From Nitrospira japonica (GTDB lineage Bacteria > Nitrospirota > Thermodesulfovibrionia > Thermodesulfovibrionales > SM23-35), in contig DYFC01000017.1 in assembly GCA_020725385.1 (NCBI GenBank), forward strand, positions 73,055-112,177: 39,123 nt of DNA, in the 5' to 3' direction. The position numbers and the translations under genes were made by a program. The notes beneath the pieces are model-generated. The model was given only the letters and a program-made list of their open reading frames with translations, was not told where the DNA came from and ran no database searches. Position 1 is the stretch's first letter. Each line of letters begins with the position of its first letter. Positions 1-39,123 of this stretch are shown here, piece after piece.

Positions 1-249
1 AACTTTAATATCTCTATTTATTGCTTCTCTGATAATTCGGGAGGCTGCTTGAAGATGGGGGTATTTATCCATTTCATAAACACCCATAGGGCCGCCAAGT
101 ATTATAAGTGCATTATATTTTTCAAGTGAAGGTGCAATTTCTCCTGAGCCAAGTTCTACTATTTTAAAACTTATATGTTTTTCTTTAAGAAAATCTCCGA
201 TAGTCCCGGGACCTTCAGTTATAATATTTTTGACAATTAATACTGCCAA
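1..249 (-). CDS. class I glutamine amidotransferase, partial (5' end of gene only)
   Basis: Eighty-three N-terminal residues are visible; the gene runs off the left edge, so its catalytic Cys and His are not in view. The translation begins (M)AVLIVKN and contains ALIILGGPMGVYEMDKYPHL, the oxyanion-strand region typical of the GMP-synthase-like (GATase1) domain that removes ammonia from glutamine. I chose TTG at 249 because a perfect AGGAGG (minus strand, 255-260) lies 5 bases upstream and no ATG is placed better. The protein may be a stand-alone amidotransferase, since the N-terminus starts directly in the GATase fold. Its substrate cannot be told. The 124 bases between it and the glnE stop hold no further gene that I can see. 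Confidence 0.75.
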   Translation of the reverse strand, partial: MAVLIVKNIITEGPGTIGDFLKEKHISFKIVELGSGEIAPSLEKYNALIILGGPMGVYEMDKYPHLQAASRIIREAINRDIKV

Positions 250-373
250 TACAACCTCCTAAAGAAAGCTTATAGCAAAGAGATGAGAGCTAAAGTATTA
301 AGCTACAAATTTTATGACTTTGTTACATGTTATCCGGATTATGCGACAGCTTTATATAAAGTATACAAATAAA

Positions 374-3160
374 TTATTTGTAAATTACAGCCGAGATTTG
401 TGACAAATTAAACCTTATTCTTTCTAATTTCTCAATTAACTCTTCTTTGGAAGTTAGGTTAATTAATTTTATTATTATATCAAGAATATCAGAATTTATC
501 TGCAATACATTTAAATTATTCATTCTTAGAATAGTGTCAATTGTTCTAAGAAATCTGTGAGATTCTATAAGAAAACTTGAAGTTGACTTATCAATGAGAG
601 AGAAAGAATCTATTTTTTTTAATGCTTCAAATGTATTTTGAATAATAATATCAGGGAATATGTCAGCATATTTCAATTGTATATATTGAACAATAAATTC
701 TATTTCTTTAATTCCGCCAGGACCTAATTTCAAATCATACCCTTTTTTTTCTTTTGAGATTTCTTTTATTATTCTTTGCCTCATTTCCTGTAAATCCTGC
801 GAACGAATATCTTTTTTTCTCTTTAAAATGATTTTTCTTCTCAAATTCTCAAAGTCATTAATCAAGAAAAGGTTGCCTGCTACAGGGCGAGCTTTAATCA
901 ATGATTGTATTTCCCATGGTTTTGCATTTCTTAAAAAATATTCTTCATACCCTTTAATGTTGTTTACAAGAATTCCTTTTGAGCCATCAGGTCTTAATCT
1001 CAGATCAACTTTATATGCAATTCCTGTATCAGTATATTCTGTCAGCAGTTTTATAATCTTGTCTGGAAATTCATTATATACTTTGTCTTCAGAAACAATA
1101 AAAATAAGGTCAAGATCTGAACCGATATTAAGTTCCTTTGAGCCATAACCACCAAATGCTATTATTGCAAATTTTGTATCAGGCATTAAAGAAGAAGTAA
1201 TTATTTTTAGAATCGCATCTGCTATTGAGCTCAACCTTTCCATAAAACTATATACATCAAGTATGCCTGTAATAAAAAATATACCTGATTTTAACTCTTC
1301 ATAGGATTTGAATTTCCGGATGCTTTGGTTTATTTCATTTGTTTTAAGCATTATTTGAATCATCTCTTCAAATCGTTTAAAATTACCATTAATATGCTGC
1401 AAATCAAAAATACTTTCAATATTTTCTATATTAAGTAAAGACCTTGTTAAATAACTGCTTGTTGAAAATGTCTTAATAATTATTTCTATAAGCTCGCGTC
1501 TTTCTTTTAGTATTCCAGTAAAGGATGCATGCTCTCCTATCTTGTCTATGAAATTAGTAAGATTTAAAAGCGCTTTGTCTTTGTTTGTTGCTTTTATAAT
1601 TTCATCAAGAAAATAAGCTATAACTTTTCTCAGAGATGTTCTTTCATACAAGGTTTTATATGTAGTTAACTGTTCCTGCAGTAGTCTGATATTTTTAAAT
1701 GCCTCGTTAGGATCGGTAAAACCTTTGAACTTAAGAAAATCAAAAACAGCCTCATCTGGCAGTTCTTCAAATACAGAGAGTATAGAATCAGTTGATTCAG
1801 CAGTATCTTTAAAGAGAAGGTTATACATGTCTCTTACTTTAAATCTTTGGAGTTTTAATTTGGACATAAAAACTGCTTTATTATCAAAAAGCATTTTCTT
1901 TGCAAGTATCTCAAGTTCCTCATCCGAAGAAGGAATAATATAGGTTTGGGTGTCATCCCTCATTTGAAGAAAATGTTCAATCCTTCTTAAGAAAAAATAG
2001 CTGTTACTTAATATATCACTATCGTCTTTTGAAAGAAGATTTTCAATTAATAATTCATTCAAAGTTTCAGAAATTTTTCTTTTTCTTAGATTATCTTTTT
2101 CTCCACCGTATAACAACTGAAAAGCATGAACAAAAAACTCAACTTCTCTAATGCCGCCATAACCTCGTTTTATATCATTTGTATCAGAGATACTATCGAT
2201 TCTTTTTTTAAGACTTTTTATCTCTTCAATATCATTATAATCGAGTGATTTTTTCCAGATAAATGGTTCTATGCCTTTTAGAAAATATAAGCCCAATGAA
2301 GTATCTCCTGAGATGTATCTTGAGCGAATTAAGGCAAATCTTTCCCATGACTTTCCCCATGATTCATAATATTGAAAACAGGCATTTAAAGGAGTTGAGA
2401 TAGATCCTTTTTGACCATTTGGTCTAAGTCTTAAATCAACCCTGTAACATATACCATCTTCTGTAATAGTTTGAAATAAATTAGTAATTATTTCTGTTAA
2501 TTTGCAGAAATATTCGTGTGAATTTATTCTGTTTTTCAAAATGCCGGATGCTGTTCTTATGCCTGAAGATATTTGTCTTTCTGAAAGATAAACAGTCATA
2601 ATATCAATGTCTGAACTATAATTAAGTTCTTCTGCACCAAGCTTTCCGAGACCTATTATGGCGAAAGAATTGTCTTTAATATCTCCAAAGTTATCTTTCA
2701 TTAATTTAGAAGACATATTAAGAGCAATTTCAATTAGTGCATCTGCAAGTACAGTCAGTTCAAAGGCACTCTCTTCTGTACTAATTTTTCTGGAAAGATC
2801 TCTTAAAGTTATTCTTAGTAAATAATCTTTTTTTAGTGTTCTCAGTATTTCAAGACATTGTTTTTTATATTCATAATCCCGTAGATTTTTTTCTAATCTT
2901 TTATAATCTTTAATTATTTGTTCTTTAGAAATTGGTGAATCTATTTTTTTTAAAGATGAAGTGAGACTTTCAGGCTTAATGAATGAATAATCAGCAAGAA
3001 ACTGACTACACGAAAATAACATTGCAATATTTGAAAGAAATGCAATATTCTGTTCGATAAAGTCAGGATGCGTAGTTTGCATTCTTTGCAAATTCTTAAG
3101 ACATCTTGGTTTGTCAGGGGTTGTATCTGAAATATCATTAATAAGTTTGATAATATTCAT
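374..3160 (-). CDS. glnE: bifunctional glutamine synthetase adenylyltransferase/deadenylylase
   Basis: The 928-residue protein matches the usual GlnE length (about 950). GlnE covalently adenylylates and deadenylylates glutamine synthetase in response to PII and glutamine, tuning nitrogen assimilation in the cytoplasm. Two nucleotidyltransferase domains are visible, each with the family signature G-x-G-K/Y-x-G-x-x-E-L-x-x-x-S-D-x-D: GLGKLGAEELNYSSDIDIM near residues 170-188 and FGGYGSKELNIGSDLDLI near residues 672-689. Each is followed by the DLRLRP-x-G signature and by a helical GlnE linker (GGIREVEFFVH and GGIKEIEFIVQ). Both catalytic Asp pairs are intact, so both activities are probably retained. 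It reads in the same direction as the next gene upstream (15-base gap), but no clear Shine-Dalgarno precedes ATG 3160. No glnA or glnB is in the window. Confidence 0.95.
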   Translation of the reverse strand: MNIIKLINDISDTTPDKPRCLKNLQRMQTTHPDFIEQNIAFLSNIAMLFSCSQFLADYSFIKPESLTSSLKKIDSPISKEQIIKDYKRLEKNLRDYEYKKQCLEILRTLKKDYLLRITLRDLSRKISTEESAFELTVLADALIEIALNMSSKLMKDNFGDIKDNSFAIIGLGKLGAEELNYSSDIDIMTVYLSERQISSGIRTASGILKNRINSHEYFCKLTEIITNLFQTITEDGICYRVDLRLRPNGQKGSISTPLNACFQYYESWGKSWERFALIRSRYISGDTSLGLYFLKGIEPFIWKKSLDYNDIEEIKSLKKRIDSISDTNDIKRGYGGIREVEFFVHAFQLLYGGEKDNLRKRKISETLNELLIENLLSKDDSDILSNSYFFLRRIEHFLQMRDDTQTYIIPSSDEELEILAKKMLFDNKAVFMSKLKLQRFKVRDMYNLLFKDTAESTDSILSVFEELPDEAVFDFLKFKGFTDPNEAFKNIRLLQEQLTTYKTLYERTSLRKVIAYFLDEIIKATNKDKALLNLTNFIDKIGEHASFTGILKERRELIEIIIKTFSTSSYLTRSLLNIENIESIFDLQHINGNFKRFEEMIQIMLKTNEINQSIRKFKSYEELKSGIFFITGILDVYSFMERLSSIADAILKIITSSLMPDTKFAIIAFGGYGSKELNIGSDLDLIFIVSEDKVYNEFPDKIIKLLTEYTDTGIAYKVDLRLRPDGSKGILVNNIKGYEEYFLRNAKPWEIQSLIKARPVAGNLFLINDFENLRRKIILKRKKDIRSQDLQEMRQRIIKEISKEKKGYDLKLGPGGIKEIEFIVQYIQLKYADIFPDIIIQNTFEALKKIDSFSLIDKSTSSFLIESHRFLRTIDTILRMNNLNVLQINSDILDIIIKLINLTSKEELIEKLERIRFNLSQISAVIYK

Positions 3161-3175
3161 ATAAAAAGAGAGTGA

Positions 3176-4144
3176 TTAAAGTGGAAAATTAAGATCGAGA
3201 ATTCTTTTTCTTAAAATTAAAATCTCAAATGAAATCGCAGCCATAGAAGCCAATAATGATAGAAAACCAACATTTGCATTTAATACCGAAGAAACTCCGT
3301 TATCAGCATAAAGTAATGAAATTACCCTGTCTCTTAAAATAATTGGAAGTATCAATACATCCTGTGGTGTTCCTGATAGAAGGCGTATTAAAGCTTCATT
3401 TTCTTTTACATTAAGAATAGGTCCTCTGTAACTGCTTTTATTTCTTAATACATCTGAGAACACCGATTGTCCTTTTTCTTGCATAGAAAAAGTTTCAACA
3501 TTGAGTCCTCTGCCTTTCCAGCCCATGATTGTACCGCTTTTTACAGTGAATAACGCTGTACGTTTTGCAATTTTATATGCCTCATTTAACAATAAACCTG
3601 CTATTCCCTCTTTGTCTTTAACTTCAGTAAAAGCGATCTTTATTTTATTAATCGAGTTTTCTTCAATTTTGGTTTCGGGATTGAAACGGTCACTTAAACT
3701 TATAAAACGTACATTCCTCTTAATCCCGTAGTATTTTTCAAGAGAATATAAAAGACGCATTTCGGATATTACGTATGGAATAATATCAAAACCTGTAATA
3801 AAACGTAGTTCATCGAGTTCTCTTATATCTTTCGGATTAAGCATAGCAGTGTGCATTCTGCTTCGTTCTTTTTTAAAGGGAAGAATTTTATATTTATCAA
3901 TTACGTCAATACTGATTGATGATATAATATCTTCCGGAATATTGTTCAATAAATCGAGCGGTGCAGGGGCCACTTTGAAGTATTTGCTTAGGAATTTTGT
4001 TAGTTCTGTTTCATCAATGTATCTTAACTCGAGAAGATTAGTCCCTATTCTCCCTCCAAATTGTATCTGCCTTTTTAACGCTTGTTCAAGTTGTTGCGTT
4101 GTTATGAGCGCTTCTTTTACAAGTGCTTCACCAAGTTTCATCAT
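3176..4144 (-). CDS. stand-alone MshEN (GspE N-terminal) domain protein with GAF-like C-terminus
   Basis: The first ~60 residues (MMKLGEALVKEALITTQQLE, then QIQFGGRIGTNLLELRYIDE) match the MshEN fold at the N-terminus of type II secretion/type IV pilus ATPases. Some members bind c-di-GMP through LG..L-type motifs. A second half of the same domain extends to about residue 150. The remaining ~170 residues look like a GAF-type sensory domain, with an ILPIILRDRVISLLYADNG strand-helix pattern. The Walker ATPase domain of GspE/PilB is absent, so this is not a secretion motor. A c-di-GMP-responsive adaptor is a reasonable inference, but ligand and partner are unknown. ATG 4144 is followed by a second ATG at 4141; neither has a clear ribosome-binding site. 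Confidence 0.7.
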   Translation of the reverse strand: MMKLGEALVKEALITTQQLEQALKRQIQFGGRIGTNLLELRYIDETELTKFLSKYFKVAPAPLDLLNNIPEDIISSISIDVIDKYKILPFKKERSRMHTAMLNPKDIRELDELRFITGFDIIPYVISEMRLLYSLEKYYGIKRNVRFISLSDRFNPETKIEENSINKIKIAFTEVKDKEGIAGLLLNEAYKIAKRTALFTVKSGTIMGWKGRGLNVETFSMQEKGQSVFSDVLRNKSSYRGPILNVKENEALIRLLSGTPQDVLILPIILRDRVISLLYADNGVSSVLNANVGFLSLLASMAAISFEILILRKRILDLNFPL

Positions 4145-4182
4145 AATACATTATTAATTTTTGCATAAAAAATATCAAGATG

Positions 4183-4998
4183 TTATTTTTTAGAAGGATT
4201 GAGATTATGCACTATCTCCGCGCCTATCAAGAATATACAGGAGGAATAAAATACCCACAATAAAAATACAACAAAAGCTGATAGAGGGCCATATATTGTC
4301 CCGAATTTTACAACTGAGCCAACATACCAGGTAAATACATGTTTTGCTATTTCAAGTAATATGGTAGTAAATAAAGCACCTGACAAAGCGTGCTTGATTC
4401 TTATCTTACTTTTTGGGAAAAATAAATACATAATAGTCACAGTAAAAAGGACTGTAAAAAAAGGTATTACATATCTGATAAGCAAAGCAGTAATTAAGCC
4501 TATTCTAAGTGTGGGAAAAGTCTGCTTTAAAGTTTTCAGTAGCGGAATCAATGAAGTAGTAGCAAATGAGATAAAAATAGTTATTATTATAAAAGTTATC
4601 ATTATTATAGAGAAAATTACAGACCAGAAAAAAGATCTTTTCTTTTTTACTTTGAATATTATGTTTAATGCATTCTCAAGAGATGCAAATACTTGTATTG
4701 ATAAAAAACCATACAATAAAAGACTCAAAGTACCTATTGCTTTGTAAGAGATAAGCTTATTGAGTTCTTTTATTATTCCTGAAGTAATCTCGGGGAAAAA
4801 CTCTATTAATCTATGAGAGAAGAACTCATAAAAACCATGATATTTACCGAGTATGTACCCAAGTATAGTAATTAGAAAAAGACAGAAAGGAACCATTGCC
4901 ATCATAGCAAAATAGGATATAGAGCCAGCTAGCATTACTCCATTATCCCTGAAGAAGTCAATAAAACTTTTTGAGATAATCTTTATAAATTTCAACAT
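4183..4998 (-). CDS. YihY/BrkB family inner-membrane protein
   Basis: This 271-residue protein has about six hydrophobic segments. It opens with the family's typical amphipathic start and GxxxAGSISYFAMMAMVPF motif (near residues 20-40) and ends with the conserved YGPLSAFVVFLLWVFYSSCI segment followed by a GAEI helix. The family was once called ribonuclease BN in error; it is an integral membrane family of uncertain molecular function. It sits between der and the MshEN gene on the same strand, with 38- and 40-base gaps, and may be co-transcribed with them. Nothing in the sequence identifies a substrate. Confidence 0.88.
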   Translation of the reverse strand: MLKFIKIISKSFIDFFRDNGVMLAGSISYFAMMAMVPFCLFLITILGYILGKYHGFYEFFSHRLIEFFPEITSGIIKELNKLISYKAIGTLSLLLYGFLSIQVFASLENALNIIFKVKKKRSFFWSVIFSIIMITFIIITIFISFATTSLIPLLKTLKQTFPTLRIGLITALLIRYVIPFFTVLFTVTIMYLFFPKSKIRIKHALSGALFTTILLEIAKHVFTWYVGSVVKFGTIYGPLSAFVVFLLWVFYSSCIFLIGAEIVHNLNPSKK

Positions 4999-5038
4999 AA
5001 TTAAAATTATTTTAACTTAACTTATTGAATTTATGAAT

Positions 5039-6343
5039 TTATTTCTTTTTAATGTATATTCTTATTGGTGTGCCTTTAAAGGAGAAATGATTTCTTAATA
5101 TCTTTTCAATATGTCTTATATGGAAGTCTTTAAAAGCTTCTGGGTGATTTGTAAATAGTATAAATACAGGAGGAGCGGTTTTAATTTGTGTAATATAATA
5201 TATTTTTACAGTTCTGCCTTTATAGCTTGGAAGGTTCGAGGTAGATAATATTTCATTAAGAACCCTGTTTAGTTCAGCAGTCTGGATTCTTTTATTACGT
5301 TCTTTAATAATTTCATCTATTATCGGAAAAATTTTTGTAACCCTTTTTTTTTCAAGAGCTGATATAGTGATGAAAGGCGCATACTGCATAAACCACATTT
5401 TTCCGAGTAGTTCTTTACCAAGAATTTTATAATCATTTTCAGGGTTTTTCATTAAATCCCATTTATTAAGAATAAAAATAGCACCTTTACCATATTCTTC
5501 GACAATGCCTGCAATTTTTTGATCCTGTTCTGTTATTCCTTCAGATGAATCAATAACTATTAATGCTACATCACACCTTTCAATACTTTTTAAAGCTCTT
5601 ACCAATGAATACTTTTCTACGGAATAACTGAATTTATCTTTTTTTCTTATGCCTGCTGTATCAATAAGAAGATATTTTTTACCGTAGTAGGAACATATAC
5701 TGTCAATCGAATCTCTTGTTGTGCCGGGTATAGGGCTCACAATCATTCTTTTTTTACTCAGGAGTGTATTAATCAGAGTTGACTTTCCTGAATTTGGTTT
5801 GCCGACAACAGCGATTTTCGGGAAAATTGCAGATTCTTCTTTATATTCAGGAAGTAAGGACACAAGTTTTTCCATAAAATCATCATAACCATAGCCTGTT
5901 GCTGCGGATAATGGTATCAGTTCTTCAGAACCTATTGCATAGAAATCGTATAATCTATCTTCCCGTGAATATGCATCTATTTTATTTACAGCCCAGATTA
6001 CTTTTTTCCCGGATGCTCTAATTTTTTTTGATAGTTCAATATCAGGAGGAGTTAATCCTGCTTTACCATCAAGCAAATGGATGATGACATCTCCTTCTTC
6101 AATAGCAAAAAGAGCCTGTTCTGTAACCTGTTTTATGATTTCATCATCTGCTTCTGGATAAAAACCTCCGGTATCAACAACAATAAAGTGTTTTCCTTCC
6201 CATTCTGCATCAAGATAATTACGGTCTCTTGTAACCCCGGGTATGTTTTCTATAATAGCTGTACGTGTACCTGTAATTCTGTTAAAAAGTGTTGATTTGC
6301 CTACATTTGGTCTTCCAACGATTACTACTATAGGTTTAGGCAT
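5039..6343 (-). CDS. der: ribosome-assembly GTPase Der (EngA)
   Basis: The 434-residue protein has the tandem GTPase architecture unique to Der. G domain 1 has GRPNVGKST near residue 8, DTGG and NKID. G domain 2 has GKPNSGKST near residue 180, DTAG and NKWD. A C-terminal KH-like domain ends in IRIYIKKK. Der is needed for 50S subunit maturation. All four nucleotide-binding motifs are intact in both domains. The start ATG overlaps the 3' end of the upstream YkgJ-like gene by 16 bases, suggesting translational coupling. Length and motif order are ordinary for the family. Confidence 0.97.
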   Translation of the reverse strand: MPKPIVVIVGRPNVGKSTLFNRITGTRTAIIENIPGVTRDRNYLDAEWEGKHFIVVDTGGFYPEADDEIIKQVTEQALFAIEEGDVIIHLLDGKAGLTPPDIELSKKIRASGKKVIWAVNKIDAYSREDRLYDFYAIGSEELIPLSAATGYGYDDFMEKLVSLLPEYKEESAIFPKIAVVGKPNSGKSTLINTLLSKKRMIVSPIPGTTRDSIDSICSYYGKKYLLIDTAGIRKKDKFSYSVEKYSLVRALKSIERCDVALIVIDSSEGITEQDQKIAGIVEEYGKGAIFILNKWDLMKNPENDYKILGKELLGKMWFMQYAPFITISALEKKRVTKIFPIIDEIIKERNKRIQTAELNRVLNEILSTSNLPSYKGRTVKIYYITQIKTAPPVFILFTNHPEAFKDFHIRHIEKILRNHFSFKGTPIRIYIKKK

Positions 6344-6849
6344 ATATATTTTTTAAACTCCTCCACCATTTGTATCCATAATTCTGCTATTTCTTTTAAT
6401 TTATCATCAAACTCCCTGTAATTGATAGCAGGCTCCATTACATCAAATAAAGAATCACAAAAATACCAGTTGCAACCTGAAGGTCTAAAAACTCTATTTA
6501 GAGAACAGCCATTTTTATTTAAGAAATGGCATGGTTCTGAATCGTTTTTACTAAAATCAACTTCAGGTATTTTTGCCTCTATGGCATGAAGGTAGATAAG
6601 ATCTTCGAGATTGAAACGGCCATGCTTACTGATACAACATACATTTTTACAATCGGGACAAACATTATCAGTAGCACTTTGAATAAAATAATCTATATCT
6701 TGTATGCCCTTTTTTATTTTTACCGAAAGTTTTTTTATATATGCTATCTCATCATTCTGTTTGTTAAATAATTGTTCCATAAAGATAAGTAGCGACTTAT
6801 AATCATTAATTTCTCTTAAATTGTAATTATCTAATATTTTTATATTCAT
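6328..6849 (-). CDS. Cys-rich YkgJ/UPF0153-like zinc or iron-sulfur cluster-binding protein
   Basis: The 173-residue protein carries eight cysteines in a pattern typical of the YkgJ/UPF0153 (CxxCxxxCC) group: Cys 64, 67, 71 and 72, then 107, 115, 126 and 131. The context is CPDCKNVCC followed by GCSLNRVFRPSGCNWYFC. The family is thought to bind a metal or iron-sulfur cluster; the biochemical role is not established. The first 60 residues are helical and lack cysteines. It overlaps der by 16 bases on the same strand. The 6S RNA gene lies just beyond its start in the opposite orientation, so its own promoter should lie in 6850-6910, back to back with that of ssrS. Confidence 0.7.
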   Translation of the reverse strand: MNIKILDNYNLREINDYKSLLIFMEQLFNKQNDEIAYIKKLSVKIKKGIQDIDYFIQSATDNVCPDCKNVCCISKHGRFNLEDLIYLHAIEAKIPEVDFSKNDSEPCHFLNKNGCSLNRVFRPSGCNWYFCDSLFDVMEPAINYREFDDKLKEIAELWIQMVEEFKKYICLNL

Positions 6850-6864
6850 AATTCATGTGATATT

Positions 6865-6894
6865 TTGGTCTGAATTAAAGATTTTTTTTATAAT
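6865..6894 (+). promoter_or_regulatory. sigma-70 type promoter of the 6S RNA gene
   Basis: A consensus -10 box TATAAT lies at 6889-6894, with TTGGTC at 6865-6870 as a weak -35 (18-base spacer). Initiation would fall near 6901, close to the expected 5' end of the 6S RNA. The -10 match is exact; the -35 is only three of six. Confidence 0.5.
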
Positions 6895-6911
6895 TGACGA
6901 TATTAATATTA

Positions 6912-7070
6912 AGCTATCCCGGGTTTTGAGAGCAGAGGGAATAAATATAGTGTGTAATCCCGGAGTGCATGATGTGGTGTGCATGCTCTTCTAAATACAG
7001 AGAAGCCTAAAGCATCAGCCAGGGTTAAAATGTTATAAGAGCCTCTTTAGCAGATCAAAATCCGGGACAA
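6912..7070 (+). ncRNA. ssrS: 6S RNA, regulator of RNA polymerase
   Basis: 6S RNA folds like an open promoter and sequesters housekeeping RNA polymerase holoenzyme. The closing stem is 13 bp: TCCCGGGTTTTGA (6917-6929) pairs with TCAAAATCCGGGA (7055-7067), with one G-U wobble. The region GCATGCTC (6981-6988), a short loop and GAGAAGCCTAAA (7000-7011) closely parallels the most conserved part of E. coli 6S RNA (GCAUGCUC ... GAGAAGCCUUAAA). An inner stem can form between TAATCCC (6955-6961) and GGGTTA (7022-7027), leaving the large asymmetric bubble expected between inner and closing stems. CTCT (6986-6989) pairs with AGAG (6999-7002) at the tip. Length, about 155-170 nt, is right. Exact ends are estimates. 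Confidence 0.82.
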
Positions 7071-7122
7071 GATTTAACTTAATATATATATCAAGCTATC
7101 ATCTCTTCACCTTCTACTAATC

Positions 7123-7155
7123 AAAAGGGTTCAGGTTTTTGAACCCTTTTAAGAT
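7123..7155. terminator. bidirectional intrinsic terminator between ssrS and the aminotransferase gene
   Basis: A 10-bp perfect stem, AAAAGGGTTC (7123-7132) and GAACCCTTTT (7141-7150), encloses an 8-base loop. It sits just past the aminotransferase stop (minus strand) and about 50 bases past the 6S RNA. T-runs in the stem and after it allow it to act in both directions. Confidence 0.75.
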
Positions 7156-7157
7156 TT

Positions 7158-8291
7158 TTAATTTATTGCAAATATTTTTTTTAATACATTTACAATATGT
7201 AATACTTCCGATTTTTTAAGTAATGGATACAAAGGTAAAGATATGGTTCTCTGACCAATTTCCTCGGCAACAGGAAAATCCCCTTCTTTAAATCCATAAG
7301 TTTTTCTGTAATATTTTAACAAATGGATAGGTCTATAATTTACAGCAACACCTATATTATTTTTCTGAAGTGACCATACAATCTGGTCCCTTCTTCTTGC
7401 AGGTACTAAAATTGTAAAAAGATGTCTTGCATGTTTAAGCCCGGGTAACGTCTTTAATAGGTTAATCTCTTTTATTGTTTTCAAAAAAGTCTCATAATAT
7501 TCCCAAAGTTGATTACGTTTTTCCCATAATTTATCTATCCGTCTCAATTGACCAAGTAAAAGAGATGCTTGAATATTATCCATGTTGTATTTCCATCCAA
7601 GAACCGGCATATCCCAGTGACGGTATTTCCCTGTATATCTATCTGCAGCAGATTTATCAATACCATGTAAACGTAACATTCTTAGGATCTCTGCAAGTTT
7701 TATATTATTTGTGCTTATAGCTCCTCCTTCACCTGAAGTAATATTTTTCGTAGCATAGAAACTGAAACAAGCAGCATCGGAGATTTGCCCTGGTTTTAAT
7801 CCTGCGCGTGATGCCTCGATTGAATGTGCGGCATCTTCTACTATTTTTAACTTATATTTGGAAGCTATTTTGTAAATTTTTTTCATATCACACATTTGCC
7901 CGTACAGATGTACAGGCAAGATTGCTTTTGTTTTTTCAGTAATAGCAGTCTCAAGAAGTTCTGCATTCATGTTGCCGGTGTCTTCTTCTACATCCACAAA
8001 TACAGGTTTTGCACCTGTGTGCAAAATTGAATTGGCTGTTGCACAAAAACTCATTGGAGTTGTTATAACTTCGTCTCCATTTCCTATCCCGAGGGCCAGT
8101 AAACTAAGATGAAGAGCGGCTGTACAGCTTGTAACGCCAACAGTTTGTTTTACACCCAGATACTTAGAGAAGGCTTCCTCAAAAAGGGCGACTTCAGTGC
8201 CGGTAGTAAGAAATATTGACCTGAGAACATGATTCAGCCTAAACAAATCATCATTATTAATGTTATGACGAAAAAATTCTATCTTTTTCAT
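7158..8291 (-). CDS. DegT/DnrJ/EryC1/StrS-family PLP sugar aminotransferase
   Basis: The 377-residue, full-length protein aminates a nucleotide-linked keto-sugar. The cofactor lysine is Lys182 in SFYATKNITSGEGGA, preceded by the EDAAH motif (152-156) that holds the pyridine ring. GVTSCTAALHLSL near residue 52 is the phosphate-cup region. ArnB, WecE and PseC relatives share these motifs, so the exact sugar cannot be assigned. The gene is divergent from an ArnC-like glycosyltransferase and a WecD-like N-acetyltransferase 92 bases away. This supports a pathway that makes an amino-sugar, N-acylates it and attaches it to a lipid carrier or glycan. ATG 8291 is the first in-frame start. Confidence 0.9.
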   Translation of the reverse strand: MKKIEFFRHNINNDDLFRLNHVLRSIFLTTGTEVALFEEAFSKYLGVKQTVGVTSCTAALHLSLLALGIGNGDEVITTPMSFCATANSILHTGAKPVFVDVEEDTGNMNAELLETAITEKTKAILPVHLYGQMCDMKKIYKIASKYKLKIVEDAAHSIEASRAGLKPGQISDAACFSFYATKNITSGEGGAISTNNIKLAEILRMLRLHGIDKSAADRYTGKYRHWDMPVLGWKYNMDNIQASLLLGQLRRIDKLWEKRNQLWEYYETFLKTIKEINLLKTLPGLKHARHLFTILVPARRRDQIVWSLQKNNIGVAVNYRPIHLLKYYRKTYGFKEGDFPVAEEIGQRTISLPLYPLLKKSEVLHIVNVLKKIFAIN

Positions 8292-8383
8292 AAAATATAG
8301 AAAAGAATATTTATTTTACTAATGTAACATGATTATAAATATCTGAATATGATAAAATTAAATTAAAAAACTTTAAAAGAATC

Positions 8384-9343
8384 ATGGATAATATAATACC
8401 AGAATTTTCAATAGTTATTCCTGTTTATAATGAACAAGAAAATATTCCCGAGCTTTATAAAAGATTAACCGAAGTAATGGATACACTTTGCACTTCCAGA
8501 GAACTATCAATAAATTATTATGAAATAATTATGGTAGATGATGGAAGTACAGATGGTTCATGGGAAATCATAAAGAAACTTCATTATGACGATAAAAGGG
8601 TCAAAGGCATAAATTTTTCACGTAATTTTGGACATCATATAGCAATTACTGCAGGACTTGATTACATAAAAGGTAATACTGTAATACTCATGGATGGAGA
8701 CCTGCAGGACCCGCCCGAAGAGATCCCGAAACTTTATCAAAAATTTCAGGAAGGGTATGATTTAGTTTACGGAATCAGACAGAAAAGAAATGACTCTTTA
8801 TTTAAGATATTGACTTCAAAGTTTTTCTGGTGGATTCTTAGAAAATTTTCAGGGGTGGAAATGCCAAAAGATCAAACAATGCTTAGAGTTCTGAGTAAAC
8901 GACTTGTTGAATCTATAAAACAAATGAGAGAAAATGCGAGGTTTATTCATGGAATGATGGCATGGGTAGGTTTTAATTCCGCTAATGTTGAAATCAGGCA
9001 TAATCCCAGAACAAAAGGTAAGAGTAAGTATAATCTACCCAAGATGTTTAAATTAGCTTTTCATGCAGTGACTTCATTTTCAGCTATTCCTTTAAAACTT
9101 GCATCCTATCTGGGATTTTCAAGCTCATTTCTAAGTTTTCTAATAGGATTATATTTCTTATATAAAAAGATTTTTTTTAACATTCCGGTTCCAGGTTATG
9201 CTTCTATAATAGTTTCGGTTTTTTTCGTTGGGGGTATTCAATTATTAGTGCTCGGGATAATGGGAGAATATATAGGAAGAACATATCAGGAAGTGCAGCG
9301 CAGACCTCTTTATATAATTAAGGAATCATTTATTGAAGAATAA
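8384..9343 (+). CDS. polyprenyl-phosphate glycosyltransferase, family 2 (ArnC/GtrB-like)
   Basis: The 319-residue protein has an N-terminal GT-A domain (FSIVIPVYNEQENI, VDDGSTDGSW, catalytic-region MDGDLQDPPEEIPKL) and a C-terminal pair of transmembrane helices (about 235-260 and 268-290) followed by the GEYIGRTYQEVQRRP tail. This is the arrangement of ArnC, GtrB and dolichol-phosphate-mannose-synthase-like enzymes, which load a sugar onto undecaprenyl phosphate at the inner membrane. The aminotransferase across the divergent promoter region and the acetyltransferase that overlaps its 3' end suggest that the transferred sugar is an acylated amino-sugar. That specificity is inference. Confidence 0.9.
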   Translation: MDNIIPEFSIVIPVYNEQENIPELYKRLTEVMDTLCTSRELSINYYEIIMVDDGSTDGSWEIIKKLHYDDKRVKGINFSRNFGHHIAITAGLDYIKGNTVILMDGDLQDPPEEIPKLYQKFQEGYDLVYGIRQKRNDSLFKILTSKFFWWILRKFSGVEMPKDQTMLRVLSKRLVESIKQMRENARFIHGMMAWVGFNSANVEIRHNPRTKGKSKYNLPKMFKLAFHAVTSFSAIPLKLASYLGFSSSFLSFLIGLYFLYKKIFFNIPVPGYASIIVSVFFVGGIQLLVLGIMGEYIGRTYQEVQRRPLYIIKESFIEE

Positions 9344-10052
9344 AATACCAATAATTGAATTAAAATGGGATACCAGATTATTCAATAAAAAGATCGGGAG
9401 GCTTTGTTTACTTCCAGGTTACATAAATAAGATTGACAAAATTATAAATGAAGCAAAATCCAAAGGCTTTTTATATTTAACCTGCAGAATTGAACCACCC
9501 AAATTTTCACAGATTCGTTTATTAGAATCTGCAGGATTTTATTTAACCGATGCAGGATTAACATTGGAAATAAAAACACCGAATTTATATTTAGGTGAAA
9601 ATTTAATCAAAGTTCCTATCAATACAGCAACTATTACGGATATTCCTGTTTTAAAAAAGATTGTAAAATCACTTTTTCTTCATAGTAGATTCTATCACGA
9701 CCCGTTTTTTACTAAAGATGATGCTGATAAAATCTATCAAGCATGGATTGAAGATGCAATAAAAGGGATTTCTGCCGATATCGTTTTCTGGGTAAAAAAT
9801 AAAGGTTTCATTGTTTGTAAAAAATCCCGTTTAAAAACAGGCGAAATTTCATTAATTGGGGTGGTTGATAAATTTAGAGGCAAAGGAATTGGTAAAGCAT
9901 TATTGGCTTCATCATTAAAATGGTTTGATAAGGAGGGTTTCAGTAAGGTAAGGGTAAGAACGCAGTTAATTAATATCAATTCTTTGAATTTTTACCTTTC
10001 TCATGGATTTTATGTGTATTCTTGTGATATGGTGTTTGGAAAAATACTATAA
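9333..10052 (+). CDS. GNAT N-acetyltransferase, WecD-like
   Basis: The 239-residue protein begins with IIELKWDTRLFNKKIGRL, which resembles the start of dTDP-fucosamine acetyltransferase WecD, and ends with a GNAT core. The acetyl-CoA-binding motif is VVDKFRGKGIGKALLASSL (about 185-203), followed by NINSLNFYLSHGF. It probably N-acetylates the sugar produced by the neighbouring aminotransferase; substrate identity is inferred from context. I chose TTG 9333 because AAGGA (9320-9324) is 8 bases upstream and the conserved N-terminus starts here. It overlaps the glycosyltransferase gene by 11 bases, so the pair is very likely co-translated. Confidence 0.82.
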   Translation: MKNKIPIIELKWDTRLFNKKIGRLCLLPGYINKIDKIINEAKSKGFLYLTCRIEPPKFSQIRLLESAGFYLTDAGLTLEIKTPNLYLGENLIKVPINTATITDIPVLKKIVKSLFLHSRFYHDPFFTKDDADKIYQAWIEDAIKGISADIVFWVKNKGFIVCKKSRLKTGEISLIGVVDKFRGKGIGKALLASSLKWFDKEGFSKVRVRTQLININSLNFYLSHGFYVYSCDMVFGKIL

Positions 10053-10150
10053 CTTTTACAGATTGTAAAGTATTTTTGAATCGGGAGATACAGATAAATC
10101 TTCCTAATTGAATTAAATTAATACATCACTGATGGAGGTATTTATTTAAA

Positions 10151-10627
10151 ATGGATAAAAAGCCTGTTTTGGTTCTAGGAATCGGTAATCTGCTTTTCAG
10201 AGACGATGGGGTAGGACTTCACGTGGTAGAAAGACTTAAAACTATGTCATTGCCTTCAAATGTTGAGATAATAGAAGGAGGAATAGCAGCTTTTGATATA
10301 GTATATATGATTGAAAACAGAAAAAAAGTTATAGTTATAGATGCTATAAAAGCAGAAGGAGAACCGGGAATGATATACCGCTTTACCGGAGATGATTTTA
10401 TTGAAAAAAGAAAAAATGCATTGAAATCACCTGCTGAAGCTGAATTTGCGGATTATTATAATACAACGTGCATTATGGGAACAGCTCCGGAAGAGCTTAT
10501 TGTAATAGGCATAGAACCATTCGACACAGGAGATAAAGACGGAAAGCTTAAAATCGAGTTATCTCCTGTGCTTCAGTCAAAACTACCTGATATTATTGAG
10601 ATGGTTTTAAAAGAAATAAGGATTTGA
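10151..10627 (+). CDS. hydrogenase-maturation endopeptidase-like protein (copy 1, altered metal ligands)
   Basis: The 158-residue protein belongs to the HybD/HupD/HycI family, which senses nickel in the large subunit of NiFe hydrogenase and cleaves its C-terminal tail. GIGNLLFRDDGVG (10-22) and the VIDA strand (Asp64) are present. Compared with E. coli HybD, whose nickel ligands are Glu16, Asp62 and His93, this copy has Asp19 in place of the Glu and Ala95 (SPAEAEF) where the His should be. The next gene keeps Glu19 and His95. Copy 1 may therefore have reduced or different peptidase activity, or another partner. No hydrogenase structural genes are nearby. GGAGGT lies 11 bases before ATG, a rather long spacing. 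Confidence 0.85.
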   Translation: MDKKPVLVLGIGNLLFRDDGVGLHVVERLKTMSLPSNVEIIEGGIAAFDIVYMIENRKKVIVIDAIKAEGEPGMIYRFTGDDFIEKRKNALKSPAEAEFADYYNTTCIMGTAPEELIVIGIEPFDTGDKDGKLKIELSPVLQSKLPDIIEMVLKEIRI

Positions 10628-10691
10628 TAATTATTTTTTTAGGTATAAAGGCCAAATTATAAATTAATAATAGTCGAGAGGTTGAGATTAA

Positions 10692-11159
10692 ATGGATAAA
10701 AAACCTATTTTGATTTTGGGTCTTGGCAATCTTCTCTTGAAAGATGAAGGAATAGGAGTGCATGTTGTTCAAAGAATGATGAATATGTCATTGCCCCCTG
10801 ATGTTGAAGTTCTTGATGGCGGTACACTTGGCATGAAGCTTATCTATTATATTGAAAACAGAACCAAGGTTATTGTTATAGATGCTGTGTTAATCGATGA
10901 TCAACCCGGAACAATTTACCGTTTTACAGGTAAAGACCTGTTGGAAGGAAATGCATGTCAATTATTTTCTGCTCATGATATTAATTTTACCCATGTTTTA
11001 AAAAATGCCGAGATGTTTGGGAATACACCAGGTGAAGTAGTATTTATCGGAATTAAACCGGAAGATATAAGTCCCGGAATTGAATTAACTCCAGTAATTG
11101 AAGCACAGATTCCGAGAATTCTTGAATTGGTATTAAAAGAAATCGAAGTCTCAAAATGA
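10692..11159 (+). CDS. hydrogenase-maturation endopeptidase (copy 2, canonical ligands)
   Basis: The 155-residue HybD-family protein is a close paralogue of the preceding gene and starts with nearly the same MDKKPxLxLGxGNLL sequence. All three expected nickel ligands are visible: Glu19 in KDEGIG, Asp64 in VIDA and His95 in FSAHDINFTHVL. It should remove the C-terminal extension of a NiFe hydrogenase large subunit after nickel insertion. The tandem arrangement, 64 bases apart, suggests local duplication followed by divergence of copy 1. Its stop codon overlaps the start of the next gene (ATGA at 11156-11159), so the two are probably translationally coupled. Confidence 0.92.
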   Translation: MDKKPILILGLGNLLLKDEGIGVHVVQRMMNMSLPPDVEVLDGGTLGMKLIYYIENRTKVIVIDAVLIDDQPGTIYRFTGKDLLEGNACQLFSAHDINFTHVLKNAEMFGNTPGEVVFIGIKPEDISPGIELTPVIEAQIPRILELVLKEIEVSK

Positions 11160-13003
11160 TATTGAGAGCCTCGAAATTTATATTTATTTCACTTGTTTTT
11201 ATATTCATATTCGGAATGTTTGCCGGACGTATATGGGACCCTGATTTCTGGTGGCATTTGAAGACGGGTGAATATATTTATTCTACCGGCTCTTTGCCGG
11301 AGACTGACCCTTTTGCTTATACTTCTCTTCCTAAAGATCCTTTAAACCCTGAATCTAAAAGAATCAAATTTATTTTAACTTCTTACTGGCTTTCTCAAAT
11401 AATATTTTTCTTAATTTACAAAATGGCAGGATTTCAGGGAATTATAATTTTTAGAGCAACAATTCTCACGGCACTCGTTTTTTTTGTTTATATGGCGATT
11501 AAAAGGGAAGGCGCTAACTTCTATACTTCAATAATCATGATTATTCCCTTGGCTATAATATTGAGCAATTTCACCGGTGAAAGACCACAGCTTTTTTCTT
11601 TCTTTTTTTCATTTCTTCTTATTTATTTATTTGAAGGTTTCAGAATGTCTAAAATAAAAATTTCTTGGTCTTCATATCAGGAAATCAACTCAGAACGCCG
11701 ACATGCCAATTTATTATATCTATTACCTGTCCCTTTCATTATGCTCCTGTGGGCAAACATGCATGGCGGAGTTTTTATAGGGGTTGCAATTCTATCTATA
11801 TATGTTATCTGTGAAATTATTAAATTCTTTAGATATAAATCCGCGAGTGTTCTGTCTTCCAAAGAGCTAAAAATACTCGTTATAATCGGTTTCATCTCGA
11901 TTTTAATGACAATTTTAAATCCAAATAAATGGGATGTTTTTTCTGTTTTGATTGAGTTTCAAAAAAGTAAATACATGGAATCAATTGTTGAGTCAAGGTC
12001 ACCTTTTAATTTTCTTTCCTCGGGTTTTTATAATCAAGAGCTTATAACATATATTTTTTTAATAATAATTTGTATCTTCTTTATGATTATAAATTTTAAA
12101 CGCCTGGATATAACAGATATTGGAATAGTATCATTTTTTCTCTATATAAGTGTTACTTCGGCAAGAACAATACCTTTTTTTGCAACAATATCTACCTTGT
12201 TTATAGCACGTTATGCAATAAAAACTATAAGAACGCTAAATTATATCGAGAAATTAAGAAGTTTCGCTGGAAAAATTAAATTAGGATCTCTACAATCTGT
12301 ATTGATAACTTCATTGTCAATTGTTTTGTTTATAGTTCTTGTGAACACCAGAATAATGAATAAGGGCATTGTGTGGGAGAGATATCCTAAAGGTTCTGCT
12401 GAATTCCTGAAAAATAATAAGATTTATGGAAATATGCTGAATCCATATGTATGGGGAGGTTATCTAATATGGACATTATATCCTGATTATAAAGTTTTTG
12501 TAGATGGAAGAGGTTTGATAGAAGAAGTTTTTTTCCAGAATTCCAAGATATTTAGTGCGAATTTACAGCAGTTTGGGGATATTCCTGAATGGCAGGCTTT
12601 TATGAAAGCATATAATATAAATTTTATAATAACTTATTCTGTTAATGATTTCTCCGGCAAGCTGATTCCAATTATTCCATTTATTATGAATGACCCTGAA
12701 TGGTTATTTGTATATATGGATAATAATTCACTGATATTTGTTAAAGAAAGTCCTGAAAATTCCGGAATTATCGAGAAATATTCGATGCCAAAAAAATGGG
12801 TATGGAATGAAGTTATAACAGAGGCTGCTTACAAAGTTAAAAAAGTGCCTGAAAAAACTAATTTTTATATAACAATGGGAGATGCTTTTTTTGCCAAACA
12901 GGATTTCCAGGATGCAAGAACAATGTATTTGAAAGCCAGAGAGTTTAACCCTTCAAATCCGGTTGTAATTCAAAGACTAAATTCATTGAACTCAATACAA
13001 TAA
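11156..13003 (+). CDS. polytopic membrane protein with GT-C-like topology and C-terminal TPR
   Basis: The 615-residue protein has an N-terminal membrane anchor followed directly by an acidic loop, RIWDPDFWWHLKTGEYI (about 25-41), and roughly eight to ten further hydrophobic segments to about residue 400. A soluble region of about 200 residues follows, including NPYVWGGYLIWTLYPDYKVF and DGRGL. The end, about residues 570-610, looks like one TPR repeat (YITMGDAFFAKQDFQDARTM). An acidic first loop plus many helices recalls GT-C lipid-sugar glycosyltransferases, but I cannot assign it to a named family. It overlaps copy 2 of the peptidase by 4 bases, although a functional link to hydrogenase is not obvious. 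Confidence 0.65.
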   Translation: MILRASKFIFISLVFIFIFGMFAGRIWDPDFWWHLKTGEYIYSTGSLPETDPFAYTSLPKDPLNPESKRIKFILTSYWLSQIIFFLIYKMAGFQGIIIFRATILTALVFFVYMAIKREGANFYTSIIMIIPLAIILSNFTGERPQLFSFFFSFLLIYLFEGFRMSKIKISWSSYQEINSERRHANLLYLLPVPFIMLLWANMHGGVFIGVAILSIYVICEIIKFFRYKSASVLSSKELKILVIIGFISILMTILNPNKWDVFSVLIEFQKSKYMESIVESRSPFNFLSSGFYNQELITYIFLIIICIFFMIINFKRLDITDIGIVSFFLYISVTSARTIPFFATISTLFIARYAIKTIRTLNYIEKLRSFAGKIKLGSLQSVLITSLSIVLFIVLVNTRIMNKGIVWERYPKGSAEFLKNNKIYGNMLNPYVWGGYLIWTLYPDYKVFVDGRGLIEEVFFQNSKIFSANLQQFGDIPEWQAFMKAYNINFIITYSVNDFSGKLIPIIPFIMNDPEWLFVYMDNNSLIFVKESPENSGIIEKYSMPKKWVWNEVITEAAYKVKKVPEKTNFYITMGDAFFAKQDFQDARTMYLKAREFNPSNPVVIQRLNSLNSIQ

Positions 13004-13048
13004 TTATTATATTTCTCAAAAATACCTTTTCAAATAAAAATCATCGGA

Positions 13049-13071
13049 TTAACCCTCCTTAGGCGGGTTAA
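13049..13071 (+). terminator. hairpin after the membrane-protein gene, weak terminator candidate
   Basis: TTAACCC (13049-13055) pairs with GGGTTAA (13065-13071), with CCT/AGG extending the stem inside. The hairpin is 46 bases past the stop. There is no U-rich tail, so it may only stabilise or pause the transcript. Confidence 0.35.
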
Positions 13072-13088
13072 CTTAAAAAATGCATTTG

Positions 13089-13246
13089 AAATAATGCAGA
13101 TGTTGCAAGAAAATTTATTTTTCGATACCTTAGTGGACGCTTAAAGATGATTTACCATTAACTTTTTTATTCATTACCAATAAATATCTTTTGATATAAA
13201 AATTATCGAGTTAAGTAAATTTTTGAGCAATGTCTGCATTATTTGG
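13089..13246. mobile_element. MITE-like element, about 158 bp, with inverted terminal repeats
   Basis: The left end, AAATAATGCAGATGTTGC (from 13090), and the reverse complement of the right end, AAATAATGCAGACATTGC (ending 13245), match over about 28 bases with a few changes. Between them lie about 100 bases with no ORF. Outer flanks are AT-rich and I cannot define a target-site duplication. A related copy lies upstream of the giant glycosyltransferase gene (28291-28325). The size, absence of coding and paired inverted ends fit a non-autonomous element, but no transposase is in the window. Confidence 0.45.
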
Positions 13247-13256
13247 GTTAAATGAC

Positions 13257-13289
13257 TTTTTGAGCAAGTCTGTTTTTTTCGGGTTAAAG
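13257..13289. repeat. second, diverged copy of the element's right end
   Basis: The 33-base stretch starting TTTTTGAGCAAGTCTG and ending CGGGTTAAAG repeats the right end of the adjacent element (13220-13252, TTTTTGAGCAATGTCTGC ... TGGGTTAAAT). The rest of the gap up to 13449 shows no ORF. Confidence 0.5.
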
Positions 13290-13449
13290 AAATAATTTCA
13301 AATGGACGATAATTTAATTAAAGTATTAAAAATAAAATGTGCAGTTTTCAAAGAAATCACCTCTGTATTCTTTGTCAAAGCAAATTGGTTAGGTTGATAA
13401 TCTGAAACAGATGTCTTTTCAATGAATTACTGCGCAAGGAGGTTTAATT

Positions 13450-15090
13450 ATGTTTAAGTATCTTAAAAACATGAAAATCAGGTACAAATTATGGCTGGTT
13501 GTTGGTGTTATGATGTTCGGAATTATAACAGTTGGAACGATGTCGGCAGTCGAGTTAAAAGGAGATCTTTTCAAGGAAAAGGAAACAAAGACACGCCATC
13601 TTGTTGAGACCGCATATGGAGTAATAGAAAATTATTACAATCAATTTAAAGAGGGTAAAATTTCAGAAAGAGATGCCCAGGCATTTGCAATAGCTGCAGT
13701 GAAAAATTTAAGGTATGAAGAAAAAGATTATTTCTGGATTAATGATATGCAGCCAAAAATGATTATGCATCCTTTTAAACCAGAACTTGATGGAAAAGAT
13801 TTATCGGATTTTAAAGATCCTACGGGAAAGGCACTTTTTGTAAGTATGGTTGAAGTTGTAAAAAATTCAAAAGGGGGTTACGTAAGTTATATGTGGCCAA
13901 AGCCGAATTATAAAGAACCTGTGCAAAAAATATCTTATGTAAAAGGTTTTGAGCCATGGGGATGGATTATAGGAACCGGTATTTATGTCGATGATGTTAA
14001 TGCTACGGTAAAGAAAGAAATACTGAAGATAATTACTATACTAATTCTTATAGTAGCAATATCTTTTTTCATTGCAACAACTATAATCAATGGATTGCAG
14101 AAACAATTGGGAGGAGAGCCTTCATATGTGGCTCAAATAGTTCAAAAAGTTTCTGAAGGTGATTTAAGCATTGAGATAGTAACAAATAAAAAATATGAAA
14201 ATAGCCTTTTATATCATGCAAAAATAATGGTTGATAAGCTGAAAAATCTTCTTGGAGAAATAAAGTCAACAGCAGATACACTTGCCTCTGCAAGCCATGA
14301 ACTTTCAGCAAGCGCAGAACAGATGTCAAGAGGCGTTATTGAACAATCAGGTAGGGCGTCTCAAATAGCTACAGCTTCAACAGAGATGTCCCAGACTATA
14401 ATAGATATTGCTAAAAATTCGTCTAATATTGCTTCTTCTGCTTCTGAAACTGTGAATATTGCAAATAACGGTGAAAAAATAGTTGATAAATCGGTTGATG
14501 AAGTAAAAGCAATAGCAGCTACGGTTAATGAATCTGCCAGTTTAATGTCTTCTTTGGGTGAACGCTCAAAGCAAATAGGCGATATACTTAATGTAATAAA
14601 AGATATTGCAGACCAGACAAATCTACTTGCATTGAATGCCGCAATAGAAGCAGCAAGGGCCGGAGAGCAAGGGAGGGGTTTTGCAGTGGTTGCAGATGAA
14701 GTTAGAAAGCTTGCAGAAAGAACTGCTAAAGCTACATCGGAGATAGGGAGTATGATATTTGGAATCCAGAAGGAGATGGAAGCTACTGTTGAATCCATGA
14801 ATGCCGGTACAAAAAAGGTAGAAACCGGAGTAGAGTTTGCTGCTCAGGCTGGAGATGCTTTGCGTCAGATTGTAAAAAGTGTGAGTGAACTTCAGTCAAT
14901 GGTTCAACAGATTGCTACAGCAACGGAAGAAATGTCAACGACTTCAGAACAAATTAGCGGTGATATTGAGACGATCGCCAATGTATCAAAAGAAACTTCT
15001 GTCAGTTCGGAACAGATATCAAAAGCTTCTTCGGATCTTTCAAGATTAGCCGGAAATTTACAAAATGTAGTTGGTTTATTCAAAGTTTAA
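13450..15090 (+). CDS. methyl-accepting chemotaxis protein with single-Cache sensor
   Basis: The 546-residue transmembrane chemoreceptor has TM1 at about 13-33, a periplasmic sCache_2 domain at about 45-180 ([19 protein letters not shown], then [15 protein letters not shown]), TM2 at about 191-214, a HAMP-like linker and a long cytoplasmic signalling hairpin. The hairpin tip, [20 protein letters not shown] then [16 protein letters not shown], binds CheA and CheW. sCache_2 receptors often sense small organic acids, but the ligand is not predictable here. There is no C-terminal CheR-binding pentapeptide. A strong AAGGAGG precedes ATG 13450, and an intrinsic terminator follows, so it is probably monocistronic. 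Confidence 0.95.
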
Positions 15091-15120
15091 ATTTATAATT
15101 CTAAATTAAATCTTTTCAAA

Positions 15121-15160
15121 TAAAGGGCTCCAACAAAAATGAGCCCTTTATTATATTTTC
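15121..15160 (+). terminator. intrinsic terminator of the chemoreceptor gene
   Basis: A 10-bp perfect stem, TAAAGGGCTC (15121-15130) and GAGCCCTTTA (15141-15150), with a 10-base loop is followed by TTATATTTTC. It lies 30 bases past the stop. Confidence 0.88.
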
Positions 15161-15479
15161 AAATATAATATTTATATCCCAATTTATCTTATTTATCTTC
15201 AGAAAAACTAATTCATTAAAAAAGAAAATAGTTGAAATATAATACTGTGATTTTTTAGAATAAAAAATAAATATATTACAATTTAAACATAAATATAATA
15301 AAAATTATAAAGGCTTTTTAAAACATTATTGAATCACTCTGCAATTTTGATATTTGTAAAAAGTTCTTCGATTGTTGTTGTATTTCTGTCAGAAGTGAAT
15401 CTCAAAAGTTTTTCAAAACCTGTTATATTGACAAAATAGTATTCTTGTCTTTAAAAGAGTCTTTTCATCGGGGGTATTA
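15161..15479. other. gene-free AT-rich spacer
   Basis: No ORF or structured RNA is evident in these 319 bases. TTGACA at about 15429-15434 is a possible -35 for the downstream PAS gene, but the element 17 bases later (TTAAAA) is a poor -10. GGGGG at about 15469-15473 serves as ribosome-binding site for the next gene. Confidence 0.5.
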
Positions 15480-16508
15480 GTGTTAAAAGTTTTAAATAGA
15501 AAAGTAAATAAAATAAATAAATGTAAAGGAAAATCTTCTGAAAACAATAACTTACATGAAACCAAAAGAAAAGTTTTGAAAAGTAGGAGTAACAAAGATT
15601 ACAGGCACTTTCATAAACATCAAGATCCTGAATTATATTATAAAGCTATAATAGAAGCTTTTGATGGTTTAATTTATATCTGTTCATCTGACTACCGTAT
15701 AGAGTTTATGAATCGGCAATTTATAGATAAAATCGGGTATGATGCCACAGGTGAGTATTGTTATAAAGTTTTTCATGATAGAACTGATGCATGTCCATGG
15801 TGTGTAAATAAACGTGTTTTTAATGGTGAAACAGTCCGTTATGAAACAATGATTCCAAAAGAAAACAAATGGTATTATGTTATGAATACACCTATTTATT
15901 ATAAAGATGGAACTATGTCAAAACAATCTTTGATGATTGATATAACTGAAAAGAAAATAATTGAAAATGCATTAAAGGAGAGCGAAGACAAGTACAGAAT
16001 ACTTTATGAAAATAATACTTCAATGTATTTTACTGTTAATAAAAATGGAATTATCATTTCAGTTAATCACTTTGGTGCAGGACAACTCGGGTATTCTGTT
16101 GAAGAATTAATAGGCACATCGGTATTAAATCTTTTTCATCCGGATGATAGAAAATTGGTGAGTGAACAATTCGAGAAATGTTTTATAAATCCTGATAAAG
16201 TGGAATACAGGGAATTCCGAAAAATTCGCAAAGATGGAAGTATTTTATGGGTTAAAGAAAGTGCACGTGTAATAAATAAAGCAGATAAGAGCCAGATTAT
16301 TCTTGTTGTATGCGATGATATCACGAAAAGAAAAATCATTGAAGAGGAATTAAGAAAAAGCCGGGATGAACTTACTCAAAGAGTAAAAGAACTTGAAGAA
16401 TTTTATGATCTTGCTGTTGGAAGAGAATTAAGAATGATAGAAATAAAAAAACAGAATAAAAAACTTAAGGAAGAACTTGCAAAATTTAATGTTTATTTTG
16501 ACGAATAA
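15480..16508 (+). CDS. two-PAS-domain signalling protein without a catalytic output domain
   Basis: The 342-residue protein has a basic N-terminal tail and two PAS domains. The first, about 55-160, contains the Cys-bearing segment YCYKVFHDRTDACPWC and ends DITEKK. The second, about 165-285, has HPDDRKLV and ends CDDITKRK. A C-terminal coiled coil follows (ELEEFYDLAVGRELRMIEIK). That coiled coil usually leads into a histidine-kinase core in relatives, but here the protein stops. It may be a sensor that acts through partner binding, or the product of a split gene, since the next gene also starts with PAS domains. GTG 15480 is preceded by a G-rich ribosome-binding site. The CPWC cysteines could be redox- or metal-sensitive (inference). 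Confidence 0.75.
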   Translation: MLKVLNRKVNKINKCKGKSSENNNLHETKRKVLKSRSNKDYRHFHKHQDPELYYKAIIEAFDGLIYICSSDYRIEFMNRQFIDKIGYDATGEYCYKVFHDRTDACPWCVNKRVFNGETVRYETMIPKENKWYYVMNTPIYYKDGTMSKQSLMIDITEKKIIENALKESEDKYRILYENNTSMYFTVNKNGIIISVNHFGAGQLGYSVEELIGTSVLNLFHPDDRKLVSEQFEKCFINPDKVEYREFRKIRKDGSILWVKESARVINKADKSQIILVVCDDITKRKIIEEELRKSRDELTQRVKELEEFYDLAVGRELRMIEIKKQNKKLKEELAKFNVYFDE

Positions 16509-16523
16509 CTTCATTTGTTAGTT

Positions 16524-17936
16524 ATGAAAATTCCTCCACATGAATATCATATTTATAAAAATCTTATAGAAAATACTGCTGAAATAATTCAGACAGTTAC
16601 TCCTGATGGACATTTTATTTTTGTAAATAAAGCATGGTATAAAACTCTTGGATATTCTCATAATGAATTAAGTTCTTTAAATTTAAACGATATTATACAT
16701 CCTGATCATAGAAATCATTCTAAAACCCTATTTGATAAAATAAGTAAATCAAATAAATCTTTATTAGTTGAGACCGCATTTATAACAAAAGATGGCAGAA
16801 AAATATATGTTGAAGGCAGTATACATAGAATTAGTCAGGCTAATAAAGTTTTATATATTCAATGTATTTTTCGTGATGTTACAGAAAAAAAGATTTACAT
16901 GGAAATTATTGAAAATGCTATAAATGAATGGAGAATTACATTTGATTCCATGCCATGCGGTGTTTTAATAATTGATCTTGATTGTAATATAAAAAGAACG
17001 AATAGATATTTTGCAAATATTTTTAAATTACAGATTGAGGATATAAAAGGTTTGAAATGTAGTGAGGTATTAAAAGATGTAGAACTTCAAAATGTTTTTA
17101 GGAAAATTATTTATGAAAAAACATTTCCTTTAGAGACAATACAATATAATCTTAAAGAAATTAATAAAAGTTTCATGATTGATTTTACTCCAATTCCAGC
17201 AAGCGATGGAATTACAAGATCTATTATTCTTACTTTTGTCGATGTTTCAGAAATAAAAAATAAAGAGAAAAAACTTGTGGAAAGCAGAGACGCTTTTTTT
17301 AATATGCTCAAAGACCTCGATTATTCTTATAAAGAATTAAAGGATCTTTTCGAAAATTTAATACGCTCTTTTATTAATATGATTGAGGCAAAGAGTCCAT
17401 GGACAAAAGGACATTCTGAACGTGTTACCGATTACGCTTTAACTATTGCCACTGCATTAAATTTTGAAGAAGATGAATTAAATGATCTAAAAATAGCTGC
17501 TTTACTTCACGATATTGGTAAAATTGGTACTTATGATTTATTACTTGACAATCCAAATAGACTTACAGAAGACGAGTTACAGCTCATTTATATGCACCCG
17601 ATTAAGGGTGAGAATATATTGAAGCCAATAAAACAGATGAGAAAAATATTACCTATTATAAGACATCACCATGAACGGATAGATGGCAGTGGTTATCCGG
17701 ATGGCTTAAAAGGGGATGAAATACCTCTACCGGCAAGGATATTAAGTATCGCGGATGCGTTCGATTCGATGACATCAAACAGACCATATCGAAATGCTGG
17801 AACCTATGAGTATGCTATCTCGGAACTTAAGAGTTGCAGCGGAACTCAATTTGATGGCGGACTTGTTGACGTTTTCTTGAAACTTTTATATAAGTCCGGG
17901 ATTCGCAAAACACAGGAGTTTCCGGTTAATTTTTAG
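16524..17936 (+). CDS. PAS-PAS-HD-GYP c-di-GMP phosphodiesterase
   Basis: The protein is about 470 residues. PAS1 (about 15-125) ends FRDVTEKK; PAS2 (about 135-245) ends FVDVSEIK; a short coiled coil leads to a complete HD-GYP domain from about 285. Catalytic residues are visible: GHSERV, the HD pair in LLHDIGKIG (about 329-334), YMHPIKGE, HHHERIDGSGYP with GSGYP at about 388-392, and ADAFDSMTSNRPYR. It should hydrolyse c-di-GMP. ATG 16524 is chosen; an in-frame TTG at 16515 is possible and neither has a clear ribosome-binding site, so coupling to the PAS gene 15 bases upstream is likely. It converges on the PAS-GGDEF gene with one base between the stops. Confidence 0.92.
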   Translation: MKIPPHEYHIYKNLIENTAEIIQTVTPDGHFIFVNKAWYKTLGYSHNELSSLNLNDIIHPDHRNHSKTLFDKISKSNKSLLVETAFITKDGRKIYVEGSIHRISQANKVLYIQCIFRDVTEKKIYMEIIENAINEWRITFDSMPCGVLIIDLDCNIKRTNRYFANIFKLQIEDIKGLKCSEVLKDVELQNVFRKIIYEKTFPLETIQYNLKEINKSFMIDFTPIPASDGITRSIILTFVDVSEIKNKEKKLVESRDAFFNMLKDLDYSYKELKDLFENLIRSFINMIEAKSPWTKGHSERVTDYALTIATALNFEEDELNDLKIAALLHDIGKIGTYDLLLDNPNRLTEDELQLIYMHPIKGENILKPIKQMRKILPIIRHHHERIDGSGYPDGLKGDEIPLPARILSIADAFDSMTSNRPYRNAGTYEYAISELKSCSGTQFDGGLVDVFLKLLYKSGIRKTQEFPVNF

Positions 17937-17937
17937 T

Positions 17938-18933
17938 TTATGTAATTACTTCAGAAAGAATTCTTTTACCGGTTCTGCTTTCACAGCTAAAAACAGGTAA
18001 TCTATGATTTTTAGTACGCTTTTGGTAGTACATTAATTTATCTGCTGAGTCTAATAATTCATGAACAGAACTAACTGTATTTGCATTGTATATTGAAATA
18101 CCGGTACTTACTGAAAGATTATAAGGATGTCTTTGCAATTTATTATATTCTTCAAAATTATCATGTAATCTTTTTGTAATTGCTTCTATGGTATTATAAG
18201 TAGTATCTATTGTTAGAACAACAAATTCATCCCCTCCAATACGTGCCAGAATATCCGATTCTCTAAATGTCCTTTTAAGGATATTTGCTGTATTAATAAG
18301 TGCACTGTCACCTTCTTTATGACCGTGATTATCATTTATAAATTTAAGATTATCAACGTCCGCAAAAATAAAAAGTATTTCTTTTTTTAGTCTTTTTGCA
18401 AGTCTTAAATGTTGTTCGGCAAGATTTATAAAACCTCTTCTATTATATAAACCGGTTAATTCATCTATAAGTGAAAGCATATGTAATTGGTCCAGCATAT
18501 TTTTTTTATCAGTGATGTCTCTTGCGATCCATTGTATTGCATAAGGGAAACCTTCTTTAAAAAGAATTGAAGCCTCTGATTCAACCCATATAAATTCTCC
18601 ATTCTTTTTCTTTAGTCTTAACACAAGCGGACTCTTATTGGTGTAGTTATTATTTAAGAGATCAATAAAATTAAGAGCCGATTTTATATGTTCTTCTGAA
18701 AAGAAAGCTGTCAGATTTATTTTTTTAAATTCCTCTATTTTATATCCGAGTAGATTTAAAGTAGCATTATTTGCGTCAATAAAATTGCCTTTAAGGTCAT
18801 GTATATATATGCAATAGAATAAACTATTATAAAGAGCATTATATCTTATTTGTATTTCTTTACAATATATTACTGGTTCACTGGAGCCGGATGTCCCGCA
18901 TTTATTTTTTAAAGCACTATTTAATTTTTCCAA
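17938..18933 (-). CDS. PAS-GGDEF diguanylate cyclase
   Basis: The 331-residue cytoplasmic protein has one PAS domain (about 28-142, ending ARDITDKK) and a GGDEF domain (about 150-320). The active-site loop GGDEF is intact at 233-237, and a product-inhibition site RESD (RxxD, 224-227) lies exactly five residues before it. DELTGLYNRRGF and DVDNLKFINDNHGH are present. It should therefore make c-di-GMP with feedback control. TTG 18933 is chosen because AAGGAGG lies 5 bases upstream and no ATG is nearby. A near-perfect sigma-54 promoter (18967-18982) gives a 5' leader of about 23 bases. This places the cyclase on the same type of promoter as flagellar genes next door. Confidence 0.93.
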   Translation of the reverse strand: MEKLNSALKNKCGTSGSSEPVIYCKEIQIRYNALYNSLFYCIYIHDLKGNFIDANNATLNLLGYKIEEFKKINLTAFFSEEHIKSALNFIDLLNNNYTNKSPLVLRLKKKNGEFIWVESEASILFKEGFPYAIQWIARDITDKKNMLDQLHMLSLIDELTGLYNRRGFINLAEQHLRLAKRLKKEILFIFADVDNLKFINDNHGHKEGDSALINTANILKRTFRESDILARIGGDEFVVLTIDTTYNTIEAITKRLHDNFEEYNKLQRHPYNLSVSTGISIYNANTVSSVHELLDSADKLMYYQKRTKNHRLPVFSCESRTGKRILSEVIT

Positions 18934-18966
18934 TGAGCCCTCCTTTTAAAAATTTAATAAATTTTT

Positions 18967-18982
18967 AGCAAATAAAATGCCA
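18967..18982 (-). promoter_or_regulatory. sigma-54 promoter of the PAS-GGDEF gene
   Basis: Read on the minus strand, TGGCATTTTATTTGCT matches TGGCAyrnnnnTTGCW with GG and GC at the required spacing; only the weakly conserved r position is off. Predicted initiation is near 18956, 23 bases before the TTG start. Confidence 0.8.
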
Positions 18983-19062
18983 ATTTGTTAGTAAAGAGCA
19001 AAGAACGAATAGCGAAGAGAAAAATATTAATTGATTAATTTTTTTCCAGAACAATTGTTTTT

Positions 19063-19078
19063 AGGCATAAACTTTGCT
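19063..19078 (+). promoter_or_regulatory. sigma-54 promoter of the small ORF/DUF2802-like operon
   Basis: AGGCATAAACTTTGCT matches the sigma-54 consensus except for the first base. Initiation would be near 19089, leaving a leader of about 95 bases before the small ORF. It is divergent from the cyclase promoter about 80 bases away. Confidence 0.7.
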
Positions 19079-19183
19079 CCTATGTATTGTAATAAGTTTG
19101 AAATTGTCAGAATATTGACGACGTTTGGGTAATATAAATTACTTAGTAAGTATAAGATGTCAAAAAATTAACCCGGTAATAAA

Positions 19184-19327
19184 ATGGATATTAATCCGGC
19201 AAATAAAATTTATGAAACTCCTGTAATAAAAAGGGAAGAGAATACAGGTCTTCCTGATAAAAGAAAACAAAAAAGAGAAAAGAAGGAACAGGACAAAGGA
19301 GTAAGGAAAGTTGACATCAAGGTATAA
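19184..19327 (+). CDS. small basic 47-residue protein of the flagellar region
   Basis: This ORF encodes a highly charged peptide that begins MDINPANKIYETPVIKREE and ends in a Lys/Arg/Glu-rich stretch and VDIKV. It is downstream of a sigma-54 promoter, and its stop is one base before the ATG of the DUF2802-like gene, so the two look co-translated. Small charged ORFs occur in flagellar operons of several lineages, but I do not recognise a named family. The ribosome-binding site is weak, which lowers confidence that it is translated efficiently. Confidence 0.55.
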   Translation: MDINPANKIYETPVIKREENTGLPDKRKQKREKKEQDKGVRKVDIKV

Positions 19328-19328
19328 G

Positions 19329-19724
19329 ATGCTTAGAAATACAAAAACAAAAGAGAAAGAACTTTTATCACTTGAACTCTCTGAAGTTAAGGACATCGCT
19401 GACATTATTTTTAAGAGATTAAACAGGAAGATAGAAGTTCTTGAGGCTATTGAAAATTCAGTAGATGAAAAAATAAAAGTTCTTGAGAAACTGATACAGA
19501 AAGCTGAAGCAGCACAATCATCTTTATCCAAACTTGACCGTCATGGAGAAATAGCTTTAATGGGAAGAAGAGGTATGAGCAGCCGTGAAATAGCTGAAGC
19601 ACTTGATGTGCCTGTTGGAGAAGTTGATTTAATCCTTAATCTGAAAGGCATTAGGACAGGTGCAAATACCTCTTCTGAAAAAGTTAAACAGGAAAAAATT
19701 TCCAATCAGGTAATATTTACCTGA
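19329..19724 (+). CDS. DUF2802-like coiled-coil/helix-turn-helix protein
   Basis: The protein is 131 residues from ATG 19329. An N-terminal coiled coil (about 15-80) is followed by a short helix-turn-helix-like segment, ALMGRRGMSSREIAEALDVP then VGEVDLILNLKG. This layout matches DUF2802-type proteins found beside flagellar and chemotaxis genes; the function is unknown. I prefer ATG 19329 to an in-frame TTG at 19311 because AAGG (19319-19322) is 6 bases upstream and this start abuts the small ORF. A strong terminator follows. The coiled coil suggests oligomerisation, and the HTH-like motif may be for protein rather than DNA contacts. Confidence 0.65.
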   Translation: MLRNTKTKEKELLSLELSEVKDIADIIFKRLNRKIEVLEAIENSVDEKIKVLEKLIQKAEAAQSSLSKLDRHGEIALMGRRGMSSREIAEALDVPVGEVDLILNLKGIRTGANTSSEKVKQEKISNQVIFT

Positions 19725-19766
19725 GATTTAAATTGAAAAATTCCCTCCTATTACCCCTCTTTCATC

Positions 19767-19800
19767 AGGGTTCGGGAAAATACCCGAACCCTTTTTATTT
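19767..19800 (+). terminator. intrinsic terminator after the DUF2802-like gene
   Basis: AGGGTTCGGG (19767-19776) pairs perfectly with CCCGAACCCT (19783-19792), with a 6-base loop, followed by a T-rich tail. It separates this operon from flgF. Confidence 0.9.
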
Positions 19801-19868
19801 TATTTGTCTAAATAATAAAGATGTTACACGATAAACTATATCTAAGTATGTATTCAAGAAGTATAATC

Positions 19869-19902
19869 AAAAGATTCCTCACATTCGTTCGGAATGACAA
19901 GG
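19869..19902. repeat. dispersed-repeat-like motif in the spacer upstream of flgF
   Basis: The stretch containing AAGATTCCTCACATTCGTTC and GGAATGACAA has an ATTCC/GGAAT hairpin and resembles a short interspersed motif of the form gattc...gaatgaca that I associate with many bacterial genomes. The rest of 19801-20039 shows no ORF or other signal. A genome-wide copy count would settle it. Confidence 0.4.
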
Positions 19903-20039
19903 TAGAGAGGTTTAAAATTACAGAAAAAGAATTTGTAATGATTGATAAAGGTTTAAAATAACAAAAAACCAACTATAAAAAAACAAAAAGTCGTGAAATA
20001 AAAGTATTAACTGAGTAGAATTTTATTTAAAAAACAAAC

Positions 20040-20055
20040 TGGCATTATGTTTGCT
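20040..20055 (+). promoter_or_regulatory. sigma-54 promoter of the flgF operon
   Basis: TGGCATTATGTTTGCT matches the sigma-54 consensus with correct spacing. The expected start, 12 bases after the GC element, is about 20066, one base before the flgF ATG. Confidence 0.85.
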
Positions 20056-20066
20056 TAAAAAAAGGC

Positions 20067-20768
20067 ATGAATAAAGGAATTTATATAGCACTTTCAGGAG
20101 CAGTTTTAAAAAATACACAGGTGGAGATTATTTCGCAAAATCTTGCAAATGCAGCATCTACCGGTTACAAAAAAAACAAAGTGTCATTCAAAGATTATAT
20201 GTTGCCAGTAACACAGGAATCTGCTGACGGAAGAGCAATGAGTGAACTCTCTGCAATAAAAACTGATTTTTCAGAAGGAACGATGATAAAAACAGGAAAT
20301 ACACTTGATATAGCTATTGATGGTAAGGGATTTATTAGTCTTGAGGACGGATTTTATACACGTAGAGGTGATCTTAAGATATCTTCTGACGGATATCTTA
20401 GAGCCTTTAATGGATTTAAAGTGCTTGGTAACGCAGGTCCTATTCGTTTGCAAGGAGGCATAATTCAAATTGATAACAACGGTGATGTTTTTGTAAATGG
20501 TCTGTTAACTGACACGATTAAACTTACTGATTTTGAATCAACTGATAATCTCGTAAGAGCAGGTAATAGCCTTTTTAAGACCGCTGAGAAAGGTTTTAAG
20601 GCAAGTACTTTTGTAAGACAAGCACATCTTGAAGCATCCAATGTAGATGTATTCAGAGAAATGGTTTCAATGATAGAGACAATGAGAGAATATGAGACAT
20701 TTCAAAAAGCTATAAGAGCTTTTGATGAAGCCTCAGAAAAGATAAACAATGAGTTAGGGAGGTTTTAA
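20067..20768 (+). CDS. flgF: flagellar proximal-rod protein FlgF
   Basis: The 233-residue protein is of normal length for FlgF. It shows the rod/hook N-terminal motif ISQNLANAASTGYKK (about 27-41), the central GFISLEDGFYTRRGDL segment and the C-terminal VDVFREMVSMIETMREYETF helix shared by axial proteins. It is exported by the flagellar type III apparatus and forms part of the rod. MNKGIYIA is the usual family start, so ATG 20067 is secure. It has no Shine-Dalgarno and, if the sigma-54 promoter is right, almost no leader. It is the first gene of a tight operon; flgG follows 3 bases later. Confidence 0.93.
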   Translation: MNKGIYIALSGAVLKNTQVEIISQNLANAASTGYKKNKVSFKDYMLPVTQESADGRAMSELSAIKTDFSEGTMIKTGNTLDIAIDGKGFISLEDGFYTRRGDLKISSDGYLRAFNGFKVLGNAGPIRLQGGIIQIDNNGDVFVNGLLTDTIKLTDFESTDNLVRAGNSLFKTAEKGFKASTFVRQAHLEASNVDVFREMVSMIETMREYETFQKAIRAFDEASEKINNELGRF

Positions 20769-20771
20769 AAA

Positions 20772-21560
20772 ATGCTAAGATCATTATTTATTGCTGCAAC
20801 AGGTATGGAAGCTCAAAAACTGAATATAGATGTAATAGCAAATAATCTAGCGAATGTTAATACAGTTGGCTTTAAGAAAAGTAGAGCGGATTTTCAAGAA
20901 TTAATATATCAGGATTTAAGAACACCCGGGGCTATTTCTGCTGAAGGTTCTCAAATACCATCCGGTATCCAAGTCGGGCTTGGTGTTAAACCTGTTGCAG
21001 TTCAAAAATTATTTCTTCAGGGAGATTTTGTTCATACAGGTAATCCACTTGATCTTGTAATAGAAGGAGATGGTTTTTTTCAGATAACAATGCCTGACGG
21101 AACGATAGCTTACACGCGTGCTGGAACATTTAAACTTGACAGCGAAGGTAGAATAGTTAATTCAGATGGTTATCCGCTTGAACCTGCTATAACTGTACCT
21201 GCAAATACTATCAGCATAACAGTTGGTTCTGACGGTAAGATTCAAGCATTACAATCCGGAAGTACTACTCCTACAGAAATAGGGCAGATTGAACTCGCAA
21301 GATTTATAAATCCGGGTGGACTTAAGGCAATGGGTAAAAATTTATTTACAACATCAGGCTCTTCAGGTGAGGCAACAACAGGAAATCCTTCAACAGAAGG
21401 CCTCGGTACCATAGCTCAGGGATTTATTGAAATGAGTAATGTAAATATTGTTGAAGAAATGGTAAATATGATTGTTAGTCAAAGAGCTTATGAAATAAAT
21501 TCAAAAGCTGTTCAGGCTTCGGATGAAATGCTTCAAACTGCAAATAACATCAAGAGATAA
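20772..21560 (+). CDS. flgG: flagellar distal-rod protein FlgG
   Basis: The 262-residue protein matches the conserved length of FlgG. Characteristic segments include [20 protein letters not shown] at the start, [20 protein letters not shown] (about 21-40), [26 protein letters not shown] and the C-terminal [20 protein letters not shown]. FlgG forms the distal rod crossing the periplasm. GGGAGG within the end of flgF provides the ribosome-binding site. Placement between flgF and flgA is common. Confidence 0.97.
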
Positions 21561-21573
21561 AAGGTTGTAGAAA

Positions 21574-22302
21574 ATGAAATTTAGTAATCGTAAAATATCA
21601 TCTAAAAAAATAGATAAACCATTATTATCAGGCAGGCAATCTTTGACACCTTTATTGTTACTTTTACTTTCATGTATTAATCTTCTTCCTTCTGTTTCAA
21701 TGGCAGGGCCATGGAATTTAGAAGATACTCTTAAAGAATACGTTAAAAATGTATATCCATGGCCTGAAATTATGATCAGTGATATTGTGGTAAAAGGTGA
21801 TATGCCTGATATTAAGCCATCAAAAATAATGGTTCAAAAAGGATTACCCGGAAAAACTGTTTTTTTACTTGAATTTGATTCTTCGGAAACATTATCTGTT
21901 ATTGCAAATGTGAAAGCATTTGATAATGTGATTTCAGTCAAAAGAGCTTTCAAGAAAGGTTATATTCTTCAAAAAGAGGATTTATATACTTTACTTATGG
22001 ATGTTCAGCGCATACCCGCTGGATCTTTAAAAGACATAAAAAGTGTAGTAGGCAAATCACTAAATCGTTCAGTTCTTGCAAATACTCCAATTACTGCAGG
22101 AATGGTGATAGATTCCTATACTGTTAAAAAAGGGAAGAAAGTTCTTCTTCTGGTTGAAGGTGAAAATTACAGAATCTCAACTACAGGTGAAATTAAAGAA
22201 AGTGGTTCTGTTGGGGATTATGTCAAAGCTTTAAATATTGCTTCTAAAAAAGTTATTTCAGGATTGCTTATCGATGAAAACACATTAAAGGTGGAACTAT
22301 AA
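21574..22302 (+). CDS. flgA: P-ring assembly chaperone FlgA
   Basis: The 242-residue protein has a basic N-terminal region and a hydrophobic export signal at about 24-42 (LTPLLLLLLSCINLLP), probably cleaved after the SMA motif. A SAF-type domain follows, with VKRAFKKGYILQKEDLYTL and RSVLANTPITAGMVID. The C-terminal VKKGKKVLLLVEGENYRIST and SVGDYVKALNIASKKVISGL are typical of FlgA. It acts in the periplasm to promote polymerisation of FlgI. The N-terminus is longer than average, and a start nearer the signal is possible, but I see no better start codon. Its stop is immediately followed by the flgH start. Confidence 0.88.
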   Translation: MKFSNRKISSKKIDKPLLSGRQSLTPLLLLLLSCINLLPSVSMAGPWNLEDTLKEYVKNVYPWPEIMISDIVVKGDMPDIKPSKIMVQKGLPGKTVFLLEFDSSETLSVIANVKAFDNVISVKRAFKKGYILQKEDLYTLLMDVQRIPAGSLKDIKSVVGKSLNRSVLANTPITAGMVIDSYTVKKGKKVLLLVEGENYRISTTGEIKESGSVGDYVKALNIASKKVISGLLIDENTLKVEL

Positions 22303-22989
22303 ATGCGGAGTATAAACTATTTGATTGCTTTTATATTTTTATTTTCTGCCTGTGCTACAACAAAAGTTGAACTTCCACCCGAGCCACCAAAATACGTCTA
22401 TGAAAATAGAGTAGCAGAACACCCAGCTTTAAATTCTTTGTGGAGGGACTCTGCAAGCCTTTATGAAGACCCAAAAGCGAGGAGGCTGAATGACCTTGTT
22501 ACAATCAGGGTTGTAGAAAATATCACCGGTTCTGGCAAAGCTGATACAAATACTAACAAAAAATCATCACTTGATGTGAGTGTAGAAAAGTTTTTTGGAG
22601 TGCCTACAAATCTTGGTTTAAATAATCTTTATGGAAAAGGAAATACTTTTTCCCCTTCGGTGAAAGGTTCTGCTGAAAATGATTTTCAGGGAAGTGGAGA
22701 AACAACAAGAGAAGGAAGACTTGTTGGAACAATAACTGCAAAAGTTGTTGAAGTAATGCCTAATAATAATCTTGTGCTTGAAGCAAGAAAAGAAATAACA
22801 ATAAACAATGAAAAACAAATACTTATTCTCACAGGTGTAATAAGACCCGATGATATTCTTGTTGACAATTCTGTTGTTAGTAGCAGAGTTGCAGATGCAA
22901 AGGTTTATTTTGTTGGTGATGGTGTTGTTCAGGAAAAACAAAAGCCGGGTTGGCTTGTAAGAATACTGGATGATGTATGGCCATTTTAA
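22303..22989 (+). CDS. flgH: flagellar L-ring lipoprotein FlgH
   Basis: The 228-residue protein has a lipoprotein signal with the acceptor Cys17 in LFSAC. After a proline-rich spacer comes the FlgH body: SLWRDSASLYEDPKARRLND, LVTIRVVENITGSGKADT, LVGTITAKVVEVMPNNNLVL, then GVIRPDDI and SRVADAKVYFVGDGVV. It forms the outer-membrane bushing of the basal body, so the host has an outer membrane. It starts directly after the flgA stop, with GGTGG as ribosome-binding site, and its last 13 bases overlap flgI. Confidence 0.95.
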   Translation: MRSINYLIAFIFLFSACATTKVELPPEPPKYVYENRVAEHPALNSLWRDSASLYEDPKARRLNDLVTIRVVENITGSGKADTNTNKKSSLDVSVEKFFGVPTNLGLNNLYGKGNTFSPSVKGSAENDFQGSGETTREGRLVGTITAKVVEVMPNNNLVLEARKEITINNEKQILILTGVIRPDDILVDNSVVSSRVADAKVYFVGDGVVQEKQKPGWLVRILDDVWPF

Positions 22990-24116
22990 GAATTCAAAAC
23001 TCAAAACTCAAAATTCAAAATTCAAGAATAATAAAATTTTTTTTAATATTTTTCTTTATATTATCTTCGACTTTAACAGTAAATGCTGAACGAATTAAGG
23101 ATATAGCTGATTTTGAAGGTGTAAGAGAAAATCAATTGATAGGTTACGGGCTTGTCGTTGGTCTCGATGGTTCAGGTGATAAAGGAAATGCAACAATGCA
23201 GGGAATAGCAAATATGTTACAGAAGATGGGATTAAATGTTAATCCTAACGATATAAAGGCAAAAAATACTGCTTCTGTCATGGTTACAGCAAATCTTCCA
23301 CCTTTTCCAAAAGCTGGCACAAAGGTAGATGCATTGGTCTCAACAATTGGTGATGCAAAAAGTCTTCAAGGCGGCACCCTCCTCCTTACCCCGCTAAAGG
23401 GACCCGATGGTAAGATTTATGCTCTTGCACAGGGTCCCGTATCTATCGGTGGATTTGTAGGTGGCGGTGCAGGTAATACAGTCCAGAAAAATCATCCAGC
23501 ATCAGGAAAAGTTCCTGAGGGAGTAATAATTGAAAAGGACCTCCCATTCATTCTTGGAAATGGTGGAGATTTAAGAATTTTCCTGAAAAGACCTGATTTC
23601 ACTACTGCGTCTGATATGGCGAAAGTTATAAATGAAGAATTAAAGGGTGGTTATGCTGTTACAATTGATCCAACAACAGTGAAAATTAGAATACCTGATG
23701 AGTACCTAAAAAATATTGTTGGTTTAATAACAAAAATTGAATCCTTGGATGTAAATGTTGACACACCTGCTATTGTTGTAATTAATGAAAGAACAGGAAC
23801 CGTAGTTATTGGTGAAAAGGTCAGGATTGCGCCTGTGGCAATAGCCCACGGAAATCTTACTATTGAGATAAAAACAGAGTATAAGGTTTCTCAACCATCA
23901 TCTTTTGCTCCTGAAAAAGCTGAGACAGTTGTTGTACCTAAAACAGAAGTAAGCGCGAAAGAGCAAAAGGCTTCGTTAATACAGGTATCCGGGGTAACAC
24001 TCGGTGAGATAGTAAGGGCCCTTAATGCACTGGGAGTAACACCAAGAGATATGATCTCAATACTTCAGGCTTTGAAAGCCTCAGGTGCTTTAAGAGCTGA
24101 ATTGGAGATAATTTAA
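22977..24116 (+). CDS. flgI: flagellar P-ring protein FlgI
   Basis: The protein is 379 residues. The mature region is canonical: RIKDIADFEGVRENQLIGYG and LVVGLDGSGDK near the N-terminus, KNTASVMVTANLPPFPKAGT, GAGNTVQKNHPASGKVPEG, and the end GVTPRDMISILQALKASGAL. It assembles around the rod in the periplasm. The signal peptide (hydrophobic KFFLIFFFILSSTLTVNA) is preceded by about 20 residues, RIQNSKLKIQNSRI, encoded by a heptanucleotide repeat. ATG 22977, inside the end of flgH, is the only in-frame conventional start before the signal, so the repeat is apparently translated. Family members usually start much closer to the hydrophobic core. Confidence 0.95.
   Translation: MAILRIQNSKLKIQNSRIIKFFLIFFFILSSTLTVNAERIKDIADFEGVRENQLIGYGLVVGLDGSGDKGNATMQGIANMLQKMGLNVNPNDIKAKNTASVMVTANLPPFPKAGTKVDALVSTIGDAKSLQGGTLLLTPLKGPDGKIYALAQGPVSIGGFVGGGAGNTVQKNHPASGKVPEGVIIEKDLPFILGNGGDLRIFLKRPDFTTASDMAKVINEELKGGYAVTIDPTTVKIRIPDEYLKNIVGLITKIESLDVNVDTPAIVVINERTGTVVIGEKVRIAPVAIAHGNLTIEIKTEYKVSQPSSFAPEKAETVVVPKTEVSAKEQKASLIQVSGVTLGEIVRALNALGVTPRDMISILQALKASGALRAELEII
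22993..23027 (+). repeat. five heptanucleotide tandem repeats within the flgI start region
   Basis: Units read TTCAAAA, CTCAAAA, CTCAAAA, TTCAAAA and TTCAAGA. They encode the basic segment before the FlgI signal peptide. As 7 is not a multiple of 3, gain or loss of a unit would shift the flgI frame. Confidence 0.9.
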
Positions 24117-24119
24117 GTT

Positions 24120-24614
24120 ATGGATATTATTCAGGATTTATCAAATAACTATTACAGCAATATTGAACAATTAAAAAGCAGAAATGACTCTGAAGCTATT
24201 AAGATAGTTGCAAGAGAAATGGAGGCAGTTTTTCTTCAAGAACTGATTAAAGAAATGCGCAAAACTACTGGTCAGTCTTCGGAAAACTCGTTTGGTAATG
24301 ATATGTATATGGGCATGTTTGATATGGAACTTGCAAGGGTTTTGTCAGAACACGGAACAGGACTCCAAAAAATGCTTATAGAAGGGTTGTCAAGGCTTAA
24401 AGAGAAACATGATAATAATAACTATAACAAATTGAATAATAAAGAAAAAATCATATCAGAAGATAAAGTTTATTCTAATAAAAAAGGAATATCCTCTCTC
24501 TCACCTCCTTCCCCCTTACCCCTTCAGGAGAAAGAAGAAAGTTCTTCATTAATAAGGGGTAAAGGGGAAGCTTTTTTATTGCCTGTAAAGAAAGACAGAG
24601 GTGAATTTGATTGA
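24120..24614 (+). CDS. flgJ: FlgJ-type rod-binding protein, muramidase domain absent
   Basis: The protein is 164 residues. Residues about 25-100 (VAREMEAVFLQELIKEMRKT, NDMYMGMFDMELARVLSE, GTGLQKMLIEGL) form the rod-binding/chaperone half of FlgJ. The C-terminal muramidase half of enterobacterial FlgJ is missing, as is common outside the gammaproteobacteria. The last ~60 residues are Asn/Lys/Ser/Pro-rich and unrelated to the family. They include a segment encoded by an inverted repeat (24511-24567), which looks like a repeat element absorbed into the reading frame. It is last in the flgF operon; the sigma-28 promoter of flgM follows. Confidence 0.88.
   Translation: MDIIQDLSNNYYSNIEQLKSRNDSEAIKIVAREMEAVFLQELIKEMRKTTGQSSENSFGNDMYMGMFDMELARVLSEHGTGLQKMLIEGLSRLKEKHDNNNYNKLNNKEKIISEDKVYSNKKGISSLSPPSPLPLQEKEESSSLIRGKGEAFLLPVKKDRGEFD
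24511..24567. repeat. inverted repeat inside the 3' end of flgJ
   Basis: The left arm CCCCCTTACCCCTT (24511-24524) and right arm AAGGGGTAAAGGGG (24554-24567) are complementary except for one position, with a 29-base loop. It is read through as the Pro/Leu/Ser-rich C-terminal tail of FlgJ. It may also act as a weak hairpin at the operon end. Confidence 0.65.
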
Positions 24615-24655
24615 AAATATATTTTATGGTAAAGGTATATAACCCTATATGAAAT

Positions 24656-24682
24656 TAAAGAAATATTACAGAATTCCGATAA
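24656..24682 (+). promoter_or_regulatory. sigma-28 (FliA) promoter of flgM
   Basis: TAAAGAAA (24656-24663), an 11-base spacer and TCCGATAA (24675-24682) closely match the sigma-28 consensus TAAAGTTT-N11-GCCGATAA. It lies 36 bases before flgM, whose product normally inhibits sigma-28, so autoregulation is implied. Confidence 0.85.
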
Positions 24683-24718
24683 AAAAAGAAACGTTTCTCA
24701 TTTTTAGAGGAGGGTAAG

Positions 24719-25012
24719 ATGAAAATTCAGGGTAATAAACCTGCAGAGGGGCAGGAAATAAGCATTAATGCTCAGAAAACTGGAAAAGTTGATGTAAAAG
24801 AAAAAGTTACTCAGCCTGAAAAAACAAAATCTACAAACGACAGAGTTGATATTTCAGGAAAAGGTAAAGAAATAGCGGAGTTAATGGCGCAAATAAATCA
24901 ATTGCCTGATATAAGAACAGACAAGGTAAATGCTGTTAAAAAAGCTATCGAAACCGGAAATTATAAAATCGATCCTGTGAAAATAGCACAGAAGTTTCTT
25001 GATGAAATATAA
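24719..25012 (+). CDS. flgM: anti-sigma-28 factor FlgM
   Basis: The 97-residue protein has a disordered, charged N-terminal half and a conserved C-terminal sigma-binding half: RVDISGKGKEIAELMAQINQ and VNAVKKAIETGNYKIDP, ending VKIAQKFLDEI. FlgM holds sigma-28 inactive until it is exported through the completed hook. GAGGAGGG is placed well before ATG 24719. The gene is preceded by its own sigma-28 promoter and leads flgN, flgK and flgL. Confidence 0.95.
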   Translation: MKIQGNKPAEGQEISINAQKTGKVDVKEKVTQPEKTKSTNDRVDISGKGKEIAELMAQINQLPDIRTDKVNAVKKAIETGNYKIDPVKIAQKFLDEI

Positions 25013-25061
25013 AATTGAATCAAGAAATTTTTTGCTTTAATGAGGAATATATTAGATAGAA

Positions 25062-25517
25062 ATGACTACACTCGAACGTATTAAAAGCGTAATTATAGAA
25101 CAAATAAGCGGTTATAGGGCTTTACTCGAGTTATTACAAAAGGAAAGATTATATCTTTTGAATTTTGATGCTCAGGGGGTTGAATCTGTATCAAAAGAAA
25201 AAGATGTTGCAATAATACGTTTGAGACTCATAGAAGAAGAAAGAATACGTTTAATAAATAAATATTTATCTGAAAACAATCTAAGATGTGAATTCACGTT
25301 ACAGAAACTAATAGAGTTAACAGGTGATAATAACCTGAATATATTAAGAATGCAATTAATCTCACTTATGCAAAGCATCGAAGAATTGAATTCTTTTAAT
25401 ATGATTCTCATAGGCCGCTCACTAAATTTTGTTAAACATTCAATGGCTTTTCTTGAATCTGTTGGAATAGATGTAGATCAACTTTATAAGGGAGCAATAT
25501 TTTCAAAGGAGATTTAA
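25062..25517 (+). CDS. flgN: FlgN-type export chaperone
   Basis: The 151-residue all-helical protein lies directly upstream of flgK and its stop abuts the flgK GTG. Its pattern of long amphipathic helices (LLELLQKERLYLLNFDAQGV, then EKDVAIIRLRLIEEERI) is that of FlgN, the cytoplasmic chaperone for the hook-filament junction proteins FlgK and FlgL. Sequence conservation in this family is low, so assignment depends partly on position between flgM and flgK, which is standard. Confidence 0.85.
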   Translation: MTTLERIKSVIIEQISGYRALLELLQKERLYLLNFDAQGVESVSKEKDVAIIRLRLIEEERIRLINKYLSENNLRCEFTLQKLIELTGDNNLNILRMQLISLMQSIEELNSFNMILIGRSLNFVKHSMAFLESVGIDVDQLYKGAIFSKEI

Positions 25518-27137
25518 GTGTATTTATTAAGTCTTTTTAATATTGGCAAATCTGCAATATTTACAAGTCAGACCGCTCTCAATGTAACGAGCCATAATAT
25601 TGCTAATGTAAATACCCCGGGGTTTAGCAGGCAGGAGGCCGTACTTGAGGTGTCAACACCTATAGCTATGCGGGGGGGATTCCTTGGAAGCGGTGTTAAT
25701 GTAGAGCATATAAGAAGGCATTATGATAACTTTATTCAATCACAACTTTTGGGACAATATCAAAATTATGGAAGATCAACAGCTCTTGAGGATGCATTCA
25801 GTCAAATAGAGCAAATTTTTAATGAAGCAAAAAATATGGGATTATCAGTTCCACTATCGGATTTTTTTAATTCCTGGCAGGACTTAAGCGCAAATCCTGA
25901 AGGACAAACTCAGAGGACTGTATTACTTCAGAAGACTGGAAATCTTGTAATTGCAGCGAAGAGGATGGAACGGGGCATTATTGATAATTTAAGTAATTTA
26001 AATCAACAAATATCCGATATTGTTAATCGTGTTAATACCATAGCATCCCAAATTGCAGATCTTAATGAAAGAATTATTTCATCAGAAGGTTCATTTAATA
26101 CAGGGCAGGCAAATGACCTTAGGGACCAAAGACAAAATCTTTTGAATGAACTCAGCCAGCTTGTGGAAGCTTCTTCTTATGAAGAAAAAGATGGTTCGAT
26201 TAATATTTCGGTTGGAATGAAAAGCCTTGTATATAAAGGTGAATATAATGCTCTTAGTGTAAAAATAGACGAAGAAGGCAATAGGGAAATTTATCTTGAA
26301 AATTCAAATATTACTTTGAAAATAAATAAAGGGCAGATTGGGGGTATTATTTCTGCAAGAGATACCATTCAGGATAATCAATTAAAAGGTCTTAGAAGAT
26401 TTATCGCATCTCTTATCAAAGAAATTAACTTGATTCATCAAAATGGATACGGACTTGATGGAACTACCGGGAATAATTTTTTCAATCCCCTTGATTTATC
26501 TATTGGAAATTTTTCTTCAGGTGCAAGTATAACAGGTTCTATAACAAGTCTTTCACAGTTAACCCTTGATGAATATGAGATAACATTTGATGGTTCGGGA
26601 AATTATCATGTATTAAATAAAGATACAGATACTGAAGTTGCAACAGGTGCTTATATTTCCGGAAATCCAATAAATTTTGATGGAATTTCAATAACAATTA
26701 CAGGTGCTGTAAATTCAAATGACAAATTTAGCGTCAGTCCTTTGACAGGTGTAATACAGAATTTTGGTACAGCAATAAGTGATTACAGAAAAATTGCTGC
26801 TTCAGGTTCTTATTCAGGGTTACCCGGAGACAACACCAATGCTCTAAATATAATTAATCTTGCAGAGAAGAATTTATCCGAACTCGGTGGCAAGACTTTT
26901 ACAGGATTTTATAAAGGAATTGTGTCTGATATTGCCATGTTAACAAGCTCTGCTTCAGATAGTTTGACATTTGATGCAAAATTGCTCGAGGAAATAAATA
27001 TGAGAAGGGAATCTATATCAGGTGTTTCTCTTGATGAAGAAGCAGCAAATTTAATTAAGTACCAGCGCGCATTTGAAGCAGGGGCAAGAATTATCAAAGT
27101 AACAGATGAACTGCTTCAGACAATAATGAACCTATGA
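25518..27137 (+). CDS. flgK: hook-filament junction protein FlgK (HAP1)
   Basis: The 539-residue protein has the axial-protein N-terminus (GKSAIFTSQTALNVTSHNIA, then NVNTPGFSRQE) and a matching C-terminal helix, SGVSLDEEAANLIKYQRAFE, ending ELLQTIMNL. LSDFFNSWQDLSANPEGQTQ and RDQRQNLLNELSQLV are typical FlgK segments. It joins hook to filament. GTG 25518 is preceded by AAGGAG and is the only sensible start before the conserved helix. Its stop overlaps flgL by 4 bases. Confidence 0.96.
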   Translation: MYLLSLFNIGKSAIFTSQTALNVTSHNIANVNTPGFSRQEAVLEVSTPIAMRGGFLGSGVNVEHIRRHYDNFIQSQLLGQYQNYGRSTALEDAFSQIEQIFNEAKNMGLSVPLSDFFNSWQDLSANPEGQTQRTVLLQKTGNLVIAAKRMERGIIDNLSNLNQQISDIVNRVNTIASQIADLNERIISSEGSFNTGQANDLRDQRQNLLNELSQLVEASSYEEKDGSINISVGMKSLVYKGEYNALSVKIDEEGNREIYLENSNITLKINKGQIGGIISARDTIQDNQLKGLRRFIASLIKEINLIHQNGYGLDGTTGNNFFNPLDLSIGNFSSGASITGSITSLSQLTLDEYEITFDGSGNYHVLNKDTDTEVATGAYISGNPINFDGISITITGAVNSNDKFSVSPLTGVIQNFGTAISDYRKIAASGSYSGLPGDNTNALNIINLAEKNLSELGGKTFTGFYKGIVSDIAMLTSSASDSLTFDAKLLEEINMRRESISGVSLDEEAANLIKYQRAFEAGARIIKVTDELLQTIMNL

Positions 27138-28213
27138 GAATAACAACATCAATGATATTTAACCATATTGCCTCTTCTTTACAAAAGGACATAGAAGAGT
27201 ATGCTCATCTAAATGAACGACTTGCAACAGGCAAGAAGCTTAACAAAATATCCGATGATGTAACAGGCTCTATGAATGCTTTAGGGTATAGATTAAATAT
27301 CAGCATTAATGATCAATATAAAAGAAATATAAATATGACAAATATCCAGCTTGATTACACCACCAAAATTTTGGACTCTGTTTCTGATAGTTTGATCAAT
27401 CTCCATGAACTGGCTGCTATGGGTAATAATGCTCAATCAGAAGATAAAAGAATGTTTTATTCAAAACAAGCTGCTGACTGGAGGGATTATTTTCTAAGTC
27501 TTTCTAACAGTAAGCTGGATGGCAAATTTATTTTTTCGGGAAATAAAACCGATAAACAAACCTTTGTTTATAATTCTTTAACCGGAAAATATGACTATCA
27601 GGGAGATAACAGCGAGATAAATGTTCCAATAGATAAAGAGGCTTCTATTGTAATGAATATTCAGGGAAGCAGGGCTTTCAGCCTCAGTTTGACCGAACCT
27701 TTGCCTACCACTCTGTCGGACGGTACCCCGGTCAGTTTCAACCAGTCAAAAGATCCTTTAACAGGTATCAATACAGTAACAGTAACAATAGGTAACTCGG
27801 GCGAGCCCGATTATGATATATTTACATTTTCTAATTTTATGGATATAGCCAATATAATGAGTTATGCATGGCAATATAATGATATAAATGGTAGCAGTCT
27901 TAATTCAGATCCAGAAATAGCAGAAAAAATGGCTCTACATCGTATAGCAGCACTCGCAAAACCAATAGATGATGCCCGTGTTCAAACTCTGGGCATTCAG
28001 TCCGAGATAGGTACAAGACAAATAGTTCTCAATGATCAGAGTAAAAGGCTTAGTAGTAGTACAATTGTTATGCAAAATGCACTTACAAAAATAGAAGATG
28101 CTGACATGACTGAAACTGCAACAGAGTTACTTAAAACTCAAACTGCGCTTGAAGCACTCAGGGCATCAGCTTCAAAAATAATATCTCAATCGCTTCTTGA
28201 TTTTCTCAAATAA
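27134..28213 (+). CDS. flgL: hook-filament junction protein FlgL (HAP3)
   Basis: The 359-residue flagellin-related protein has N-terminal MRITTSMIFNHIASSLQKDI and LNERLATGKKLNKISDDVTG, a middle DGKFIFSGNKTDKQTF segment and the C-terminal flagellin-like ADMTETATELLKTQTALEAL, ending SQSLLDFLK. It forms the second junction layer. ATG 27134 overlaps the flgK stop (ATGA), so translation is coupled. In several other lineages fliW and csrA follow flgL; here the next gene is a giant glycosyltransferase with its own sigma-54 promoter. Confidence 0.94.
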   Translation: MRITTSMIFNHIASSLQKDIEEYAHLNERLATGKKLNKISDDVTGSMNALGYRLNISINDQYKRNINMTNIQLDYTTKILDSVSDSLINLHELAAMGNNAQSEDKRMFYSKQAADWRDYFLSLSNSKLDGKFIFSGNKTDKQTFVYNSLTGKYDYQGDNSEINVPIDKEASIVMNIQGSRAFSLSLTEPLPTTLSDGTPVSFNQSKDPLTGINTVTVTIGNSGEPDYDIFTFSNFMDIANIMSYAWQYNDINGSSLNSDPEIAEKMALHRIAALAKPIDDARVQTLGIQSEIGTRQIVLNDQSKRLSSSTIVMQNALTKIEDADMTETATELLKTQTALEALRASASKIISQSLLDFLK

Positions 28214-28290
28214 ATCTTTTGTAAAGTGCCATCAAGCTCACCGGTTAAAATTTTCATTAATAGGAAATTTTTACTCTATTAAGATTTCCC

Positions 28291-28325
28291 CGAATAATGC
28301 AAATATCGCAAAAAATTTATTTTAT
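28291..28325. repeat. intergenic repeat related to the 13089 element
   Basis: CGAATAATGCAAATATCGCA (from 28291) followed by an A-run and TTTATTTTATGAT aligns with 13089-13125 over about 36 bases with one indel and a handful of changes. No paired inverted end is obvious here, so it may be a remnant. Confidence 0.5.
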
Positions 28326-28398
28326 GATTATTTGTCCCGTCTTGCCTTTTGGCTTTCGCTCTATTAACCGCTGTTTTTTATGATTAGAATTATTTATT

Positions 28399-28414
28399 TG
28401 GCAAGACATTTGCT
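28399..28414 (+). promoter_or_regulatory. sigma-54 promoter of the giant glycosyltransferase gene
   Basis: TGGCAAGACATTTGCT matches the sigma-54 consensus with correct GG-GC spacing. Initiation would be near 28425, giving a leader of about 34 bases with AAGAGGG before ATG 28459. Confidence 0.85.
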
Positions 28415-28458
28415 ATCTTATTTTAAATAATAAAAATTATGTTTAAGAGGGTTTGAGT

Positions 28459-31400
28459 ATGTCTATATGTATTGCCGGGATGCATAGATCAGGGACTTCT
28501 ATGGTTGCGCGACTTTTAAATATCTGTGGATTATATCTGGGCGAAGAAAAAGATATTATGAAACCTCAAAGTGATAACCCTGAGGGTTTCTGGGAAAATA
28601 ATCATTTTGTAGAAATTAACGATAAAATTTTATCATCAAATGGGTATGGATGGGATCTCCCGCCAGTAAGTAATTATATTGATTTCAAAAAGGTGAATAA
28701 TGAAATAAAGAACGATGCGAAAGCTCTTATTGAATCTATGGAACTTAATACTCCATGGGGCTGGAAAGACCCTCGAAATAGCTTGAATCTCATTTTCTGG
28801 AGGGAATTGCTCCCGGATTTGAAAGTAATCATTTGTCTTAGAAATCCTCTTGAAGTAGCAATGTCATTAAAAAAGAGAGGTAATAGTTCTTGTGCTTTTT
28901 CTTTTAATCTCTGGTACTTATATAACAAAACAATTTTTGACAATATAGAACCGGAAAGAGTTCTTATTACCCATTATGCTTCTTTTTTTATAAACCCGGT
29001 TTATGAAATAAAACGTTTATTGAATTTTACAAAATTAAATATTGATAATGAAAAAATACACCACGCCTGTTCAAGTATAGCCAGTAAATTACGTCACTAT
29101 AATTATTCAGAAAATGATTTAATAAACGCCGGCGCATCTGAAGAAATCATAGGACTGTATAATAGTATGTGTGAAAAATCCGGCCCGGTTCTCAAACACT
29201 ATAAAATAACAAGTAGTGTGAATGTAGAAAATATCAATATCAAAATACACGAACTTGAAGAATTAATTCATGAATATCCTGATTACGCAGTTGCATATAA
29301 TGATCTCGGAGTAATTTACCATCAAATTGGGCGAAAAGAGAAATCTTTAACATGTTATGAAAAAGCTGTATCTTTAGAACCGGAAAATATTTTGTTTCAG
29401 AAGAATCTTGCTGATTATTACTGTTATGAATTAAACCGCTATGAAGAAGCTGCAAAAATTTATACCAGAGTTCTTGCGCAAAATAATAATGATGTTGAAG
29501 CACTTCTTCCTATAGGACATATCTGTATGATTCAAAAGAATTATAATGAAGCAGTATATTTTTATAAAAGAGTTTTGGAAATTGAGCCACAAAATAAAAT
29601 TGCGTTTGAAAAATTAGAACAGCTTTCTAAACTTGATTACAGTAATGATTATCCACTTGAAAAAATGGAGAAAGATTGTATTGACATAAATATCGAGAAT
29701 GCATCTAACAATGAATATTCGGTTAAAGTTACGCAGTTTAATGAAATTAAATTAATGGACTTTAAAAACGATGTAACAGAAAAAAATAATTTAATTTTAA
29801 AAACAGGAATGACGTCCATAATTATTCCTGTTTTTAACAAGATTGAATATACGAAAAAATGTCTTGAAGCTATTAGAAAAAATACTCCTGCGGAGAAATA
29901 TGAGATTATAGTTATTGATAATGCCTCTACAGATGGGACAAATGATTTTCTTAAATTGCAAGGGAATGGCATAAAGTTAATTACAAACACACAAAATATG
30001 GGTTTTACTTTTGCATGTAATCAGGGTGCTAAAATTGCTACCGGAGAGTTTGTACTCTTTCTTAATAATGATACAGAGCCACAAACAGGTTGGCTCGAGA
30101 GTATGGTTGAGCTAATGCAATCTGATAACATGATTGGCATTACGGGTTCTAAACTTATTTATCCTGATGGAAGACTTCAAGAAGCAGGAGGAATAGTTTT
30201 TAGTGATGGTAGCGGGTGGAATTATGGGAGGTTTGATGATCCTTTTAAGCCTCAATATAACTATGTAAGAGAAGTTGATTATGTTTCCGGGGCATCATTA
30301 ATGATACGCCATCCTTTGCTCAAAAAATTGAATTATTTTGATGAACGATATTCTCCCGGATATTATGAAGATACAGACCTATGTTTTGGAGCAAGGTCTC
30401 TTGGGTATAAAGTAATGTATTGTCCTTTTTCTATAGTTATTCACCATGAAGGAATAACAAGCGGAACCGATATTAAATCAGGAATGAAAAAGTTTCAGGT
30501 CATTAATAGGAAGAAATTCATAAATAAATGGAAAGAGGACTTAAAAAAACAATATCTTCCAGATAGTAAAAATGTTATAAATGCAAGTGAAAGAAATACT
30601 AAAGGCAATATAATTATTATTGATCCTTTCCTTCCAAAATTTGACAGAGCTTCAGGCTCACTCAGACTTTACTCAATGATAAAAATACTAAAAGAGCATA
30701 ATTACCATATAACATTTATAGCGAGAAATGGTCGAGGCCAAAAACAATATGAAAGAATACTTAATTTTATTGGAATAGAAGTATATGCAACCGATCCAGA
30801 AAGATTGAAAAAACTTGGGATTAATTTTGACGCAAAACCAATTAATATTGCTGAAATATTAACAATAAGACATTATGATATAGCAATCTTATCCTTTTAT
30901 GAGATAGCTGTTCAGTATCTTGATATTATTAGAATATACTCACCTGAAACAAAGATATTGATAGATACAGTTGATATACATTTTGTTAGAGAAATACGCA
31001 TGGCGGAAGTTATGAATGACAAAACTCTATTTAGAAAAGCGCATAAAACAAAAAATGAAGAATTATCTATTTACCGAAAGGCTGACGCAATTATAACTGT
31101 AACTGATAAAGATTGGGAACATGTTTCGGGTTATTTGCCGGGCATGAAGCATTTTGTTATCCCAAATATTCATGAAATATCAGAGGAAACTATTGAAAAT
31201 ACAAGCCGTAAAGGATTAATCTTTGTGGGTAACTTCAATCATCCACCTAATGCTGATGCAATATTATTTTTTATAAATGATATTTTCCCTATTATAAAGA
31301 AAAAAATTAACGATGTAACTTTCACAATAGTTGGTAATAATCCACCTGAAGAGATATTAAAACTTCACAATAATAAAGACATCTTAGTAACTGGTTATGT

Positions 31401-34400
31401 GCCTTCAACAACTCCATATTTGCAATCAGCGAGAGTATCTGTAGCTCCTCTTAGATATGGAGCGGGAATGAAAGGTAAGATAGGTGAAGCAATGTCCCAT
31501 GGATTACCTGTTGTAACAACTTCAATTGGGGCAGAGGGAATGGGAATTGTGAATGGAGAAAATGCTTTGGTTGCAGATACACCTGATGAATTTGCTGAAC
31601 AAGTCTATCAACTTTATACCGATGATAATAAATGGATAAAAATTTCTGAGTCAGGTAAAAATTTAATTAAAGATAACTATTCTAAAGAAAAAGTTGGTGA
31701 AATTATCACAAGAATATTGGATGAGTTAATTGAGAAAAAAACATATTCTGTAAGTTTTATAGATGAAAAGAAAATAACTAACGAATTGACTTCAATAATT
31801 ATTCTTACCTTTAATGAAATTAAATATACAAAAAAATGTTTTGAAAGTATTAAGACTTATACGCCTGAATCTCATGAGATAATTTTTGTTGATAATGGTT
31901 CAACAGATGGGACTGTTAAATGGCTCAGACAACTTGTAAATGAAAATAAAAATATAAAACTTATAGAAAACAAAACCAATCTCGGTTTTGCTAAGGGTTG
32001 CAATCAGGGAATTAATATGGCATCAGGTGAATATATACTTCTGTTGAATAATGATGTTGTAGTTACAAAAGGTTGGCTCTCGGGAATGCTTGATTGTATT
32101 AAAAGAGAAGAATCTATAGGCATCGTTGGCCCGATGACAAATAATATAAGCGGAATTCAGAGGGTCATTGATTATGAAAATATTAATTTAGAGAATTTAT
32201 TTGATTATGCAGAATCGTTCATGGAAAAAAATAAATACAGAAGAATACCTGTCAGAAGGGTAGCTGGTTTTTGTATGTTATTCAAGTATGAGCTTGTGAA
32301 GGATATTGGTATGCTTGATGAATCTTTTGGTTCTGGAAATTATGAAGATGATGATTTTTGTCTTAGAGCAATTCTTTCAGGATACAGGAATTATATTGCT
32401 GGAGATGTATTTATTTATCATTACGGAAGTAGAAGTTTTAAAGGGAATGGAATAGATTACAGAAAAGCAATAGAAAAAAACCAGAAAATATTTAAGAAAA
32501 AGTGGAACATAATCGATAGCAGCAGTTTATCAGGGGTAAATTTAGCTTTAATAAAGTGTCTTGAAAAAGCTGATATATATAGACAAAAAGGAAGGTATGA
32601 AGATTCGGTAAGGGAATATATTAAAGCAATACAAATTAATCCTGATGACGTAAAAAGTTATTATGCTTTTGCAGAGATGTTGGTAGCTGAGAAAAAATAT
32701 CAAGATGCTCTGGATGTTTTAAAACAGTCACCTGCTCTGGAAGAAGATTTAAATTTAATACTTCTTAAAGCCCTATGTTTCGAAGGTCTTGAGCTTATAC
32801 CAGAGGCTGAAGAATGTATTGATAAGATATTATTTTACGATAAATCTAATGTATATGCCCTTAATTTAAAAGGTCAAATAGCTTATAAAAAAGGCAATGT
32901 AATAGAATCAGAAAAAATATTTAGGCACATAACAGAATTAAATCCATCATATGGAGAACCATTCACAAATCTTGGTATTTTAAGATGGTCAGAAGGAAAA
33001 TATGAAGAAGCATTAAATCTAACTGAAAAAGGTTTTATACTCTCACCGAATAATAATGATATTGCTTCAATTTATCATTCAATTGTCTCTGCATTAGGTA
33101 AATATTCCAGATCTGAGAAAGTAATGAAAGAGGCAAAGGCACTATATCCTAATAGTAGAAAAATAACATTTTTGCTAATTGACGTTCTTATAAAACAGAA
33201 TAAAAATGTAGAAGCACTCAATTATATCCAGGAATCAATTACATCTTTTGGGAAAGATGACGGAATTATTGAAGCAGCACTTGAAGTAAGAAAAAGAATT
33301 GACGAAGCAAGTCAAGACAACGATTTAACCCCGTCAAAAAAATTACAAAAAACCGTAAAAACTCTTTCATTATGCATGATTGTTAAAAATGAGGAAAATA
33401 CTCTTCCTGATTGTCTGAATAGTATTAGAAATATTGTTGATGAAATTATTATTGTAGATACAGGTTCAACTGATAGAACTAAGGATATTGCAAAGATATA
33501 TGGTGCTAAGATTTATGATTTTAAATGGACAAATGATTTTTCTGAAGCAAGAAATTATTCTTTGTCAAAAGCAAATTGTGACTGGATACTCATTCTTGAT
33601 GCGGATGAGATAATTTCTCCTATAGACCATGACAGATTAAAAGAATTAATTAATAAAAAACAGAATGTCGCATATTCTATTACAACCCGCAATTATGTAA
33701 ATGTTTTTAATTTAGCAGGATGGACCTCAAACGGGAGCATTTATAGTAAAGAAGAAAAAGGGAAGGGATGGTTCCCGAGCACAAAAGTGAGATTGTTTCC
33801 AAATAAGAAAGGCATAAAATTCCACAATAAAGTACATGAATTAGTCGAACCTTCGCTTAAGGAAATTGGTATTCAAATAAAAAATTGTGATGTGGCTATA
33901 CACCATTACGGCAAACTTAATGATGATCATGTAATAGAAAAAGGTAAAGATTATTATAAACTCGGTATTCAAAAGATCGAAAATACAACAGACCCGAAAG
34001 CTCTTTACGAGCTTGCTATACAGGCTGGAGAACTTGATAGGCATCGAGAAGCCGTAGAATTATGGAAAAAACTTCTTCAAACTACTTCATCTTTGTCAGA
34101 TAATATTCTTCTTAAAGCTTATATAAATATGGGTCATGCTTATTTCCATTTGGGGATGTATAAAGAAGCATATGATGTCTCAAAAAAGGCTTATCTTATT
34201 TCTCCGGATTCACAGGATGCAATAATGAACTATTCACTTTCAGAAGTGTGGATAGGAGAAGCTGAAAAAGCTATTACTCTTATAAGAACTCTGCTTGAAA
34301 AGAAACCCGATTTCCCTCAAGCTATAGGTCTCCTCGGGATCGCTTATATGATTAAAGGGGATGAGGAAAAGGCATATAAATATCTCGAAAAGATAAAGAA

Positions 34401-34566
34401 AAAAGGTTTTAATTGTTCAAAATTTATTTATGATCATGCAAAGATACTTACCAGTACGGGCAAACGTGAATGTGCAATCATACTTATTAGGAAAGCCATA
34501 GAAATGAATTTGCTCGATGAACAACTACGGGATATATACGAAGAAGACATAATATTAAAGGGTTAA
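28459..34566 (+). CDS. giant sulfotransferase / triple GT-A / GT-B / TPR fusion, putative flagellar glycan synthase
   Basis: The protein is about 2035 residues. Domains in order: sulfotransferase-like P-loop domain, 1-250 (GMHRSGTSMVARLL for the PAPS 5'-phosphosulfate, WGWKDPRNSL, ICLRNPLEVAMSL for the 3'-phosphate); TPRs, about 258-390; family 2 glycosyltransferase (GT-A), about 451-690 (SIIIPVFNK, IDNASTDGT, LNNDTEP); GT-B/GT4-like domain, about 717-1092 (VGNFNHPPNAD, RYGAGMKGKIGEAMSHGLPV); second GT-A, about 1109-1350 (VDNGSTDGT, LNNDVVV); TPRs, about 1357-1615; third GT-A, about 1635-1820 (MIVKNEE, DTGSTDRT, LDADEI); TPRs to the end. ATG 28459 is preferred to TTG 28453 because AAGAGGG is spaced correctly. 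Context beside flgL, flaF/flbT and flagellin, plus a sigma-54 promoter, suggests filament or flagellin decoration. This is inference. Confidence 0.82.
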   Translation: MSICIAGMHRSGTSMVARLLNICGLYLGEEKDIMKPQSDNPEGFWENNHFVEINDKILSSNGYGWDLPPVSNYIDFKKVNNEIKNDAKALIESMELNTPWGWKDPRNSLNLIFWRELLPDLKVIICLRNPLEVAMSLKKRGNSSCAFSFNLWYLYNKTIFDNIEPERVLITHYASFFINPVYEIKRLLNFTKLNIDNEKIHHACSSIASKLRHYNYSENDLINAGASEEIIGLYNSMCEKSGPVLKHYKITSSVNVENINIKIHELEELIHEYPDYAVAYNDLGVIYHQIGRKEKSLTCYEKAVSLEPENILFQKNLADYYCYELNRYEEAAKIYTRVLAQNNNDVEALLPIGHICMIQKNYNEAVYFYKRVLEIEPQNKIAFEKLEQLSKLDYSNDYPLEKMEKDCIDINIENASNNEYSVKVTQFNEIKLMDFKNDVTEKNNLILKTGMTSIIIPVFNKIEYTKKCLEAIRKNTPAEKYEIIVIDNASTDGTNDFLKLQGNGIKLITNTQNMGFTFACNQGAKIATGEFVLFLNNDTEPQTGWLESMVELMQSDNMIGITGSKLIYPDGRLQEAGGIVFSDGSGWNYGRFDDPFKPQYNYVREVDYVSGASLMIRHPLLKKLNYFDERYSPGYYEDTDLCFGARSLGYKVMYCPFSIVIHHEGITSGTDIKSGMKKFQVINRKKFINKWKEDLKKQYLPDSKNVINASERNTKGNIIIIDPFLPKFDRASGSLRLYSMIKILKEHNYHITFIARNGRGQKQYERILNFIGIEVYATDPERLKKLGINFDAKPINIAEILTIRHYDIAILSFYEIAVQYLDIIRIYSPETKILIDTVDIHFVREIRMAEVMNDKTLFRKAHKTKNEELSIYRKADAIITVTDKDWEHVSGYLPGMKHFVIPNIHEISEETIENTSRKGLIFVGNFNHPPNADAILFFINDIFPIIKKKINDVTFTIVGNNPPEEILKLHNNKDILVTGYVPSTTPYLQSARVSVAPLRYGAGMKGKIGEAMSHGLPVVTTSIGAEGMGIVNGENALVADTPDEFAEQVYQLYTDDNKWIKISESGKNLIKDNYSKEKVGEIITRILDELIEKKTYSVSFIDEKKITNELTSIIILTFNEIKYTKKCFESIKTYTPESHEIIFVDNGSTDGTVKWLRQLVNENKNIKLIENKTNLGFAKGCNQGINMASGEYILLLNNDVVVTKGWLSGMLDCIKREESIGIVGPMTNNISGIQRVIDYENINLENLFDYAESFMEKNKYRRIPVRRVAGFCMLFKYELVKDIGMLDESFGSGNYEDDDFCLRAILSGYRNYIAGDVFIYHYGSRSFKGNGIDYRKAIEKNQKIFKKKWNIIDSSSLSGVNLALIKCLEKADIYRQKGRYEDSVREYIKAIQINPDDVKSYYAFAEMLVAEKKYQDALDVLKQSPALEEDLNLILLKALCFEGLELIPEAEECIDKILFYDKSNVYALNLKGQIAYKKGNVIESEKIFRHITELNPSYGEPFTNLGILRWSEGKYEEALNLTEKGFILSPNNNDIASIYHSIVSALGKYSRSEKVMKEAKALYPNSRKITFLLIDVLIKQNKNVEALNYIQESITSFGKDDGIIEAALEVRKRIDEASQDNDLTPSKKLQKTVKTLSLCMIVKNEENTLPDCLNSIRNIVDEIIIVDTGSTDRTKDIAKIYGAKIYDFKWTNDFSEARNYSLSKANCDWILILDADEIISPIDHDRLKELINKKQNVAYSITTRNYVNVFNLAGWTSNGSIYSKEEKGKGWFPSTKVRLFPNKKGIKFHNKVHELVEPSLKEIGIQIKNCDVAIHHYGKLNDDHVIEKGKDYYKLGIQKIENTTDPKALYELAIQAGELDRHREAVELWKKLLQTTSSLSDNILLKAYINMGHAYFHLGMYKEAYDVSKKAYLISPDSQDAIMNYSLSEVWIGEAEKAITLIRTLLEKKPDFPQAIGLLGIAYMIKGDEEKAYKYLEKIKKKGFNCSKFIYDHAKILTSTGKRECAIILIRKAIEMNLLDEQLRDIYEEDIILKG

Positions 34567-34586
34567 CTAAAGAAATGGACTCATAA

Positions 34587-37265
34587 ATGAAAAATCATAA
34601 GAAAACAAAAACAAACGAAGTTCAGGATTTATTGCAGTACGCATTAAAGAATCATCGGGCAGGGAATTTCGATGAGGCAGAAACTGTTTATAGAAAGATA
34701 ATCAATAGGTATCCTAAGCAGGCAGATGCATTACATCTACTCGGTTTAATAGAATATCAAAAAAAGAATTATGAAGTTGCTGAACTACTAATAAGGAAAG
34801 CTATCCTATGCGATAGGAATGTACCTTTCTTTTTTCTTAACCTCGGGAATGTATTGAGAGATCAGGGAAGGATTAATGAGGCTGTCGAATATTATAGAAA
34901 AGCTATAAGAATAAATCCTGATTTTCCAGAAGCAAGATACAATCTTGCCAATGAATTGTTCAAAAAAGGTTTTTATGAGGAAGCTATATCTAACTATAAA
35001 ACAGCAATATCATTAAATCCCTTTATTGCAGAGTTCTATTTCAATCTTGCAAGGGCGTATCAGGAATCTGCCCGGTATGAAGAATCTGCAAACAGTTATG
35101 AAAAAGCTTTGTCATTGAAGCCGTATTATCCTGAAGCTTTTTATAACCTCGGCATTATATTTCAGGAACAGAAAAAATATAATGAGTCTGCAAATTATTA
35201 TATTAAGGCGATTCATATGAAACCCGATTATGAGGCTGCCTATTATAATCTTGGAGATGTTCTAAATGAAATGGAAAAATTCGATGAAGCCGAAACATAT
35301 CTTAAGAAAGCTATTTCGATAAAGCCTGATTTTGCGGAGGCTTATAATAATTTGAGTATTTCTTTAAGGAATCAAGGAAAAATAGAAGAAGCCCTCGAAG
35401 CGAGCAAAAAAGCCCTTGATATCCGATCTGATTTTGCAGAGGCATACAACAATCTTGGAATTGCTTTTAGGACGATGGGTAATATTGAAGAAGCTATCCG
35501 CAGTTTTAATAAAGCATTGACAGTAAATCCTTACTTATCAGAGGCTCATTTTAATATGTCTCTTGCTATGTTATCATCCGGGGATTTCAGAAATGGCTGG
35601 AAAAAATATGAGTGGAGGTTTATGAGAAAAAATGCAATATTCAGGGACATACGAATACCTTTATGGGATGGGATCCCGCATGGTGATAAAACAATACTTG
35701 TATACTCGGAGCAAGGAATAGGAGATGAAATTATGTTTATCTCATGTCTTTCTGATTTGATACAAGTATGGGGTTGTAGTATTGTCGTTGAATGTGACAG
35801 AAGGCTTAAGCCTCTTTTTTCGAGATCGTTTCCAGATGTTGAGTTTATTGAAAGAGGAAGTAAGTTACATAATTTTGATTTCAGAATACCAATAGGAAGT
35901 CTGGCAAAATTTTATAGAAATTCACTGGAAGATTTTCCCGAGAAGAAATCTTATCTTATCCCTGATACCCGGAAGCTTATTATTTGGAAGGAGCGGATGA
36001 ATGAACTTGGGCCAGGCTTGAAAGTTGGTATATCATGGCGTGGAGGTAAAGACCCCGCTGCACGAAGCTTGAGATCGACAAATTTAGAGCAATGGATGCC
36101 GGTATTTTATGTCAAGGGAGTTGAATTTATAAATCTACAGTACGGAGATTGCTACTCCGAAATTAATGATTTCTTTAAAAAATATGGTATTAGAATAAAT
36201 GACTGGGAAGATGCCGACCCTTTAAATGACCTTGATTTTTTTGCTGCACAGGTTTCAGCTCTTGATCTCGTCATTTCTATTGATAATTCAACAGTGCACA
36301 TGGCCGGAGCTCTTGGAATTCCGGTATGGACTTTACTACCTTATGGTGGTGACTGGAGGTGGATGCTAAATTATGAGGATACACCATGGTATCCGAGTAT
36401 GAGACTTTTCAGACAAAAGAATCATTGTAGATGGGAAGAGGTTTTTGAAAGGGTTGCATGGTCTCTGTCGAAATTGGTAGAGTCCGGGCATATCGAGAAA
36501 CCATTGGATGAAAATTCATATAAAAAGCACTTATATAATAAAAATTGCGGTAATGGAAAAAATATTAATGCTTCATATTCTAATAATAAGAAGTGTACAA
36601 ATAAAAATAATTCACTTAGATGCGCGGTTGTTACACCTGTAGGTCCGGGACACGAAAATATATATAAAGAATGTCTTGAATCTGTACAAAAAGCATCTAC
36701 AAATAACAAAGGAAAATTCGCTGAAATAATTCATTTAGTCATAGATGATACCGGAGGCAAAATCGGAAGGTCAAATGCAAGAAATATAGGTATTAAGAAA
36801 GCTGCTGACACAGGAGTGGATTGGATATTTTTTCTTGATGCAGACGATATAATGATGCCATTTGCATTTGAATATGTTTCTCCTTATCTTGATTATTACG
36901 ATGGTATCTGGGGATCTATATGGACCATTGAATCAGAAGATCCGGAGCCTAAAGAAAGACCCGGGCAGTTGCATTTCATTTACAATTTTGATGAATTGTT
37001 CTACTGTGATCCTTTTTTAACTCTACAGATGGGTCATTTTGTGAAAACATCTGCAGCTCTTGAAACACCTTTTAATGAGAATCTTGATGCTGGAGAGGAT
37101 TTTGAGTATTATCTCCGTCTCTGGAAAAAATATACTTGTATTAAGATACCGCTACCTTTTTTCTATAACCGCAGGGGGTTACATTCTACAGGGTTACACT
37201 CAGCTACAGGAAGAGATTGGAGACAAACTGTCGAAAATATTTTTAGAAAATATCGTCAAGGTTAA
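34587..37265 (+). CDS. TPR - GT9-like - GT-A fusion protein, putative flagellin glycosyltransferase
   Basis: The 892-residue protein has about nine or ten TPR repeats (residues 10-335, with repeated AEAYNNLG and KKALDI patterns). A GT-B domain resembling family 9 heptosyltransferases follows at about 345-640 (YSEQGIGDEIMF, GISWRGGKDPAARSLRS, SIDNSTVHMAGALGIPVW, GGDWRWM). A Lys/Asn-rich linker at about 645-675 leads to a C-terminal GT-A domain, 678-892 (VVTPVGPGHENIY, GRSNARNIGIKKA, FFLDADDIMMP). TPR-linked sugar transferases of this kind are often near flagellins. It follows the giant gene by 20 bases and is probably co-transcribed. Its stop overlaps the flaF stop on the other strand, with no terminator visible between. 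Confidence 0.82.
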   Translation: MKNHKKTKTNEVQDLLQYALKNHRAGNFDEAETVYRKIINRYPKQADALHLLGLIEYQKKNYEVAELLIRKAILCDRNVPFFFLNLGNVLRDQGRINEAVEYYRKAIRINPDFPEARYNLANELFKKGFYEEAISNYKTAISLNPFIAEFYFNLARAYQESARYEESANSYEKALSLKPYYPEAFYNLGIIFQEQKKYNESANYYIKAIHMKPDYEAAYYNLGDVLNEMEKFDEAETYLKKAISIKPDFAEAYNNLSISLRNQGKIEEALEASKKALDIRSDFAEAYNNLGIAFRTMGNIEEAIRSFNKALTVNPYLSEAHFNMSLAMLSSGDFRNGWKKYEWRFMRKNAIFRDIRIPLWDGIPHGDKTILVYSEQGIGDEIMFISCLSDLIQVWGCSIVVECDRRLKPLFSRSFPDVEFIERGSKLHNFDFRIPIGSLAKFYRNSLEDFPEKKSYLIPDTRKLIIWKERMNELGPGLKVGISWRGGKDPAARSLRSTNLEQWMPVFYVKGVEFINLQYGDCYSEINDFFKKYGIRINDWEDADPLNDLDFFAAQVSALDLVISIDNSTVHMAGALGIPVWTLLPYGGDWRWMLNYEDTPWYPSMRLFRQKNHCRWEEVFERVAWSLSKLVESGHIEKPLDENSYKKHLYNKNCGNGKNINASYSNNKKCTNKNNSLRCAVVTPVGPGHENIYKECLESVQKASTNNKGKFAEIIHLVIDDTGGKIGRSNARNIGIKKAADTGVDWIFFLDADDIMMPFAFEYVSPYLDYYDGIWGSIWTIESEDPEPKERPGQLHFIYNFDELFYCDPFLTLQMGHFVKTSAALETPFNENLDAGEDFEYYLRLWKKYTCIKIPLPFFYNRRGLHSTGLHSATGRDWRQTVENIFRKYRQG

Positions 37266-37645
37266 TCTTTGTCCGAGCCTCTCAATCCTGCTGCAATATT
37301 TAAATTGATATTTATAAGAATTGTCAATTTGTCGGATTCCGGAAAAGCCATTACTTCAAAGATTCTTTTATCAATAAATATGCTAAGACTGAGAAGATCT
37401 TCTTTTAATTTTTTTGGTAACGGATTTTCCGGCTTTGCCAGTTCTGTTTGAAATATACTCCATATAAATTGATTGAATCTAAGAGCATCTTTGAGTCTAT
37501 TCTCATGTCCTTCTGTGTCCCATCTATCCTGACATGCCAGAAGTTTTAAAGCTGCCTGTGTTAAGACCGATGCTTCAATTTCCCGGCCTGACATACTAAT
37601 TTTCTGGGTCTTTCTATAAGCTTCTACTTGTTGTGTTGCGAACAT
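37262..37645 (-). CDS. flaF: flagellin biosynthesis regulator FlaF
   Basis: The 127-residue protein is typical for FlaF: GREIEASVLTQAALKL then LKDALRFNQFIWSIFQTELA and NPLPKKLKEDLLSLSIFIDK. In Caulobacter FlaF is needed for flagellin synthesis and export and works opposite FlbT. ATG 37645 is fixed by GAGGAGG 8 bases upstream, inside the end of flbT, giving a 32-base overlap of the two genes. Together with flbT and the 167-residue gene it forms a unit downstream of flagellin. Confidence 0.9.
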   Translation of the reverse strand: MFATQQVEAYRKTQKISMSGREIEASVLTQAALKLLACQDRWDTEGHENRLKDALRFNQFIWSIFQTELAKPENPLPKKLKEDLLSLSIFIDKRIFEVMAFPESDKLTILININLNIAAGLRGSDKD

Positions 37646-38024
37646 TATTTACAACCTCCTCTTCATAGTTAATTAATTTACGTGCAAGTTTTAAGGCTTT
37701 ATAATATTTATTAGAGAGAATATGCTCACTTATTTGATCAATGATGTGAAGTAACCTTGGAGCAGCATCAATTAAATCATGAACAATTTTCCAATATAAA
37801 TTATGATATTCTTTCAGTTTTTTTTCATCTATATACATAAGCTGAATTATGAAATAAAGACGTTTGCATGGAGTAGTAGCATCTTTTTCGCTCATTATAT
37901 CTTTTTCCCTTAATATAGGGACATCATTTTCAACAATAAGAATAGAGCGAGCGCTGCCATTTGTTACGACAGCGCCGCCTATAATTACCCGTTCCCGTAG
38001 TTTCAATGTTATTTTTAGCGCCAT
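37614..38024 (-). CDS. flbT: flagellin mRNA regulator FlbT
   Basis: The 136-residue protein carries the FlbT signature: ITLKLRERVIIGGAVVTNGS near the N-terminus, ILREKDIMSEKDATTPCKRL (about 37-56) and YFIIQLMYID. In alphaproteobacteria FlbT binds the flagellin transcript and lowers its translation until the hook is complete. Here it is three bases downstream of the unknown 167-residue gene and overlaps flaF. Its presence beside flgM and sigma-28 regulation is noteworthy. A direct test of RNA binding in this lineage is not known to me. Confidence 0.92.
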   Translation of the reverse strand: MALKITLKLRERVIIGGAVVTNGSARSILIVENDVPILREKDIMSEKDATTPCKRLYFIIQLMYIDEKKLKEYHNLYWKIVHDLIDAAPRLLHIIDQISEHILSNKYYKALKLARKLINYEEEVVNNVRNTTSRSL

Positions 38025-38027
38025 TTT

Positions 38028-38531
38028 CTATACCAGTCCCAATAATTCAGAATGATTTACAGTTATGCTGTATGAGCTTGAATCAGAAAAAGATTTTTTA
38101 ACTTCCATGCTTTTAATTTCTGCTTCAAGTTCCTGGATTCGTTTTTCTTCAGGAATAATTTTTTTTCCAGTGTTTTGTTCTAAAGAAAACCGGGCTATTT
38201 GTTCTCTGAACAACAAGAAGTTCTTTAGAAGTCTTATTCTGTCTTCGCTACCTGGCGGATATGGAGGATAGAATTTGTTCAGAGATAGATTTTGAGATTT
38301 AACATGTGAAATATAGTCTTTTATAACCTCATCAGTATTATGTGTTTCTTTAAAAATATTTTCAGCACCGGAATTTTTGTCAGGATGATGAACAAGTTGG
38401 GATTTTTCATTAATAGTTTTCTTAATCTTAATGTTATTTCCACTGACTTGAGACAGTTTGCGTTCGCTATCCTTTTTGATATTGTCAGGATAAATGTTGT
38501 ATATATTTGATCCTATTTTCCCTACTGACAT
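38028..38531 (-). CDS. 167-residue protein of unknown function between flagellin and flbT
   Basis: I do not recognise this protein. The first ~75 residues are polar and probably disordered, rich in Lys, Asn and Ser. A compact motif follows, FYPPYPPGSEDRIRLLKNFL then LFREQIARFSLEQ (about 87-115), with a later coiled-coil helix EEKRIQELEAEIKSMEVKK. The aromatic/proline motif plus helix could be a docking element. There is no signal peptide or membrane helix. Its position in a tight unit (3 bases before flbT) suggests a role in flagellin expression, export or filament assembly. Confidence 0.7.
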   Translation of the reverse strand: MSVGKIGSNIYNIYPDNIKKDSERKLSQVSGNNIKIKKTINEKSQLVHHPDKNSGAENIFKETHNTDEVIKDYISHVKSQNLSLNKFYPPYPPGSEDRIRLLKNFLLFREQIARFSLEQNTGKKIIPEEKRIQELEAEIKSMEVKKSFSDSSSYSITVNHSELLGLV

Positions 38532-38548
38532 GTTATCACCCGGCCCCT

Positions 38549-38580
38549 ATATGGAGAGGGGGTAAAACCCCTCTCCATAT
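38549..38580 (-). terminator. strong hairpin after the flagellin gene, probable attenuator or mRNA 3'-end stabiliser
   Basis: ATATGGAGAGGGG (38549-38561) pairs perfectly with CCCCTCTCCATAT (38568-38580), with a 6-base loop. It starts 5 bases beyond the flagellin stop. No U-run follows on the minus strand, so some read-through into the downstream genes is expected. Confidence 0.65.
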
Positions 38581-38585
38581 TAATA

Positions 38586-39123
38586 TTAGAATAACCTCAA
38601 TACAGACTGTGCTGCCTGTGAAGCAAGAGACAATGCTGTAGTTCCAAGAGCCTGTCTGGTCTGCAACATTAGCATGTTAGCTCCTTCTTCGTTCATATCA
38701 GCCAATGTCAGCTTATCAGCACCTGTCTGTAGTGTGTTGATCATACCAGTTGTAAATTCCTGACGGATAGTGATAACGCTTAAGTTCGATGCGAGTGTTG
38801 ATGCTTGTGATCTAAGAGTACCTAAAGCTGCATCAAGGTCGCTAACTGCTGCATCTATGTCTGTATCAGCAGCCCAATCATTTTGTGCTGCACTAATGCT
38901 AAGGCCTGAAGATGAGGCATCAAATCCACTTACTGTTAATGAACTGCTACCATCTTCATTGAAATCAACAGTGAGGTCTCCGCTATCAAGAAGATTAATT
39001 CCCTTATATCCTGAATCACTTGCGAGTTCATCAATTTGATCAAGTAATGCATCAAATTGTGTAGCAAGAGTTGAACGGCCCGCTGCATCAGCTGAACGTG
39101 CTGATTGTGTGAGACCTTTTGCT
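38586..39123 (-). CDS. flagellin, C-terminal part (runs off the window)
   Basis: About 178 C-terminal residues are present; the N-terminal half is outside the window. The conserved flagellin C-terminal domain is clear: a run starting LTQSARSADAAGRSTLATQF, then LASDSGYKGINLL and RQEFTTGMINTLQTGADKL, and the end MLQTRQALGTTALSLASQAA with QSVLRLF. The GYKGINLL segment and the SLASQAAQSVLRLF end resemble flagellins of species that use FlaF/FlbT, consistent with the two regulators downstream. It is secreted by the flagellar export apparatus to form the filament. It is the best candidate target of the glycosyltransferases encoded on the opposite strand. Ser/Thr-rich stretches (SGFDASSSGLSIS) could be O-glycan sites. 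Confidence 0.93.
   Translation of the reverse strand, partial: AKGLTQSARSADAAGRSTLATQFDALLDQIDELASDSGYKGINLLDSGDLTVDFNEDGSSSLTVSGFDASSSGLSISAAQNDWAADTDIDAAVSDLDAALGTLRSQASTLASNLSVITIRQEFTTGMINTLQTGADKLTLADMNEEGANMLMLQTRQALGTTALSLASQAAQSVLRLF

Follow-up and report, generated by a model that had tools for sequence, protein, structure and literature searches.

A 2,035-residue protein with predicted sulfotransferase, glycosyltransferase, and TPR modules as a candidate flagellin-modifying enzyme in the Nitrospirota

The stretch of DNA that we analyzed (39,123 nucleotides, hereafter the window) belongs to a genome classified as Nitrospira japonica, within the Thermodesulfovibrionales in the GTDB nomenclature (contig DYFC01000017.1, assembly GCA_020725385.1). 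It contains a single gene, here called the giant, in which a predicted sulfotransferase (ST) domain, four glycosyltransferase (GT) domains, and three TPR blocks are fused. Our preferred reading, to which we assign a probability of about 65%, is that its product acts in the cytoplasm as a flagellin O-glycosyltransferase, with fused modules that lengthen a glycan and add a sulfate cap. The initial annotation had suggested that a glycan is built and sulfated on flagellin or the filament. A link with flagellin modification has good support from the position of the gene, conserved in several families and another class, the flagellar location of the nearest ST relatives, and a last module similar to GmaR and SunS, while we infer the activity itself, flagellin as the acceptor, the order of the steps, and the placement of the sulfate on the glycan and its position there.

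The giant gene and its flagellar surroundings

The plus strand is open throughout from 28453 to 34566 in a single intact frame. The ATG at 28459 is the likelier start because a Shine-Dalgarno-like AAGAGGG precedes it (28445 to 28451, plus strand), which gives a gene of 28459 to 34566 and a protein of 2,035 aa, the length and single frame originally described. The domain count given at that time (one ST, three GT-A, one GT-B, and three TPR) was also right by Pfam HMM search, which returned, in order, Sulfotransfer_3, TPR, Glycos_transf_2, Glyco_trans_1_4, Glycos_transf_2, TPR, Glycos_transf_2, and TPR, with the three Glycos_transf_2 stretches matching at an E value of 9e-87. MAF_flag10 was absent among the matches listed for the giant (25 of 30 Pfam matches). 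On the plus strand, the ST domain (28459 to 29217) is followed by TPR block a (29245 to 29652), the GT-A domain GT2a (29809 to 30552), and the GT-B domain GT4 (30571 to 31728; PF13692, 5.6e-29). The remainder consists of the GT-A domain GT2b (31765 to 32487), TPR block b (32560 to 33252), the GT-A domain GT2c (33355 to 33927), and TPR block c (33940 to 34512), all four assigned to the conserved core described below. The GT2 domains have the catalytic motifs NND or DAD, and EDxD is also present in GT2a and GT2b. Measured against the orthologue from another species of the genus, G002 (75% identical), the giant has a dN/dS of 0.16/0.97 (NG86) and is therefore under purifying selection, with all the domains tested conserved. 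TPR block a is absent from this orthologue and so seems, from the sequence comparison, dispensable.

Upstream of the giant there is a flagellar operon, whose last genes are flgK-flgL, and the location directly after flgL (27134 to 28213, plus strand; Flagellin_N/C domains in Pfam) was confirmed. The sigma-54 promoter of its own attributed to the gene corresponds to a putative site, TGGCAAGACATTTGCT, at 28399 to 28414 (plus strand), with one mismatch to the consensus scored (TGGCACGN4TTGCW). Sites with one mismatch are expected 0.05 times per window, and G002 retains TGGCAGGACATTTGCT at the equivalent place despite an intergenic gap of only 62 bp. From the other side, a set of minus-strand genes converges on the giant: flaF (37262 to 37645; PF07309, 5.6e-32), flbT (37614 to 38024; PF07378, 5.8e-45), a 167-aa gene, and flagellin (38586 to 39123). 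The last of these, identified from its sequence, is the likely acceptor; it is 88% identical to a flagellin fragment of G002, and its N terminus lies past the contig end, as both the window and its contig stop inside the gene. Hence, the giant is not “upstream of flaF-flbT-flagellin,” as first described, since those genes are convergent and another gene stands in between.

This intervening gene, unmentioned in the initial annotation, starts 20 bp past the stop codon of the giant, with which it probably shares one operon, and encodes an 892-aa protein (34587 to 37265, plus strand). Pfam recognized a TPR domain at its N terminus, the mid-region gave a weak PF01075 match (E value of 0.22), and the C terminus is GT2-like. 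In G035, a counterpart is located beside flaF. The layout (TPR plus GT) is like that of FlmG of Caulobacter, in which the TPR domain binds flagellins in the cytoplasm and the fused GT modifies them, in a host that, like the window, has both FlaF and FlbT (PMC7591256). The likeness described here is in layout. FlmG has 596 aa, a C-terminal GT-B domain, and pseudaminic acid as donor. No genuine NeuB was found in the genome (about 97% complete). As the sole hit was a DAHP synthase, pseudaminic and legionaminic acids were rejected as donors, and the sugar, judging from gene content, is not obviously a nonulosonic acid.

Relatives of the core and of the sulfotransferase domain

We searched the whole order (121 genomes) with FlgL and the giant and then read the loci. 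In 11 genomes, proteins sharing the conserved core, GT2b-TPRb-GT2c(-TPRc), were encoded close to flgL or flagellin, in most cases in the interval that separates these genes. Ten belong to the order, with the core at no more than ca. 15 kb from flgL or flagellin (G000, G002, G054, G060, G072, G081, G086, G089, G096, and G103), and the 11th, G280, to another class. In G060 and G086, members of another family, the succession is flgL, core protein, and convergent flaF-flbT-u-flagellin, as in the window, with few extra genes. The core protein and flgL of G113 are on different contigs, and the contigs of G110 are too short to show this relation. We looked for homologues placed consistently in O-antigen or capsule loci, the refuting condition named in the initial annotation; the survey did not refute the flagellar link, and such a location was rejected as a general rule for this arrangement. 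Nor is the core solely flagellar, since core proteins, some of them very long, are also present in five relatives (G004, G007, G008, G014, and G015) in which flgL was not found.

The modules around the core are variable. G089 has GT2a-GT4 as a gene of its own adjacent to the core gene, and the core proteins of G060 and G089 include a methyltransferase and have no ST. By analogy with FlmG and GmaR, the conserved core would be the part that binds flagellin and starts the glycan, and the variable modules those that extend and cap it. The description of the giant as a “single-protein assembly line” was too strong, given that a second TPR/GT gene follows it, that several modules are separate genes in relatives, and that the glycan is only the predicted target of the sulfate. 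Beyond these genomes, a search for related loci across genome contigs gave only two matches, both short (59%) and from Roseburia MAGs, so that named relatives are few, and tblastn against plasmids recovered mostly generic glycosyltransferases and sulfotransferases at low identity.

Outside the genus, the sequences most similar to the ST domain (46 to 52% identity) come from G027 (49 to 50%), G124 (47 to 48%), G148 (52%), and G280, all of them in flagellin loci. The ST gene comes after flagellin-flaG-fliD-fliS in the first three (Pfam verified flagellin and FliD in both G027 and G124, and FliS in G027; the remainder were assigned by similarity). That of G027 codes for a 379-aa ST-TPR protein and adjoins a GT2/GT4 gene, a pair that, by sequence, looks like a split form of the N-terminal half of the giant, while that of G124 codes for an ST-ST-TPR protein. 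A profile built from five ST sequences, run at class and phylum level, brought up just one new strong match (334 bits), that of G280. Its protein, of 1,208 aa, has the order ST-GT2b-TPRb-GT2c-TPRc (37 to 61% identical by domain), and after its gene come three TPR/GT-like genes and, beyond them, convergent flaF-flbT-u-flagellin, which is the arrangement of the window in another class. The same locus also encodes a pyruvyltransferase fusion and another two sulfotransferases. Only the window, G002, and G280 showed ST fused to the core, and the ST domain was absent from the 13 class relatives of G280, making its distribution patchy.

Weaker matches of the profile (up to about 224 bits) were mostly in loci without recognized flagellar genes, some weaker ST fusions being in non-flagellar loci. 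G074 is a clear exception, a weaker relative yet in a flagellin locus, so that locus type and ST tree are imperfectly matched. The six flagellar STs formed one group (support 75/83) in a tree from which three long or odd rows were left out; with all rows they were split, and a single group was not rejected (p-AU of 0.12).

These distributions bear on whether the acceptor could be another surface polymer or protein, with the flagellar locus serving for coregulation or occupied by chance. Such a reading would accommodate the core homologues in genomes without detected flgL, the close paralogue of the GT2a-GT4 unit (43%) that this genome has on a separate contig, and the several weaker ST fusions of non-flagellar loci. 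We consider it unlikely, as genes of this kind are found again between flgL and flagellin in several families and in another class, and flagellin operons contain the nearest ST relatives.

Predicted activity of the sulfotransferase domain

From its motifs and modeled fold, the N-terminal domain is a predicted PAPS-type sulfotransferase. The Sulfotransfer_3 match scores 36.9 bits against a Pfam cutoff of 27, and the 5'-PSB and 3'-PB motifs (GMHRSGTS and RNPLEVAMSLKKR) are intact, their key residues showing little or no variation across 19 sequences. The structure model (pLDDT of 90.8) matched sulfotransferases or enzymes of the sulfotransferase fold, such as retinol dehydratase, among PDB entries with E values of ≤0.001. 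APS kinase, the enzyme that makes PAPS, is encoded at two loci of the genome, one of which adjoins another sulfotransferase gene. The domain might nevertheless be a leftover, or bind PAPS without catalysis, and the giant be an ordinary multistep flagellin glycosyltransferase. The modest Pfam score and the replacement of ST by other modules in relatives would agree with this, but we regard it as very unlikely in view of the (nearly) invariant PAPS motifs, the dN of 0.16 against a dS of 0.89 for the ST domain alone (G000 versus G002), and the recurrence of such domains in independent flagellin loci.

If the domain is active, its target could be the flagellin polypeptide itself, for example a tyrosine, rather than the glycan that flagellin would still carry. 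In structure, the ST model comes closest to tyrosylprotein sulfotransferases, and the proteins of G124 and G027 combine ST with TPR but contain no GT. However, those matches are weak (TM of about 0.5), and sulfotransferases that act on carbohydrates or small molecules match too; besides, ST and GT are fused in three genomes, and GT genes stand beside the ST in G027. Protein sulfation thus appears quite improbable, and we favor sulfation of the glycan.

Known systems and the proposed mechanism

GmaR, which is both a flagellin O-GlcNAc transferase and the MogR antirepressor, is, among proteins of solved structure, the one that best matches the last GT2 domain of the giant (E value of 3.5e-30). 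The match covers the GT domain only, and a TPR follows. GmaR of Listeria monocytogenes is a GT2-TPR protein that glycosylates flagellin (PMC9638930), so the likeness involves GT2 followed by TPR, a protein acceptor, and a flagellar role, the last two being what we infer for the giant. At 637 aa, with one GT and an antirepressor domain, GmaR differs from the giant, which adds three GTs and the sulfotransferase. The GT2 plus helical-repeat fold of GT2c-TPRc is also shared with the peptide S-glycosyltransferases SunS and ThuS (Foldseek E values of about 1e-16 to 4e-16), although the NCBIfam SunS match (93.8 bits) falls far under the curated cutoff of 350 bits, and SunS is a stand-alone enzyme that acts on a bacteriocin precursor. 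Both GmaR and SunS/ThuS have polypeptide acceptors. The regulatory function of GmaR raises the question of whether the giant is mainly a regulator, by antirepression, and less an enzyme. This is extremely improbable, since the resemblance is limited to the GT domain, Pfam recognized no antirepressor domain in the giant, whose frame ends in TPR, and the four GT domains and the ST retain their catalytic motifs.

Under the preferred reading, sulfated O-glycosylation of flagellin, the TPR blocks would bind flagellin ahead of export, and GT2c-TPRc would put the first sugar straight onto its side chains. GT2b, GT4, and GT2a would then lengthen the chain using nucleotide sugars, and the N-terminal ST would move sulfate from PAPS to the glycan, leading to a negatively charged filament surface. 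The 892-aa protein might add a further sugar or help to present flagellin, and sigma-54 control would time the expression of the giant with that of the late flagellar genes.

Flagellin glycosylation is common, and O-glycosylation of flagellin is already known; the new element is the fused sulfotransferase. GmaR and FlmG have a single GT domain each, while the giant has four. A search of mostly open-access literature, whose negative outcome is weak evidence, found no paper linking a sulfotransferase to flagellin glycosylation in bacteria and no description of bacterial flagella that bear sulfate-ester glycans. The sulfonated group of the flagellin glycan of Clostridioides difficile type B is taurine. 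This sulfonated peptidylamido-glycan is similar to the one proposed here in being sulfur containing, acidic, and on flagellin, and the accessible part of the report describes no fused sulfotransferase (PMC5207245). The archaellin of Halobacterium is reported to carry a sulfated tetrasaccharide on a motility filament, in this case archaeal and N-linked; a later mass spectrometry study did not detect the sulfate and noted that the cluster has no sulfotransferase gene (PMC6591318). The disputed archaellin sulfate and the C. difficile glycan are the nearest precedents.

We would give even odds to the broader proposal that bacterial flagellins carry sulfate-ester glycans made by cytoplasmic GT-ST fusions, patchily distributed over at least two classes of the phylum and with the ST exchangeable with a methyltransferase or pyruvyltransferase. 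If the preferred reading is true, one protein would recognize flagellin, assemble the glycan, and finish it with sulfate, all before export. It would provide a compact system to study how the fusion of modules sets the order of glycosylation and would indicate for which uncultured genomes sulfated filaments are to be expected.

Flagellin at the contig ends and its neighbors

The contig carrying the window stops within the flagellin gene (window 38586-39123). Another contig, C3, opens with the N-terminus of a flagellin encoded on the minus strand (L050:1-96), and these two ends may join. A contig of the second species of the genus likewise starts within flagellin. Close to the flagellin end of C3 lie two response-regulator-like genes (L050:656-2723), called from their first residues only, which are possible flagellar regulators. 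In the window, a 167-aa gene (38028-38531, minus strand) sits between flbT and flagellin, and relatives, among them G280, a genome of another class, have counterparts of similar size at that position.

Sulfotransferases and glycosyltransferases in other genomes

Directly past the fliS end of a flagellin operon, G124, one of the genomes with a near relative of the sulfotransferase domain, carries a gene (L182:591-2804, minus strand) for a 737-aa protein that combines TPR with two sulfotransferase domains in tandem. The flagellin locus of G280 (L222:8676-19901 and L223:1-4700) contains three sulfotransferase domains, a pyruvyltransferase-TPR fusion, and a consecutive run of three TPR/glycosyltransferase (GT)-like genes. 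Relatives with no flgL detected encode GT/TPR proteins of ~2,900 to 3,900 aa (L036:1606-13248, L041:11344-19998, and L044:12321-20000), surrounded by many TPR genes. On contigs of uncultured Roseburia MAGs (L033 and L034, 10001-10294), a coding stretch shares 59% identity across 98 residues with the GmaR-like last GT2 domain of the 2035-aa protein.

Possible amino-sugar genes

At 7158-10052, upstream of the genes for chemotaxis and the flagellum, the window encodes a PseC/ArnB-like DegT aminotransferase, scoring under the PseC cutoff, alongside a GT2 and a WecD-like acetyltransferase. Together, these are possible amino-sugar genes.
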